DNA of 41,612 bases from a virus. A model generated the notes under the pieces. That model worked only from the letters and a program-made list of their open reading frames with translations, was not told where the DNA came from and made no database searches. The stretch lies in IMG/VR virus record IMGVR_UViG_3300033153_006658, positions 1 to 41,612 of that record; one strand, given 5' to 3'. The translations under genes were made by a program, and so were the position numbers. Below are positions 1 through 41,612 of the stretch, piece by piece; position 1 is the first letter of the stretch, and the number at the start of each line of letters is the position of its first letter.

Positions 1-114
1 ATATTTAAGACTTAATAAGTTTTCCTCCAAACACTGCATTCCCTTCCATAATATTAACCGTATAATGAAAGAAGTTGCTGTTTGGTAATCTATATACAAC
101 TCCTACTCCATGTG
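1..114. repeat. 114-bp direct terminal repeat, left copy
   Basis: The first 114 bases are identical to the last 114 (41499-41612). Genes run continuously across the junction: the metallophosphoesterase ends at 5, and the next gene of the same operon starts at 41483, which would be 16 bases beyond the wrapped position 1. This means either a circular or circularly permuted genome assembled with an overlap, or a physical direct terminal repeat. The sequence alone cannot tell these apart. Confidence 0.95.
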
Positions 115-769
115 ACCAATCAGGTGTATTTGCAACGTAATTGAATACTGGTGCTTTAACATTCCCTAGCCAACCTGGTTCAAAAGCTCTATATAATCTT
201 CCTCCTCCTGAGTTCTTAGTAGCTTCATCTACTTTGTGTCCATGACCGAATACCATTGACTCCATAGATTTGTCTAAAGAACATCTTGCAGCATGCTTAC
301 CTCCCGCTGTAGGTTCATGTCTCGCAATTAACTTAGTTCCTAATACTGGGTATCTTTGCATCCTTCCGTAAGGCACAAATACATCACAGTATTCATCGAT
401 CCCTAGTGCGTTTTCGACGGTCACCAATCCGTATAAAGCTGGAGCATTATTCATAATATATCTTGAAAGTCTATGCTCATGATTACCTTCAATAAATACG
501 ATTTTAGCTTTAGGAAACATTCTTCTTAATTGTCTAAGTTTTTTCCTACCTTCTTCAAATTCTGTTTTAACGAAACTAGCTACATCACCAAATTCTTTTA
601 GAACAGAAGGATCTTTTTTCCAGTGAGTTACAGCATAGAAATCAACGAAGTCTCCTAGTATAACTATTTCATCAGGATCTAAAGCTTTACCTATCTTTAA
701 CATTGTCTTATATGCAACTTCATCATGAAAAGGTATATGACAATCTGGAATTATAAGTGCCTTTTCCAT
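5..769 (-). CDS. Calcineurin-like metallophosphoesterase
   Basis: This 254-residue protein carries the full metallophosphoesterase motif set: D9-x-H11 near the N-terminus, G39-D40, GNHEHR at about 95-100, a histidine in ARHEP, and GHGH near 175. These residues bind two metals in the calcineurin-like/SbcD-like fold. Family members cleave phosphodiesters or phosphomonoesters; phage versions often sit in recombination cassettes. It lies directly downstream of Gp157 with a 6-base gap, in an operon with SSB-like and RusA genes, which favours a nucleic-acid substrate. It has no signal peptide and is probably cytoplasmic. The TAA stop lies inside the terminal repeat. The family is secure; the substrate is inferred. 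Confidence 0.85.
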   Translation of the reverse strand: MEKALIIPDCHIPFHDEVAYKTMLKIGKALDPDEIVILGDFVDFYAVTHWKKDPSVLKEFGDVASFVKTEFEEGRKKLRQLRRMFPKAKIVFIEGNHEHRLSRYIMNNAPALYGLVTVENALGIDEYCDVFVPYGRMQRYPVLGTKLIARHEPTAGGKHAARCSLDKSMESMVFGHGHKVDEATKNSGGGRLYRAFEPGWLGNVKAPVFNYVANTPDWSHGVGVVYRLPNSNFFHYTVNIMEGNAVFGGKLIKS

Positions 770-775
770 ATAGAA

Positions 776-1294
776 TTATTTAATAATAATAGATTTTTTG
801 TATTCAAGATGTGCTCCTGCAAATTCTCCACCAGACTTCAAACCATCTTTTATAGCTTTCTTTTGTTCTGAAAAATCTGACTTAGCAGATTTTAATAACT
901 CCTCTTGTAGTTTAACTGGAGTTAGCAAATCGCTGCTTAGATCATCTGATAATATAAGACTTGGAGTATTATTTCTAATAGAAACTCTCACAGTACCAAG
1001 ATCAAGACTAGGTCTATCAGCAAGCTGCATACCAACTAAAAGATATTTCTTTAGATTCTCCATTTGTTTCTTAGTAGAATCACGTAGAGCTTTAAGTCTT
1101 GCTTCTTCGATTTTAATAGCTTCTATTGCATGTTCTTTTGTTTTAATAACAAAAGTGATGCTCTTTGCTTTATCGTCAAATTCCAAGTCTAAATCTTCTA
1201 CTAATTTCATATTCAGAATTTCTCCTGTTTCAGGATCAATACTGTTTTCAATAGCTAATGCAAGGCTTGCATTAATTTCGAATAGTGAACTCAT
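776..1294 (-). CDS. Gp157-family phage protein
   Basis: This 172-residue protein matches what I recall of the Siphovirus Gp157 family: a short N-terminal helix with a D-P-E-T-G-E-I segment, a long charged coiled coil (about residues 45-85), then a small beta domain (about 95-115) and a lysine-rich end. Gp157 genes usually sit beside SSB or recombination genes in phage early regions, as here. The molecular activity is not established. The start codon overlaps the stop of the preceding 35-residue gene (TAATG), so the two are probably translationally coupled. It is most likely a cytoplasmic accessory factor for recombination or replication. Confidence 0.75.
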   Translation of the reverse strand: MSSLFEINASLALAIENSIDPETGEILNMKLVEDLDLEFDDKAKSITFVIKTKEHAIEAIKIEEARLKALRDSTKKQMENLKKYLLVGMQLADRPSLDLGTVRVSIRNNTPSLILSDDLSSDLLTPVKLQEELLKSAKSDFSEQKKAIKDGLKSGGEFAGAHLEYKKSIIIK

Positions 1295-1401
1295 TATTTT
1301 AATTTAGATATTAAAAATTTATCTTCATCTGGAGTATTATTAAACTCCTCTTCAGTTACTTTTCTTATAAATCCTTTGCTTGGTGTTGATAGAAAATACA
1401 T
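1294..1401 (-). CDS. 35-residue hypothetical protein
   Basis: A short ORF starts at ATG 1401 and ends with TAA overlapping the Gp157 start (TAATG). It fills the gap between the zinc-ribbon gene and Gp157. The product begins MYFLSTPSKGFIRKVTEEEF and is acidic in the middle. I do not recognise it. Support comes from its tight overlap with the next gene and its position in a compact operon. Confidence 0.5.
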   Translation of the reverse strand: MYFLSTPSKGFIRKVTEEEFNNTPDEDKFLISKLK

Positions 1402-1418
1402 AATAGTTATTTTAATGA

Positions 1419-1739
1419 TTAGAATGGATGTTCTTCTGGCTCATCAATTGGATTGTATTTACCATCTTCTATATCAGCAAATGGATTTCCAAACTCTTCA
1501 TATTCATCTACAGGTTCTTCTTTTTTATCTTCTATAACAGGATCTTTTTTTACCTTGATCCAGGTAGAAAGAGGGAAATCCCCATTCCTACATGTGTCAC
1601 AGTTATAAACTTCAAACATAGTCCCATTATGTGGAATAAGCTTATAATGGGTAATCCTCTTACCGCACTCACTACAACCTATAACTACATTATCATCTTG
1701 CTTTATAAGTTCAGGCTTTCTATATTCATTAATTTTCAT
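1419..1739 (-). CDS. Zinc-ribbon protein with acidic SSB-like tail
   Basis: This 106-residue protein has two CxxC pairs (C22-x2-C25 and C47-x2-C50), consistent with a four-cysteine zinc ribbon. The last 40 residues are strongly acidic and end in EEHPF. An acidic tail ending in Pro-Phe is how bacterial SSB proteins recruit partner proteins, so this could be a second protein that docks on SSB-interacting factors or mimics SSB; that is inference. It lies just downstream of the SSB-like gene with a 9-base gap and begins with the same five bases of coding sequence (MKINE), hinting at a shared start region. No family name is assigned. Confidence 0.65.
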   Translation of the reverse strand: MKINEYRKPELIKQDDNVVIGCSECGKRITHYKLIPHNGTMFEVYNCDTCRNGDFPLSTWIKVKKDPVIEDKKEEPVDEYEEFGNPFADIEDGKYNPIDEPEEHPF

Positions 1740-1748
1740 TTGAATATA

Positions 1749-2360
1749 TTATGCTGGTAAATCATCGATTGAAGTGTTAGCTTCTTTTTCAGCCATTCTA
1801 GCTTCTCTTTCAGCTGTATTCTTTTCCCATTGAGCAACTACTTTAGTAATCTCTTCTTTAGTTTTAATTGTATTATCTTCATGATTAGAGATGCCTTTTA
1901 CTCTATTAACAATTGATCCTTTGCTATTCTTTTTAGCAACGATTTCAACAACAACTGTGTCTCCGATATAATCTTCAAGATTTTCATAACCTTGTTTTTC
2001 AATATCTTGGAATACAGCTGTTTTTAAAGCATAATATCCTGATCTTTCATCAGTAGACATTGAAGGCTCTCCATTATGAAACTTATAAGTCATATTGTAA
2101 TAAACAACATTAGCTCTTTTAGTTTCATTCCCTTCTTTATCTTTGTAAACTTTGAATGAAGAAAATTCTTCACCTTCTGTATCAACCATAGGTTTAACAC
2201 TACCCAACTTGTTTAAAGGCTGAAGAGCAAAAGAAACTTGAGGTTTTAATTCTCCTTCCCATTCGTTGTCTGGTTTATCTATCATGTCTGTTACAAGACA
2301 TACATAGAAACCTGTTGCTAAAACTTGTTTTTCTGATCCACTCGATTCGTTAATTTTCAT
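1749..2360 (-). CDS. Candidate single-stranded DNA-binding protein
   Basis: This protein has 203 residues when started at the internal ATG 2360 (MKINESSGSE). A GTG 10 codons upstream exists but overlaps the previous stop region, so it is less likely. The first ~150 residues are beta-rich and charged, and the C-terminus is a charged helix followed by SIDDLPA, resembling the acidic tip of SSB proteins. Its neighbours (Gp157, metallophosphoesterase, RusA) are the usual company of phage SSB or annealing proteins. I infer an OB-fold SSB-type protein, but no single diagnostic motif proves it; a recombination-associated protein of another fold is the alternative. Confidence 0.55.
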   Translation of the reverse strand: MKINESSGSEKQVLATGFYVCLVTDMIDKPDNEWEGELKPQVSFALQPLNKLGSVKPMVDTEGEEFSSFKVYKDKEGNETKRANVVYYNMTYKFHNGEPSMSTDERSGYYALKTAVFQDIEKQGYENLEDYIGDTVVVEIVAKKNSKGSIVNRVKGISNHEDNTIKTKEEITKVVAQWEKNTAEREARMAEKEANTSIDDLPA

Positions 2361-2389
2361 GCTTATATATGTTAAATAAATAAAAGCCA

Positions 2390-2539
2390 CTATAAAAATA
2401 CTGGTACTGAAACTAAAATCGTACCATACATAAATGATAAAAATGATATCTCTCTAAAATCTAACTCATCATAAGTAAATACAAATACTATACTAAATGA
2501 TAGAAAATAAATCGTTGAGATAATAATTGCTAATTCCAC
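2390..2539 (-). CDS. 49-residue membrane protein, GTG start
   Basis: A GTG-initiated ORF is the first reading frame after the minus-strand promoter at 2563-2591. It sits 4 bases beyond an AACAAA leader element also found before other early genes. The product has two hydrophobic stretches (about residues 3-20 and 32-49) separated by an acidic patch, consistent with a small two-helix membrane protein. The stop is TAG. The function is unknown; small membrane proteins at the head of early phage operons often alter the host envelope, but that is only analogy. Confidence 0.5.
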   Translation of the reverse strand: MELAIIISTIYFLSFSIVFVFTYDELDFREISFLSFMYGTILVSVPVFL

Positions 2540-2562
2540 GTTGTTTTGTTAAGAACGATACT

Positions 2563-2591
2563 ATCATATCATACTTTGTATTAAAAAGCAA
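2563..2591 (-). promoter_or_regulatory. Minus-strand promoter for the recombination/lysis operon
   Basis: On the minus strand a weak -35 (TTGCTT, 2586-2591) is followed after 17 bases by -10 TATGAT (2563-2568). An AACAAA element lies 12 bases beyond the -10, the same arrangement as at the promoters before 4244, 4529 and 13352. It fits the start of the leftward operon. Confidence 0.55.
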
Positions 2592-2623
2592 CACCTTAAT
2601 AAAACTTATAGAAAAGATAATAC

Positions 2624-2652
2624 TTGCAATATTCTAAAATATCTGGTATGAT
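2624..2652 (+). promoter_or_regulatory. Plus-strand promoter for the replication gene
   Basis: TTGCAA (2624-2629), a 17-base spacer and TATGAT (2647-2652) form a sigma70-type promoter. The predicted start is near 2659, just ahead of the structured leader. It is divergent from the minus-strand promoter 33 bases away. Confidence 0.55.
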
Positions 2653-2659
2653 GGAATTC

Positions 2660-2783
2660 GTAATTAACCGCTAAACAGATGAATTATAAATTTGTATTAC
2701 CAGTTTCAAGCACTCTAAATGTTTAGCGGTGTTTTTGTGTTTGGACTGGTATTATAAGTTTTTAATTTTGTAACACCGCTAAT
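2660..2783 (+). promoter_or_regulatory. Structured leader with competing inverted repeats
   Basis: ACCGCTAAAC (2667-2676) pairs perfectly with GTTTAGCGGT (2721-2730), which is followed by a T-rich stretch, so the first pairing resembles a terminator. TTAGCGGTGTT (2723-2733) also pairs perfectly with AACACCGCTAA (2772-2782), which ends one base before the ATG at 2784. The middle arm can therefore pair with only one partner at a time. The same octamers could alternatively be DNA operator sites (ACCGCTAA at 2667 and 2775, inverted at 2723). A 15-codon leader ORF lies between the first two arms. Confidence 0.6.
2679..2726 (+). CDS. 15-codon leader peptide (uORF)
   Basis: ATG 2679 opens a short frame, MNYKFVLPVSSTLNV, whose TAG stop (2724-2726) lies within the 3' arm of the first leader hairpin. 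A ribosome finishing this peptide would cover that arm. This is the layout of known leader-peptide attenuators, so I call it a candidate regulatory uORF. No codon run points to an amino-acid signal. Confidence 0.4.
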   Translation: MNYKFVLPVSSTLNV

Positions 2784-3485
2784 ATGGCAAGTAAGAGAAT
2801 GATACATTATGAGTTATGGGAGGATGAGGATTTTGGTTCCTTATCTCCTAATGCTAAAATCTTATTTATAGGTTGTATTTCACAAGCTGATGATGAAGGA
2901 CGTCTAAAAGCTAATGACAATTATTTAAGAGGACGTATTTTTATGTATAATGATATTTCATTAAAGAAAATATCTGAACTTTTAGATGAGATAAATGATA
3001 AGCTTTCGAATTTCACTTTATATAAAGTTGATGGAAAGAAATATATTCAATTCGATAAGTGGACAAAATACCAAAAACTAAGACCTGAAAGAATTACCTC
3101 TTCAGAAATACCTTTACCAAGCGATGCTGACAAGTGTCGGACAGATGTCGGACAAGTGTCGGCGGATTGTCCGCATAGTTCTAGTTCTAGTTCTAGTATT
3201 AGTTCTAGTGTTAGTACTAGGGTCGAAGGCTGCATGACTGCAGCGGAGTTCGACGAGTTCTGGATCTTATATCCAAGAAAAGATGGGAAAAAACCATCAT
3301 GGGATAAATTTAAAAAACTTAAATCTAATTTACTTCCTACAATACTAGCCGCTGTTAAAAGACAATCACTAAACCCAGATTGGGTTGGGACATTTATACC
3401 AATGCCTCTTACATGGATTAATCAAGAACGATGGAATGATGAAGCAAAAGGAGCTGAAATAATTGAAGTAGCTATAATCAAATAA
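2784..3485 (+). CDS. Phage replication initiator (O-like), ori within gene
   Basis: This 233-residue protein has an N-terminal winged-helix-type domain of the phage replisome-organiser kind (about 1-110: RMIHYELWEDEDFGSLSPN opening, then KYIQFDKWTKYQ). A serine-rich linker follows (about 130-145), then a C-terminal domain beginning FDEFWILYPRKDGKK and ending near TWINQERWND, which is typical of phage replication proteins that bring in the host helicase. DNA repeats inside the gene (3128-3218) resemble an origin, as in lambda gene O. It is the first gene of the rightward unit and sits under a complex leader. No phage polymerase or helicase is seen, so it probably recruits the host replisome. 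Confidence 0.75.
   Translation: MASKRMIHYELWEDEDFGSLSPNAKILFIGCISQADDEGRLKANDNYLRGRIFMYNDISLKKISELLDEINDKLSNFTLYKVDGKKYIQFDKWTKYQKLRPERITSSEIPLPSDADKCRTDVGQVSADCPHSSSSSSSISSSVSTRVEGCMTAAEFDEFWILYPRKDGKKPSWDKFKKLKSNLLPTILAAVKRQSLNPDWVGTFIPMPLTWINQERWNDEAKGAEIIEVAIIK
3128..3171 (+). repeat. Four 11-bp iterons inside the replication gene
   Basis: Four head-to-tail 11-base units start at 3128, 3139, 3150 and 3161. The first three follow the pattern kGACArrTGTC, where GACA and TGTC make each unit a small inverted repeat; the fourth is degenerate but keeps TTGTC. Together with the adjoining hexamers they are the best candidate for initiator binding sites and the replication origin. Confidence 0.65.
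3177..3218 (+). repeat. Seven hexamer repeats (AGTTCT type)
   Basis: Seven tandem hexamers follow the iterons: AGTTCT occurs four times, with variants AGTATT, AGTGTT and AGTACT. They encode the poly-serine linker of the initiator. They could be a simple coding repeat, or the unwinding part of an origin placed in a disordered protein linker. Confidence 0.7.
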
Positions 3486-3495
3486 CAACAAACCT

Positions 3496-3930
3496 ATGAG
3501 AAATGTTCTAAAATACGAAATGGTGCTAAAAGGAATGGATTCTATATCAGTCTCTGCTGCTCAATATGAGAGTTTAAAATCTTACTGGACAGTTTATGCC
3601 ACTACTAAGAAAAATCAGCCTATAAGCTTTGCTGAGTTTGATTTTATGGCTAGTGATATAAGATCGTTTAGACCAATTGAGTATAAGCAAGCTGTAGATG
3701 GAGTAAAAACACAACCAGGCTATACTAATTGGATATGTTATGAATGTGGTACAAAAGAAAATCCTACAAAAGTACCTTGGGATCAAGATATGTGTAATTG
3801 TCAAAAAGCAGAACTTGAATATGCTAAAAAGACACAAGAATTTGAACATAAAGAATATATTGAAAAGGGTGGAAAGCTAGAATTTTTTAAATGGCTTAAA
3901 GAAGTAAAAATACCATCATATGGATTTTAA
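3496..3930 (+). CDS. Zinc-binding hypothetical protein, replication cassette
   Basis: This 144-residue protein has a zinc-ribbon-like cluster at about residues 91-112 (CYEC...CNC). The N-terminal half is helical, and the C-terminal third is a charged helix ending KIPSYGF. It starts 10 bases after the initiator gene with no Shine-Dalgarno site and ends just before a strong terminator. Position alone suggests a replication partner such as a helicase-loading or primase-associated factor; no motif proves this. It is probably cytoplasmic. Confidence 0.6.
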   Translation: MRNVLKYEMVLKGMDSISVSAAQYESLKSYWTVYATTKKNQPISFAEFDFMASDIRSFRPIEYKQAVDGVKTQPGYTNWICYECGTKENPTKVPWDQDMCNCQKAELEYAKKTQEFEHKEYIEKGGKLEFFKWLKEVKIPSYGF

Positions 3931-3940
3931 GATAAACAAA

Positions 3941-3967
3941 AAGAGGGGATAAAACCCCTCTTCCTTT
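3941..3967. terminator. Bidirectional terminator
   Basis: AAGAGGGG (3941-3948) pairs with CCCCTCTT (3955-3962) around a six-base loop. T-rich sequence follows on the plus strand, and A-rich sequence upstream serves the minus strand. It separates the convergent genes ending at 3930 and 3966. Confidence 0.85.
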
Positions 3968-4079
3968 AGAATTCATTTTGCCGTTGATGTATTTTATCTT
4001 GTATATCTTTATCAAAAGCTTTATCGAGATTATATTGATATCTCAATTCATCTCCTAATAAGTCTTCATCTTCCCACAT
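3966..4079 (-). CDS. 37-residue hypothetical protein
   Basis: ATG 4079 opens a frame of 37 codons (begins MWEDEDLLGDELRYQYNLDK) that ends at the bidirectional terminator. It lies 3 bases after the upstream gene of the same two-gene unit. The protein is highly charged with an acidic N-terminus and no membrane segment. It is not recognised. Confidence 0.5.
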   Translation of the reverse strand: MWEDEDLLGDELRYQYNLDKAFDKDIQDKIHQRQNEF

Positions 4080-4082
4080 AGT

Positions 4083-4244
4083 TTATATATTAAATTCATC
4101 TAAAACAGATATTTCTCTACGTGATTGAGCATTCAACTCATAGTAAAGTTTAATATCGGTTTTCTTTACAAGATTCATTTGTGAAAGATCATATCTCTCA
4201 CGAGCTGACTTTACTTCCGTTTGTTCAATTTGTGAATTTAGCAT
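4083..4244 (-). CDS. 53-residue hypothetical protein, promoter-proximal
   Basis: ATG 4244 opens a 53-codon frame (begins MLNSQIEQTEVKSARERYDL). It directly follows a well-formed minus-strand promoter and an AACAAAACGAC leader like that of the 13352 operon. The protein looks helical and charged, with no recognised motif. Promoter, leader and terminator together argue that this two-gene unit is real and probably early. Confidence 0.6.
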   Translation of the reverse strand: MLNSQIEQTEVKSARERYDLSQMNLVKKTDIKLYYELNAQSRREISVLDEFNI

Positions 4245-4268
4245 GTCGTTTTGTTAGGTGACATTAAG

Positions 4269-4297
4269 ATAATATCACTTATTAAAATTAAAGTCAA
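4269..4297 (-). promoter_or_regulatory. Promoter for the 4244-3966 unit
   Basis: On the minus strand, TTGACT (4292-4297), a 17-base spacer ending in TGA, and TATTAT (4269-4274) make a near-consensus sigma70 promoter. AACAAA follows 13 bases after the -10. Confidence 0.75.
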
Positions 4298-4349
4298 TAC
4301 TTTTCTTTGAGGTTATGTATTAAATACTAATACTTATATATAATAGTTG

Positions 4350-4378
4350 TTTACTTTTATATATAGTCGTGCTATTAT
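4350..4378 (+). promoter_or_regulatory. Promoter of candidate small RNA
   Basis: TTTACT (4350-4355), a 17-base spacer and TATTAT (4373-4378) form a plausible promoter. The start would be near 4385, only about 70 bases before a terminator. Confidence 0.5.
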
Positions 4379-4384
4379 CTAAGT

Positions 4385-4452
4385 AGAATAATTCTTTGAT
4401 TAAGAATATCATAGTTGTTTTTGTTGCATAGAGAGCCCTTATGGGGCTTTTT
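4385..4452 (+). ncRNA. Candidate small RNA
   Basis: Between a promoter at 4350-4378 and a terminator at 4434-4452 there is no usable reading frame. The ~68-nt transcript would hold a 6-bp hairpin (ATTCTT 4391-4396 with AAGAAT 4402-4407), a T-rich single-stranded stretch and the terminator stem. This is the usual shape of a short regulatory RNA. No known family is recognised, and the target is unknown. Confidence 0.45.
4434..4452 (+). terminator. Rho-independent terminator
   Basis: AGCCC (4434-4438) pairs with GGGCT (4444-4448) and is followed by a T-run to 4452. It ends the candidate small RNA and insulates the promoter at 4474. Confidence 0.75.
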
Positions 4453-4473
4453 ATGTTTCTTAGTATTTTAGTA

Positions 4474-4502
4474 TTGACAATTAACACTAAAACTGATAGT
4501 AT
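4474..4502 (+). promoter_or_regulatory. Promoter for the 4529 operon
   Basis: A perfect TTGACA (4474-4479), a 17-base spacer ending TGA, and TAGTAT (4497-4502) are followed 12 bases later by AACAAA and ATG 4529. It is likely to drive the rightward 4.5-10.9 kb unit. Confidence 0.75.
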
Positions 4503-4528
4503 AGTGTCATTACTAACAAATAAATAAT

Positions 4529-4684
4529 ATGAAAGTATACGGTACTACATTAGCAGAACATTACGGTCTGTCCTCTTCTAGGATAAAGTCGATAGCATCT
4601 GATCGTGGATGGTCTTTAAAAAATCTTGAGGGGATGATTAACATGATAGTCTTTCTCGAGAGTCGTAAGGTGTTTCGCAAATAA
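4529..4684 (+). CDS. 51-residue HTH-like DNA-binding protein
   Basis: This small basic protein (start MKVYGTTLAEHYG) has a segment, TLAEHYGLSSSRIKSIASDR at about residues 7-26, that reads as a helix-turn-helix: an A-x-x-Y-G-L turn followed by a serine/arginine recognition helix. It is the first gene after a strong promoter, so it may be a small early regulator. The assignment rests on the HTH pattern alone. Confidence 0.6.
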   Translation: MKVYGTTLAEHYGLSSSRIKSIASDRGWSLKNLEGMINMIVFLESRKVFRK

Positions 4685-4707
4685 TTACTATTTTAACAAA
4701 ACTGATT

Positions 4708-5988
4708 ATGAAAATTACAAAAGAATTTCTTCTAAATCCTGAGGATAGTTTGGTTTCTATTAATGCAAGAACTAAAGCTGAGGATAAAAAAATGAGACAA
4801 TGGTACTCTGATAAAGGGTTACATTGGGCAAGAGGACAGGAAGCTATGGAATATGAAAAATGGAATACTTTTAAAGAAAAAACAGGTTATTCACATCATG
4901 GTTGGATGATGGATCATGGAGGTTATCATGATGTTGACCATGCTAAAAGTTTTAGTGAGAGTGTAATGCTTACTGTGCCTGAATTCTTTGAAATAATAGA
5001 AGGTGAGTCAGAAGATTCTAGTACAGATGAACCTAAAGCGGTTAAAAGAGGGAGGGGGAGACCAAAAGGATCTAAAAATAAACCAAAAGTATATAACTTT
5101 AAAACACGAGAAGAATTTGAGGATGTTATTAAAGAAGGAATGTTTATATTATTTACGATAGGGAGTGATACTAATGAAGGTGTAATAGGGAGAGCTGATG
5201 ATACTGGTGAATTAACTATTAATTGGGGTCATAATACATATTATATTATTGATGATAATGAAACACGAAATGTAAAAGATATTCAAATCCTAAAACAATC
5301 TAAAGAAGAAAAGCCAGCATCAGAGGGGTTAAAAGTATATAATTTTGATACAAAAGATGAGTTTGATGAAGTGATAAAAGAGGGAATGAAAATTAAATTT
5401 GATATGCTTGGTAAGATCAGTATTTTAGATGATGAAGGTTATATGTCTGAAGTATTTACTGATGAAGATGATGATCTTTATGTAAAAGTAGGTGAAGGTG
5501 AAAGTGATAAATGGTATATTATTCATGATAGAGATGCTCGGGAAATTGGTAATATTAGAATTCTTGAGCAACCAAAAAAAATAGAGAAAAGCGAACCTCT
5601 CACACTTGAAGAATTTGAAGAGAAATACCCTGTAGGAACAGTAATTAAATGTCGTGCTAGACGTGCTATAAGAACTGTTAAAGTAGCTACAGATGCTGAA
5701 GAGACATATCTTACTTGGGATGACGGTGAGCAATGGTATATTACTAATGATAGAGATATAGAGGATCTTGGAGATATTGAGTTGATTTCTGAAGCAGAAG
5801 AAAGTACTACTTGCACTCCAGCAGAATTTAAACCTGATTGGAATGCAACAGAGTATAAAAAAGATGATATACTTGTATCTAAGGATGAAATCTGTGTAGA
5901 TGGTCTTCGTTACTCAGTAATAGAAGCAAATGAGCTTAGAAATAAACTTTCTGAAGCAATGGAAGCACATAAATCTTATTTTCAATAA
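4708..5988 (+). CDS. AT-hook protein with three tandem repeats
   Basis: This protein of 426 residues has three visible parts. Residues 1-100 form a unique domain rich in W, H and D. Residues 113-126 read RGRGRPKGSKNKPK, a classical AT-hook for the minor groove of AT-rich DNA. Residues ~128-197, ~209-290 and ~297-362 are three related repeats built on [Y-N-F]-x4-EF-x5-EG, a beta-rich middle with an acidic turn, WY-I-I/T-x-D-x-[ED]-R/T, and an [I]-x-IL ending. The repeats resemble the start of the paralogs at 41483 and 40365 (EF...GDKV.C.I...TDA). I infer small SH3-like barrels tethered to DNA. The function is unknown. Confidence 0.7.
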   Translation: MKITKEFLLNPEDSLVSINARTKAEDKKMRQWYSDKGLHWARGQEAMEYEKWNTFKEKTGYSHHGWMMDHGGYHDVDHAKSFSESVMLTVPEFFEIIEGESEDSSTDEPKAVKRGRGRPKGSKNKPKVYNFKTREEFEDVIKEGMFILFTIGSDTNEGVIGRADDTGELTINWGHNTYYIIDDNETRNVKDIQILKQSKEEKPASEGLKVYNFDTKDEFDEVIKEGMKIKFDMLGKISILDDEGYMSEVFTDEDDDLYVKVGEGESDKWYIIHDRDAREIGNIRILEQPKKIEKSEPLTLEEFEEKYPVGTVIKCRARRAIRTVKVATDAEETYLTWDDGEQWYITNDRDIEDLGDIELISEAEESTTCTPAEFKPDWNATEYKKDDILVSKDEICVDGLRYSVIEANELRNKLSEAMEAHKSYFQ

Positions 5989-6004
5989 AATTTAATCAGT
6001 AGTT

Positions 6005-6163
6005 ATGTCTGAATTAGAAAAAGTACTAAAACAGATGGTGAAAGATTTGCCTGAGGATATTCCTTACAGTAAAGAAATTATAAAAGCTAGATTGTTAACT
6101 GTTAGCGAAAGCAGGAATAGGCTTAGAGAGCCTTTAACTAATAAAGAACTACCTAATAGTTAA
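6005..6163 (+). CDS. 52-residue hypothetical protein
   Basis: ATG 6005, 14 bases after the AT-hook gene's stop, opens a 52-codon frame (begins MSELEKVLKQMVKDLPEDIP). It is helical and charged with no known motif, and it fills the space before the tRNA cluster. Confidence 0.55.
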   Translation: MSELEKVLKQMVKDLPEDIPYSKEIIKARLLTVSESRNRLREPLTNKELPNS

Positions 6164-6172
6164 TTAGATCTC

Positions 6173-6197
6173 CTAAGCATGAGTATAAACTGCTTAG
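6173..6197 (+). other. 7-bp hairpin before tRNA cluster
   Basis: CTAAGCA (6173-6179) pairs perfectly with TGCTTAG (6191-6197) around an 11-base loop, ending four bases before tRNA-Thr. No T-run follows, so it is unlikely to be a terminator. It could be a processing or stabilising element. Confidence 0.5.
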
Positions 6198-6201
6198 TAC
6201 T

Positions 6202-6278
6202 GCCACTTTAGCTCAGAAGGTTAGAGCAACGGATTTGTAATCCGAAGGTCGTTGGTTCGATTCCAACATGTGGCTCCA
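6202..6278 (+). tRNA. tRNA-Thr(TGT)
   Basis: The sequence folds as a normal cloverleaf with the loop TTTGTAA (anticodon TGT), a D-arm GCTC/GAGC, a T-arm GTTGG/CCAAC and an encoded CCA. There are mismatches at acceptor pair 6-67 (T-T) and at the base of the anticodon stem (A-A). It is followed with no spacer by tRNA-Pro. Confidence 0.9.
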
Positions 6279-6355
6279 CAGGGTATAGTGTAGTTGGTCA
6301 ACACGGGGGTCTTGGATACCTCAAATCTTAGGTTCGAATCCTAATACCCTGACCA
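6279..6355 (+). tRNA. tRNA-Pro(TGG)
   Basis: The acceptor CAGGGTA/TACCCTG is perfect. The D-arm is GTGT/ACAC, the anticodon loop CTTGGAT gives TGG, the T-arm is TTAGG/CCTAA, and CCA is encoded. It abuts tRNA-Thr directly, so the two need a precise cut to separate. Confidence 0.92.
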
Positions 6356-6359
6356 TATG

Positions 6360-6434
6360 GTGGGCATAGATTAACGGTTAAATCGTTCGGTTGTGATCCG
6401 AAAGATGTGAGTTCGATTCTCACTGCTCACACCA
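6360..6434 (+). tRNA. tRNA-His(GTG)
   Basis: The acceptor GTGGGCA/TGCTCAC has one G-T pair. The anticodon stem TTCGG/CCGAA holds loop TTGTGAT (anticodon GTG), the T-arm is GTGAG/CTCAC, and CCA is encoded. A G is encoded at -1 (6359), but the discriminator is A, not the C that normally faces G-1 in bacterial His tRNAs. Confidence 0.9.
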
Positions 6435-6449
6435 TGATAATTATTTAAA

Positions 6450-6524
6450 GCGGGATGGAGAAATTGGTATCTCACTTGTCTCATAAGCAAGAGTTTTGGG
6501 TTCGAGTCCCAATCTCCGCAACCA
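6450..6524 (+). tRNA. tRNA-Met(CAT), initiator-like D-stem
   Basis: The anticodon loop CTCATAA gives CAT within CTTGT/GCAAG. The D-stem GAGA/TCTC has purine-11:pyrimidine-24, a trait of initiator tRNAs, and the 3' end GCAACCA matches fMet tRNAs. The acceptor stem is imperfect (weak at pairs 6-7, or one extra base before the acceptor), and the GGG/CCC pairs of true initiators are absent. It could also be an Ile2-type tRNA decoding ATA. Confidence 0.75.
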
Positions 6525-6548
6525 ATTTATATCTACTAAAAACAAACT

Positions 6549-7445
6549 ATGTTTAAAGAGTATCAACACATTGAAAGATTCGGGACTTCAGCAGTTGAGA
6601 ATATTGAGTTTGGAGAATGTTATGTATTCCCTAAAATAGATGGAACTAATGCCTCTGTTTGGATGGAGAATGGCGTTGTATGTGCTGGAAGTAGAAGAAG
6701 ACAGCTATCTTTAGAAAGTGATAATGCTGGTTTTTATGCTTGGGTAATAGAACAAGAGAATATTAAAAAATATTTAGAGGCAAATCCTGATCATAGATTA
6801 TATGGTGAGTGGCTTGTACCTCATTCTTTAAAGACTTATAGAGAAGATGCGTGGAGAGATTTTTATGTATTTGATGTGACTGTAGATATCAGTTCTGAAG
6901 GAGAATATTATGAAAACTATGAAAAGTATAGTAAAGATATGGAAGAGTTCGACATTAACTACATACCGCCTATAAGAATAGTTAAAAGTGGTTCGTTTGA
7001 GCAATTCAACAACCTATTAGAGGCTAATAATTATCTCATTGTTGATGGTCAGGGAGCTGGAGAAGGTATAGTTTTAAAGAATTATAACTATAAAAATAAA
7101 TTTGGTAGAATTAACTGGGCTAAAATTGTAACATCTGAGTTTAAAGAGAAACATCACAAAGAAATGGGTGCTCCTGTTGTAAATGGGACAACTATGATAG
7201 AGGAAAAAATAGTGGAAAAATATTGTACGACAGCATTAATTGAGAAAGAATATGCTAAGATAGAGAATGAAGAGAAAGAAGGGTGGAGTGGTAAATGTAT
7301 TCCTAGATTATTAGGTACAGTATATCATTGTATAGTAACTGAAGAATGTTGGAATTTTATCAAAGAACACAAAAACCCGACTGTAAATTTCAAAACACTA
7401 CAATATTTTGTTATCAATAAAGTTAAACAATTCCTTAATATATAA
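6549..7445 (+). CDS. Rnl2-type RNA ligase
   Basis: This 298-residue protein has the nucleotidyltransferase motifs of the Rnl2/RNA-editing-ligase family: motif I KIDGTN with the AMP-accepting Lys29, motif III LYGEW (84-88), motif IV EGIVLK (172-177) and motif V WAKIV (190-194). The enzyme seals 3'-OH/5'-phosphate RNA ends using ATP. It sits directly between four tRNA genes and polynucleotide kinase-phosphatase, with only 3 bases to the latter, so the pair forms a tRNA repair module analogous to T4. The C-terminal ~100 residues are less conserved. The start is chosen at ATG 6549, preceded by AACAAACT. Confidence 0.88.
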   Translation: MFKEYQHIERFGTSAVENIEFGECYVFPKIDGTNASVWMENGVVCAGSRRRQLSLESDNAGFYAWVIEQENIKKYLEANPDHRLYGEWLVPHSLKTYREDAWRDFYVFDVTVDISSEGEYYENYEKYSKDMEEFDINYIPPIRIVKSGSFEQFNNLLEANNYLIVDGQGAGEGIVLKNYNYKNKFGRINWAKIVTSEFKEKHHKEMGAPVVNGTTMIEEKIVEKYCTTALIEKEYAKIENEEKEGWSGKCIPRLLGTVYHCIVTEECWNFIKEHKNPTVNFKTLQYFVINKVKQFLNI

Positions 7446-7448
7446 GCT

Positions 7449-8297
7449 ATGAAAAAGATAATCTTGTTAAAAGGGCTTCCAGCCTCAGGTAAAACCACAT
7501 GGGCTAAGAAAATGGTCAGTGATAATCCTGGAATGTATAAACGTGTCAATAAGGATGATTTAAGAGCGATGCTTGACAATGGGAAGTGGAGTAAACATAA
7601 TGAGAAATTTATTATTCAGCTAAGAGATCAAATAATTATAAATGCACTAAATAGTGGTCAGCACGTAATAGTTGACGACACTAATTTAAATAAAAGGCAT
7701 GAAAAGATGATGATAACAATAGCTAAAGATAACAACGCTATTGTGGAAGTTAAAGAGTTTGACACAGACTATAAAGAATGTATAAAAAGAGATGCTAAAA
7801 GAGAAAATAGTGTTGGAGAGAAAGTAATAAAAGATATGTATAATAAATATCTTAAAGCTGACCCAGAGCCTATAAAATATAATCCATGTTTAAAGCAATG
7901 TATTATTGTAGATATAGACGGGACTCTTGCAAAAATGAATGATCGTAGTCCTTATGATTGGGGAAAAGTAGGAGAGGATTCAGTACATAAGCACATTAAA
8001 GGTATTGTTGATATGTACTATGAAGATTTTGATATAATTATAATGACTGGAAGAGATGGGTGTTGTGAAAATGAGACAAGAGAATGGCTGTCACAGAATG
8101 GTATAGGGTATACAGCTTTACATATAAGACCAGAGGGAAATAACGAGAGCGATGTAATAATAAAAGAAAGAATGTATAGAGAGCATATAGAAGGGAAATA
8201 TAATGTAGAATTTGTATTGGATGATAGAGATTGTGTTGTAGAAATGTGGAGAAATCTTGGTTTAAAGTGTTTACAAGTGAATTATGGAGATTTTTAA
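7449..8297 (+). CDS. pseT-like: Polynucleotide kinase-phosphatase
   Basis: This 282-residue protein has the T4 Pnkp domain order. The N-terminal kinase has P-loop GLPASGKT (9-16), an acid at D36 and a lid KRDAKRENSVGEK (about 113-125). The C-terminal HAD phosphatase has DIDGTL (155-160, nucleophile D155), then the GRDG segment and VLDDRDCVVEMWR, very close to the T4 C-terminal pattern. It converts cleaved RNA ends (5'-OH, 2',3'-cyclic or 3' phosphate) into the 5'-phosphate/3'-OH ends that the upstream ligase joins. Substrates are probably tRNAs cut at the anticodon by host nucleases. The length equals the family norm. Confidence 0.92.
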   Translation: MKKIILLKGLPASGKTTWAKKMVSDNPGMYKRVNKDDLRAMLDNGKWSKHNEKFIIQLRDQIIINALNSGQHVIVDDTNLNKRHEKMMITIAKDNNAIVEVKEFDTDYKECIKRDAKRENSVGEKVIKDMYNKYLKADPEPIKYNPCLKQCIIVDIDGTLAKMNDRSPYDWGKVGEDSVHKHIKGIVDMYYEDFDIIIMTGRDGCCENETREWLSQNGIGYTALHIRPEGNNESDVIIKERMYREHIEGKYNVEFVLDDRDCVVEMWRNLGLKCLQVNYGDF

Positions 8298-8306
8298 ATA
8301 TTATAA

Positions 8307-8410
8307 GGGGGTAAATTGGAAATCGACATATATTGGGAGTAATAAATCGACCTAGAACAAACACTCAATGCAGTATATGGACTAGGGTTCGACTCCCTAT
8401 ACCTCCACCA
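8307..8410 (+). pseudogene. Degenerate tRNA with intact acceptor and T arms
   Basis: GGGGGTA (8307-8313) pairs with TACCTCC (8400-8406), and TAGGG/CCCTA forms a T-arm with loop TTCGACT; ACCA follows. The 69 bases between acceptor and T-arm do not give a convincing D-arm or a 7-base anticodon loop, and AAATCGAC occurs twice there, suggesting a small duplication. It is either a broken tRNA or a tRNA-like RNA that still ends in CCA. Confidence 0.6.
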
Positions 8411-8413
8411 TAT

Positions 8414-8497
8414 GGGTCAGTATGCAAATGTTAAGCAAGCAGACTGTAAATCTGTTGTCCTCGGACGTTGTAGGTTCAAATCCTACCTGGCTCACCA
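8414..8497 (+). tRNA. tRNA-Tyr(GTA)
   Basis: This is a class II tRNA. The acceptor is GGGTCAG/CTGGCTC with G-T pairs, the D-arm TGC/GCA, and the anticodon loop CTGTAAA gives GTA. The long variable arm is GTCC-TC-GGAC, the T-arm GTAGG/CCTAC, and CCA is encoded. Confidence 0.93.
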
Positions 8498-8509
8498 AAT
8501 TTAGTTCTT

Positions 8510-8525
8510 TAAAATATCGGTGCAT
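8510..8525 (+). repeat. 16-bp inverted repeat, left arm
   Basis: TAAAATATCGGTGCAT is the exact reverse complement of 9418-9433. The two arms bracket the SPFH gene, lying 22 bases before its start and 12 bases after its stop. Confidence 0.9.
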
Positions 8526-8547
8526 ATTCATCAAATAATATATTTTC

Positions 8548-9405
8548 ATGTATAGAGATATTCAACAAAGAGAACAAAGTAAAGAGATGAGTGAGGGAGC
8601 TATTGCGGCTCTAATCTCTGTTATAGTGGTTATAGTGTTAATGTTTTTAACACTCATTTTTAGTTCATGGGAAATAGTTTCTTCAGGACATATGGGGGTT
8701 TATGTAACAATGGGAAAAGTAAGTGAATTACCTCTTGAAGAGGGATTTCATTGGAAAAAACCATTTATATCCTCTATAAAAGAAATGGATATTAGAAATA
8801 TCAAAAAAGAAGTTCGTGCTGATGCAGGATCAAAGGATCTTCAAACAGTACAAACTACAATTGCAGTAAATTATAAACTAGATCCTACATATGTTGCAGA
8901 AATGTATAAAACTGTAGGTATGGGATACGATGCCAAAATTATAGCTCCAAGTATTGAAGAGGCAGTAAAATCTGTTACAGCTTTATATACGGCTGAAGAG
9001 CTAATCACGAAAAGAAGTGAAGTGAGTACTAATTTAAAGGATCTTTTAAAAGAACGCCTTCAACTAGAACACATCATTCTTATTCAAACAAGTATTACAG
9101 ATTTCTCATTCTCAGATCAATTTGATAAAGCTGTCGAAAGAAAAGTTACAGCTGAACAAAGAGCAATTGAGGAAGAGAATAACAAACGAGCTTCACAAGC
9201 AAGAGCAGATCAGCTTATTATTAATGCTGAAGCTGAAGCAAAAAGTATAGAAATTAGAACTGAAGCAATGGTAAACAAAGGAGAATCAATTATCGAACTA
9301 GAAAAGATTCGAAACCAAGAACGAGCCATTGAAAAATGGAATGGAGTTCTACCAGTAAATTTCTACGGGAATGCAGCAATGCCTTTTGTAAACGTAGGGA
9401 AATAA
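8548..9405 (+). CDS. SPFH/prohibitin-like membrane protein
   Basis: This 285-residue protein has one transmembrane segment (about 17-39) followed by a Band-7/SPFH domain (about 45-220: SSGHMGVYVTMGKV, LEEGFHWKKPF, KDLQTVQTTIAVNYKLDP, the family's typical beta pattern). A long charged helix rich in A, E and R follows (about 195-270), ending near VLPVNFYGN. Such proteins build ring-like membrane scaffolds and often control membrane proteases or lysis timing. It lies between tRNA-Tyr and small genes, alone inside a 16-bp inverted repeat. It may be host-derived and may protect or reorganise the host membrane; that role is inferred. Confidence 0.88.
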   Translation: MYRDIQQREQSKEMSEGAIAALISVIVVIVLMFLTLIFSSWEIVSSGHMGVYVTMGKVSELPLEEGFHWKKPFISSIKEMDIRNIKKEVRADAGSKDLQTVQTTIAVNYKLDPTYVAEMYKTVGMGYDAKIIAPSIEEAVKSVTALYTAEELITKRSEVSTNLKDLLKERLQLEHIILIQTSITDFSFSDQFDKAVERKVTAEQRAIEEENNKRASQARADQLIINAEAEAKSIEIRTEAMVNKGESIIELEKIRNQERAIEKWNGVLPVNFYGNAAMPFVNVGK

Positions 9406-9417
9406 TTTAAACAACAA

Positions 9418-9433
9418 ATGCACCGATATTTTA
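9418..9433 (+). repeat. 16-bp inverted repeat, right arm
   Basis: ATGCACCGATATTTTA is the exact reverse complement of 8510-8525. No recombinase gene or target-site duplication is visible. Confidence 0.9.
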
Positions 9434-9510
9434 GGGAATTAGAAAGACCTCCCCATTTGAGCATTGTAAAGAGGCTTGGGAGGTGTCTACATAAAGAATA
9501 CTATTTATAA
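9418..9510 (+). CDS. Possible 30-residue peptide
   Basis: ATG 9418, preceded by AACAACAA as at other starts, opens a frame of 30 codons (begins MHRYFRELERPPHLSIVKRL) that ends just before the next leader. It is basic and arginine-rich. It overlaps the inverted repeat and a hairpin, so it may be chance. Confidence 0.3.
   Translation: MHRYFRELERPPHLSIVKRLGRCLHKEYYL
9445..9488 (+). other. Hairpin after SPFH gene
   Basis: AGACCTCCC (9445-9453) pairs with GGGAGG (9478-9483) plus TCT (9486-9488), leaving a two-base bulge and a 24-base loop. No clear T-run follows. It may be a weak terminator or an mRNA end structure. Confidence 0.4.
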
Positions 9511-9529
9511 TATTAATAATCAAATTATG
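9503..9529 (+). repeat. 27-bp direct repeat leader, copy 1
   Basis: This 27-base AT-rich leader ends in the ATG of the gene at 9527. It is identical to 9757-9783, which ends in the ATG of the gene at 9781. Identity across the non-coding leader indicates a recent duplication of the translation-start region. Confidence 0.9.
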
Positions 9530-9688
9530 GATGATGATTATGGTCAATATGAAGCTGAATGCGAAGAAGCAGCTCGATATGAGTATGAACAAGGTTTAGC
9601 GGCTGAAGCTGAAGCTAAGGCTGAATATGAAGCAGAGTGTTATGAAGAAGAATGCCGTGAAGAAGCTATGGGAAATAAATGTATGTAG
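9527..9688 (+). CDS. 53-residue acidic protein
   Basis: The start is set at ATG 9527 because the preceding 24 bases form the leader repeat shared with the 9781 gene. The product is almost entirely E, A, Y and C (MDDDYGQYEAECEEAARYEY and onwards), with a strong negative charge and five cysteines. It could be a DNA mimic or simply a low-complexity helix. No family is recognised. Its stop overlaps the tRNA-like element. Confidence 0.6.
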   Translation: MDDDYGQYEAECEEAARYEYEQGLAAEAEAKAEYEAECYEEECREEAMGNKCM

Positions 9689-9747
9689 GAGATACTTGGA
9701 ATGGAATAGTTATAATTGTACAGTTCGACTCTGTGCCTCCTACTCCG
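9685..9747 (+). other. tRNA-like minihelix lacking anticodon arm
   Basis: GTAGGAG (9685-9691) pairs perfectly with CTCCTAC (9737-9743), and TACAG/CTGTG with loop TTCGACT forms a T-arm. Only 27 bases lie between the acceptor and T-arm, so no anticodon arm can form; ACT/AGT may give a tiny D-arm. TCCG follows instead of CCA. It overlaps the TAG stop of the previous gene. It is either a deleted tRNA or a tRNA mimic or processing signal. Confidence 0.55.
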
Positions 9748-9756
9748 AAATAGTTC

Positions 9757-9783
9757 ATTTATAATATTAATAATCAAATTATG
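9757..9783 (+). repeat. 27-bp direct repeat leader, copy 2
   Basis: Exact copy of 9503-9529, placing the ATG of the next gene in the same position. The tRNA-like element lies between the two copies. Confidence 0.9.
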
Positions 9784-10092
9784 AAGTTTACACACAATTC
9801 AAACAATGATTGGAGAGATGAAGCCAAATATCTTGGAGTTGATAAAGATTTGTTTCCTTGGATACAAGCAATTGAGAAAGCTGCTGAAAAAAGAGGTTCT
9901 AGTAAATCTGAAGATAGTATTGAAAAAAAGCTCAAAGATGCATATGTATGCTGTTCTAAATGTGGAAATAAATACGGAGAACATAAAGGAATGTCAACTT
10001 ATTACATTGGCATATGTGATGTATGTGGTATTGAAGCCATTGTGACAGAGGCAAGGGATTATGGATATTTCAAGAAAACACTTAATTATTAA
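9781..10092 (+). CDS. Zinc-ribbon hypothetical protein
   Basis: This 103-residue protein has a helical, charged N-terminal half. The second half has CSKC (about 58-61) and CDVC (about 79-82), with a third nearby cysteine, making a four-cysteine zinc ribbon. It uses the duplicated 27-base leader. Function unknown; small zinc ribbons in phages often contact DNA or polymerase. Confidence 0.65.
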   Translation: MKFTHNSNNDWRDEAKYLGVDKDLFPWIQAIEKAAEKRGSSKSEDSIEKKLKDAYVCCSKCGNKYGEHKGMSTYYIGICDVCGIEAIVTEARDYGYFKKTLNY

Positions 10093-10103
10093 CAATACTT
10101 ATC

Positions 10104-10244
10104 ATGGATTATAAAACAGCAGCTATAAAAATGCTTGATGAACAAGCAGAAGAAGGAAGATTATGTATCAGTATGAAACTAATAGTGGATGTAATAGATA
10201 ATGTATACGAACAGGGCTTTTTAGATGGTAAAAAGAACAAATAA
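10104..10244 (+). CDS. 46-residue hypothetical protein
   Basis: ATG 10104 opens a 46-codon frame (begins MDYKTAAIKMLDEQAEEGRL) lying 11 bases after the previous stop and 2 bases before the next start. It appears helical and has no known motif. The tight spacing supports it. Confidence 0.6.
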   Translation: MDYKTAAIKMLDEQAEEGRLCISMKLIVDVIDNVYEQGFLDGKKNK

Positions 10245-10246
10245 CT

Positions 10247-10432
10247 ATGAGCGAAGAACTAAACATAAACCGCCTGAATTTCCTAAAAGAAAGATATGAG
10301 TTGCTAAATAACTATATACAAGGCAAAGAATATTGGTTTGTATATCCTGCCCTTAAATCAGCTTTAGAAGATTGTAGGGATGAGTTTTGGGAGATATATG
10401 ATAAAATACTTGATAAAGAATTTACTTTCTAA
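10247..10432 (+). CDS. 61-residue hypothetical protein
   Basis: A helical, aromatic-rich small protein (W, Y and F in YWFVYPALKSALEDCRDEFWEIYDK). It starts two bases after the preceding stop. It is the first of three consecutive 61-residue genes that do not resemble one another. Not recognised. Confidence 0.6.
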   Translation: MSEELNINRLNFLKERYELLNNYIQGKEYWFVYPALKSALEDCRDEFWEIYDKILDKEFTF

Positions 10433-10443
10433 TAATAAATGAT

Positions 10444-10629
10444 ATGAAATACAAAATTGGTGACATAGTAGCAGTCAAAAGGACACCTGATAATGCAATA
10501 TACTTTGATACACGCATCACTGGTGTATATAGGGAAAGTAAAAGCTATGATGTGAGAAGTTTTGATTATCCAGTGTTTGAAGATGAAATTATAGATAATA
10601 GTAAAGTTCTTGAGTTTCTTTCTAAGTAA
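10444..10629 (+). CDS. 61-residue SH3-like beta protein
   Basis: The product opens MKYKIGDIVAVKR, the usual first strands of a small SH3-like barrel (K-I-G-D-x-V), followed by alternating strands and an acidic end. Several other small proteins in this genome (15394, 39832, 40947) start the same way. Specific function unknown. Confidence 0.6.
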   Translation: MKYKIGDIVAVKRTPDNAIYFDTRITGVYRESKSYDVRSFDYPVFEDEIIDNSKVLEFLSK

Positions 10630-10654
10630 AAGCCTTTATTAATTAACATATATT

Positions 10655-10840
10655 ATGGCAAATGTAAAAAAAATCGTTAGAGTAAAAGTTGACAGTCCTA
10701 TAGGGCAAGAACCTATGTACTTTATAGCAGAAGTTAAAAGTGCATACAACTTTAAAAGTGAGCCTTATTTTCTAGTAGAAGAAGTTGCTAGTAAAAATAA
10801 ATACACAGTCCCTTTGAAAGATATAGTGGAAACACTATAA
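10655..10840 (+). CDS. 61-residue beta-rich hypothetical protein
   Basis: A short protein of alternating hydrophobic strands (VKKIVRVKVDSP, YFIAEVKSAY, YFLVEEVAS, YTVPLKDIVETL). It is the last gene of the rightward early unit, 24 bases before the terminator. Not recognised. Confidence 0.55.
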   Translation: MANVKKIVRVKVDSPIGQEPMYFIAEVKSAYNFKSEPYFLVEEVASKNKYTVPLKDIVETL

Positions 10841-10863
10841 ATTAATATTTAAATACAATAAAG

Positions 10864-10895
10864 AAGCCTCCTAGTTAATTCTAAGAGGCTTTTGT
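10864..10895 (+). terminator. Terminator of the rightward 4.5-10.8 kb unit
   Basis: AAGCCTC (10864-10870) pairs with GAGGCTT (10885-10891), with further TAG/CTA pairing inside, followed by TTGTTGT. It separates the converging rightward and leftward small-gene units. Confidence 0.8.
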
Positions 10896-10899
10896 TGTG

Positions 10900-10944
10900 T
10901 TAGACGAACATTGTATCAACTGTAAGGTTGAGATTGCTTGTCGC
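10900..10944 (-). pseudogene. Remnant of a duplicated start of the 11493 gene
   Basis: Bases 10919-10965 align closely with 11469-11515, which hold the start, leader and upstream end of the 102-residue gene. In the remnant the ATG has become GCG, and the frame reads ATSNLNLTVDTMFV then a stop, against MKNNFNLTAEQVIQL in the intact gene. This shows a tandem duplication whose downstream gene has decayed. Confidence 0.7.
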
Positions 10945-10952
10945 AGGAGTTG

Positions 10953-11150
10953 TTATGATTTTTTAACAAGTAAATCTGTTATTGTTTTTTGAGTTTCGTC
11001 AAAAGCCTTGTAATCTACTACGACTTTTTGATAAATTTTGCCTTCAAAATGGAATACAATTGATGGTTCGTGTATCCAATTGTGAAACTCTGCACATATC
11101 ACTTTATCGAGATCAATTACTAGGTCATTTATTATTAGTGGTGTTTTCAT
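10953..11150 (-). CDS. 65-residue early protein, paralog of 11711 gene
   Basis: The product starts MKTPLIINDLVIDLDKVICA and ends in a lysine-rich helix. It matches the 69-residue protein at 11502-11711 over its whole length (MK-x-PL-x-I-x-N, IDL, then a beta pair and a C-terminal DLL-x-KK/RKN). The two are tandem duplicates separated by the 102-residue gene. The start is after an AAACAAA leader. Function unknown; probably an early host-takeover protein. Confidence 0.65.
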   Translation of the reverse strand: MKTPLIINDLVIDLDKVICAEFHNWIHEPSIVFHFEGKIYQKVVVDYKAFDETQKTITDLLVKKS

Positions 11151-11184
11151 GGTATTTGTTTAAATAATGAGTAAATTCTTTATA

Positions 11185-11493
11185 TTAAGAGATGATATCT
11201 CCAACTTTACTGAATACATCTTTTGAAGGGACAACAGAATATAACATAGGATATTCCTCGAGGAGTTCTTCTATTTTTGATGTCCACAGGAATACTTTAA
11301 AGGTGTCTTTCCACCCTTTTTCACCTTCTTCCTTTGTTAATCTCATAAAACCTAGTCTTCCTGAATCTGTTTTCCCAGTAGTTGTAACTAAGAATGGTTT
11401 TTCTTTATTTGTTGGAGAGACTAATATGAGCTCGAAATCATCATCACGTAATTGAATAACTTGTTCGGCTGTAAGGTTGAAATTGTTTTTCAT
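11185..11493 (-). CDS. 102-residue hypothetical protein
   Basis: A soluble protein with mixed helix and strand (begins MKNNFNLTAEQVIQLRDDDF). The second half has a phage-like WKDTFKVFLWTSKIEELLEE segment. A decayed copy of its first codons lies at 10944. It is within the leftward small-gene operon. Not recognised. Confidence 0.6.
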   Translation of the reverse strand: MKNNFNLTAEQVIQLRDDDFELILVSPTNKEKPFLVTTTGKTDSGRLGFMRLTKEEGEKGWKDTFKVFLWTSKIEELLEEYPMLYSVVPSKDVFSKVGDIIS

Positions 11494-11501
11494 AGGAGTT
11501 G

Positions 11502-11711
11502 TTATAAGTTTTTACGAAGTAAATCTATTATTTTTTCTTTTACTTCTTGAAATTCTTCTAAAGGCATATCAAGCAGTAAATTTCTTTCTTTTCCATTTTT
11601 GAGATACATCTCTATAAGATGACATCCTAGATGATAATTTTCTTTGAAAACAATATGTACAACTTCTGATAAGTCGATAATTTCATTCTTGATGAATAAA
11701 GGGTTTTTCAT
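11502..11711 (-). CDS. 69-residue early protein, paralog of 11150 gene
   Basis: The product begins MKNPLFIKNEIIDLSEVVHI. It shares the fold pattern of the 10953-11150 product: an N-terminal PL-I-N-IDL-V stretch, a central strand pair, and a C-terminal helix ending IIDLLRKN. Upstream carries the AAACAAATACT leader. Unknown function. Confidence 0.65.
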   Translation of the reverse strand: MKNPLFIKNEIIDLSEVVHIVFKENYHLGCHLIEMYLKNGKERNLLLDMPLEEFQEVKEKIIDLLRKNL

Positions 11712-11735
11712 AGTATTTGTTTATATAATTGTAAT

Positions 11736-11867
11736 TTAAGCTGCTAGTGCAAACATTAGTTCTATAGATGCAATAGATGTGAGCATCATGTAAAACCAAG
11801 ATGTTTCAAACATTCCTTTGTTGATGCAATATGCAAAGACGAGGAATAGGATTAGTGGGTGTACCAT
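11736..11867 (-). CDS. 43-residue membrane protein
   Basis: ATG 11867 opens a frame whose product is mostly hydrophobic (MVHPLILFLVFAYCINKGMF then a second helix ending ELMFALAA), consistent with two short transmembrane helices. It fills a gap in the operon that otherwise lacks a gene. Not recognised. Confidence 0.5.
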   Translation of the reverse strand: MVHPLILFLVFAYCINKGMFETSWFYMMLTSIASIELMFALAA

Positions 11868-11883
11868 GGCAGTATATTAGATA

Positions 11884-12084
11884 TTAATGAAATAGTTTAC
11901 AGTTTAAACAATGTGATGTATTAGAATACTCTGCAACTCTAAAGCCTTTTTTTGATTCTGATTCTTTGTATATTCTATGAGCTTTTACGACTGCTTCATC
12001 GAAATTATTTACATCAGTAATATAAGTAAGGCATAAGCATCCTGTTGTAGTTAGGTGACGCATTTCAAATTTATGTGTATTCAT
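11884..12084 (-). CDS. 66-residue cysteine-rich early protein
   Basis: The protein begins MNTHKFEMRHLTTTGCLCLT and ends with SHCLNCKLFH. Two C-x(1-2)-C pairs (C16/C18, C59/C62) could bind zinc. The middle is helical with the pattern EAVVKAHRIYKE. Unknown function. Confidence 0.55.
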   Translation of the reverse strand: MNTHKFEMRHLTTTGCLCLTYITDVNNFDEAVVKAHRIYKESESKKGFRVAEYSNTSHCLNCKLFH

Positions 12085-12092
12085 AGAGATTG

Positions 12093-12245
12093 TTAACGGT
12101 TAATGTATTCAATATCATTTTCGATTTCTTTTATTCGATCTTTCAATGCTTTACTGATTAAGTTGATTCTTGATACTTCATCTCTTAACTGATCTTGCTC
12201 TTTCTTAAGAGCTGTGAGCTGTTCACATGTTTCAGGCATTTTCAT
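12093..12245 (-). CDS. 50-residue coiled-coil protein
   Basis: ATG 12245 gives a 50-residue product (MKMPETCEQLTALKKEQDQL and onwards) with regularly spaced I/L residues between charged ones, a clear coiled coil over nearly the whole length. It is preceded by the AACCT-ATG leader seen in neighbouring genes. Possibly an oligomerisation or binding partner; function unknown. Confidence 0.55.
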   Translation of the reverse strand: MKMPETCEQLTALKKEQDQLRDEVSRINLISKALKDRIKEIENDIEYINR

Positions 12246-12263
12246 AGGTTGTATATTAAATGT

Positions 12264-12491
12264 TTAAATTACTTCATAATCACCATATTTTGTTGAGATG
12301 TGTTCGTTATCTGTTCCAAGATCATTGCTTGATTTACCACATTCACGACATGGAATTTTAGGGATTACATTATCCCAAAAGTTTCTGTCGTCATATGCGT
12401 TGCTTCCTATATTAATGAATCCGCACCCTTCACATTCTAGATCTATTGTTAAGTCTCTTCTACTTTGATTATATCTTTTGATTACTTTCAT
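12264..12491 (-). CDS. 75-residue zinc-ribbon protein
   Basis: CEGC (about 20-23) and CREC (about 48-51) form a typical two-CxxC zinc ribbon. The start follows AGCAAACAACCT, a leader shared with the 12719 gene. It resembles small host-takeover or transcription-related ribbons by design only. Confidence 0.6.
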   Translation of the reverse strand: MKVIKRYNQSRRDLTIDLECEGCGFINIGSNAYDDRNFWDNVIPKIPCRECGKSSNDLGTDNEHISTKYGDYEVI

Positions 12492-12509
12492 AGGTTGTTT
12501 GCTAAATGT

Positions 12510-12719
12510 TTAAAAATCTCCGAATATACATTTGATATCTGTCACATCTTCGTTATCATTCCTTATCGTAGTATATTTATAGTCATTTTCTTCACAGAAT
12601 CGTATCTTGTCCACTCTTTCATAATCTGTGAGTGGTATATCAACACAGCAAGCAGCTACGCAGAAGAGGACGAAGAAGATTAAACCGATTACTTTTATAA
12701 TGTTCATGAAAATGTTCAT
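12510..12719 (-). CDS. 69-residue putative lipoprotein or membrane protein
   Basis: The N-terminus has a hydrophobic core (about 8-22) ending in VAAC-C, which fits a lipobox ([VL]-A-A-C at about 21-24). The remaining 45 residues are acidic and hydrophilic and would lie outside the membrane. Small phage lipoproteins often exclude superinfecting phages, but there is no direct evidence here. An internal ATG four codons in is an alternative start. Confidence 0.55.
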   Translation of the reverse strand: MNIFMNIIKVIGLIFFVLFCVAACCVDIPLTDYERVDKIRFCEENDYKYTTIRNDNEDVTDIKCIFGDF

Positions 12720-12737
12720 AGGTTGATTGTTAAATGA

Positions 12738-13034
12738 TTAAAAGTCTTTTACAATTATTCCTCCTTCGAATTCCATCACGTATGTATAATCTTGTAAATT
12801 CTCGATAGTTTTAATATCTAAATTTGTATAATTATCTATAATCTCTTTTAGATTAGAATACTCTGTATACTCGCAACAAACTGCTATTACGTCTGGTTCA
12901 AGTGTCATGCCTGATTCCTCTTCATAGTCTTCAAACGAGTTGAACAATGCTTTTAATCCCATCATACTAAAGTTGTCTGGTCTGATTTCATTAAACATAT
13001 CAGCAAATTGATTGAATGTAATTGTAGTTTTCAT
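12738..13034 (-). CDS. 98-residue early protein, tandem paralog A
   Basis: Very similar to the next gene (13053-13352): both begin MKTTIT, share IRPDNFS-x2-GL-x-ALF, EDYEEE/EEYEDS, DVIA-x-CC-x-YTEY, and end EFEGGII-x-x-F. I recall similar small proteins in many phages and plasmids of unrelated hosts, with no known function. It is acidic and cytoplasmic. The two copies diverge mainly in the last third, so the duplication is old. Confidence 0.7.
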   Translation of the reverse strand: MKTTITFNQFADMFNEIRPDNFSMMGLKALFNSFEDYEEESGMTLEPDVIAVCCEYTEYSNLKEIIDNYTNLDIKTIENLQDYTYVMEFEGGIIVKDF

Positions 13035-13052
13035 AGTATAAATATTAGATAA

Positions 13053-13352
13053 TTAGAAGTTTTGTATAATAATTCCTCCCTCGAATTCAATTACTTGTGT
13101 GTGATGGTATAAATCTTCGATTTCTATTTTACAGTCTAGCTCTGTATGGTTTTTTAGAATATCTTCAAGGCTTTCATACTCTGTATAGTCACAACAGAGT
13201 GCTATAACGTCCAAATCAATCTCTTCACCTGTTGAGTCTTCGTACTCTTCAAGGTAATCAAAGAGGGCATTGAGTCCGTTGTAACTAAAATTGTCAGGTC
13301 TGATACTTTGGAAAGCATCGATGAAGGCGGAGTTTGTGATTGTTGTTTTCAT
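13053..13352 (-). CDS. 99-residue early protein, tandem paralog B
   Basis: This is the first gene of the leftward small-gene operon, directly after the promoter at 13378-13406 and an AACAAACGAC leader. It has the same conserved pattern as its neighbour (IRPDNFS, ALFDYLEEYED, DVIALCCDYTEY). Promoter-proximal, acidic proteins of this size are often inhibitors of host enzymes or defence, but this is only inference. Confidence 0.7.
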   Translation of the reverse strand: MKTTITNSAFIDAFQSIRPDNFSYNGLNALFDYLEEYEDSTGEEIDLDVIALCCDYTEYESLEDILKNHTELDCKIEIEDLYHHTQVIEFEGGIIIQNF

Positions 13353-13377
13353 GTGTCGTTTGTTAATGACTATCTGT

Positions 13378-13406
13378 AGTATATCAAACTATTATATCAA
13401 TGTCAA
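13378..13406 (-). promoter_or_regulatory. Strong promoter of the leftward small-gene operon
   Basis: On the minus strand, TTGACA (13401-13406), a 17-base spacer ending TGA and TATACT (13378-13383) make the best sigma70-type promoter in the window. AACAAA follows 13 bases after the -10, and the first ATG is at 13352. Confidence 0.85.
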
Positions 13407-13451
13407 TACTTTTATCCAAAGAAATAGTATACTTATTCAATACCTTTATAT

Positions 13452-13609
13452 ATAAGCATAAGTAACACTGAAGGATTAGCCAAGGGACGATGAGGGAAGT
13501 GATAAGTAGATTAACTGTGTATTGATAAGTAATGAATATATGTATACTAAGATATAGCCTTGTATTCTTATGCTTATTGATAAGTAATGATATGATGATG
13601 TGATAAGTA
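13452..13609. repeat. Iteron-like TGATAAGTA cluster with inverted repeat
   Basis: TGATAAGTA occurs four times in the same direction (13500, 13523, 13578, 13601). Two of these lie in an exact 16-base repeat (13520-13535 and 13575-13590). ATAAGCATAAG (13452-13462) is the exact reverse complement of 13567-13577. Such clusters are typical of plasmid origins or partition sites; the neighbouring gene at 14249 is RepL-like. Confidence 0.65.
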
Positions 13610-14160
13610 AGGAGAAGGACAAGGGAGGTTGAGGGAAGGAAGGAAAACCACACCTCTCGCTATCTCTCCTCTCAAATAAAAAGGATAATATTTAAAGGTT
13701 CACAATCCATATAGATTGTAACCCTCACTATTTAAGCCATTTCTAGGCTATTTCTAGGGAAAATATAACCCTATCCTAGGCTAGAGCATACCTATCCAAG
13801 GGCTTAGAGAGGCTATCACATGTATATGGCTAGGATAAGCCAAAGGATGGGGTGGGGGTACCCTTTGATGGGGGGCGTAAAAATATATAAATCTGCCAGG
13901 AGACCCCTTCCCACCTCAACATGTCCCTAAAAGAGACCCCCTCTCATATATAATATTAAAAAAACAAAAAGAAAAGGATATCAACAAACCATGCCCTGGG
14001 TGTTCCATGAATGACCAGAAAGTGTTATGATAGAAAGTACTGAAAAAGGAGTGTATATAATAATAAGAGCAACTCGAATTGAAAAAGAGTAGTTTGAGTA
14101 GTCTGATAATATGAATAGTCAAGAATAGAAAGTTACTTTGAATCATGTTTTGGGGTATCG
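13610..14160. other. Non-coding region with hairpins and G-rich tract
   Basis: About 550 bases hold no convincing gene; the reading frames here lack a start leader or a sensible product. It contains a bulged hairpin GGTTCACAATC/GATTGTAACC (13697-13723) and repeated CTAGG motifs (13741-13835, including palindromic CCTAGG at 13775). A G-rich tract follows (13849-13875: runs of 4, 5 and 6 G) flanked by CAAAGG/CCTTTG. GAAAGT half-sites occur at 14018, 14033 and 14128. It may hold an origin, a packaging site or regulatory sites. Confidence 0.5.
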
Positions 14161-14193
14161 AAAGTTGACTTTCATTCTATAGTTCTGATAATA
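14161..14193 (+). promoter_or_regulatory. Promoter with palindromic operator before RepL-like gene
   Basis: TTGACT (14166-14171), a 16-base spacer and GATAAT (14188-14193) form a promoter. GAAAGT-TG-ACTTTC (14161-14174) is a perfect inverted repeat overlapping the -35. A near copy (GAAAGT-T-ACTTTG) lies at 14128-14140. A repressor bound here would block the promoter. Confidence 0.6.
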
Positions 14194-14248
14194 TAAGGGC
14201 TGAAAACAGTACTTTTAATTCTCTTTATATGAGATAATATTAATACAT

Positions 14249-14692
14249 ATGAGAGAGATTATTAAGAAAGATGTTGCGAGGAGAGCACAGGAGGAAGGGT
14301 TTGTATTAGCACATCCTATTACAGGGGAAGTAATTGAAGATATAATCAATAGGGAGAGTGAAAAGATAAGAATACCTTTTAATTTTGTTAAGATGAATGT
14401 TGGACTTACAGATAGATTGATAGAAGAACTTGGATATAGTGATTTCCAATCATTTACATATTTGTGTTTTAAGATGACTAAGTATGGATCAGTGGATGTT
14501 ATGTGTTTAGATAAGTTATTTACAAAACAGGTAAGAATGAGAAAGGTTAGGAAGTATATAAAACTTGGTTTAATGAAGAAGTTTAAGATGGATATATTAG
14601 CTAAGAGTTATTATTTCATTAATCCTTATGTTTGTAATAAGGTAAATGGAGTATGGAAAGAGTTAAGCGATCAATTTAAACCTTTTGCATGA
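14249..14692 (+). CDS. RepL-like winged-helix replication/regulatory protein
   Basis: This 147-residue protein has a middle that reads as a winged helix: F-x-YLCFKMTKYGSVDV, CLDKLFTKQVRMRKVRKYIK as the recognition part, then LGLMKKFKMDILAKSYYFINPYV, and a W-K-ELS-x-F end. The Y-x-F/L-NPYV closing strand after the wing is characteristic of RepL-type plasmid initiators as I recall them. It sits next to the iteron cluster at 13.5 kb, consistent with a Rep/ori pair. Alternatively it is a transcription regulator of the late operon, whose first gene it is. ATGA couples it to the next frame. Confidence 0.5.
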   Translation: MREIIKKDVARRAQEEGFVLAHPITGEVIEDIINRESEKIRIPFNFVKMNVGLTDRLIEELGYSDFQSFTYLCFKMTKYGSVDVMCLDKLFTKQVRMRKVRKYIKLGLMKKFKMDILAKSYYFINPYVCNKVNGVWKELSDQFKPFA

Positions 14693-14817
14693 AACACAGC
14701 CTAGTAAACAGATTCAACATTTATATTTGGAAGAGGTGTATGCTCGTCTATATGTTTTATATGTATGGAGATGATATAGAATTACTAATATTACAAGATA
14801 CTAATTTCACTATATGA
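14689..14817 (+). CDS. 42-residue hypothetical protein
   Basis: The frame starts in an ATGA overlap with the RepL-like gene and ends in an ATGA overlap with the terminase small subunit, which supports translational coupling of all three. The product (MKHSLVNRFNIYIWKRCMLV and onwards) has a hydrophobic middle rich in M and Y. Function unknown. Confidence 0.45.
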   Translation: MKHSLVNRFNIYIWKRCMLVYMFYMYGDDIELLILQDTNFTI

Positions 14818-15362
14818 CAAAAAGATTAAGTGATGCAGAGAAAGCAAGAAGGAAGGTAGAAAGAGAGAAGAGAGAAATAAAAGAAGGTAAACCTTTTCTA
14901 TCTCAGGAAGGTGCTATTATGAGAGCTGGTAATTGGCAAGGGAAGAATGGAAGACCTGCTAAGATTGAAACTGTTGAAGAATTATTGGAAGGGTGGAATT
15001 CTTATAAAGAAGATTGTAGAGAGAGAGGGGCTAAGTTAACTATGACTGGGCTAGCTAATCTGCTTTGTATTAGTAGAACTACTCTTGTTAATATGAAACA
15101 TAGAGATGAAGAAATGAAATTTATAATTGAACGTATTAAAGGAGAGGTTGAGCAGCAAATGGAAGAGAACCTTCTTGCTGGAAAGAGCCCTATTGGTCAT
15201 ATCTTCGCTCTAAAGAACAATCATGGTTGGGAAGATACAAGAAAGGTTGAAACGAAGAATGAGACTAATATAATTAATATACTAAGTACTTTACGACCTC
15301 CAGGTGAAGAAGATGTTGTAGAGATGGGTGAAATAGTTGAAGATATATGGGAGGAACAATAA
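14814..15362 (+). CDS. terS: Terminase small subunit
   Basis: This 182-residue protein is basic and helical at the N-terminus (1-30). A central HTH-like DNA-binding part follows (about 78-100: MTGLANLLCISRTTLVNMKH), then an oligomerisation region with the recurring GHIFALKNNHGWED pattern found in phage DNA-packaging proteins, and an acidic tail that would contact the large subunit. It recognises the packaging site and feeds DNA to TerL. Two short genes lie between it and terL. Confidence 0.8.
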   Translation: MTKRLSDAEKARRKVEREKREIKEGKPFLSQEGAIMRAGNWQGKNGRPAKIETVEELLEGWNSYKEDCRERGAKLTMTGLANLLCISRTTLVNMKHRDEEMKFIIERIKGEVEQQMEENLLAGKSPIGHIFALKNNHGWEDTRKVETKNETNIINILSTLRPPGEEDVVEMGEIVEDIWEEQ

Positions 15363-15393
15363 TTATAGCTTTTATTTTAATAACATATACGCT

Positions 15394-15837
15394 ATGGAAG
15401 CAAAATTCAAGATTGGACAACAAGTTGGATTTAAAAGAAGTGGAATTGATTTAGTTTACGGAATGATCGAGGCTATTGAGTCTTATAGTAATCCTGTAAC
15501 ATTTATAGTTTCTCATAAGTTTATGATGGGAGAAGTTGGTGGTGATGCTGAAATTGGACTTTTAGATAAAGATCATTTGTGCAAAGAATATCATCGTGTT
15601 TATAAGGATGATATTATAGAATGTGAAGAAGAAGATGATAGGTATTCAGAAAGAGAAATAGATGGGGGAGGTTTTACTGAAACGATTATAGGTGGGTATA
15701 AGGTAGCATATTTTTTTGATGATAGGTCTTACATAGATGCTGATAATAGAACTTTCATTTTTAATAATATTGCAAGAGGTAATAAATATGGTGATTTTAG
15801 TCAGGATGGATCTAAAGGTAGATGGGCGGTACAATAA
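15394..15837 (+). CDS. 147-residue SH3-like hypothetical protein
   Basis: The start is at ATG 15394 (MEAKFKIGQQVGFKRS), after TAACATATACGCT; an in-frame ATG 19 codons upstream overlaps terS and is unlikely. The opening F-K-I-G-Q-x-V-x-F and following strands look like a small SH3-like barrel, as in many phage accessory proteins. The C-terminus is glycine-rich. It lies between the terminase subunits; role unknown. Confidence 0.6.
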   Translation: MEAKFKIGQQVGFKRSGIDLVYGMIEAIESYSNPVTFIVSHKFMMGEVGGDAEIGLLDKDHLCKEYHRVYKDDIIECEEEDDRYSEREIDGGGFTETIIGGYKVAYFFDDRSYIDADNRTFIFNNIARGNKYGDFSQDGSKGRWAVQ

Positions 15838-15869
15838 TTTATGGTTTTTATTTAATTAATATATATCCT

Positions 15870-16133
15870 ATGGGAGATGAAAACATTGTTGAAGTTGAAA
15901 CTGAAGAAAAAGAACTTTCTTTACTCGAAAGAGATGAGGTTGTTCTTTATGATGTCAGTTTAATTTGGAGTAATGGTGATGATTCAATAAGTCTTAAAGC
16001 CGCTGATAAAGCTGGTATGATGAATATCATTGCTGATATACGTGCTGAACATGGAGAAGACGTTGAAATTCATGTTGTTAAACATGTAGTTGCTAAAAGT
16101 TGGGAAGCTTACGATAAACTAATGAAAGCCTAA
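15870..16133 (+). CDS. 87-residue hypothetical protein before terL
   Basis: The start is chosen at ATG 15870 (MGDENIVEVETEEKELSLLE), preceded by TTAATATATATCCT. The product is acidic with a central strand-helix pattern. Its TAA overlaps the terL start (TAATG), so the two are coupled. Not recognised. Confidence 0.6.
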   Translation: MGDENIVEVETEEKELSLLERDEVVLYDVSLIWSNGDDSISLKAADKAGMMNIIADIRAEHGEDVEIHVVKHVVAKSWEAYDKLMKA

Positions 16134-17671
16134 TGTTATTAAATCCACAGCAGCAAAAAGTCTTATGGAGTTATTCTAAAGCTGATCCTAAATGGAGGAT
16201 TGAGAATTTCTATAAGATTATCAATAAAGATGGTAAACTTGTTAATTTTAAACTTAATAAGGCTCAGGCTGAGTTTATAGATGAGTTAACTGAAGTATCT
16301 GAATTTGATAGTGCTAAGGATTTACTATTAAAAGCTCGTCAGTTGGGGTTTACGACGCTATTAGTAATATTTGGGTTAGATCAATGTATCTGGAATCCTT
16401 ATTTTACAGCCGAGTTTATCTCAATTGATGAGCTGACAATGAAAAAAACATTCGAAAAAGTGCGTATTGCCTGGATGAATTTCCCTTTAAGAGACCTTTT
16501 CCAAATTAGAGGACAAATATCCCAGACGGAATTGCATTTTGGACATGAAAGTGTTATCAGATGTGCTATGAAATCTCGTGGCGGGACTGTTCAGTTCCTA
16601 CATGTATCGGAACTAGGAAAGATTTCAAGAGAAAATCCTATAAAAGCAGACGAAATATTAACTGGTGCGTTCCCTGCAGTTCCTCCTGGTGGTCGAATAA
16701 TAGTCGAATCTACAGCTGAGGGTGAAGGTAACTTACTTCATAGGTTATGGAATGGTGCTGTAAGAGGAGATAATGGATTTAAAAATCATTTCTTCCCTTG
16801 GTTTTATGATGAGAGATATTTTCTTCCTTGTAATGACTTCGAAATTACAAAAGATGAACAAATTCTTAAAGATCAAGTTAAATCTAGGTATGATTATGAT
16901 TTATCTGATGAACAAATAATGTTTATTAGAACAAAAAGACAATTACTTGGTGATAAATGTGATCAGGAGTTCCCAACTTTTCCAGAACATGCGTTTTTAT
17001 CTACTGGAAGAAAAGTCTTCGATGCAAGGATGATTAAAATCGCTTGTAAGGAACAAGAACCAGTAGAAGGACACATTTATGCCATTGGGTGTGATGTAGC
17101 TGATCTAGGGGAAGATAAATCAATTTTAAAAGTCTTAGACTGCAATACTGGAGAAATAGTGTATAATTTTGCTGAAGATTTACCTGTTGAGAGGTTTTCT
17201 AAGAAATGTTTAGAGATTGGATATAAATATAATACTGGTAAATTGATTTGGGAAAGTAACGGTATGGGAGTTGCTATGAGAGCTTTAATTTTACAAGCTG
17301 ATTATCCTAACTTTTATACTACAGTCCGAAAAGATAAGATTACAGAAAAATATACTGAAGTTGTTGGTTTCCATATGGGAAGAAATAAACATGAAATCAT
17401 ATCAGAGTTAGATAAAGCACTTAGAAATGAATATATCTCTCTATCAGATCCTGAAGATTTAATTGAGTTACGTGCTTTTGAATATAAACCAAATGGTAAA
17501 CTAGAAGCTCCTTCAGGAGAACATGATGATAGAGTAATGGCTTTAGCATTAGCTAATTATGCTGCCTTAGATATGCCAATAGGTGAAGCTGCAACACAAC
17601 TTACTCCTATACAGGAAAAATTAGCTGAAATAGCCCGTAAGAACCGTTCAAAATTTAACGATATAATATGA
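16133..17671 (+). CDS. terL: Terminase large subunit
   Basis: This 512-residue protein is full length. The ATPase half has the adapted Walker A K67-A-R-Q-L-G-F-T-T75, Walker B FLHVSE with catalytic E160, and the coupling motif STAEGEG (about 193-199). The nuclease half has three acidic sites: GCDVADLGEDKS (about 319-330), WESNGMG (about 372) and HDDRVMALALA (about 464). It cuts concatemeric DNA and pumps it into the prohead through the portal. The stop overlaps the next start (ATGA). Confidence 0.95.
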   Translation: MLLNPQQQKVLWSYSKADPKWRIENFYKIINKDGKLVNFKLNKAQAEFIDELTEVSEFDSAKDLLLKARQLGFTTLLVIFGLDQCIWNPYFTAEFISIDELTMKKTFEKVRIAWMNFPLRDLFQIRGQISQTELHFGHESVIRCAMKSRGGTVQFLHVSELGKISRENPIKADEILTGAFPAVPPGGRIIVESTAEGEGNLLHRLWNGAVRGDNGFKNHFFPWFYDERYFLPCNDFEITKDEQILKDQVKSRYDYDLSDEQIMFIRTKRQLLGDKCDQEFPTFPEHAFLSTGRKVFDARMIKIACKEQEPVEGHIYAIGCDVADLGEDKSILKVLDCNTGEIVYNFAEDLPVERFSKKCLEIGYKYNTGKLIWESNGMGVAMRALILQADYPNFYTTVRKDKITEKYTEVVGFHMGRNKHEIISELDKALRNEYISLSDPEDLIELRAFEYKPNGKLEAPSGEHDDRVMALALANYAALDMPIGEAATQLTPIQEKLAEIARKNRSKFNDII

Positions 17672-17940
17672 TCTTAGAAATTTCCCTTGTTGTTTTATTA
17701 TTAGTTTCTGTTATAATGAACACAATAGTTGTTCAAATGTTTTTAAAGCATTTTAAAGACATGCAGATAATGCAGAAGTCTCAGGATATGGTTGAATACA
17801 ATTATTACTCAGAGAAACAAAACCCACAAGAGGTTAAAGAAGAAACTCCAGTAAGAAAAGACTTATTTGATATACCTGAGAGCAATGCAGCTCAAATAGT
17901 AAATCATGTTTTAGATAAAATGAAAGTTGCAAAGAAATAA
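17668..17940 (+). CDS. 90-residue membrane-anchored protein
   Basis: The first ~25 residues are one transmembrane segment (MILEISLVVLLLVSVIMNTI), followed by a charged helix and a hydrophilic tail ending KMKVAKK. It starts inside the terL stop (ATGA). A membrane protein between terL and portal is unusual. It could be a holin-type protein or a virion-associated peptide; neither is proven. Confidence 0.6.
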   Translation: MILEISLVVLLLVSVIMNTIVVQMFLKHFKDMQIMQKSQDMVEYNYYSEKQNPQEVKEETPVRKDLFDIPESNAAQIVNHVLDKMKVAKK

Positions 17941-17986
17941 ATATCATGGTATTTTTTACATATAGACACATTTAAATATATAAATT

Positions 17987-20005
17987 ATGTTTGATAAAGG
18001 TGAAGTAACCTCTCAAGTAGTTCAAGATTTAGCCTTATATGCTAGTAATAGCCGTAGATACGTTGAAACTGAGTGGTTTTTAAATGAATTATTTGGTGAA
18101 GGTATCCATTCTGCTTATTGGAATAATGAGAGAAATCTTTGGGATTCATTAAATGAAAATATAAGAACTATCGACATGTACAATGTTGTTCTTAATGGTC
18201 TTATAAATTCTACAGTTAAAAATGATCCTAGACCAGAAGTTAGATTAGCGTATGGTGCAAAAGAAGATGAACAAACAAAACATGATCTAGCAGTAAATAA
18301 TATTTTCTGTGCTACTTTATATGAAAGAGAGAATTTTAAACAATCAATACGAGATGCTGTCCGTGATGGGTTCTCTAAGAATGAGTCTTGGGTTGCAATT
18401 GAATATAATGATTCTGATAATAATGGAGTTGGTGAAATAAACCTTAAAAAAGAGAATAGTTGGAACATGTTACGTGATCCTAATGGTAAAATTGATGCAA
18501 AAACAGGAGAATTTGATGGAGATTGGCTTATTAGACAGGTTTTAGTACCTATTGATAGTATAAAGAATAATCCTGAATACTTAATGCCAAATAGAGAAAA
18601 TGTAACTGAATATGCTCAAAGAGACCCTAATGATTTGAAATCTCAATTATTAGGTATTATGAATGCTACTCAGAATATTAATAAAGGGTTAGCTTTGTTA
18701 CAAGAGATGTATTACCGTAAATGGGTGATTGAAAAACGTGGTGAGGGTGATGATGCAAAAGAATATCAAGTTCAAAAATACTATAAAAAGGTTTTTAGCC
18801 AAGATATTGAGCTTACAGAAGAAACTGAAGAGCCAATTGCAGCATATCCTTTCAAATGTTATCAAGTTATTAGAAAAGACGGTGATTTCAATATAAAACC
18901 TCATATGAGTCGTGTTATACCTCTTAATAAGACCTTAGACATGGTTTTGACTAAGATGGAGAAACAAGTACGTTCTATGAATGTAGGAAGGATTTTAATG
19001 CACGAAAGCACGAAAATTACTACTATGACTGAAGAAGATGGTCAAATGATCCGTTATGGTGGGTCTCGACCTCCTGAAGTAATGCCTCAAGGTGGTATTT
19101 CAGCTGATTTATTCCAATTCTATGGAGTATTACAGAATTTAATACAGGATACAGGGTTGTTCCATTTAGAATCTTCTGGAGGAGGTGGAAATCAATCGGG
19201 TATCGCTATTGCACAGAAGCAAGCCGGAGACATATTCAATGTAACAGAGCCAGCACAGAATTTATCTATATTTATCGGTTCAATATTTAAACATATAATT
19301 GCATTAGCATCTAAAAAATATGTGGTATCAAGAACTATTTATGATGAAGAAGGTAAAGAATATAAAGTTATAGGAGATGCAGCTGGGCATAATCCTAGTA
19401 ATAGTGTTAAATTACAAAGTGTTGATAGTGTTAAAGTTGAAATCGTACCTGGTGGAGTGTATTCAGATATACAATTCAAACAAGATATGATGGAACTTTA
19501 TCAATTACAATTAGCAGATAAAGAAAGTGTACTTGAAGCTTATAAAGTTGGTAAAACAAGAATTATGCTTGATAGACTTGAAGATGAAGTGCTTAGAACT
19601 CAAGGATTTAACCCCGCAGTTGAGAAAATAATTAAACAAGCTGATAATGATTATGATAATTTAGTAGCTGGTAAATCAGTTAAAGTACCTAAAACTAAAG
19701 ATAGAGATGTTAGAAATGCTTATGCTATAAGATTTATGCAAAACGCAAAGAGTCAAGAATATACAACTGAAATATCAGAGAGATTACAAAAGTATTTACT
19801 AAAAATGTTTAAAGAGTTTGGTATTAATTTACCACCAGAATTACAGCCACAAGAACCACAAGCACCACAGCAAGCAGGTGGAGCAATCGAAGAGCAAGGT
19901 TTGAGTAGTGCTGAAGAAAAGTTAATTAATCCTACTGGGGTTGCTCAGGAAGAGATTCAAGAAGTTGAAGCTCGGAATGCAGCAATATCAGGAGAATTGA
20001 TATAG
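17987..20005 (+). CDS. Portal protein (P22-like)
   Basis: At 672 residues it is the size of P22-type portals. It has the helical clip/stem pattern, conserved blocks such as IRTIDMYNVVLNGLINSTVKNDPRPEV (about 59-86) and RDGFSKNESWVAIEYN (about 126-141), and a long charged C-terminal helix with a Q/P-rich end (about 610-640). Twelve copies form the ring at one capsid vertex through which DNA passes. It lies between terL and the scaffold gene, the canonical order. The family call is from context and length plus these blocks. Confidence 0.85.
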   Translation: MFDKGEVTSQVVQDLALYASNSRRYVETEWFLNELFGEGIHSAYWNNERNLWDSLNENIRTIDMYNVVLNGLINSTVKNDPRPEVRLAYGAKEDEQTKHDLAVNNIFCATLYERENFKQSIRDAVRDGFSKNESWVAIEYNDSDNNGVGEINLKKENSWNMLRDPNGKIDAKTGEFDGDWLIRQVLVPIDSIKNNPEYLMPNRENVTEYAQRDPNDLKSQLLGIMNATQNINKGLALLQEMYYRKWVIEKRGEGDDAKEYQVQKYYKKVFSQDIELTEETEEPIAAYPFKCYQVIRKDGDFNIKPHMSRVIPLNKTLDMVLTKMEKQVRSMNVGRILMHESTKITTMTEEDGQMIRYGGSRPPEVMPQGGISADLFQFYGVLQNLIQDTGLFHLESSGGGGNQSGIAIAQKQAGDIFNVTEPAQNLSIFIGSIFKHIIALASKKYVVSRTIYDEEGKEYKVIGDAAGHNPSNSVKLQSVDSVKVEIVPGGVYSDIQFKQDMMELYQLQLADKESVLEAYKVGKTRIMLDRLEDEVLRTQGFNPAVEKIIKQADNDYDNLVAGKSVKVPKTKDRDVRNAYAIRFMQNAKSQEYTTEISERLQKYLLKMFKEFGINLPPELQPQEPQAPQQAGGAIEEQGLSSAEEKLINPTGVAQEEIQEVEARNAAISGELI

Positions 20006-20012
20006 TTCGTCT

Positions 20013-20038
20013 TAGGGGAACAGAAACCCTATGTTTTT
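20013..20038 (+). terminator. Weak terminator-like hairpin after portal gene
   Basis: TAGGG (20013-20017) pairs with CCCTA (20027-20031), followed by TGTTTTT. The stem is only five pairs, so it would stop only part of the transcription, or act as a processing site between portal and capsid genes. Confidence 0.4.
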
Positions 20039-20062
20039 ATTTCAAGACTATAACTTGTAAAA

Positions 20063-20620
20063 ATGACTGAAAATGTAATTGACGTAAAAGATGCTGACTC
20101 GTCACCAGAAAACACAATTCCACAATCACGCTTTAATGAGGTTAATAACCAAAAGAAAGCACTTGAAGAAAAGGTTGCTGAATTGGAAGCTAAAAGTAAG
20201 GAACAAAAAGTGGACGTAATTACTCCAAAATTTGACCCTGCTGACCCTGTGCAAGTTGCACAAAAAGTTGTTGCTGAAGCCTTTGCTAAAAAAGAGGCAG
20301 AAACTACAGCAAAAAGGAGACAGAGTGCTGATTCAGAATTCTTCTCTAAACTAAGCGAAGAAATGCCTAAACCTGATATGGATGAACTAAAAGAGTTCGC
20401 TAAATCAAGAGGTGTTACAAGCTTACAAGATGCTTATTATATTAAGCATCGTGACGATATTATAGATGTTGAAAAGAGAACTGCCCTTATTCAAAATAAA
20501 GGAAATGTTTCTCCAAGAGCATCTGTAACAGTCCCTAAGAATTTTTCTGAAGGACTTAAAAATTGTAAGACTAAAGGAGAATTGAATGATTATTTAAAAT
20601 CCACAGGTCTTGCAAATTAA
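20063..20620 (+). CDS. Scaffolding protein
   Basis: This 185-residue, highly charged, helical protein has a coiled-coil segment (about 27-50: NNQKKALEEKVAELEAKSKE) and a basic C-terminus. It lies directly before the major capsid gene. Low complexity, coiled coil and position are typical of phage scaffolds, which shape the prohead and then leave. No protease domain is seen. Confidence 0.75.
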   Translation: MTENVIDVKDADSSPENTIPQSRFNEVNNQKKALEEKVAELEAKSKEQKVDVITPKFDPADPVQVAQKVVAEAFAKKEAETTAKRRQSADSEFFSKLSEEMPKPDMDELKEFAKSRGVTSLQDAYYIKHRDDIIDVEKRTALIQNKGNVSPRASVTVPKNFSEGLKNCKTKGELNDYLKSTGLAN

Positions 20621-20643
20621 TTAATAATTTTTAACTAATTAAT

Positions 20644-21903
20644 ATGGCTGACGTATTTAATTCAACATCTACATCCCCAAACAATGTACAAGATGCTTAT
20701 AGAGCATTAACTGTACTAGAATTTACTCCAAAACTTGCTTTCGCCCAATTTGGTGAAGCTGAAGCTTGGATGGCTAATTCTAATGATCCTTTCCCATCTG
20801 ACACAGTAAAACGTATGAAGTATGATTTGGTTAATCCAAATACTGATACTATAAACGAAACTACTGACCCAGATCGAAAAGGTGTATCAAATAGTTTTGC
20901 TACAATCGTAATGGCTGAGCATGGTGATACTATTTCTTATACTAAAAAACTTTCTAAAGTTTCATTCACTCCAGTACATGCAAATTATGCGACTCTTATT
21001 GCTAATGCAATGGTTAACAGTATCGACTTAATTGCTCGTGCTGCATTTGATGCTGAAACTGGTACTCGATATGTTACATATGTTGGTGCAACTTCAGTCG
21101 CTACTATCGAAAAAACTGATGTTATCACATCAACTATTGCTCGTAGAACACGTGCTAAACTTACTCGAAATAAAGTTCCTGGATATAATAGTTCTGCTAA
21201 TGGTACTGAAATGCTTAATGGTGGTATCTATTACATGGCAATTGTTCATCCTGATGTACTTACTGATCTTCAATCTGAAACAGGTGAAGCGAGTTGGTTA
21301 CGTCCTCAAGAATATGCTAATACAGCTGCTCTTTATAACTTTGAAGAAGGACAATGGAATGGTGTTCGTTATGTAGCTTCTGATCTTGCTACTATCTACC
21401 ATAATGGTGGTACAGGTACAGCTACAGCTATTAACAATGGTACTCTTATCGTAGGGACTACTGTTATTACTGTAGATGCTGGTACTAACGTTAATGTTGG
21501 TGGTACAATCACTATCGTTGATCAAGGTTCTGGTACAGATGACTATACATATCTTGTAGAAAGTGTTGCTACAAACGATGTAACTATCGGTAGATGTATC
21601 GCTAAAAACAACGAACCTTTCAATCCTGGATATGATGGTATTGCTATCTTAGCAATCGTAGACGGTGACGTTGTGAAAACTGGTAATGATGTTTATACAT
21701 CTTACTACTTTGGTGCTCGTGCTGTAGGGTACGCTGCTGCTGAAGAACCTAATACTTCTATTACTTACCCTACTGGTAAACTAGAACGTATTACAGACTT
21801 TAACTGGTATGCTTTAGTTGGATATGGTGCTCTTGAAGCTCCATCTCTACACAAAGTGTTTACTGGATCAAGTGTTTCTGATAACTCAGGTGATGCTGCC
21901 TAG
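20644..21903 (+). CDS. Major capsid protein (N4-gp56 family)
   Basis: This 419-residue protein has the HK97-fold pattern of N4-gp56-type capsids. It opens with a variable arm and LTVLEFTPKLAFAQFGE, and the signature IVHPDVLTDLQSETGEASW followed by GQWNGVRYVASDL lies at about 201-250. Residues about 262-325 form an inserted beta-rich domain of T, V, G and D repeats, probably a surface-exposed Ig-like or sandwich domain. Codon use is rich in GCT/GGT/ACT, more biased than the neighbours, as expected for a highly expressed gene. A stable hairpin follows the stop. Confidence 0.9.
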   Translation: MADVFNSTSTSPNNVQDAYRALTVLEFTPKLAFAQFGEAEAWMANSNDPFPSDTVKRMKYDLVNPNTDTINETTDPDRKGVSNSFATIVMAEHGDTISYTKKLSKVSFTPVHANYATLIANAMVNSIDLIARAAFDAETGTRYVTYVGATSVATIEKTDVITSTIARRTRAKLTRNKVPGYNSSANGTEMLNGGIYYMAIVHPDVLTDLQSETGEASWLRPQEYANTAALYNFEEGQWNGVRYVASDLATIYHNGGTGTATAINNGTLIVGTTVITVDAGTNVNVGGTITIVDQGSGTDDYTYLVESVATNDVTIGRCIAKNNEPFNPGYDGIAILAIVDGDVVKTGNDVYTSYYFGARAVGYAAAEEPNTSITYPTGKLERITDFNWYALVGYGALEAPSLHKVFTGSSVSDNSGDAA

Positions 21904-21913
21904 TTAGATGATT

Positions 21914-21937
21914 GGGAGGGTAAATAATTACCCTTCC
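21914..21937 (+). other. Stable hairpin after capsid gene
   Basis: GGGAGGGTAA (21914-21923) pairs with TTACCCTTCC (21928-21937) with one G-T pair and a four-base loop. No T-run follows, so it probably stabilises the capsid mRNA end or causes partial termination. Confidence 0.65.
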
Positions 21938-21969
21938 TATTGATCTAATTAATTTATAACCCAAATATT

Positions 21970-22236
21970 ATGTTAGTTCGAATCAAGTACGCCTGTGAAG
22001 TAAATAGTGTTAAATACGCTCCATCTAGAATGCCACAAAATATTGATCCTAGTGCAGCCCTTAATATTGTTAATAATGGTAAAGGATTCTTAATTGAAGA
22101 AAAGAAAGCTCCTAAAAAAGAAGCTCCTAAAGCTAAAGTTTATACTCGTCCTGAGCTTAATGCTATGGCTAAGGAAAAAGAAATTAATTCATTTGGTCTA
22201 AGCACTGAAGAATTGAAAAAGCAACTCGGTCTATAA
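21970..22236 (+). CDS. 88-residue protein with LEM/SAP-like end
   Basis: The N-terminal half is short strands. A K/A/P-rich linker (about 45-58) leads to the segment YTRPELNAMAKEKEINSF, then GLSTEELKKQL, a small two-helix domain like the HeH/SAP/Rho-N type that binds nucleic acid. It sits between capsid and structural genes. It may be a head or DNA-contacting protein; not certain. Confidence 0.55.
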   Translation: MLVRIKYACEVNSVKYAPSRMPQNIDPSAALNIVNNGKGFLIEEKKAPKKEAPKAKVYTRPELNAMAKEKEINSFGLSTEELKKQLGL

Positions 22237-22253
22237 TCATTTAATTTTAAATT

Positions 22254-22526
22254 ATGTCTTTACTTAAAGTATTAAAAGAAAATATACAAACACTTTTTCA
22301 TAGATCATTTGTATTCACATCTGATGAAGAAACAGCTATAAGAACATTTCCATCTACAGGATTTGCATTAAATGAATATGATTATATTGCGGTAACATAT
22401 CCTGATACTGTAACAGAATTATATACATATAAGACTGGTGGATCAGGAGGTACTACAGTAGACACTATTACAGTTGTTTATACTGATACTACAAAAGAAG
22501 ATTTACTATCAGTTACAAAAGCTTAA
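22254..22526 (+). CDS. 90-residue structural-region protein
   Basis: Begins MSLLKVLKENIQTLFHRSFV with a short amphipathic helix, then beta-rich T/V-rich sequence including YKTGGSGGTTVDTITVVYTD. It looks like a small virion surface or adaptor protein. Neighbours on both sides have similar beta-rich composition. No family is recognised. Confidence 0.55.
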   Translation: MSLLKVLKENIQTLFHRSFVFTSDEETAIRTFPSTGFALNEYDYIAVTYPDTVTELYTYKTGGSGGTTVDTITVVYTDTTKEDLLSVTKA

Positions 22527-22535
22527 TAAAATAAT

Positions 22536-22907
22536 ATGTATAAATTAAATCCTACAACTGGAAAGCTTGATAAAGTGAATAGGTCTCCAGATGTGAGAAC
22601 AGATTCAATAGTTTCAAGTGCTACACCAACTCCTAATGTAGACACTACAGATGAATTTGTAATCACTGCACTTGCTACAGACCCAACTTTTGGTGCCCCT
22701 ACAGGAACTCCTATAAATGGGAAAAAACTTATCATTAGAATCGAAAATGATGGTACAGGTAGAACACTTGCATGGAATGCTATATATCGTTCAGTAATTG
22801 GAACATTGCCACTAGCTTCAACAGCAGATAAGATTACTTATGTAGGATTTTTCTATAATTCTACTGACAGCAAATGGGACTGTATGGCAGCTGGTGAGGA
22901 AGAATAA
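22536..22907 (+). CDS. 123-residue beta-rich virion protein with YKLNP start
   Basis: Starts MYKLNPTTGKLDKVNRSPDV. The MSYKLNPF-T start of the 423-residue gene at 23422 matches it, so both may dock to the virion by the same N-terminal peptide. The rest is a beta sandwich-like domain (KKLIIRIENDGTGRTLAWNA). Probably a head decoration or fibre part. Confidence 0.6.
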   Translation: MYKLNPTTGKLDKVNRSPDVRTDSIVSSATPTPNVDTTDEFVITALATDPTFGAPTGTPINGKKLIIRIENDGTGRTLAWNAIYRSVIGTLPLASTADKITYVGFFYNSTDSKWDCMAAGEEE

Positions 22908-22926
22908 TATTAAATAATAATTTTAT

Positions 22927-23400
22927 ATGGCAGATCCAATTGACGTAGGTAGTACGGCTTCAAATAGAAATGCAGTAATTGGTACTTCTAGTAGAACTGT
23001 TGTTAATTTTAATAATGCAGCTAATGGAACTGGTAAAATTACAGAAGTAAAATTATATTCTAACTCAACAATGTTAAATGCAAAAGTAGCTGTATTTTCA
23101 TATAGTGGAGGTACTACATTTGTAGGGCGAAATCCCACTTCTATAGGAACAATAACAGCTGGAGGTGTAAGAACTTTTTCAATTGAAATGGATATTGATG
23201 AAGGTGAGTTTATAGGGGTATATGCTACCTCAGGAGGTATTGAATCTGATAATTATGGAGGTAGTGGCGGATATTATAGAAATGGGGATGGAACAGGTGG
23301 TTCAAACACATATTCATTATTATCAAGTTATAATGTTAGTATATATGGTTCAGGTGAAACAGTATCTGTAGGGGGTGGAGATTTTATGATGATGTTTTAA
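22927..23400 (+). CDS. 157-residue beta-rich virion protein
   Basis: A serine-, threonine- and glycine-rich sequence with regular short strands (begins MADPIDVGSTASNRNAVIGT). The composition fits a jelly-roll-type domain of a fibre or decoration protein. The C-terminus is glycine/methionine-rich. No catalytic motif. The role is inferred from position between capsid and adhesin-like genes. Confidence 0.55.
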   Translation: MADPIDVGSTASNRNAVIGTSSRTVVNFNNAANGTGKITEVKLYSNSTMLNAKVAVFSYSGGTTFVGRNPTSIGTITAGGVRTFSIEMDIDEGEFIGVYATSGGIESDNYGGSGGYYRNGDGTGGSNTYSLLSSYNVSIYGSGETVSVGGGDFMMMF

Positions 23401-23421
23401 ATAATATAATAATATTTATAT

Positions 23422-24693
23422 ATGAGTTATAAATTAAATCCTTTCACGCAAGAGATGGATAAAACGTATAAACTTCCATATGTTGAAGTTGTTGATGCTG
23501 GAGATGACAAAGGTTTGATTGTTACTGAACAATTTAGTGTTGGTAAACCATCAGCCTCAAAAGAAAGTGTATTTGGTGGTGGTGATTCATACGGAGTAGG
23601 TCTTGAAGACACTACGCCAGAAGGAATACCTAAAGCAGGTAGTGCATGGCATTGTGACGAGGCAGACACAACAGGGTTAACTATTATAAATGCTACTGAT
23701 GTCACAACTGAGCTTTCTAGTGATACTGGAAGCACTACGCCTTTATTTAATGGTACTACTACAGGTAAATATATACTTGTTGGAAGTGATTATAAATTTG
23801 CTGGAGTTAAAGTAAAATATGATTCTTTAGCGACTGTTGAGTCTGATAATGTAGAAGGAGCATTCTTACAAACTAGTAGTGGATGGACTAATTCATTATT
23901 TATGGCTTCTGATGCTGATTATCCTTATACACAATTAGGGCATCATGTAGCAACTTCTCCAAGTAAAAAAGAACAATGGAGATTAGGGTTTAATCCTGAA
24001 GACTTACCTATTACTTGGGATAAGGTTACGTTAAATATTAATGGGACTGACTATACTAAATACTGGGGTAGATTTAAAATCATAAGTGGTATTACAGGAG
24101 ATCCTGTTCTCGAACAAGTAAAACTACATACTGATCGTATGGAAATAAATGCAGATGGTACTAGTGAATATTTTGGAAGAGGTCGTTATCCTAAAGATTT
24201 ACTTGGTGGTATAGTTAATACAATCCCTAATTCAGATAAAACACCACTTGATGAGAATATAGATATTGCATCTGGAATAACTATGACATTATCTAAAAAT
24301 GAATTCTCACATACAGCTGAGGATGGATTTATAATACCTATAAATATTGTTGAAGGTATTGACACAAGTATACCTTTACAGTTAATAATTACAGGATATC
24401 CTAAGAGCACAGATGCAGGGACTATTAAGCTTGGAGTTGATTATGTTCCTATAGAAGATGGCTTTGTTTTTGATGGTAATGCTACATTTACTCATATTGA
24501 GGCAACAGATACTTTCCCTAGCTCTAATTTAACTAGAAGGCAGGCAAGGTTCTTAATACCAATAAATACATTATTACCTGGGAATCAGATGATGATATCT
24601 TTATACAGAATGGGGAATGATATACAAGACACATTAACTGCTAATATAGTAATAGAAGATGTTAGAGTTATTGGATATCATTGGAGACCTTAG
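23422..24693 (+). CDS. 423-residue candidate head fibre or receptor-binding protein
   Basis: Begins MSYKLNPFTQEMDKTYKLPY, sharing its first residues with the 22536 product. The remaining ~390 residues are beta-rich with no coiled coil, aromatic-rich loops (SWHCDEAD, GWTNSLFMASDADYPY) and a C-terminal domain ending VIGYHWRP. No enzyme motif is seen. I infer a fibre or adhesin displayed on the capsid or collar, by length and composition. Confidence 0.55.
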   Translation: MSYKLNPFTQEMDKTYKLPYVEVVDAGDDKGLIVTEQFSVGKPSASKESVFGGGDSYGVGLEDTTPEGIPKAGSAWHCDEADTTGLTIINATDVTTELSSDTGSTTPLFNGTTTGKYILVGSDYKFAGVKVKYDSLATVESDNVEGAFLQTSSGWTNSLFMASDADYPYTQLGHHVATSPSKKEQWRLGFNPEDLPITWDKVTLNINGTDYTKYWGRFKIISGITGDPVLEQVKLHTDRMEINADGTSEYFGRGRYPKDLLGGIVNTIPNSDKTPLDENIDIASGITMTLSKNEFSHTAEDGFIIPINIVEGIDTSIPLQLIITGYPKSTDAGTIKLGVDYVPIEDGFVFDGNATFTHIEATDTFPSSNLTRRQARFLIPINTLLPGNQMMISLYRMGNDIQDTLTANIVIEDVRVIGYHWRP

Positions 24694-24712
24694 TTTAAAA
24701 TTAATATTTTAC

Positions 24713-24802
24713 ATGTGTAAATTAAAACTATTAATTAGAAGGATTATACGTTATATTAAGAGAGAGAATGGGCATCCTGATACTGATATATTTAAAAAAT
24801 AA
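24713..24802 (+). CDS. 29-residue basic peptide
   Basis: ATG 24713, 19 bases after the preceding stop, gives a product beginning MCKLKLLIRRIIRYIKRENG: an amphipathic, arginine-rich helix. It fits the gap before the next gene. It might associate with membrane or DNA. Low certainty. Confidence 0.4.
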   Translation: MCKLKLLIRRIIRYIKRENGHPDTDIFKK

Positions 24803-24808
24803 ACTTAT

Positions 24809-25477
24809 ATGGAGTTAAAAGATTTACTAGAATTTGTAATAGAACACGGGTTCACAATTACGTTTGCAGTTGCGGTTTTATTTCTTGGTATAAGATATGG
24901 ACTTGCTTTAATAGATGAGAGATTCTCAAGTAATAATAAAGAAATATCACTTGGGAAACATATTGTTTTTTCAACGTTAAAAAATGGTTTCCTCCATGGT
25001 GTGAATGCTTTACAAATCCCAGAGAATAATAGATCAAATATTATAAAAGATATGTTAAAGATAAAGCTTAAAACAATGTATATAGAGTTAAAAAAGTTAG
25101 TAAGAGAGGTCGAGCAAAAAGAGATGAATAATGCAGATTTATATCATACTTGTATAAATGCGTATAATAAAATTATCTTATCTTATAAAAGTTATTGGGA
25201 GATGATAGGAATACCTGAAATAGCACAAGATAAATTTGATGATTACCACGAACCAAATATAAAGGAATTGATAAGAAGAACAAATATTGCTTGTTATTCA
25301 ATCTATATAAGTGATCAGAAGGAGAAAGTCTCAATTGCATTAGATGAATGCAATACTATAGCTGGATTACTTCTTGCTGAAGGAGATGTAAGTATAAGTA
25401 AATTAAATGGTTCTTTAAGTAAAAATCCTTATGAAAGGAAAATGCGAGTTAGCGAATTAATTAAAATAAATTTATGA
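24809..25477 (+). CDS. 222-residue membrane-anchored protein
   Basis: Residues about 13-34 are a transmembrane segment (TITFAVAVLFLGIRYGLALI). The remaining ~185 residues are helical and charged with few loops. It is followed by two further small membrane proteins, so this cluster (24809-25930) looks like a membrane or lysis module inside the structural genes. The ATGA stop couples it to the next gene. No family name. Confidence 0.6.
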   Translation: MELKDLLEFVIEHGFTITFAVAVLFLGIRYGLALIDERFSSNNKEISLGKHIVFSTLKNGFLHGVNALQIPENNRSNIIKDMLKIKLKTMYIELKKLVREVEQKEMNNADLYHTCINAYNKIILSYKSYWEMIGIPEIAQDKFDDYHEPNIKELIRRTNIACYSIYISDQKEKVSIALDECNTIAGLLLAEGDVSISKLNGSLSKNPYERKMRVSELIKINL

Positions 25478-25695
25478 AAAATTGTATAATAGCGTTCTTC
25501 TTCTCAGTTATATCTGTTTTTTCAGCTTCAGTAGTTTTATATAACTATGAAGTTATCGGTTGTCCAATAAAGGCAAGTATTTATGGGGTATATCATACAC
25601 AAGAAAGCTCACACTATGATAATTTGGTTCATTATAATTGTTTTGAATCAGAAAGAGAGGTTGTTGGATTCGGATATAAAAAATCTAAAAACTAA
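25474..25695 (+). CDS. 73-residue exported or membrane protein
   Basis: The N-terminus MKNCIIAFFFSVISVFSASV is a signal or anchor segment. The rest (about 50 residues) is polar with C29 and C54 that could pair outside the cytoplasm. It starts inside the preceding stop. A spanin-like or virion-associated role is possible but unproven. Confidence 0.55.
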   Translation: MKNCIIAFFFSVISVFSASVVLYNYEVIGCPIKASIYGVYHTQESSHYDNLVHYNCFESEREVVGFGYKKSKN

Positions 25696-25725
25696 TTGTC
25701 TATATATAGACAATTACTGTATAAT
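25693..25725 (+). promoter_or_regulatory. Promoter with 24-bp palindrome before the holin-like gene
   Basis: A perfect 24-base palindrome (25693-25716, TAATTGTC.../...GACAATTA) overlaps the -35 (TTGTCT, 25696-25701) and spacer of a promoter whose -10 is a perfect TATAAT (25720-25725, 18-base spacer). The predicted start is near 25732, before ATG 25748. It is probably an operator, or a stem-loop if transcribed from upstream. Confidence 0.65.
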
Positions 25726-25747
25726 CTTTACATATTAACACATATAC

Positions 25748-25930
25748 ATGGAAAAACTCTTAAAACTTATAAACGGTAAAAAAGCAGCTATATTCGCAAT
25801 ATCAGGTGCTATTAACACTTATCTTTTAGCTATGACATATATAGACTCTAAAACAGCTGCATTGATAGCTTCTATTTTAGTTATTCTAGGTGGAGGAGCT
25901 AACTATGCTAATTATAAAAGTAAAAAATAA
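25748..25930 (+). CDS. Holin-like two-helix membrane protein
   Basis: A 60-residue protein with two hydrophobic helices (about 12-30 and 36-52) separated by a short loop, and charged ends (MEKLLKLINGKK and NYKSKK). This is the size and shape of class II holins and of small phage membrane proteins. It has its own promoter and palindrome upstream. No endolysin follows on this strand; the lysins lie on the opposite strand. Confidence 0.6.
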   Translation: MEKLLKLINGKKAAIFAISGAINTYLLAMTYIDSKTAALIASILVILGGGANYANYKSKK

Positions 25931-25943
25931 TTAATCTAACTAC

Positions 25944-26600
25944 ATGCCTACATTTACATACGATTTCAGCAATATAAAGATTGATACCAAGTATCATATA
26001 CGTGATCCAAAATTTGGTAGATTTGATGAAGTTTATGTTGAACAAAAAATAGCAGAAGCATATGTAGAAATAATCACATCTGAATTATGGAGTTTTAGAG
26101 CTACTTCTGCTGATATAGTTCTTACATCAAATTCTTCTACTTTTGAACTTCCAGATGATTTTGATCTAACTGATACAAGTAAATACTATTTATACCGTGA
26201 TTCAATAAAAACTACTAATAGAATGCAGTATTTGATGAATGGTAATATACCAGATGACTCTGCTACTGGTCAGCCAAGATATTGGTGGATCTATGACAAT
26301 GTTGCTAATGTATATCCTATTGCTAATAATACTTATACTCTTAAGCTGAAATACTTTAAGATAGCCGAACAATTAGATGCTGATAATCCTATTCCAATAA
26401 TACCAGCACAATTTGCCTCTATTATTGCATATAAAGCAGCATTGCTTATATTACCCGCTAATGATGTTAATATTAGTAAAGTACAAACCTTATATCAAAA
26501 TAAATATAATGAAATGATTTTGAGATATTTTGTACAATCAGAGGATAATCAGCAAACAGAAATATTGCCAACATCTACTAGTAATCCTAACTTCTGGTAA
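25944..26600 (+). CDS. Head-tail connector (gp11/gp4-like adaptor)
   Basis: This 218-residue protein has helical and beta parts and the pattern of T7 gp11/P22 gp4-type adaptors: YVEIITSELWSFRATSA near residue 41, a YLYRD and RYWWIYDN core, then YPIANNTYTLKLKYFK, IPIIPAQF, and a C-terminal helix. These proteins bind below the portal. It is followed immediately by the long tail protein, the usual order. Confidence 0.7.
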   Translation: MPTFTYDFSNIKIDTKYHIRDPKFGRFDEVYVEQKIAEAYVEIITSELWSFRATSADIVLTSNSSTFELPDDFDLTDTSKYYLYRDSIKTTNRMQYLMNGNIPDDSATGQPRYWWIYDNVANVYPIANNTYTLKLKYFKIAEQLDADNPIPIIPAQFASIIAYKAALLILPANDVNISKVQTLYQNKYNEMILRYFVQSEDNQQTEILPTSTSNPNFW

Positions 26601-26601
26601 A

Positions 26602-28710
26602 ATGCCTTATTTAAATCTTCCAAATTATAGTATCGATAGTCCAGTGCCTCAAGTTGCACCCACTCAAATAGGAATGAACATCCCATTACCTATTGGTGGT
26701 ATAAATGTTTCTGTTCCAAGTTTTAATATCGCTGACAATGAGGCTAGCGAGGCTTTTAACAAGTGGACTAATAAAGAGGGTAGGATTGCTACGTTCCCTG
26801 GTAACACAGCATTTAGTGGCGTTTTAGAGGCTAGTTCAAAGATTATTAATGAATTTAAGTTCGAAAAGACAATAAATTCTACTTTTAACATGGTTGCTTG
26901 GGATAATGGAGTAAATTTAAAACTTGGATATGTTGATGGTAACGGAGATTTAACTGTTATTGACTCTACTATGACTACAGGATCATCTATTGATTTTGAT
27001 GTTTATTTAAATAGAGAAGGTGTTTTATTAGATAGTGGTACTGCTACTAGTGGTGGAGATAATACTTTAACTGATTCTGGTGGTGGTTGGGAGATAAATG
27101 AGTTCAAAGGTAAAATATTAGTTTTACTTACAGGAACTGGTACTCCTGCAGCTGGTATTATTACTGGTAATTCTGCAACTGAAATTACAGTAAAGCAGAA
27201 TTGGGTAGTTAATCCTGATGCTACAACAACATATGAGATAAGAGAATTATCTTTTTCTTTATATTATACTAATAAGAATAACGGTCTTAGAAGTTGGAAT
27301 GGATTAGCTGAAACTTCAATAGGAGATTCAACATCTCAATTTGATATAACTAACCCTTCTGGAGATACATATAGATATACATGGGACTCTACAGGGACTG
27401 ATCCTGATATTGATGCAAATATTAAAGAAGGGCAAGAAGTTGTTACTAACGCTGAAAATTTTGATTCTAATAATAATGGTACTTTTATAGTAACTACTGT
27501 TAGTGCAAATTACTTTGAGATTACTAATACATCAGGAGTAGTTGAAAGTGATAAAACTATAGGTACTGGGAGTATTATAGTTAAACCTTTCTTAGCTCAT
27601 TTAGATGTTCCAAAAGGAGATATCATTAAAATATTCAAAGATTATGCTTTTATAGCTGGAGGTGAAATTAACCCATCAGCCGTATATGCCTCTCAACCTT
27701 ACGATGTTGTCAATTTCTTTGGTAATAATTGGGAAATACTAGGAAGTGAAACAGTTGATTCTGTCACTGGAATAGGTATTTATAGAGGTAAAATGATTAT
27801 ATTTAAAAATAGAGCAAATATACCAGTTACATTAAGTGTTGATACTAGCGGTAATTTGATATGGCAACAAGGTGAAATAGATTTTACAAGAGGATGTGTG
27901 AATAAAAATTCATTAGTTGAAATAGATAGTGATCTTATGGTATGGGATTCACAAGGAGCCTATATGTATGGATATGCAAACGATATAACTGTGCTAGGAG
28001 TCCAAGAAAGAATGACTGATAAAATACAGCCATTATTTAGTGGTTTAGATTTTTCTAACACTAGACTACTGTACGACGATATACACGACGTTATTTATGT
28101 ACCTGCTAAAGAATCAAGTACTGAATATAATGATGTGGTGTATATGTTCGACTGGAAGCGTAGAAACCTTGTTAATGCTTGGTGGAAACTTGGAATGAAT
28201 GTTGAATCAATGATTAAAATTGGAGATACAATATACTTCGGTGATGGTAGTGATACGACTATTTATACTATAGATGAAGATAAATTTTTATCAGATAGCT
28301 ATGTAACAAGTAAGGATTTTAATTTTGGTAGTGATTTCTTAAAACAAGCTGACTTTATGAAATTTGCAGCTAAGAATTTATCAGGTACTATCGGATTTCA
28401 AATTATATGTGCATTAAATAATGAGTCAGTAATAGCCTTAGATAAGCAGATAGCTACTGGTTATACAGGAACTTTATCTGGATGTATGGGGGTAGCTCCT
28501 ATGGGGGCAACTAATATGGCGGGAGGAGTAGCAACTTCCACTATAAGTTTAGCTTTTTTAAAGAAAGTAGCTGTTATACCTTACTATCAGGCTTCCTATA
28601 TTAAAGTAAAATGGTATAATGAAGGAGAAACAAACTCTGAGCTAGATTCTTACTCATTACACGCAGAACTCTTATCTAAAGAACATGACAGTTTTTCTAC
28701 ATTTATTTAA
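26602..28710 (+). CDS. Tail hub/nozzle-like protein (gp10/gp12-like)
   Basis: The start is at ATG 26602 (MPYLNLPNYS), one base after the adaptor's stop; the longer frame from 26530 overlaps the adaptor and is rejected. The 702-residue product begins with a short P-rich arm, then a long beta-rich body with repeated G-x-T/N-x-hydrophobic strands, consistent with the beta-propeller tail nozzles of podoviruses. The C-terminal third contains WKRRNLVNAWWKLGM. No enzyme motif. It should close the tail tube. Confidence 0.75.
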   Translation: MPYLNLPNYSIDSPVPQVAPTQIGMNIPLPIGGINVSVPSFNIADNEASEAFNKWTNKEGRIATFPGNTAFSGVLEASSKIINEFKFEKTINSTFNMVAWDNGVNLKLGYVDGNGDLTVIDSTMTTGSSIDFDVYLNREGVLLDSGTATSGGDNTLTDSGGGWEINEFKGKILVLLTGTGTPAAGIITGNSATEITVKQNWVVNPDATTTYEIRELSFSLYYTNKNNGLRSWNGLAETSIGDSTSQFDITNPSGDTYRYTWDSTGTDPDIDANIKEGQEVVTNAENFDSNNNGTFIVTTVSANYFEITNTSGVVESDKTIGTGSIIVKPFLAHLDVPKGDIIKIFKDYAFIAGGEINPSAVYASQPYDVVNFFGNNWEILGSETVDSVTGIGIYRGKMIIFKNRANIPVTLSVDTSGNLIWQQGEIDFTRGCVNKNSLVEIDSDLMVWDSQGAYMYGYANDITVLGVQERMTDKIQPLFSGLDFSNTRLLYDDIHDVIYVPAKESSTEYNDVVYMFDWKRRNLVNAWWKLGMNVESMIKIGDTIYFGDGSDTTIYTIDEDKFLSDSYVTSKDFNFGSDFLKQADFMKFAAKNLSGTIGFQIICALNNESVIALDKQIATGYTGTLSGCMGVAPMGATNMAGGVATSTISLAFLKKVAVIPYYQASYIKVKWYNEGETNSELDSYSLHAELLSKEHDSFSTFI

Positions 28711-28719
28711 TCTTATTTT

Positions 28720-29394
28720 ATGACAACAATATTAACGCCTGCTGAAGATTTATTTGGTGGACTAACTGGAGGACAAACTACAAATGCTATTACTACAACT
28801 GGAGCTATTACAGTAGATGTTTCTCCTACTCCTAAAAATCAAGTGGGATATATCACAGTAGTTAATCCTTCTGATACAAGTAAATGTGAAATAATGAAAT
28901 TCACAGCTAATGTTGGGGGTACACTTACAGTTACTGCTGGGAATAGAGCATTAGGAGATACTACAGTACAAACTCATCAAGAGAATGTTCCTGTTCTTAT
29001 TTGTTATAATACATTAGTACATGAGGAAATTGATGAGGCTTTAGCCGCTAGAATGACTGAGGATGGAGTAGCTACTCTTACAAATAAAACTATTAATGGG
29101 GATAATAATACTATTCTAAATCTTTTAATTGCAAATTTTAAAGCTGGAGAAGTAGATACTACAATCACAGCTCCTGGGAGTGATTCAAAGATAGCCTCTA
29201 CAAAAGCTATTGTAGATTATCTTGTTTCTATTAGTGCTGGTGTGTTATCAGTACAAGCAAATGGAGGAACTATGAGAAGCGGTAATCTTAATTTTAAAGA
29301 TGGAGATGGTGTTGATGTCGTGGATAACGGAGATTTATCATTCTCTTTTAATATAAACGAAAGTGAACTATACGAAATGATTTCTACTATTTAA
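28720..29394 (+). CDS. Tail fibre or fibre-adaptor protein
   Basis: This 224-residue protein has a beta-rich first half, then the segment MTEDGVATLTNKTINGDNNT (about 108-127). The ATLTNKTI-x-G motif is typical of phage tail-fibre shafts. A short coiled segment and a beta end follow. It lies after the tail hub and before three smaller surface-type proteins. A fibre or adaptor role is well supported; the receptor is unknown. Confidence 0.7.
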   Translation: MTTILTPAEDLFGGLTGGQTTNAITTTGAITVDVSPTPKNQVGYITVVNPSDTSKCEIMKFTANVGGTLTVTAGNRALGDTTVQTHQENVPVLICYNTLVHEEIDEALAARMTEDGVATLTNKTINGDNNTILNLLIANFKAGEVDTTITAPGSDSKIASTKAIVDYLVSISAGVLSVQANGGTMRSGNLNFKDGDGVDVVDNGDLSFSFNINESELYEMISTI

Positions 29395-29404
29395 TTATAA
29401 TATT

Positions 29405-29755
29405 ATGTCTTTAAAAGTATTGAACAATGGATTACCAGTACAAGTAACAGCAACTGGTTCAGGAAGTCCTCAAACGCTATTTACAGCTGTAGCAGGAACA
29501 GATACGGCTGATTATGTTACTTTAGCTGTTACAAATGTATCAGCAGCAGATAAAACATTTAATCTTGGAGCTGGAGATGTTACAGATGATGCTAATTTAT
29601 ATGCTAAAGGTTGGGTTATCCCAGCTAATACAGCAAGCCCAGTTCTTATTGATATTGCTATTAATAACACTTCTGTAGTAAAAACTTGGGCAGAAGATGG
29701 AACTTCTCTAAATATTACGGCTCAAGCAGTTAATCGACCAGTTACTTCTCTTTAA
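29405..29755 (+). CDS. 116-residue beta-sandwich virion protein
   Basis: An A/T/V/N-rich sequence with regular strands (SLKVLNNGLPVQVTATGSG then TLFTAVAGTDTADYVTLAVT), typical of small Ig-like or C2-like decoration domains. There is no signal peptide and no cysteine. By position it is probably a tail or fibre decoration. Confidence 0.6.
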   Translation: MSLKVLNNGLPVQVTATGSGSPQTLFTAVAGTDTADYVTLAVTNVSAADKTFNLGAGDVTDDANLYAKGWVIPANTASPVLIDIAINNTSVVKTWAEDGTSLNITAQAVNRPVTSL

Positions 29756-29764
29756 TCTAAATAT

Positions 29765-30322
29765 ATGTCTCAACTTAAGAAATATACAAATCCTTTAAAA
29801 TTAGTATCTAAACCACATAGCATTGCTAGTGGTGTTGGGGCTGCTGCTGGTATTCCTTTTGACGGTACTGGCTCCGAAATAAAGAATTCTTCTAGTGGTA
29901 CTTGGCTTACGGAAGATGATGCAGGTACAATTGTAAATCTACTTAAAGATGGGTTATTAATTGATGGAGTTGACTCTGCACATTCAGTTTCATCATCTAC
30001 ATCTATTGATATTAGAAAATTTAATTTTGATGTAGATAATTCTGCTACATTTACAGGCTTTGTATGTGCATCTAAAAGAAAAATTATAGGTACAAGTGAC
30101 CAAGCACAAATCAGATTGTATCATAATGGATCAGCAGTAACTAGTACTATAAATATTGGGACAACAAGTGTATCAAAAATAGAGATATTATTTAAAAATT
30201 CTGGTTTAGTAACTCCAACGTTAACTGGAGCACAAATAAAAGATGATACATTCCAAGTTTTACTAACTTTTTTAGGAGGTACACATGATGAATATTGGCT
30301 TAAACTATATCCAATAAAATAA
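29765..30322 (+). CDS. 185-residue tail-associated adhesin-like protein
   Basis: The N-terminal ~20 residues are basic (MSQLKKYTNPLKLVSKPHSI), followed by a G/A-rich hinge and a beta-rich body ending in TFLGGTHDEYWLKLYPIK. The pattern of an attachment arm followed by a beta domain fits a fibre tip or adhesin. No enzyme motif. Not a recognised family. Confidence 0.55.
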   Translation: MSQLKKYTNPLKLVSKPHSIASGVGAAAGIPFDGTGSEIKNSSSGTWLTEDDAGTIVNLLKDGLLIDGVDSAHSVSSSTSIDIRKFNFDVDNSATFTGFVCASKRKIIGTSDQAQIRLYHNGSAVTSTINIGTTSVSKIEILFKNSGLVTPTLTGAQIKDDTFQVLLTFLGGTHDEYWLKLYPIK

Positions 30323-30340
30323 TAATTTAATTTATATAAA

Positions 30341-31492
30341 ATGGCATCTTTTCAATATACAAATCAGGTAAATAAAATACTACAGGAGAAAGGAATCCCT
30401 GCTAGTGTTGGTACGCATGGAACAAGTCATGTTGGATTAAGATTTGCACAACATAAAACTCTACAAAGTCAGAAGGATGAAATGGAAGCATTATCTAAAC
30501 AATTCGGAGGAACAATTAGTACTGATGAATTATTAAAAGAATATGCTAAATACAAATCTGAGATTGGTAGTAAGCTTACTGAGGCTGTTACTCAAGTAGA
30601 ATTCTTTAAGAACAAACCTAATAAATCAGCTCATGAAGAAGCTTTAATGAGAACTGGGCAGATGTTTATAGATAATATACCTGATTTTAATACGACTATT
30701 TCAAAGATAGCTAAAGGTCAAAAGACAGAAGAAATATTTAGACCACATGCTGTTATTCAAAAAGAACAACAAGCTATAGGCAAAGAGGAGGCTGGAAGAG
30801 CTTTTGCTTTACGTAGAGCTGCAAGTGAAACTAAACCAAGTGCTAGAGGAGAAATAACACCAATATCAGAAAGATATTATACCCGACAAGTTGCTGGTTT
30901 TACACCTGAGCAATTAAGTGAAGCTACAAGACAAAGTACGCCTTATTTTTCAAGTGCAAGACAAGCAAATAAACTTAGATCATTTCGTCAATTCACAAGA
31001 GGAGTCCAAGAAACAGGTGAATTTAAGAGACCAGATCAATTTATTACAAAGAAAGGTATCTTACAAACTATCAAACAAGGCACAGCAGGACGTACAGACG
31101 AAGAAACAAAGTTTCTGGATGATAGACTCAAAGAAATGGATAAGATGGAAGCTGCGGCAATTAAAGCAGGAAATAAAGCTGAAGCATTAAGAATAAAAGA
31201 AAGTAAAAAACGTATGAGTGGAAATGGTAATTTAAGCAATGAAGCTTTAGCGAGTCTTAGAACAAATGGAGGTAGCAGTAGATACTATAATGATGTAGCA
31301 CAATTCAATCAAGCTACAGGAGGCAGCCCTTCACAAGTGGGTGCTGGAGGTAAGTTTAATATACCATCTCAGCTCCAAACAGCGTATACTGCAAATACAG
31401 CTTCTAATTTTCATGAAGAGAATCAAGGAGTTGGACAAGGTTCAAATGTTTTTAATCCCGCTGGGAATCAAGATACGGTAACATATTACTAA
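30341..31492 (+). CDS. Candidate ejection protein 1
   Basis: A 383-residue, highly charged helical protein without beta domains (begins MASFQYTNQVNKILQEKGIP), rich in K, E, Q and A, with a low-complexity Q/G/N-rich C-terminal ~70 residues. It is the first of three large helical proteins after the fibre genes. In podoviruses such a trio forms the internal core that is injected with the DNA. The assignment is by context. Confidence 0.6.
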   Translation: MASFQYTNQVNKILQEKGIPASVGTHGTSHVGLRFAQHKTLQSQKDEMEALSKQFGGTISTDELLKEYAKYKSEIGSKLTEAVTQVEFFKNKPNKSAHEEALMRTGQMFIDNIPDFNTTISKIAKGQKTEEIFRPHAVIQKEQQAIGKEEAGRAFALRRAASETKPSARGEITPISERYYTRQVAGFTPEQLSEATRQSTPYFSSARQANKLRSFRQFTRGVQETGEFKRPDQFITKKGILQTIKQGTAGRTDEETKFLDDRLKEMDKMEAAAIKAGNKAEALRIKESKKRMSGNGNLSNEALASLRTNGGSSRYYNDVAQFNQATGGSPSQVGAGGKFNIPSQLQTAYTANTASNFHEENQGVGQGSNVFNPAGNQDTVTYY

Positions 31493-31502
31493 TATATAAT
31501 TT

Positions 31503-33941
31503 ATGCCAGATAATAACGTACAAGCTCAAATACAAGATGCTCAAACGAGACTAGAAAGCAGTGATCCTGTTGTCTGGAAATCTGCTGAACGTGAGTTAAT
31601 GGGTTTAGGAGTAGAACCTACTAGAACTAGTCAACCTACTAGAACTAGTCAACCTACTACTACCTCTAGCAGACGTACTACTGCTGAATATAATTACTCT
31701 CCAGAAGAAATAGAAAGATTTAAAAAGACAGGAAGTCACTTCGAGAAAATTGGAGGATCTTTATCTGATTTATATAATGGTCAAAGAGGTATAACAGCTC
31801 GTAGAACAGCAACAACTCCAGCAAGTGGGGATGATCCTTTAGTTGATCCTGTATTAAGGAAAGACCCTAAATATAATAAATTCAAAGGAGCTGATTATAA
31901 AACTCTTCTTGAAGGAGTTAAAAGTGGAGAAATAAGAGCTGATGCTGGAGACCCTATATGGTCTGCTTTAGCTGATTTTGATCCTATTACAGGAGAAAGG
32001 ATACCTACTCCAGAAATGATAAGAGTGCATAATTTCTTGAATCCAAGGCAACAAGTATCTGGAGAAACTTTAACTCAAGAATTTTCACCTACTGCTACTA
32101 ATCTTGATTTATCTGGTATAGATCCAAATACAGCAGAAGGAAGAAAGCTTCTTGCAGAAAGAGGATCTGAGCTTATAACAGAGACAGGACAATCTGCATT
32201 AGATATAGATGAAGAAATAAGAAGAAGAGCAAATATTTCTCTTCAGAATCAATTATTAGCTGGTGAAGATATATTAAATAGAAAAACAGGATATTTTAAA
32301 GAATCTGAAGAGATAGCTATTGAAAGAGAAAATGTAGAATTAAGTAAAACAGTTAGCGAACTTAAAAATAAAGAAGCACAAACTCAAGCTGATCATGATA
32401 CAAAAATCAGTAGGTTAGAAAAAGATAAAGAAAAAAGAGAAATGGAAACAAGAGCAAGCTCTGCATTAGGAGGCTTAGGATATAGGACATCTGTAAGGGC
32501 GGTTGAAAATGCTATTGATTCTTATGAAGAGATAATAAGTGATGCTACTAAAGAAAAATTTAGATCACAAGAATATTATGATTCTTTAGAGACATATACA
32601 TTAGATAGTTCAAAGAATAGAAAAGCTGCTATTGATTTAGATTACGCAACTAAACAAGAAGCTGCTTTTGATGAATATTCTGTTATCTTAAGAGATACAT
32701 CTGAGGGACAACGAATGAATGATGCTACATATGCTTTAGCTGTTAAAGATGCTAAAGAGAAAATGATGGGTGCCCAATTAGATAATGCTAAACAATGGGC
32801 TACTGAAGAAAGAGCTATACGACAAGAAGATTATGAAAATCAATTCGCTTTATCAAAAGAACTTGGGACTCTTGGTACATTTGCTGGAGGTATATCTGCT
32901 ACTCAAAAGCCAAGATGGACTCATACTGCTGTTTCAGATGATGAATGGTTAGGTAAAACTGATCAAGAGAAAAAAGACTTTGTTATGGATATGAATAGAA
33001 AAGAAGGTGGAGTTAAAAGTGATAGAGCTACAAGACATAATAATCCTACTGCTATGACAACTGGTGTTGCTGCATCTTTAGGATTAGTTGAAGGAGTTGA
33101 TTATACTCAAGGAGATGCGTTCCCTGATAATCCTAATCTATTCACTGCAAAATTCTTAGGAGATGGAATCGCTACAACAATTAAAGCATTAGATTTAGCT
33201 GCTAAAAATCCTGGACGTTCTGCTTTCTATACTGGAAGCCCATTAGGAAACACACAACCATTATCAGGTGATGAACAAAGATTGGTAGATAATCCTTTAT
33301 CTATTACTGGATTAACTAAGACTGCAAGAGGTAAATCATTAGCTAGTCTAGCTAATAAAGGAGTAGATGTGAATAAGATATTTGGTAATTCTACTTTCTT
33401 AAAATTTGATAATGATGAATATGGTAAGATTACAGATTTAGTACAATTAAGAAATAGGTTAACTGATATTAAACGTTTAAAAAAAGCGGTTAATACTGGA
33501 TTCTTTGAAAATAAATATCAAGAAGGATTACAATTTGTAGGAGAAAGTAGCCCTGAATTCAATAAATTACAATCATTAATTGGTAAAAATTTAGCAGATT
33601 ATGTTAAAAGAATGTCTGGTGCTGCTGTATCAGAAGAAGAAGCTCAAAGACTTGCTAAGAATGTTATGGGATTACATCAACAAGATGAAAATTTCTTAGC
33701 AAAATTAGAGGTATTCGAGACAGATTTAAATGAATTAATTTCTTCTAAATCTACAGAATGGGGATTTGATGATGAGCAAGGACTGTTTAAAATGGCTGGT
33801 GTTCCTTATATACCATCTAGTGACACTGGAACTATTAAAGTTGGAGATTCTTCTGTTAATAGTTTCTTAAAACAAAAAGGACTCATTAATCCAGATGATG
33901 CTTCTTCTATACAAAATTTACTTAATAATGCTAACCAATAA
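31503..33941 (+). CDS. Candidate ejection protein 2 with muramidase-like domain
   Basis: This protein of 812 residues has an N-terminal ~120-residue disordered part with a repeated PTRTSQ unit and long coiled-coil segments (about 230-330). A globular segment at about 485-570 follows: MNRKEGG, then RHNNPTAMTTG, then GDAFPDNPNLFTAKF-x3-GIATTIKAL. The E-G-G/R-x-N-N-P/F-x-F-x2-G-x2-A layout resembles virion lysozymes that digest peptidoglycan during DNA entry. It is probably an injected core protein with local cell-wall activity. Confidence 0.6.
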   Translation: MPDNNVQAQIQDAQTRLESSDPVVWKSAERELMGLGVEPTRTSQPTRTSQPTTTSSRRTTAEYNYSPEEIERFKKTGSHFEKIGGSLSDLYNGQRGITARRTATTPASGDDPLVDPVLRKDPKYNKFKGADYKTLLEGVKSGEIRADAGDPIWSALADFDPITGERIPTPEMIRVHNFLNPRQQVSGETLTQEFSPTATNLDLSGIDPNTAEGRKLLAERGSELITETGQSALDIDEEIRRRANISLQNQLLAGEDILNRKTGYFKESEEIAIERENVELSKTVSELKNKEAQTQADHDTKISRLEKDKEKREMETRASSALGGLGYRTSVRAVENAIDSYEEIISDATKEKFRSQEYYDSLETYTLDSSKNRKAAIDLDYATKQEAAFDEYSVILRDTSEGQRMNDATYALAVKDAKEKMMGAQLDNAKQWATEERAIRQEDYENQFALSKELGTLGTFAGGISATQKPRWTHTAVSDDEWLGKTDQEKKDFVMDMNRKEGGVKSDRATRHNNPTAMTTGVAASLGLVEGVDYTQGDAFPDNPNLFTAKFLGDGIATTIKALDLAAKNPGRSAFYTGSPLGNTQPLSGDEQRLVDNPLSITGLTKTARGKSLASLANKGVDVNKIFGNSTFLKFDNDEYGKITDLVQLRNRLTDIKRLKKAVNTGFFENKYQEGLQFVGESSPEFNKLQSLIGKNLADYVKRMSGAAVSEEEAQRLAKNVMGLHQQDENFLAKLEVFETDLNELISSKSTEWGFDDEQGLFKMAGVPYIPSSDTGTIKVGDSSVNSFLKQKGLINPDDASSIQNLLNNANQ
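31617..31652 (+). repeat. Two tandem 18-bp repeats in the ejection gene
   Basis: An 18-base unit (31617-31634) is repeated exactly at 31635-31652 and begins a third time. It encodes the PTRTSQ repeat. It is likely to vary in copy number through slippage. Confidence 0.8.
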
Positions 33942-33943
33942 TC

Positions 33944-35377
33944 ATGGCTATACAAAATACATTAAATGAAGAAGAGACTAATCTTGTTAACACTTTGATT
34001 AATAGTGGTATTACAGATGAGAAAGAACTTGAAAGTAATCTTTTTGAATTCCGCGAATTTAAGAATAAACAACAACAAGAAATTAAACAAGCAATACCAG
34101 CTGAAGAGCAAGGCACTCCAGGTTTAGAAGGGTTTGCTGCTGGTACATTTAAAGGATTACTAAGTACTGTAACTGGAATGTCTGAATTAGGACAAAAACT
34201 ATTAGATCCTACTCGTTGGTTTAGTAAAAAACATAGAGAAAGAGAAGTAGCTAAAATACCAGAAGAACTAACTACTCCTGTTGGTACTGCAGAAAAAATT
34301 GGGTTTGGAGCTGAACAAATAGGAGAATTTTTTGTACCAGCTACTAAGGTTGCAAAACCATTAAAAGCTGCTACTAAAGGTAGTTCATGGTTAACTAAAT
34401 TATTAACAACTATGGGTGTTGAAGGGACTATTGGTGGTGGTGTATCGGCATTACAAGAAGGTGAAATTGGTACAGAACAATTAATAGATGGAGCTATAAG
34501 TGCTGCCGCTGGAGGTACTGCTATTCTTTTAAGTGCACCAGTTAAAGCTATAGGAGTAGGAATTAAAAAACTTGGAGTTAAAGTATTGCAATCTACAGTA
34601 AAGACCCCAATAGCGGCTTTAAAAGAATATGCTAAAAAGTATACTTCTTTAGGAGATGAAATGATGAAATTATTAAAAACTGGAGCTTTAAAAGTTGATG
34701 ATACTGCTCATGTATTAAAACAATCTGATGATGTATTAGAAACATTTGGAAAATCTTATGATGATATCTTTAAACAGAAAGAAATTACTATGAGTGCTGA
34801 TGATGTATTTGATGGTATAAAGAAGGGATTTGATGATTTGCCAACTGGCTTAGTTGAAGAAGAACTTAAAACATTAGATGATATTCAAAAGATTGTAACA
34901 GGTAAAAAAGAAAGATTAGCAGGAGGTATGTTTGACGGATTCCAGTTAAATAAAATAAAAAGATCATTAGCTAATAAAGGGTATGCTGGTATACAAGATA
35001 CTCCAGCTAAAGAAATGTATAGGGATGCTAGTAAATTTATCAGAGAATTTATTGAATCTAAAGATAATACAGGAACCATTAGAGATTTAAATAAATCATG
35101 GAAGTTATGGTCTGATATACAAGAGGGAGCTGTGAATAAATTAGCAGGTGAATCATCTGTTACATTATCTGCTCCTATAGCTGCAGTCGGGAAAGTAACG
35201 GGAGAAGTAGCTGATATGCTTAAATTAACAACTGGGAATATTAGTAAAATATTAAGCTGGGTAGGTGCTGGTGTGGAAGGATTATCTTCAGTACAGATAA
35301 AAGCTATCAAATCTTTAGGTCAATTCATTACAGATATGGATAAAGCTGAACAACCAGAAGGAGGAGAAGAACAATAA
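33944..35377 (+). CDS. Candidate ejection protein 3 (membrane-active)
   Basis: This 477-residue protein begins with a charged helix. Hydrophobic glycine/alanine-rich stretches follow (about 60-75, 150-210: GVEGTIGGGVSAL, AAAGGTAILLSAPVKAIGVG), then long helices with WF, DD and KK patterns. Such segments insert into membranes in podoviral ejection proteins. It starts 2 bases after ejection protein 2 and is the last gene before the genome's main terminator. The role is inferred. Confidence 0.6.
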   Translation: MAIQNTLNEEETNLVNTLINSGITDEKELESNLFEFREFKNKQQQEIKQAIPAEEQGTPGLEGFAAGTFKGLLSTVTGMSELGQKLLDPTRWFSKKHREREVAKIPEELTTPVGTAEKIGFGAEQIGEFFVPATKVAKPLKAATKGSSWLTKLLTTMGVEGTIGGGVSALQEGEIGTEQLIDGAISAAAGGTAILLSAPVKAIGVGIKKLGVKVLQSTVKTPIAALKEYAKKYTSLGDEMMKLLKTGALKVDDTAHVLKQSDDVLETFGKSYDDIFKQKEITMSADDVFDGIKKGFDDLPTGLVEEELKTLDDIQKIVTGKKERLAGGMFDGFQLNKIKRSLANKGYAGIQDTPAKEMYRDASKFIREFIESKDNTGTIRDLNKSWKLWSDIQEGAVNKLAGESSVTLSAPIAAVGKVTGEVADMLKLTTGNISKILSWVGAGVEGLSSVQIKAIKSLGQFITDMDKAEQPEGGEEQ

Positions 35378-35389
35378 TATTACATACTA

Positions 35390-35420
35390 AAAAAGAGACC
35401 CTATATTAGAGTCTCTTTTT
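35390..35420. terminator. Main bidirectional terminator
   Basis: AAAAAGAGAC (35390-35399) pairs perfectly with GTCTCTTTTT (35411-35420) around an 11-base loop, with T-runs in both directions. It ends both the late rightward unit (35377) and the leftward lysis unit (35431). Confidence 0.9.
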
Positions 35421-35430
35421 GTTTGTGTTG

Positions 35431-35769
35431 CTATTTAGCAGATCCACATAATTCCATATAATAACTATATTCACTCATAGATGTAATCGGTGCAGGCTGG
35501 TTGTAGTATTTAAGTAAATCTACATTTAAGCTTTCGAATGCTGACATATATAAGTCTCTATCGGCAAAGATAGAATTTCTTGTATCACATATAAATTCAA
35601 TTAACAGATCATTATCATCTGCTAATCTTCTTACAAGTAACTCTTGTTTTCCAATTATAGCCGATTGTGTATTGAAAAAATTATCTTGGTTACTAGCCAT
35701 TCTTATCTGTACTATTCCCATTATAATAACAGAAATTGCAATTAACATAATTGATGTAGTGTTTTTCAT
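35431..35769 (-). CDS. 112-residue signal-anchored protein, last lysis-region gene
   Basis: Residues about 4-23 form one transmembrane segment (NTTSIMLIAISVIIMGIV), followed by ~85 polar residues that are probably outside the cytoplasm, ending ELCGSAK. Two cysteines (about 61 and 109) could pair. The size and topology fit an inner-membrane spanin or an accessory lysis protein. No partner gene is clear. It ends 11 bases from the main terminator with a TAG stop. Confidence 0.55.
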   Translation of the reverse strand: MKNTTSIMLIAISVIIMGIVQIRMASNQDNFFNTQSAIIGKQELLVRRLADDNDLLIEFICDTRNSIFADRDLYMSAFESLNVDLLKYYNQPAPITSMSEYSYYMELCGSAK

Positions 35770-35778
35770 ATAAGTATA

Positions 35779-36471
35779 TTATTTTTTAAGAATTCTAAAT
35801 GATGGAGAGTAGCAAGATGATATACCATCCAACCATAAATTACCTTTATAATTAAGGAATTCTATAGGCATCGCTTTCAATCCATCTGGGTATCCTTTAT
35901 AACTTGTCTTAGAAGAACTATCAAACCATAGGCATAATCCTGTAGATACATCTTTTAATGTCCCTCCATTATTCCTATATTCAAAAAGTTCATCTGGTAA
36001 TATTGCACAAAGAACAGCATTGTGTTTTGTAGGCAACCATACAGGTGGTAATGGTCTAGGGTTGATTGCACTAGATGTTTTACGTCTATAAGTCATTGAA
36101 ACTATTAATGGTCTTCTATTTCCGATGTATTGCTCATATAAAGCACGTTCTTTCCTTATTGGAATAAGATTACCTAATCTTACTTTACACACGCCAAAAT
36201 CGATTATGATAGGTTCTTTTTTTAGTTCTTCTGCTATTTTACCCATATGAACACCAACCTTAGAATTTATACCTAATCTCTTACGAAATCGCTCAGAGAA
36301 AGTTTTATCGTATTCTAATTTGTGTGCAATTTTAGGACGTCTTAAAGCTGTTTCAATTCTAATAGCATTTTGTATAGAAGCAAATGTACAGTTGTTTGAA
36401 CCTTGTTTAGCAAATCCTATTTTTTTTGCTGCATCCATAATAAGTTCACTACCAGTAGTTAATTTTGACAT
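35779..36471 (-). CDS. Putative papain-like (C39-like) cysteine peptidase
   Basis: This 230-residue protein has a candidate catalytic cysteine in NNCTFASIQNAIRI (about 26-39), a candidate histidine in TKHNAVLCAIL (about 148-158), and LCLWFDSSSK after it. A Cys in a C-x-x-A-x-x-N-A helix followed by a late H-x-V/A strand is the papain-like/C39 pattern. There is no signal peptide. It might cut peptide bridges, virion proteins or host proteins. The fold is inferred, not proven. Confidence 0.5.
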   Translation of the reverse strand: MSKLTTGSELIMDAAKKIGFAKQGSNNCTFASIQNAIRIETALRRPKIAHKLEYDKTFSERFRKRLGINSKVGVHMGKIAEELKKEPIIIDFGVCKVRLGNLIPIRKERALYEQYIGNRRPLIVSMTYRRKTSSAINPRPLPPVWLPTKHNAVLCAILPDELFEYRNNGGTLKDVSTGLCLWFDSSSKTSYKGYPDGLKAMPIEFLNYKGNLWLDGISSCYSPSFRILKK

Positions 36472-36476
36472 AATTA

Positions 36477-37091
36477 TTATAAGTTATTGATAATTTGTTT
36501 TAGATCAGTTTTGAATTTTTTAAATTCTTCAACGGCATTCAATAAAGGTTTAAACTTTCTATGAAGTCCAATTTCATCTAAGCATCTTTCTACTGTATCA
36601 TGTTCACGGAATACTCTTTCTGATACTGGTACTTCTCTATCCATTATTTCTATAAGTATTTTAAGTTCACGTGTCATAAGTATTGAGTTAAATGTTTTAC
36701 GAATATCTGGGTTAAAAATGATATCTTCAATGTATAATCCTTCTGTATATTGTAGATGGGATAAATCAACAAATCCTTTCCAGTCTCCTCCCCATTCAAT
36801 ATGATATTTATCAGCTAGCTCTTTTACTATATTCCATTGTATATTATAGCTAGTCTTACCATTATCATACTTATAAATATCCATAGCTAAACCCCAGTTA
36901 TGCCAACTATAAGGAAATTGAACTAGAGAAGCTCCTGAATTAAATAATTCATTCTGTCTTTGTTTAAGCCTATATGTATCAGATATCCTTATATCTTGTC
37001 CTGTTTTTTCTCGGAGTTCATCCAAGAAATCTCTGAATAATTGTTGGACATTTGGGTGTAAAGCTGATATAGCTCTTATTGATTGTGACAT
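36477..37091 (-). CDS. M15-type peptidase (endolysin-like)
   Basis: This 204-residue protein has the M15 zinc-peptidase signature S62-W-H64-N-W-G67-L-A69-M-D71, with a third ligand in DLSH112. It should cut L-Ala-D-Glu or D-Ala bonds in peptidoglycan. The C-terminal ~80 residues are helical and unlike known wall-binding domains. There is no signal peptide, so release would need a holin. A second, membrane-anchored M15 gene lies at 37660-38898. Confidence 0.85.
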   Translation of the reverse strand: MSQSIRAISALHPNVQQLFRDFLDELREKTGQDIRISDTYRLKQRQNELFNSGASLVQFPYSWHNWGLAMDIYKYDNGKTSYNIQWNIVKELADKYHIEWGGDWKGFVDLSHLQYTEGLYIEDIIFNPDIRKTFNSILMTRELKILIEIMDREVPVSERVFREHDTVERCLDEIGLHRKFKPLLNAVEEFKKFKTDLKQIINNL

Positions 37092-37092
37092 A

Positions 37093-37200
37093 TTATTGGT
37101 TAAAAATCTTTTTAAAGAAATCAGGTAATTCTACATCCTTAGGACATTGACCCCGTAAATGATAAGACTTACACTTATCGCACTTAATTAGTTCACTCAT
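37093..37200 (-). CDS. 35-residue zinc-knuckle peptide
   Basis: ATG 37200 opens a frame ending one base before the M15 gene's start. The product begins MSELIKCDKCKSYHLRGQCP: C7-x2-C10-x3-H14-x4-C19, one residue shorter than a retroviral-type CCHC zinc knuckle. The downstream half is a short helix. A zinc knuckle usually binds single-stranded RNA or DNA. Support is from motif and tight packing. Confidence 0.55.
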   Translation of the reverse strand: MSELIKCDKCKSYHLRGQCPKDVELPDFFKKIFNQ

Positions 37201-37202
37201 AA

Positions 37203-37436
37203 TTATTGGGTTACATTGATTTCTTTTCCTTCTGAATTATACCATTGTCCATCTTTTTCAACATATGAATTAGGAAATGTTTTATTAATACGTTCTATAT
37301 AATCTAATGTAAGATATATTTTATAAGACTGTATTCTTTTCAGTTTACCTTTTTGAGATGTCTTTTCCCTTACATACTCAGCTTCTAAATCTTTCTTACT
37401 TTCCCTTGTAGCTATTGCATTGAATGTGCCGTCCAT
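37203..37436 (-). CDS. 77-residue hypothetical protein
   Basis: A basic, helical protein (begins MDGTFNAIATRESKKDLEAE) with a C-terminal strand region (DGQWYNSEGKEINVTQ). Its start lies inside the end of the upstream gene, overlapping by 41 bases. Not recognised. Confidence 0.5.
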   Translation of the reverse strand: MDGTFNAIATRESKKDLEAEYVREKTSQKGKLKRIQSYKIYLTLDYIERINKTFPNSYVEKDGQWYNSEGKEINVTQ

Positions 37437-37650
37437 TTTGTTTAGAGTTAATTAATTTTGAAAGTTCTTCCTTATTATAACCTGAAAGAAGCATAATAAA
37501 TACCTCCCTAGATTCTTGTATATCATCAGCATACCCTACTAAGATTTTAATCTTATCAAAATATAATCCATATTCCATTCCACAATCTTGTTTAATTTTA
37601 AAAACATACCCGCTATCCTCATCTTTAAGTTCACTTAGATCAATGTCCAT
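37396..37650 (-). CDS. 84-residue hypothetical protein
   Basis: Begins MDIDLSELKDEDSGYVFKIK; two strand pairs and a C-terminal helix (FIMLLSGYNKEELSKLINSK). It overlaps the next gene by 41 bases, which supports coupled translation. It lies 10 bases after the lysin gene. Function unknown. Confidence 0.55.
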   Translation of the reverse strand: MDIDLSELKDEDSGYVFKIKQDCGMEYGLYFDKIKILVGYADDIQESREVFIMLLSGYNKEELSKLINSKQNGRHIQCNSYKGK

Positions 37651-37659
37651 ATTAAATTA

Positions 37660-38898
37660 TTAAAGTTTATATCTAAAATAACATCCTCCAAATCCTCCTA
37701 GTTCCACAAGTACGGAATCAACATTTTTATGCCAGTTTTCAGGGCTACTAGCATAAATAGTTCCACTTATTCTACAAAATGGACTTAACTCACCAAGCTT
37801 AGTATTTTTTCTTAATGCTGTAGATGTAGCCATGTTTCTAATAGCCTCTTCATAGCTTCCAAACTCTCTAGTACACCCGCTATCAGTTCTTCCTATACAA
37901 GTCTTTCCATCAGTACCATAATCATAATTACCCACATTACCTATATTATAAGCTGTTTTAAGCCTCTTTCCAAGTGAAGTATCAGCTGTAGCTATAGCAA
38001 CTAATAGATAAGGATTTATTCCTGCCTCTATTCCTATAGAGTAAAATAAATCTGATTGATTACAAAGCTCGGTAAGATCATTGCCTAGATTATTTATCTT
38101 TCCATAATTTCTTTTACAAACATATTGTTTAATAATTTCCTTTTCACTCCATTTATATTTTGGTATTTCAAAATGAGGTTTATCTACCATCTTCCAATCA
38201 CCACCCCATATCAAACCAAGATTCTTTCCTACTTCACCAATCTTCTTCCAATTACAATCTGACCAATTAGGCTTTCCATCAACAAGACATACTATATCAA
38301 AAGCATTACCTGTTTGATGAACTGACTCCCAACTGTCAGCATAAGTTACTACAGGACGTCTCAGGAAGAGCTCATGCTGCCTCTCAGGAGTTCTAAGACC
38401 TTCAAAGACAAATGTATCCACTCCGTGTGCCTTAAGTATTCTAACGAGCTCCTGTGCTTTTTCTTTTGCTAATTTATTTAGAGTCTCGATAGCAGGCAGT
38501 TTAAAGTTCTTACCTAGAACTTGATAAAAATCTGATAATGAAAGATTATTTCTTTCTAATACTTGTCCTACAAATACCTCCATAACTTCAAGTCTAGCAA
38601 TATGTCTGATTTCTTCTAGTGTTTCTGGAATAACTATTAGTTCTTCTTTGTTTTCAACGTAGTATTTTACCATCATTTCCATTTCAATCTCCTTTGTTTT
38701 AGCTTCAATAAAATCTTCAAACTTAGCTCTATCTATAATATTATAGAAATCTTTTCTTAGAGAATCAGCGTTAGCTTCAGCTGTTTCGAGATTGCTCATA
38801 AGCTTATATCCAGTGTAATCAAATGTTATAGTTTTATATGATCCAAAGATTATAACAAAAGATAGTATGGCTATTAAAATATATTTGATTTTAATCAT
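37660..38898 (-). CDS. Membrane-anchored bimodular lysin (M15 + muramidase-like)
   Basis: This protein of 412 residues has a transmembrane or signal-anchor segment at 5-21 and a helical linker (about 35-150). An M15 peptidase domain follows with S192-V-H194-Q-T-G-N-A-F-D201 and PH242FE. The C-terminal lysozyme-like domain (about 285-400) contains INPYLLVAIATADTSLGK and YNIGNVGNYDYGTDGK. In this lysozyme-like family a Glu usually stands where D306 is, so the second domain may be altered or use Asp. The anchor suggests export and tethering like a SAR endolysin. Confidence 0.8.
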   Translation of the reverse strand: MIKIKYILIAILSFVIIFGSYKTITFDYTGYKLMSNLETAEANADSLRKDFYNIIDRAKFEDFIEAKTKEIEMEMMVKYYVENKEELIVIPETLEEIRHIARLEVMEVFVGQVLERNNLSLSDFYQVLGKNFKLPAIETLNKLAKEKAQELVRILKAHGVDTFVFEGLRTPERQHELFLRRPVVTYADSWESVHQTGNAFDIVCLVDGKPNWSDCNWKKIGEVGKNLGLIWGGDWKMVDKPHFEIPKYKWSEKEIIKQYVCKRNYGKINNLGNDLTELCNQSDLFYSIGIEAGINPYLLVAIATADTSLGKRLKTAYNIGNVGNYDYGTDGKTCIGRTDSGCTREFGSYEEAIRNMATSTALRKNTKLGELSPFCRISGTIYASSPENWHKNVDSVLVELGGFGGCYFRYKL

Positions 38899-38913
38899 GT
38901 TGTTTAGTTGTAA

Positions 38914-39081
38914 TTATAAATATTCGATTTCTACTACAATTATAGTTAAGAATAGAAGTATCGTAAAAAATGCTTCAGTAAAATATCTTTGTAATAGTAA
39001 TTTAAAAATTGTTATCACATATGTCGCGTGGAATATGGTTAGTGTAAGCACTTTAATTAATTCATAGTTTGCATTTTGCAT
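38914..39081 (-). CDS. 55-residue membrane protein
   Basis: The start is placed at ATG 39081 (MQNANYELIK), because the longer frame to 39150 runs through the small gene at 39093-39185. The product has two hydrophobic segments (about 10-27 and 35-52) with a basic loop (LLLQRYFTEAF). Its place just before the lysin gene makes it a holin candidate. Confidence 0.5.
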   Translation of the reverse strand: MQNANYELIKVLTLTIFHATYVITIFKLLLQRYFTEAFFTILLFLTIIVVEIEYL

Positions 39082-39092
39082 AATAAATGTTA

Positions 39093-39185
39093 TTAATTTA
39101 AGCCTTGTGATATTCCAACATATAGCATTGCAAAGATTGGACTTGCACATATCACCATAAGTCCAACTCGTAAATAATCATTCAT
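39093..39185 (-). CDS. 30-residue single-helix membrane peptide
   Basis: ATG 39185 gives MNDYLRVGLMVICASPIFAM then LYVGISQGLN: one transmembrane helix with polar ends. It is preceded by an AACTATG-type start and ends 11 bases before the next gene. Too short for family assignment; perhaps a pinholin-like or regulatory peptide. Confidence 0.4.
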   Translation of the reverse strand: MNDYLRVGLMVICASPIFAMLYVGISQGLN

Positions 39186-39200
39186 AGTTATTTGGTTAAT

Positions 39201-39449
39201 TTATATTGTGAATTCAGTAGCAGGAATATATCTTGATTCTACTAATATTTCTGGTCTACATCCTATCTCAAAAAGCTTTTTAGCAAGATCCTCGTCATAG
39301 TATTTGCAATGAAAATCGGCACTTATGCCATCCGTATATTCTGTTTTCTCAATTTTGCATTCACCACATTTAAATGTGCCATATGCTATTAATGATGAAT
39401 ATTTCAATCTACATCTTCCTTTTGGTGGCATTTTAAATAATAGTTTCAT
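39201..39449 (-). CDS. 82-residue cysteine-containing protein
   Basis: Basic at the start (MKLLFKMPPKGRCRLKYSSL) with a CGEC pair (about 28-31) and further cysteines (C13, C48, C64). It may bind zinc. Its ATG overlaps the stop of the exported protein upstream (TAATG). Not recognised. Confidence 0.55.
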   Translation of the reverse strand: MKLLFKMPPKGRCRLKYSSLIAYGTFKCGECKIEKTEYTDGISADFHCKYYDEDLAKKLFEIGCRPEILVESRYIPATEFTI

Positions 39450-39835
39450 TATAAATTATTAATATCGAATCTACTCACTAACCCCTGCTGTATAAGACTT
39501 GCAAGAATATCACTAGCACTCTTCTCGACTTCTTTCTTACTATTCTGGAGATATTCTCGATTCTTGATTGTCTGTTTTCGTTGAAATTCTGTAGAGTATA
39601 AATTGATTGTCGTACGTCCACTCCATGAAGTGGCATGGAAACAGCTACCCATATCGATATAGACTTCGTCTTTGTACATAGGCTTTAATACTGATTCCAT
39701 ACCTGTGTGAATGTTATACGCATCACTCTCATTGAGAGTTTTATACTTTACACATATATCTACTGGTCTTTCCATTGCCATCGCTGTAGATGGTATAAAT
39801 AAGATTGACAGAAGAAATGTTATAAGTATTCTCAT
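39449..39835 (-). CDS. 128-residue exported protein
   Basis: Has a classical signal peptide, MRILITFLLSILFIPSTAMA, with an A-M-A cleavage site near residue 20. The mature part is helical at the C-terminus and contains two cysteines (C28, C64) that could form a disulphide. It is exported to the envelope or outside. It overlaps both neighbours (ATGA upstream, TAATG downstream). Could be an envelope-stress, exclusion or lysis accessory factor; no family. Confidence 0.6.
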   Translation of the reverse strand: MRILITFLLSILFIPSTAMAMERPVDICVKYKTLNESDAYNIHTGMESVLKPMYKDEVYIDMGSCFHATSWSGRTTINLYSTEFQRKQTIKNREYLQNSKKEVEKSASDILASLIQQGLVSRFDINNL

Positions 39836-40365
39836 TGTGATTTTTTAATTTTAATAGTTTTACCAAGTTTTTCACATACTTCTTCCATTGTAAGCTCTTC
39901 AACTTCTTCAGCTATTTCTTCTTGTTTAATTTTCCATGAACCTGAATTAAGTCTACTATTTAGTTCAGTAAAAGTATACTCACCACCAGAACTATCAAAA
40001 TTATCCCAACCACTAAGAAATACTAACTTACCAAGTACTCCTAAAACTATTTTTTCCTGATTGTCACCATTATCAATAACAATATCCCCTACCTTTAAAT
40101 CCTCAGCTCGTTCTTTTTTATAGAGTTTAAGGTTACTTATACTATTACGAGGAGTCTCAGTGTCACTGCCGTAGTAAAAAATACTTAAAGAATATTCATA
40201 TCCTAATTTATCACTAGCATCATATCCATCTTTATAGTTTTGACATAGATAAACCACATCATTAGTACCTATACTTATCTTTGCATCAGTAACTTCCTTA
40301 TCATTTATGGTGCAAGTTACTTTATCTCCATGTTTAAAACTTTTTTTAAATTCAGCATAATTCAT
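39832..40365 (-). CDS. 177-residue repeat-family protein, paralog B
   Basis: The start is at ATG 40365 (MNYAEFKKSFKHGDKVTCTI), since the tandem paralog at 41483 begins identically; the longer frame overlaps a small gene. It has a first SH3-like part (EF-x-F-x-HGDKVTCTI...TDAKIS), a central GDIVIDNGD segment, and a conserved end EELTMEEVCEKLGKTIKIKK. It flanks RusA together with its paralog. The TGA stop lies in ATGA. Related in design to the repeats at 4708-5988. Confidence 0.65.
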   Translation of the reverse strand: MNYAEFKKSFKHGDKVTCTINDKEVTDAKISIGTNDVVYLCQNYKDGYDASDKLGYEYSLSIFYYGSDTETPRNSISNLKLYKKERAEDLKVGDIVIDNGDNQEKIVLGVLGKLVFLSGWDNFDSSGGEYTFTELNSRLNSGSWKIKQEEIAEEVEELTMEEVCEKLGKTIKIKKSQ

Positions 40366-40381
40366 AATCAAATTGTTATTT

Positions 40382-40540
40382 TTAAATAGATTTTTTATCT
40401 GACAATGCTTCTTTAACACATTGTCTTGCATACTTTTGAATCTTCTTCGCCATCTCCTTATCTAACTCACCACTTAGCTTTAAGCACATTTCAAGCACTA
40501 TCTGATCGAATAGTTGTGAAGAGGTTTTCTCTCGATTCAT
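40382..40540 (-). CDS. 52-residue hypothetical protein overlapping RusA
   Basis: ATG 40540 opens a frame (begins MNREKTSSQLFDQIVLEMCL) that overlaps the last 50 bases of the RusA gene and runs to TAA at 40382. The product is an amphipathic helix rich in K and E. It occupies the gap before paralog B. The overlap suggests coupled expression with RusA. Not recognised. Confidence 0.5.
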   Translation of the reverse strand: MNREKTSSQLFDQIVLEMCLKLSGELDKEMAKKIQKYARQCVKEALSDKKSI

Positions 40541-40943
40541 CAGCTTGTGTCAAAGTGGTAATAGTTATTTCTACCCTACCATTATTCTTATCATATTCAG
40601 TAGGGTATGTATGTTCGTCTTTTACATAATCATCATTATCATCTTCAAGCTTTCCTAATTCTACAAGAGCATCTAAAAAGAACTTAGTTGTAACTGATAT
40701 TACATTCCCTTTATCTAATCTACGTTTAGAAGGCTTAAAAACTTTAAATGATATCTTAATCTTCCCTAGCGGTGGAAGTTTTTCTATTTGATCTCTCATT
40801 ATTTCTTTATACTGTATCTTTATTAGATTAGAGACTATAGGTTTCCAGTTACGATAACCATTTAGATTCACAGCATACTTTTTATCTTTTACTCGAACCC
40901 TTTTAAATACTACGAACCAAGGACTAATTAGTTTGTATTCCAT
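40491..40943 (-). CDS. rusA: RusA-family Holliday junction resolvase
   Basis: This 150-residue protein has the RusA signature: RRLDKGNVISVTTKFFLDAL with D77 and N80, D91, and DDND (101-104) before a short beta end. RusA dimers bind four-way junctions and cut them symmetrically, resolving recombination and branched DNA before packaging. The length is near the family norm (about 120-150). It lies between two paralogous genes and upstream of exported proteins in the leftward operon. Confidence 0.85.
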   Translation of the reverse strand: MEYKLISPWFVVFKRVRVKDKKYAVNLNGYRNWKPIVSNLIKIQYKEIMRDQIEKLPPLGKIKISFKVFKPSKRRLDKGNVISVTTKFFLDALVELGKLEDDNDDYVKDEHTYPTEYDKNNGRVEITITTLTQADESRENLFTTIRSDSA

Positions 40944-40946
40944 AAT

Positions 40947-41483
40947 CTATTTTTTAATCTTAATTTCACGCCCCATTTCTTTACATACTTCTTCCATAGT
41001 AAGTTCTTCAACTTCTTCTACTATTTCTTCTTGTTTAATTTCCCAATCACCGTCGCTAAGATATTCATTAATTTCATTGAATGTAAGATGTTCACTAACA
41101 TCATCAAAATCATCCCAACAACTACGTACAATTACTTTTCCTGAAATACTTAGTATCATTGTTTCAGTATCATCATCTTCATCAATAATAATATCCCCAA
41201 CCTCTAAGTGCTCAGCTTTTTCTTTTTTAACGAGTTTAAGATTTTTTACATCTCTATTAATGGTTTCAGAATCTCCTTCATCTCCTGCAAATAAATATCT
41301 AACACATCTATATTCTAGTCTATTATCACAATCATTTGACATATCTGTTTCATTTTGACAAATAAAAGAAACATCATCAGAAATATTAATACTTATTCTA
41401 GCATCAGTAATTTTAATACCGTCGATAGTACAAGTTACTTTGTCTCCGTGTTTAAATCGTTTTTCAAATTCAGCATAGTTCAT
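40947..41483 (-). CDS. 178-residue repeat-family protein, paralog A
   Basis: The start is at ATG 41483 (MNYAEFEKRFKHGDKVTCTI), because the longer frame reaches into the metallophosphoesterase's end and the terminal repeat. It closely matches the 39832-40365 product: the same EF...HGDKVTCTI opening, TDARIS, a GDIIID segment, and EEVEELTMEEVCKEMGREIK at the end. It is acidic overall. It ends 3 bases before RusA. Probable SH3-like small-domain protein; function unknown. Confidence 0.65.
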   Translation of the reverse strand: MNYAEFEKRFKHGDKVTCTIDGIKITDARISINISDDVSFICQNETDMSNDCDNRLEYRCVRYLFAGDEGDSETINRDVKNLKLVKKEKAEHLEVGDIIIDEDDDTETMILSISGKVIVRSCWDDFDDVSEHLTFNEINEYLSDGDWEIKQEEIVEEVEELTMEEVCKEMGREIKIKK

Positions 41484-41498
41484 AATCAATTTGTTAAA

Positions 41499-41612
41499 AT
41501 ATTTAAGACTTAATAAGTTTTCCTCCAAACACTGCATTCCCTTCCATAATATTAACCGTATAATGAAAGAAGTTGCTGTTTGGTAATCTATATACAACTC
41601 CTACTCCATGTG
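41499..41612. repeat. 114-bp direct terminal repeat, right copy
   Basis: Exact copy of 1-114. It contains the end of the metallophosphoesterase gene, so only one of the two copies needs to be counted in the genome. Confidence 0.95.

Follow-up and report, generated by a model that had tools for sequence, protein, structure and literature searches.

The replication initiator gene of a phage is very probably preceded by a real RNA switch acting on phage replication, as judged by comparing its leader with that of a distantly related phage. One segment of this leader (arm B) is complementary to two others, one at the start of a short upstream open reading frame (uORF) and the other at the start of the initiator, and this shared-arm design is conserved in its layout in both phages, although the letters differ. 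An RNA element is favoured over a protein operator by the conserved length and stop of the uORF, by the position of the two partner segments (arms A and C) at two start codons, and by a covarying hairpin that presents arm B.

Genome context and gene starts

The window, i.e. the whole stretch of 41,612 nt that was analysed (IMGVR_UViG_3300033153_006658), is the genome of a phage; it has a terminal direct repeat of 114 nt and a GC content of 32%. Its features around the leader are listed in Table 1. No integrase or repressor was recognised among the window proteins scanned. A Shine-Dalgarno-like motif was found at only one of 56 gene starts in the window and at none of 36 in the related phage L112, whereas another phage, L027, has one at 21 of 41 starts. 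The gene starts of the window are instead rich in A and T and show TAA(C/T) at about -12 and T at -1, and CCG occurs within 20 nt of the start codon in only two of 54 starts. As both phages are without Shine-Dalgarno sites, their starts must sit in open, A/T-rich RNA, so that the GC-rich CCGCTA at a start is out of place.

Table 1. Position of the leader elements and of the neighbouring features in the window
Feature	Position	Strand	Description
Leftward early operon	starts near 2556	-	encodes a Gp157/Gam-like protein and a phosphoesterase
Promoter P1	2624..2652	+	TTGCAA, 17-nt spacer, TATGAT, extended -10 TG
Arm A	2667..2677	+	ACCGCTAAACA; immediately 5' of the uORF start; partner of B
uORF	2679..2726	+	MNYKFVLPVSSTLNV followed by the stop, 15 codons; TAG at 2724-2726 within B
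Arm D	2682..2704	+	5' strand of the long hairpin, within the uORF; 21 of 23 positions pair with E
Arm B	2720..2733	+	TGTTTAGCGGTGTT; partner of A via 2720-2730 and of C via 2723-2733; at the tip of D:E
T-rich stretch 3' of B	2731..2743	+	GTTTTTGTGTTTG; counterpart after B in L112 is GTTTTGTTG
Arm E	2745..2767	+	3' strand of the long hairpin
Candidate promoter P2	2746..2755	+	extended -10 CTGGTATTAT, repeats the -10 region of P1; without -35 element
Arm C	2772..2782	+	AACACCGCTAA; ends 1 nt short of the initiator start codon; partner of B
Rightward operon		+	first gene is the initiator at 2784
Replication initiator	2784..3485	+	233 aa; PHROG replication initiation proteins (phrog_270, E 1e-20; phrog_1408, E 3e-20)
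Iteron-like tandem repeats	3129..3220	+	within the initiator gene; 3129-3162 (GACAAGTGTCGG, 11-nt period) and 3176-3220 (TAGTTC)

The two families of iteron-like repeats within the initiator gene are a candidate replication origin. Elsewhere in the window, genes for an RNA ligase and a polynucleotide kinase-phosphatase (PNKP) stand beside five tRNA genes and a tmRNA-like element (6202-8497), a set that suggests RNA repair or tRNA defence. The tmRNA match itself (8307-8410, plus strand) covers only about 104 nt at 54.9 bits, above the Rfam cut-off; it has a tRNA-like 3' end (GGGTTCGACTCCC...CCTCCACCA) and a tmRNA-like 5' end, leaves almost no space for a tag reading frame, and is directly followed by a tRNA-Tyr gene, and it is possibly a phage-borne mini-tmRNA or a tRNA-like decoy. 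In addition, a match to the abiF RNA family (9447-9483, minus strand, 55 bits) lies on the strand opposite to short early genes.

Promoters around the leader

The promoter that the first-pass annotation had placed ahead of the initiator is present: P1 ranks among the seven best sigma70-like extended -10 sites of the genome, and its transcription start would lie at about 2659. A divergent leftward promoter on the minus strand (TTGCTT-17-TATGAT, -10 box 2568-2563) is nearly identical to P1 when read by eye. The other early promoters, also read by eye, stand about 16-20 nt from the first start codons, and the leader of 125 nt between P1 and the initiator is therefore unusual. The candidate P2 is closer to the initiator and would, if used, leave a 5' untranslated region of about 22 nt. 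A Bacteroidetes-type promoter (TTTG-N19-TAATTTTG) at 2740-2770 was considered and rejected, since such sites occur at chance level (4 found, 2.5 expected), and the heads of the early operons carry sigma70-like extended -10 sites. No convincing antisense promoter was seen, promoter-like sites on the minus strand occurring at chance density.

A further promoter arrangement was observed downstream, at 4350-4456 (plus strand), where a good intrinsic terminator stands no more than about 75 nt behind a promoter (TTTACT-17-TATTAT), with a second promoter (TTGACA-17-TAGTAT) and a 51-aa early ORF (4529-4684) after it. This region is likely to be a small RNA or a second attenuated leader.

Arms A, B and C and the uORF

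The first-pass annotation had described a 15-codon ORF with its stop in a hairpin arm, and a middle arm with two perfect partners, and both observations hold. Arms A and B form 11 of 11 possible pairs (2667-2677 with 2720-2730, arm A thus reaching 2677 and not 2676 as first given), and B and C likewise form 11 of 11 (2723-2733 with 2772-2782). The octamer ACCGCTAA, of which three copies had been noted, has exactly these three copies in the 41.6 kb of the window, all of them in the leader, where 0.41 would be expected. When the leader was shuffled 20,000 times with its dinucleotides kept, no triple of 11-nt arms sharing B arose, and a scan of 8,296 stretches of the genome found none elsewhere.

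The uORF by itself is uninformative, as 37.5% of the shuffled leaders contain one of at least 10 codons. Furthermore, its start is poor by the phage's own rules, with a G at -1 and a score below about 98% of the gene starts. No run of regulatory codons was found in the peptides of the uORF in the window (MNYKFVLPVSSTLNV) and in L112 (MEYCSNKKAVNALNL), in which known stall motifs were judged by eye only.

The long hairpin D:E

The first-pass annotation missed a long hairpin formed by arms D and E, which, and not B:C, is the minimum-energy fold of the full leader. In this layout B is at the tip, and the starts of the uORF and of the initiator are at the feet. During co-transcriptional folding A:B is the minimum-energy structure after B has been transcribed and before E is made (-15.7 kcal/mol), and D:E then overtakes it. 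Non-pseudoknotted folding prefers D:E and leaves A and C mostly free, with a mean unpaired probability of 0.56 and 0.75 for C. As nested folding leaves C mostly open, B:C must form transiently or as a pseudoknot with D:E.

Neither hairpin resembles a good intrinsic terminator. A:B, with its 42-nt loop, scores -51 in the window and the core of D:E about -73, and the corresponding scores in L112 are -42 (A:B) and -36 (D:E). The two ordinary intrinsic terminators of the window genome reach about -7 and -2. The T-rich stretch after B likewise does poorly as the tail of a terminator formed by A:B. The description of A:B as terminator-like was thus not borne out.

Conservation of the leader in a related phage

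Scans with alignments of the initiator gave 80 loci, in which the regions upstream of the initiators were inspected. One of them, L112 (IMG/VR 3300024262_000100), therefore came via its initiator protein, and not via the leader pattern. The two phages are related (terminase identity 34-35%), and their initiators have about 50% identity over 73 residues of the C-terminal domain. The N-terminal domains differ, with DUF6291 in L112 and none in the window; thus the leader has either outlived a domain swap or moved.

The leader of L112 has every element: arm A precedes the ATG of the uORF (AACCGCTACAA-ATG), the uORF has exactly 15 codons, its TAG lies in B at the hairpin tip and opens TAGCGG (...CTCTAAATCTG-TAG-CGGG, compared with ...CTCTAAATGTT-TAG-CGGT in the window), and arm C, a copy of A, stands at the initiator ATG (ATTAACCGCTACAA-ATG). 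The spacing from A to C is 108 bp in the window and 94 bp in L112, and B:C is just 8 bp in the latter. The base beside the CCGCTA/TAGCGG core reads, in the order A/B/C, A/T/A in the window and C/G/C in L112; this change fits the pairing, but is not decisive, as operators changing in concert would look alike. Among 287 candidate starts of the fetched initiator loci, an 8-nt triple ending at the start codon was found only in the window and in L112 (L133 being the same contig), and it has a single occurrence in the L112 genome.

Because the arms were misplaced when the two leaders were aligned with MAFFT, the pairs of D:E were compared by their distance from the centre of the hairpin. Both phages pair in one and the same register about this centre, with 26 (window) and 28 (L112) of 34 positions paired, while registers slid by 1-3 nt give 10-20 pairs. 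Twenty-one positions are paired in both phages, 13 of which have changed on both sides, four on one side and four not at all. In both phages B starts within 1-2 nt of the centre, and the fold of the L112 leader has a z-score of -4.4, with none of 200 shuffles as good. Paired changes of the kind that the first-pass annotation had proposed to look for in relatives were thus found in one relative: the comparison of the two leaders points to strong covariation in D:E, whereas A:B and B:C covary at a single position.

Searches in other genomes

An exact search for the triple-octamer pattern in viral contigs gave eight matches, none of which was a leader. Seven of these (L034-L040) are in unrelated phages with many ACCGCTA(A) repeats in both orientations, located in intergenic regions beside a coding gene, and the eighth was rejected as a coding-type repeat. 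Across 84,980 genomes the triple pattern gave nine matches, none with the leader architecture. The sequence CTCTAAATnTnTAGCGG is present in 40 viral contigs, and only in L112 is it flanked on both sides by copies of CCGCTA. When the terminase, capsid and PNKP of the window were used as bridges to relatives, only distant or partial relatives were found, and relatives of the initiator in phages, prophages and Bacteroidota genomes were nearly all within operons or without the triple. No Rfam family matched, and for C4 neither the window leader nor that of L112 gave a match up to E = 10.

Four other initiators, from Bacteroidota elements and phages, have strong hairpins in front, some with uORFs or with loops complementary to upstream or start sequences. 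They were left out of the count as kin in principle only: L100 (2844-2980) has an A:B of 8 bp and a weak C, L199 (upstream of 1501) has a 43-codon uORF that overlaps the start as well as a terminator hairpin, and L194 (upstream of 1483) and L192 (2430-2492) were likewise set aside. Leader control of initiators may be commoner than has been described.

Proposed mechanism and alternative explanations

The reading that we propose, and to which we give about an even chance, is a cis-acting RNA switch on the translation of the initiator: B would mask the start of the initiator except when covered by a ribosome that is finishing the uORF. We infer that transcription starts at P1, that the uORF is translated, that the switch acts in the direction given here and that translation of the two reading frames is coupled. 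The stretch would be transcribed as the leader of the initiator mRNA and would fold into D:E, exposing B at the tip. Since the start regions of the uORF and of the initiator can both pair with B, only one of the two can be bound at any moment. Pairing with C would close the start region of the initiator; a ribosome reading the uORF would stop within B, open the hairpin and cover B, which would release C and let the initiator be translated. If B were paired with A instead, the uORF would be shut and the system would stay off. A GC-rich helix over an A/T-rich start would be an effective block in phages without Shine-Dalgarno pairing. Several points speak against such a cis switch: folding does not predict B:C as the default state, the window's uORF has a poor start, only two members are available, and the predicted B:C helix of L112 has 8 bp.

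The main alternative, which is unlikely but fits the anatomy equally, is a self-targeting RNA like P4 CI or C4, in which a short RNA would arise from transcripts ended or cut past the hairpin, and its tip B would pair in trans with both arms, A and C, of newly made transcripts, so that the uORF and initiator starts are blocked or transcription ends early, i.e. an RNA control of copy number or immunity. The order of the elements is that of seqA-seqB-seqC before the replication gene of P4, B is exposed at a hairpin tip, T-rich tails follow both E and B, and no integrase or repressor was recognised among the scanned proteins. However, the leader matches neither C4 nor any other RNA family in Rfam, its arms are shorter and closer together than those of P4, D:E and A:B are both poor as terminators, and a trans-acting RNA is unnecessary for explaining the anatomy. 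An extension of this model, which we hold to be rather unlikely as well, is an RNA-only circuit for copy number or immunity in a tailed phage: the trans repressor would be the initiator mRNA's own leader, its tip would pair with both starts, and specificity would come from the exchangeable anti-start sequence (ACCGCTAA-type versus ACCGCTAC-type). If true, related phages would form separate immunity groups.

Transcription attenuation, in which A:B would be an intrinsic terminator and the position of the ribosome on the uORF would choose between termination and read-through, is quite improbable. A:B is indeed the minimum-energy structure between the synthesis of B and that of E, and a T-rich stretch stands behind B in both phages; on the other hand, the 42-nt loop and the scores of A:B given above are against a terminator, the uORF is without a regulatory codon run, and D:E comes too late to serve as an antiterminator. 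The leader-peptide attenuator proposed by the first-pass annotation is thus supported in its leader ORF with mutually exclusive pairings, which are kept in L112 with compensatory changes, but not in its terminator half, and the full leader has its energy minimum in D:E.

It is equally doubtful that the three copies of ACCGCTAA form an operator that binds a repressor or the initiator itself, beside P1 and the possible P2. The copies occur nowhere else in the genome, flank the possible P2 on both sides, and change together in L112. However, the octamer is non-palindromic and is missing around the leftward promoter, B resembles A in one of its flanks and C in the other, the distance from A to C differs between the phages, and the iteron-like repeats of the initiator gene are unlike the octamer. 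Moreover, besides the octamer, L112 keeps the length of the uORF, the placement at the start codons and a covarying hairpin, none of which an operator needs, and the operator that had been offered as the alternative to an RNA element is weakened accordingly. Finally, chance repeats in an untranslated leader without regulatory role are most improbable. In their favour are the poor start of the window's uORF and the fact that such a uORF is in itself no surprise, but the shuffle statistics and the independent conservation in L112 strongly disfavour them.

Comparison with known systems

Plasmids and the satellite phage P4 are the classic cases in which RNA controls replication initiators, and the earlier statement that nothing comparable was known for phage replication has to be corrected, since the P4 CI RNA (seqA/seqB/seqC) is a close functional parallel. 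By pairing with seqA and seqC, which lie upstream and downstream on one transcript, the CI RNA stops transcription of the replication genes (PMC4825925). Our simple triple test recovers the P4 triple at 8651/8463/8384. As in the operon of the P4 alpha replication gene, a segment of the window leader is complementary to an upstream and a downstream sequence before a replication gene. In P4, however, the segments are about 190 and 80 nt apart, and the effect comes from a processed CI RNA that terminates transcription prematurely. In the window, two of the arms adjoin start codons, one that of the 15-codon uORF and the other that of the initiator, and a single long hairpin carries B at its tip. 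There is also no sequence homology or Rfam match between them, and the initiator belongs with phrog_270/phrog_1408 and not with the alpha primase-helicase.

Among plasmids, repA of R1 (IncFII) is translationally coupled to the leader ORF tap (PMC5717011), and in repY-repZ of ColIb-P9 (IncI) a pseudoknot controls repZ (PMC8383071). The window leader is like these systems in having a short leader ORF and alternative RNA structures at the initiator start; its anatomy fits theirs, and coupling is predicted. They differ in that tap-repA and repY-repZ use a countertranscribed antisense RNA, while in the window, which is a phage and not a plasmid, no convincing antisense promoter was seen and there is no Shine-Dalgarno sequence.

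The C4 antisense RNA of P1 and P7 is made from the same promoter as its target, is complementary to a downstream start region, and controls an antirepressor. The window leader shares with it the complementarity to a downstream start region, but its target is the initiator and it has no Rfam C4 match. The leader-peptide attenuators of trp and ermC consist of a short leader ORF with mutually exclusive pairings. Like these, the window has a leader ORF that overlaps alternative arms, as does L112, but it has no control codons and no good terminator, and its shared arm masks two start regions. Taken together, the window leader shares its logic with P4, R1 and ColIb-P9, and lacks at least one tested defining feature of the attenuators, of P4 and of C4.

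In a limited literature search, no description of a comparable leader for the initiator of a tailed phage was found. Its distinguishing feature is one exchangeable segment able to mask two start codons, in phages whose hosts are without Shine-Dalgarno pairing and where the start regions need to be open. It offers a directly testable model of how a phage without a recognisable repressor could time or limit its replication, and its architecture can serve as a search pattern upstream of further initiators.
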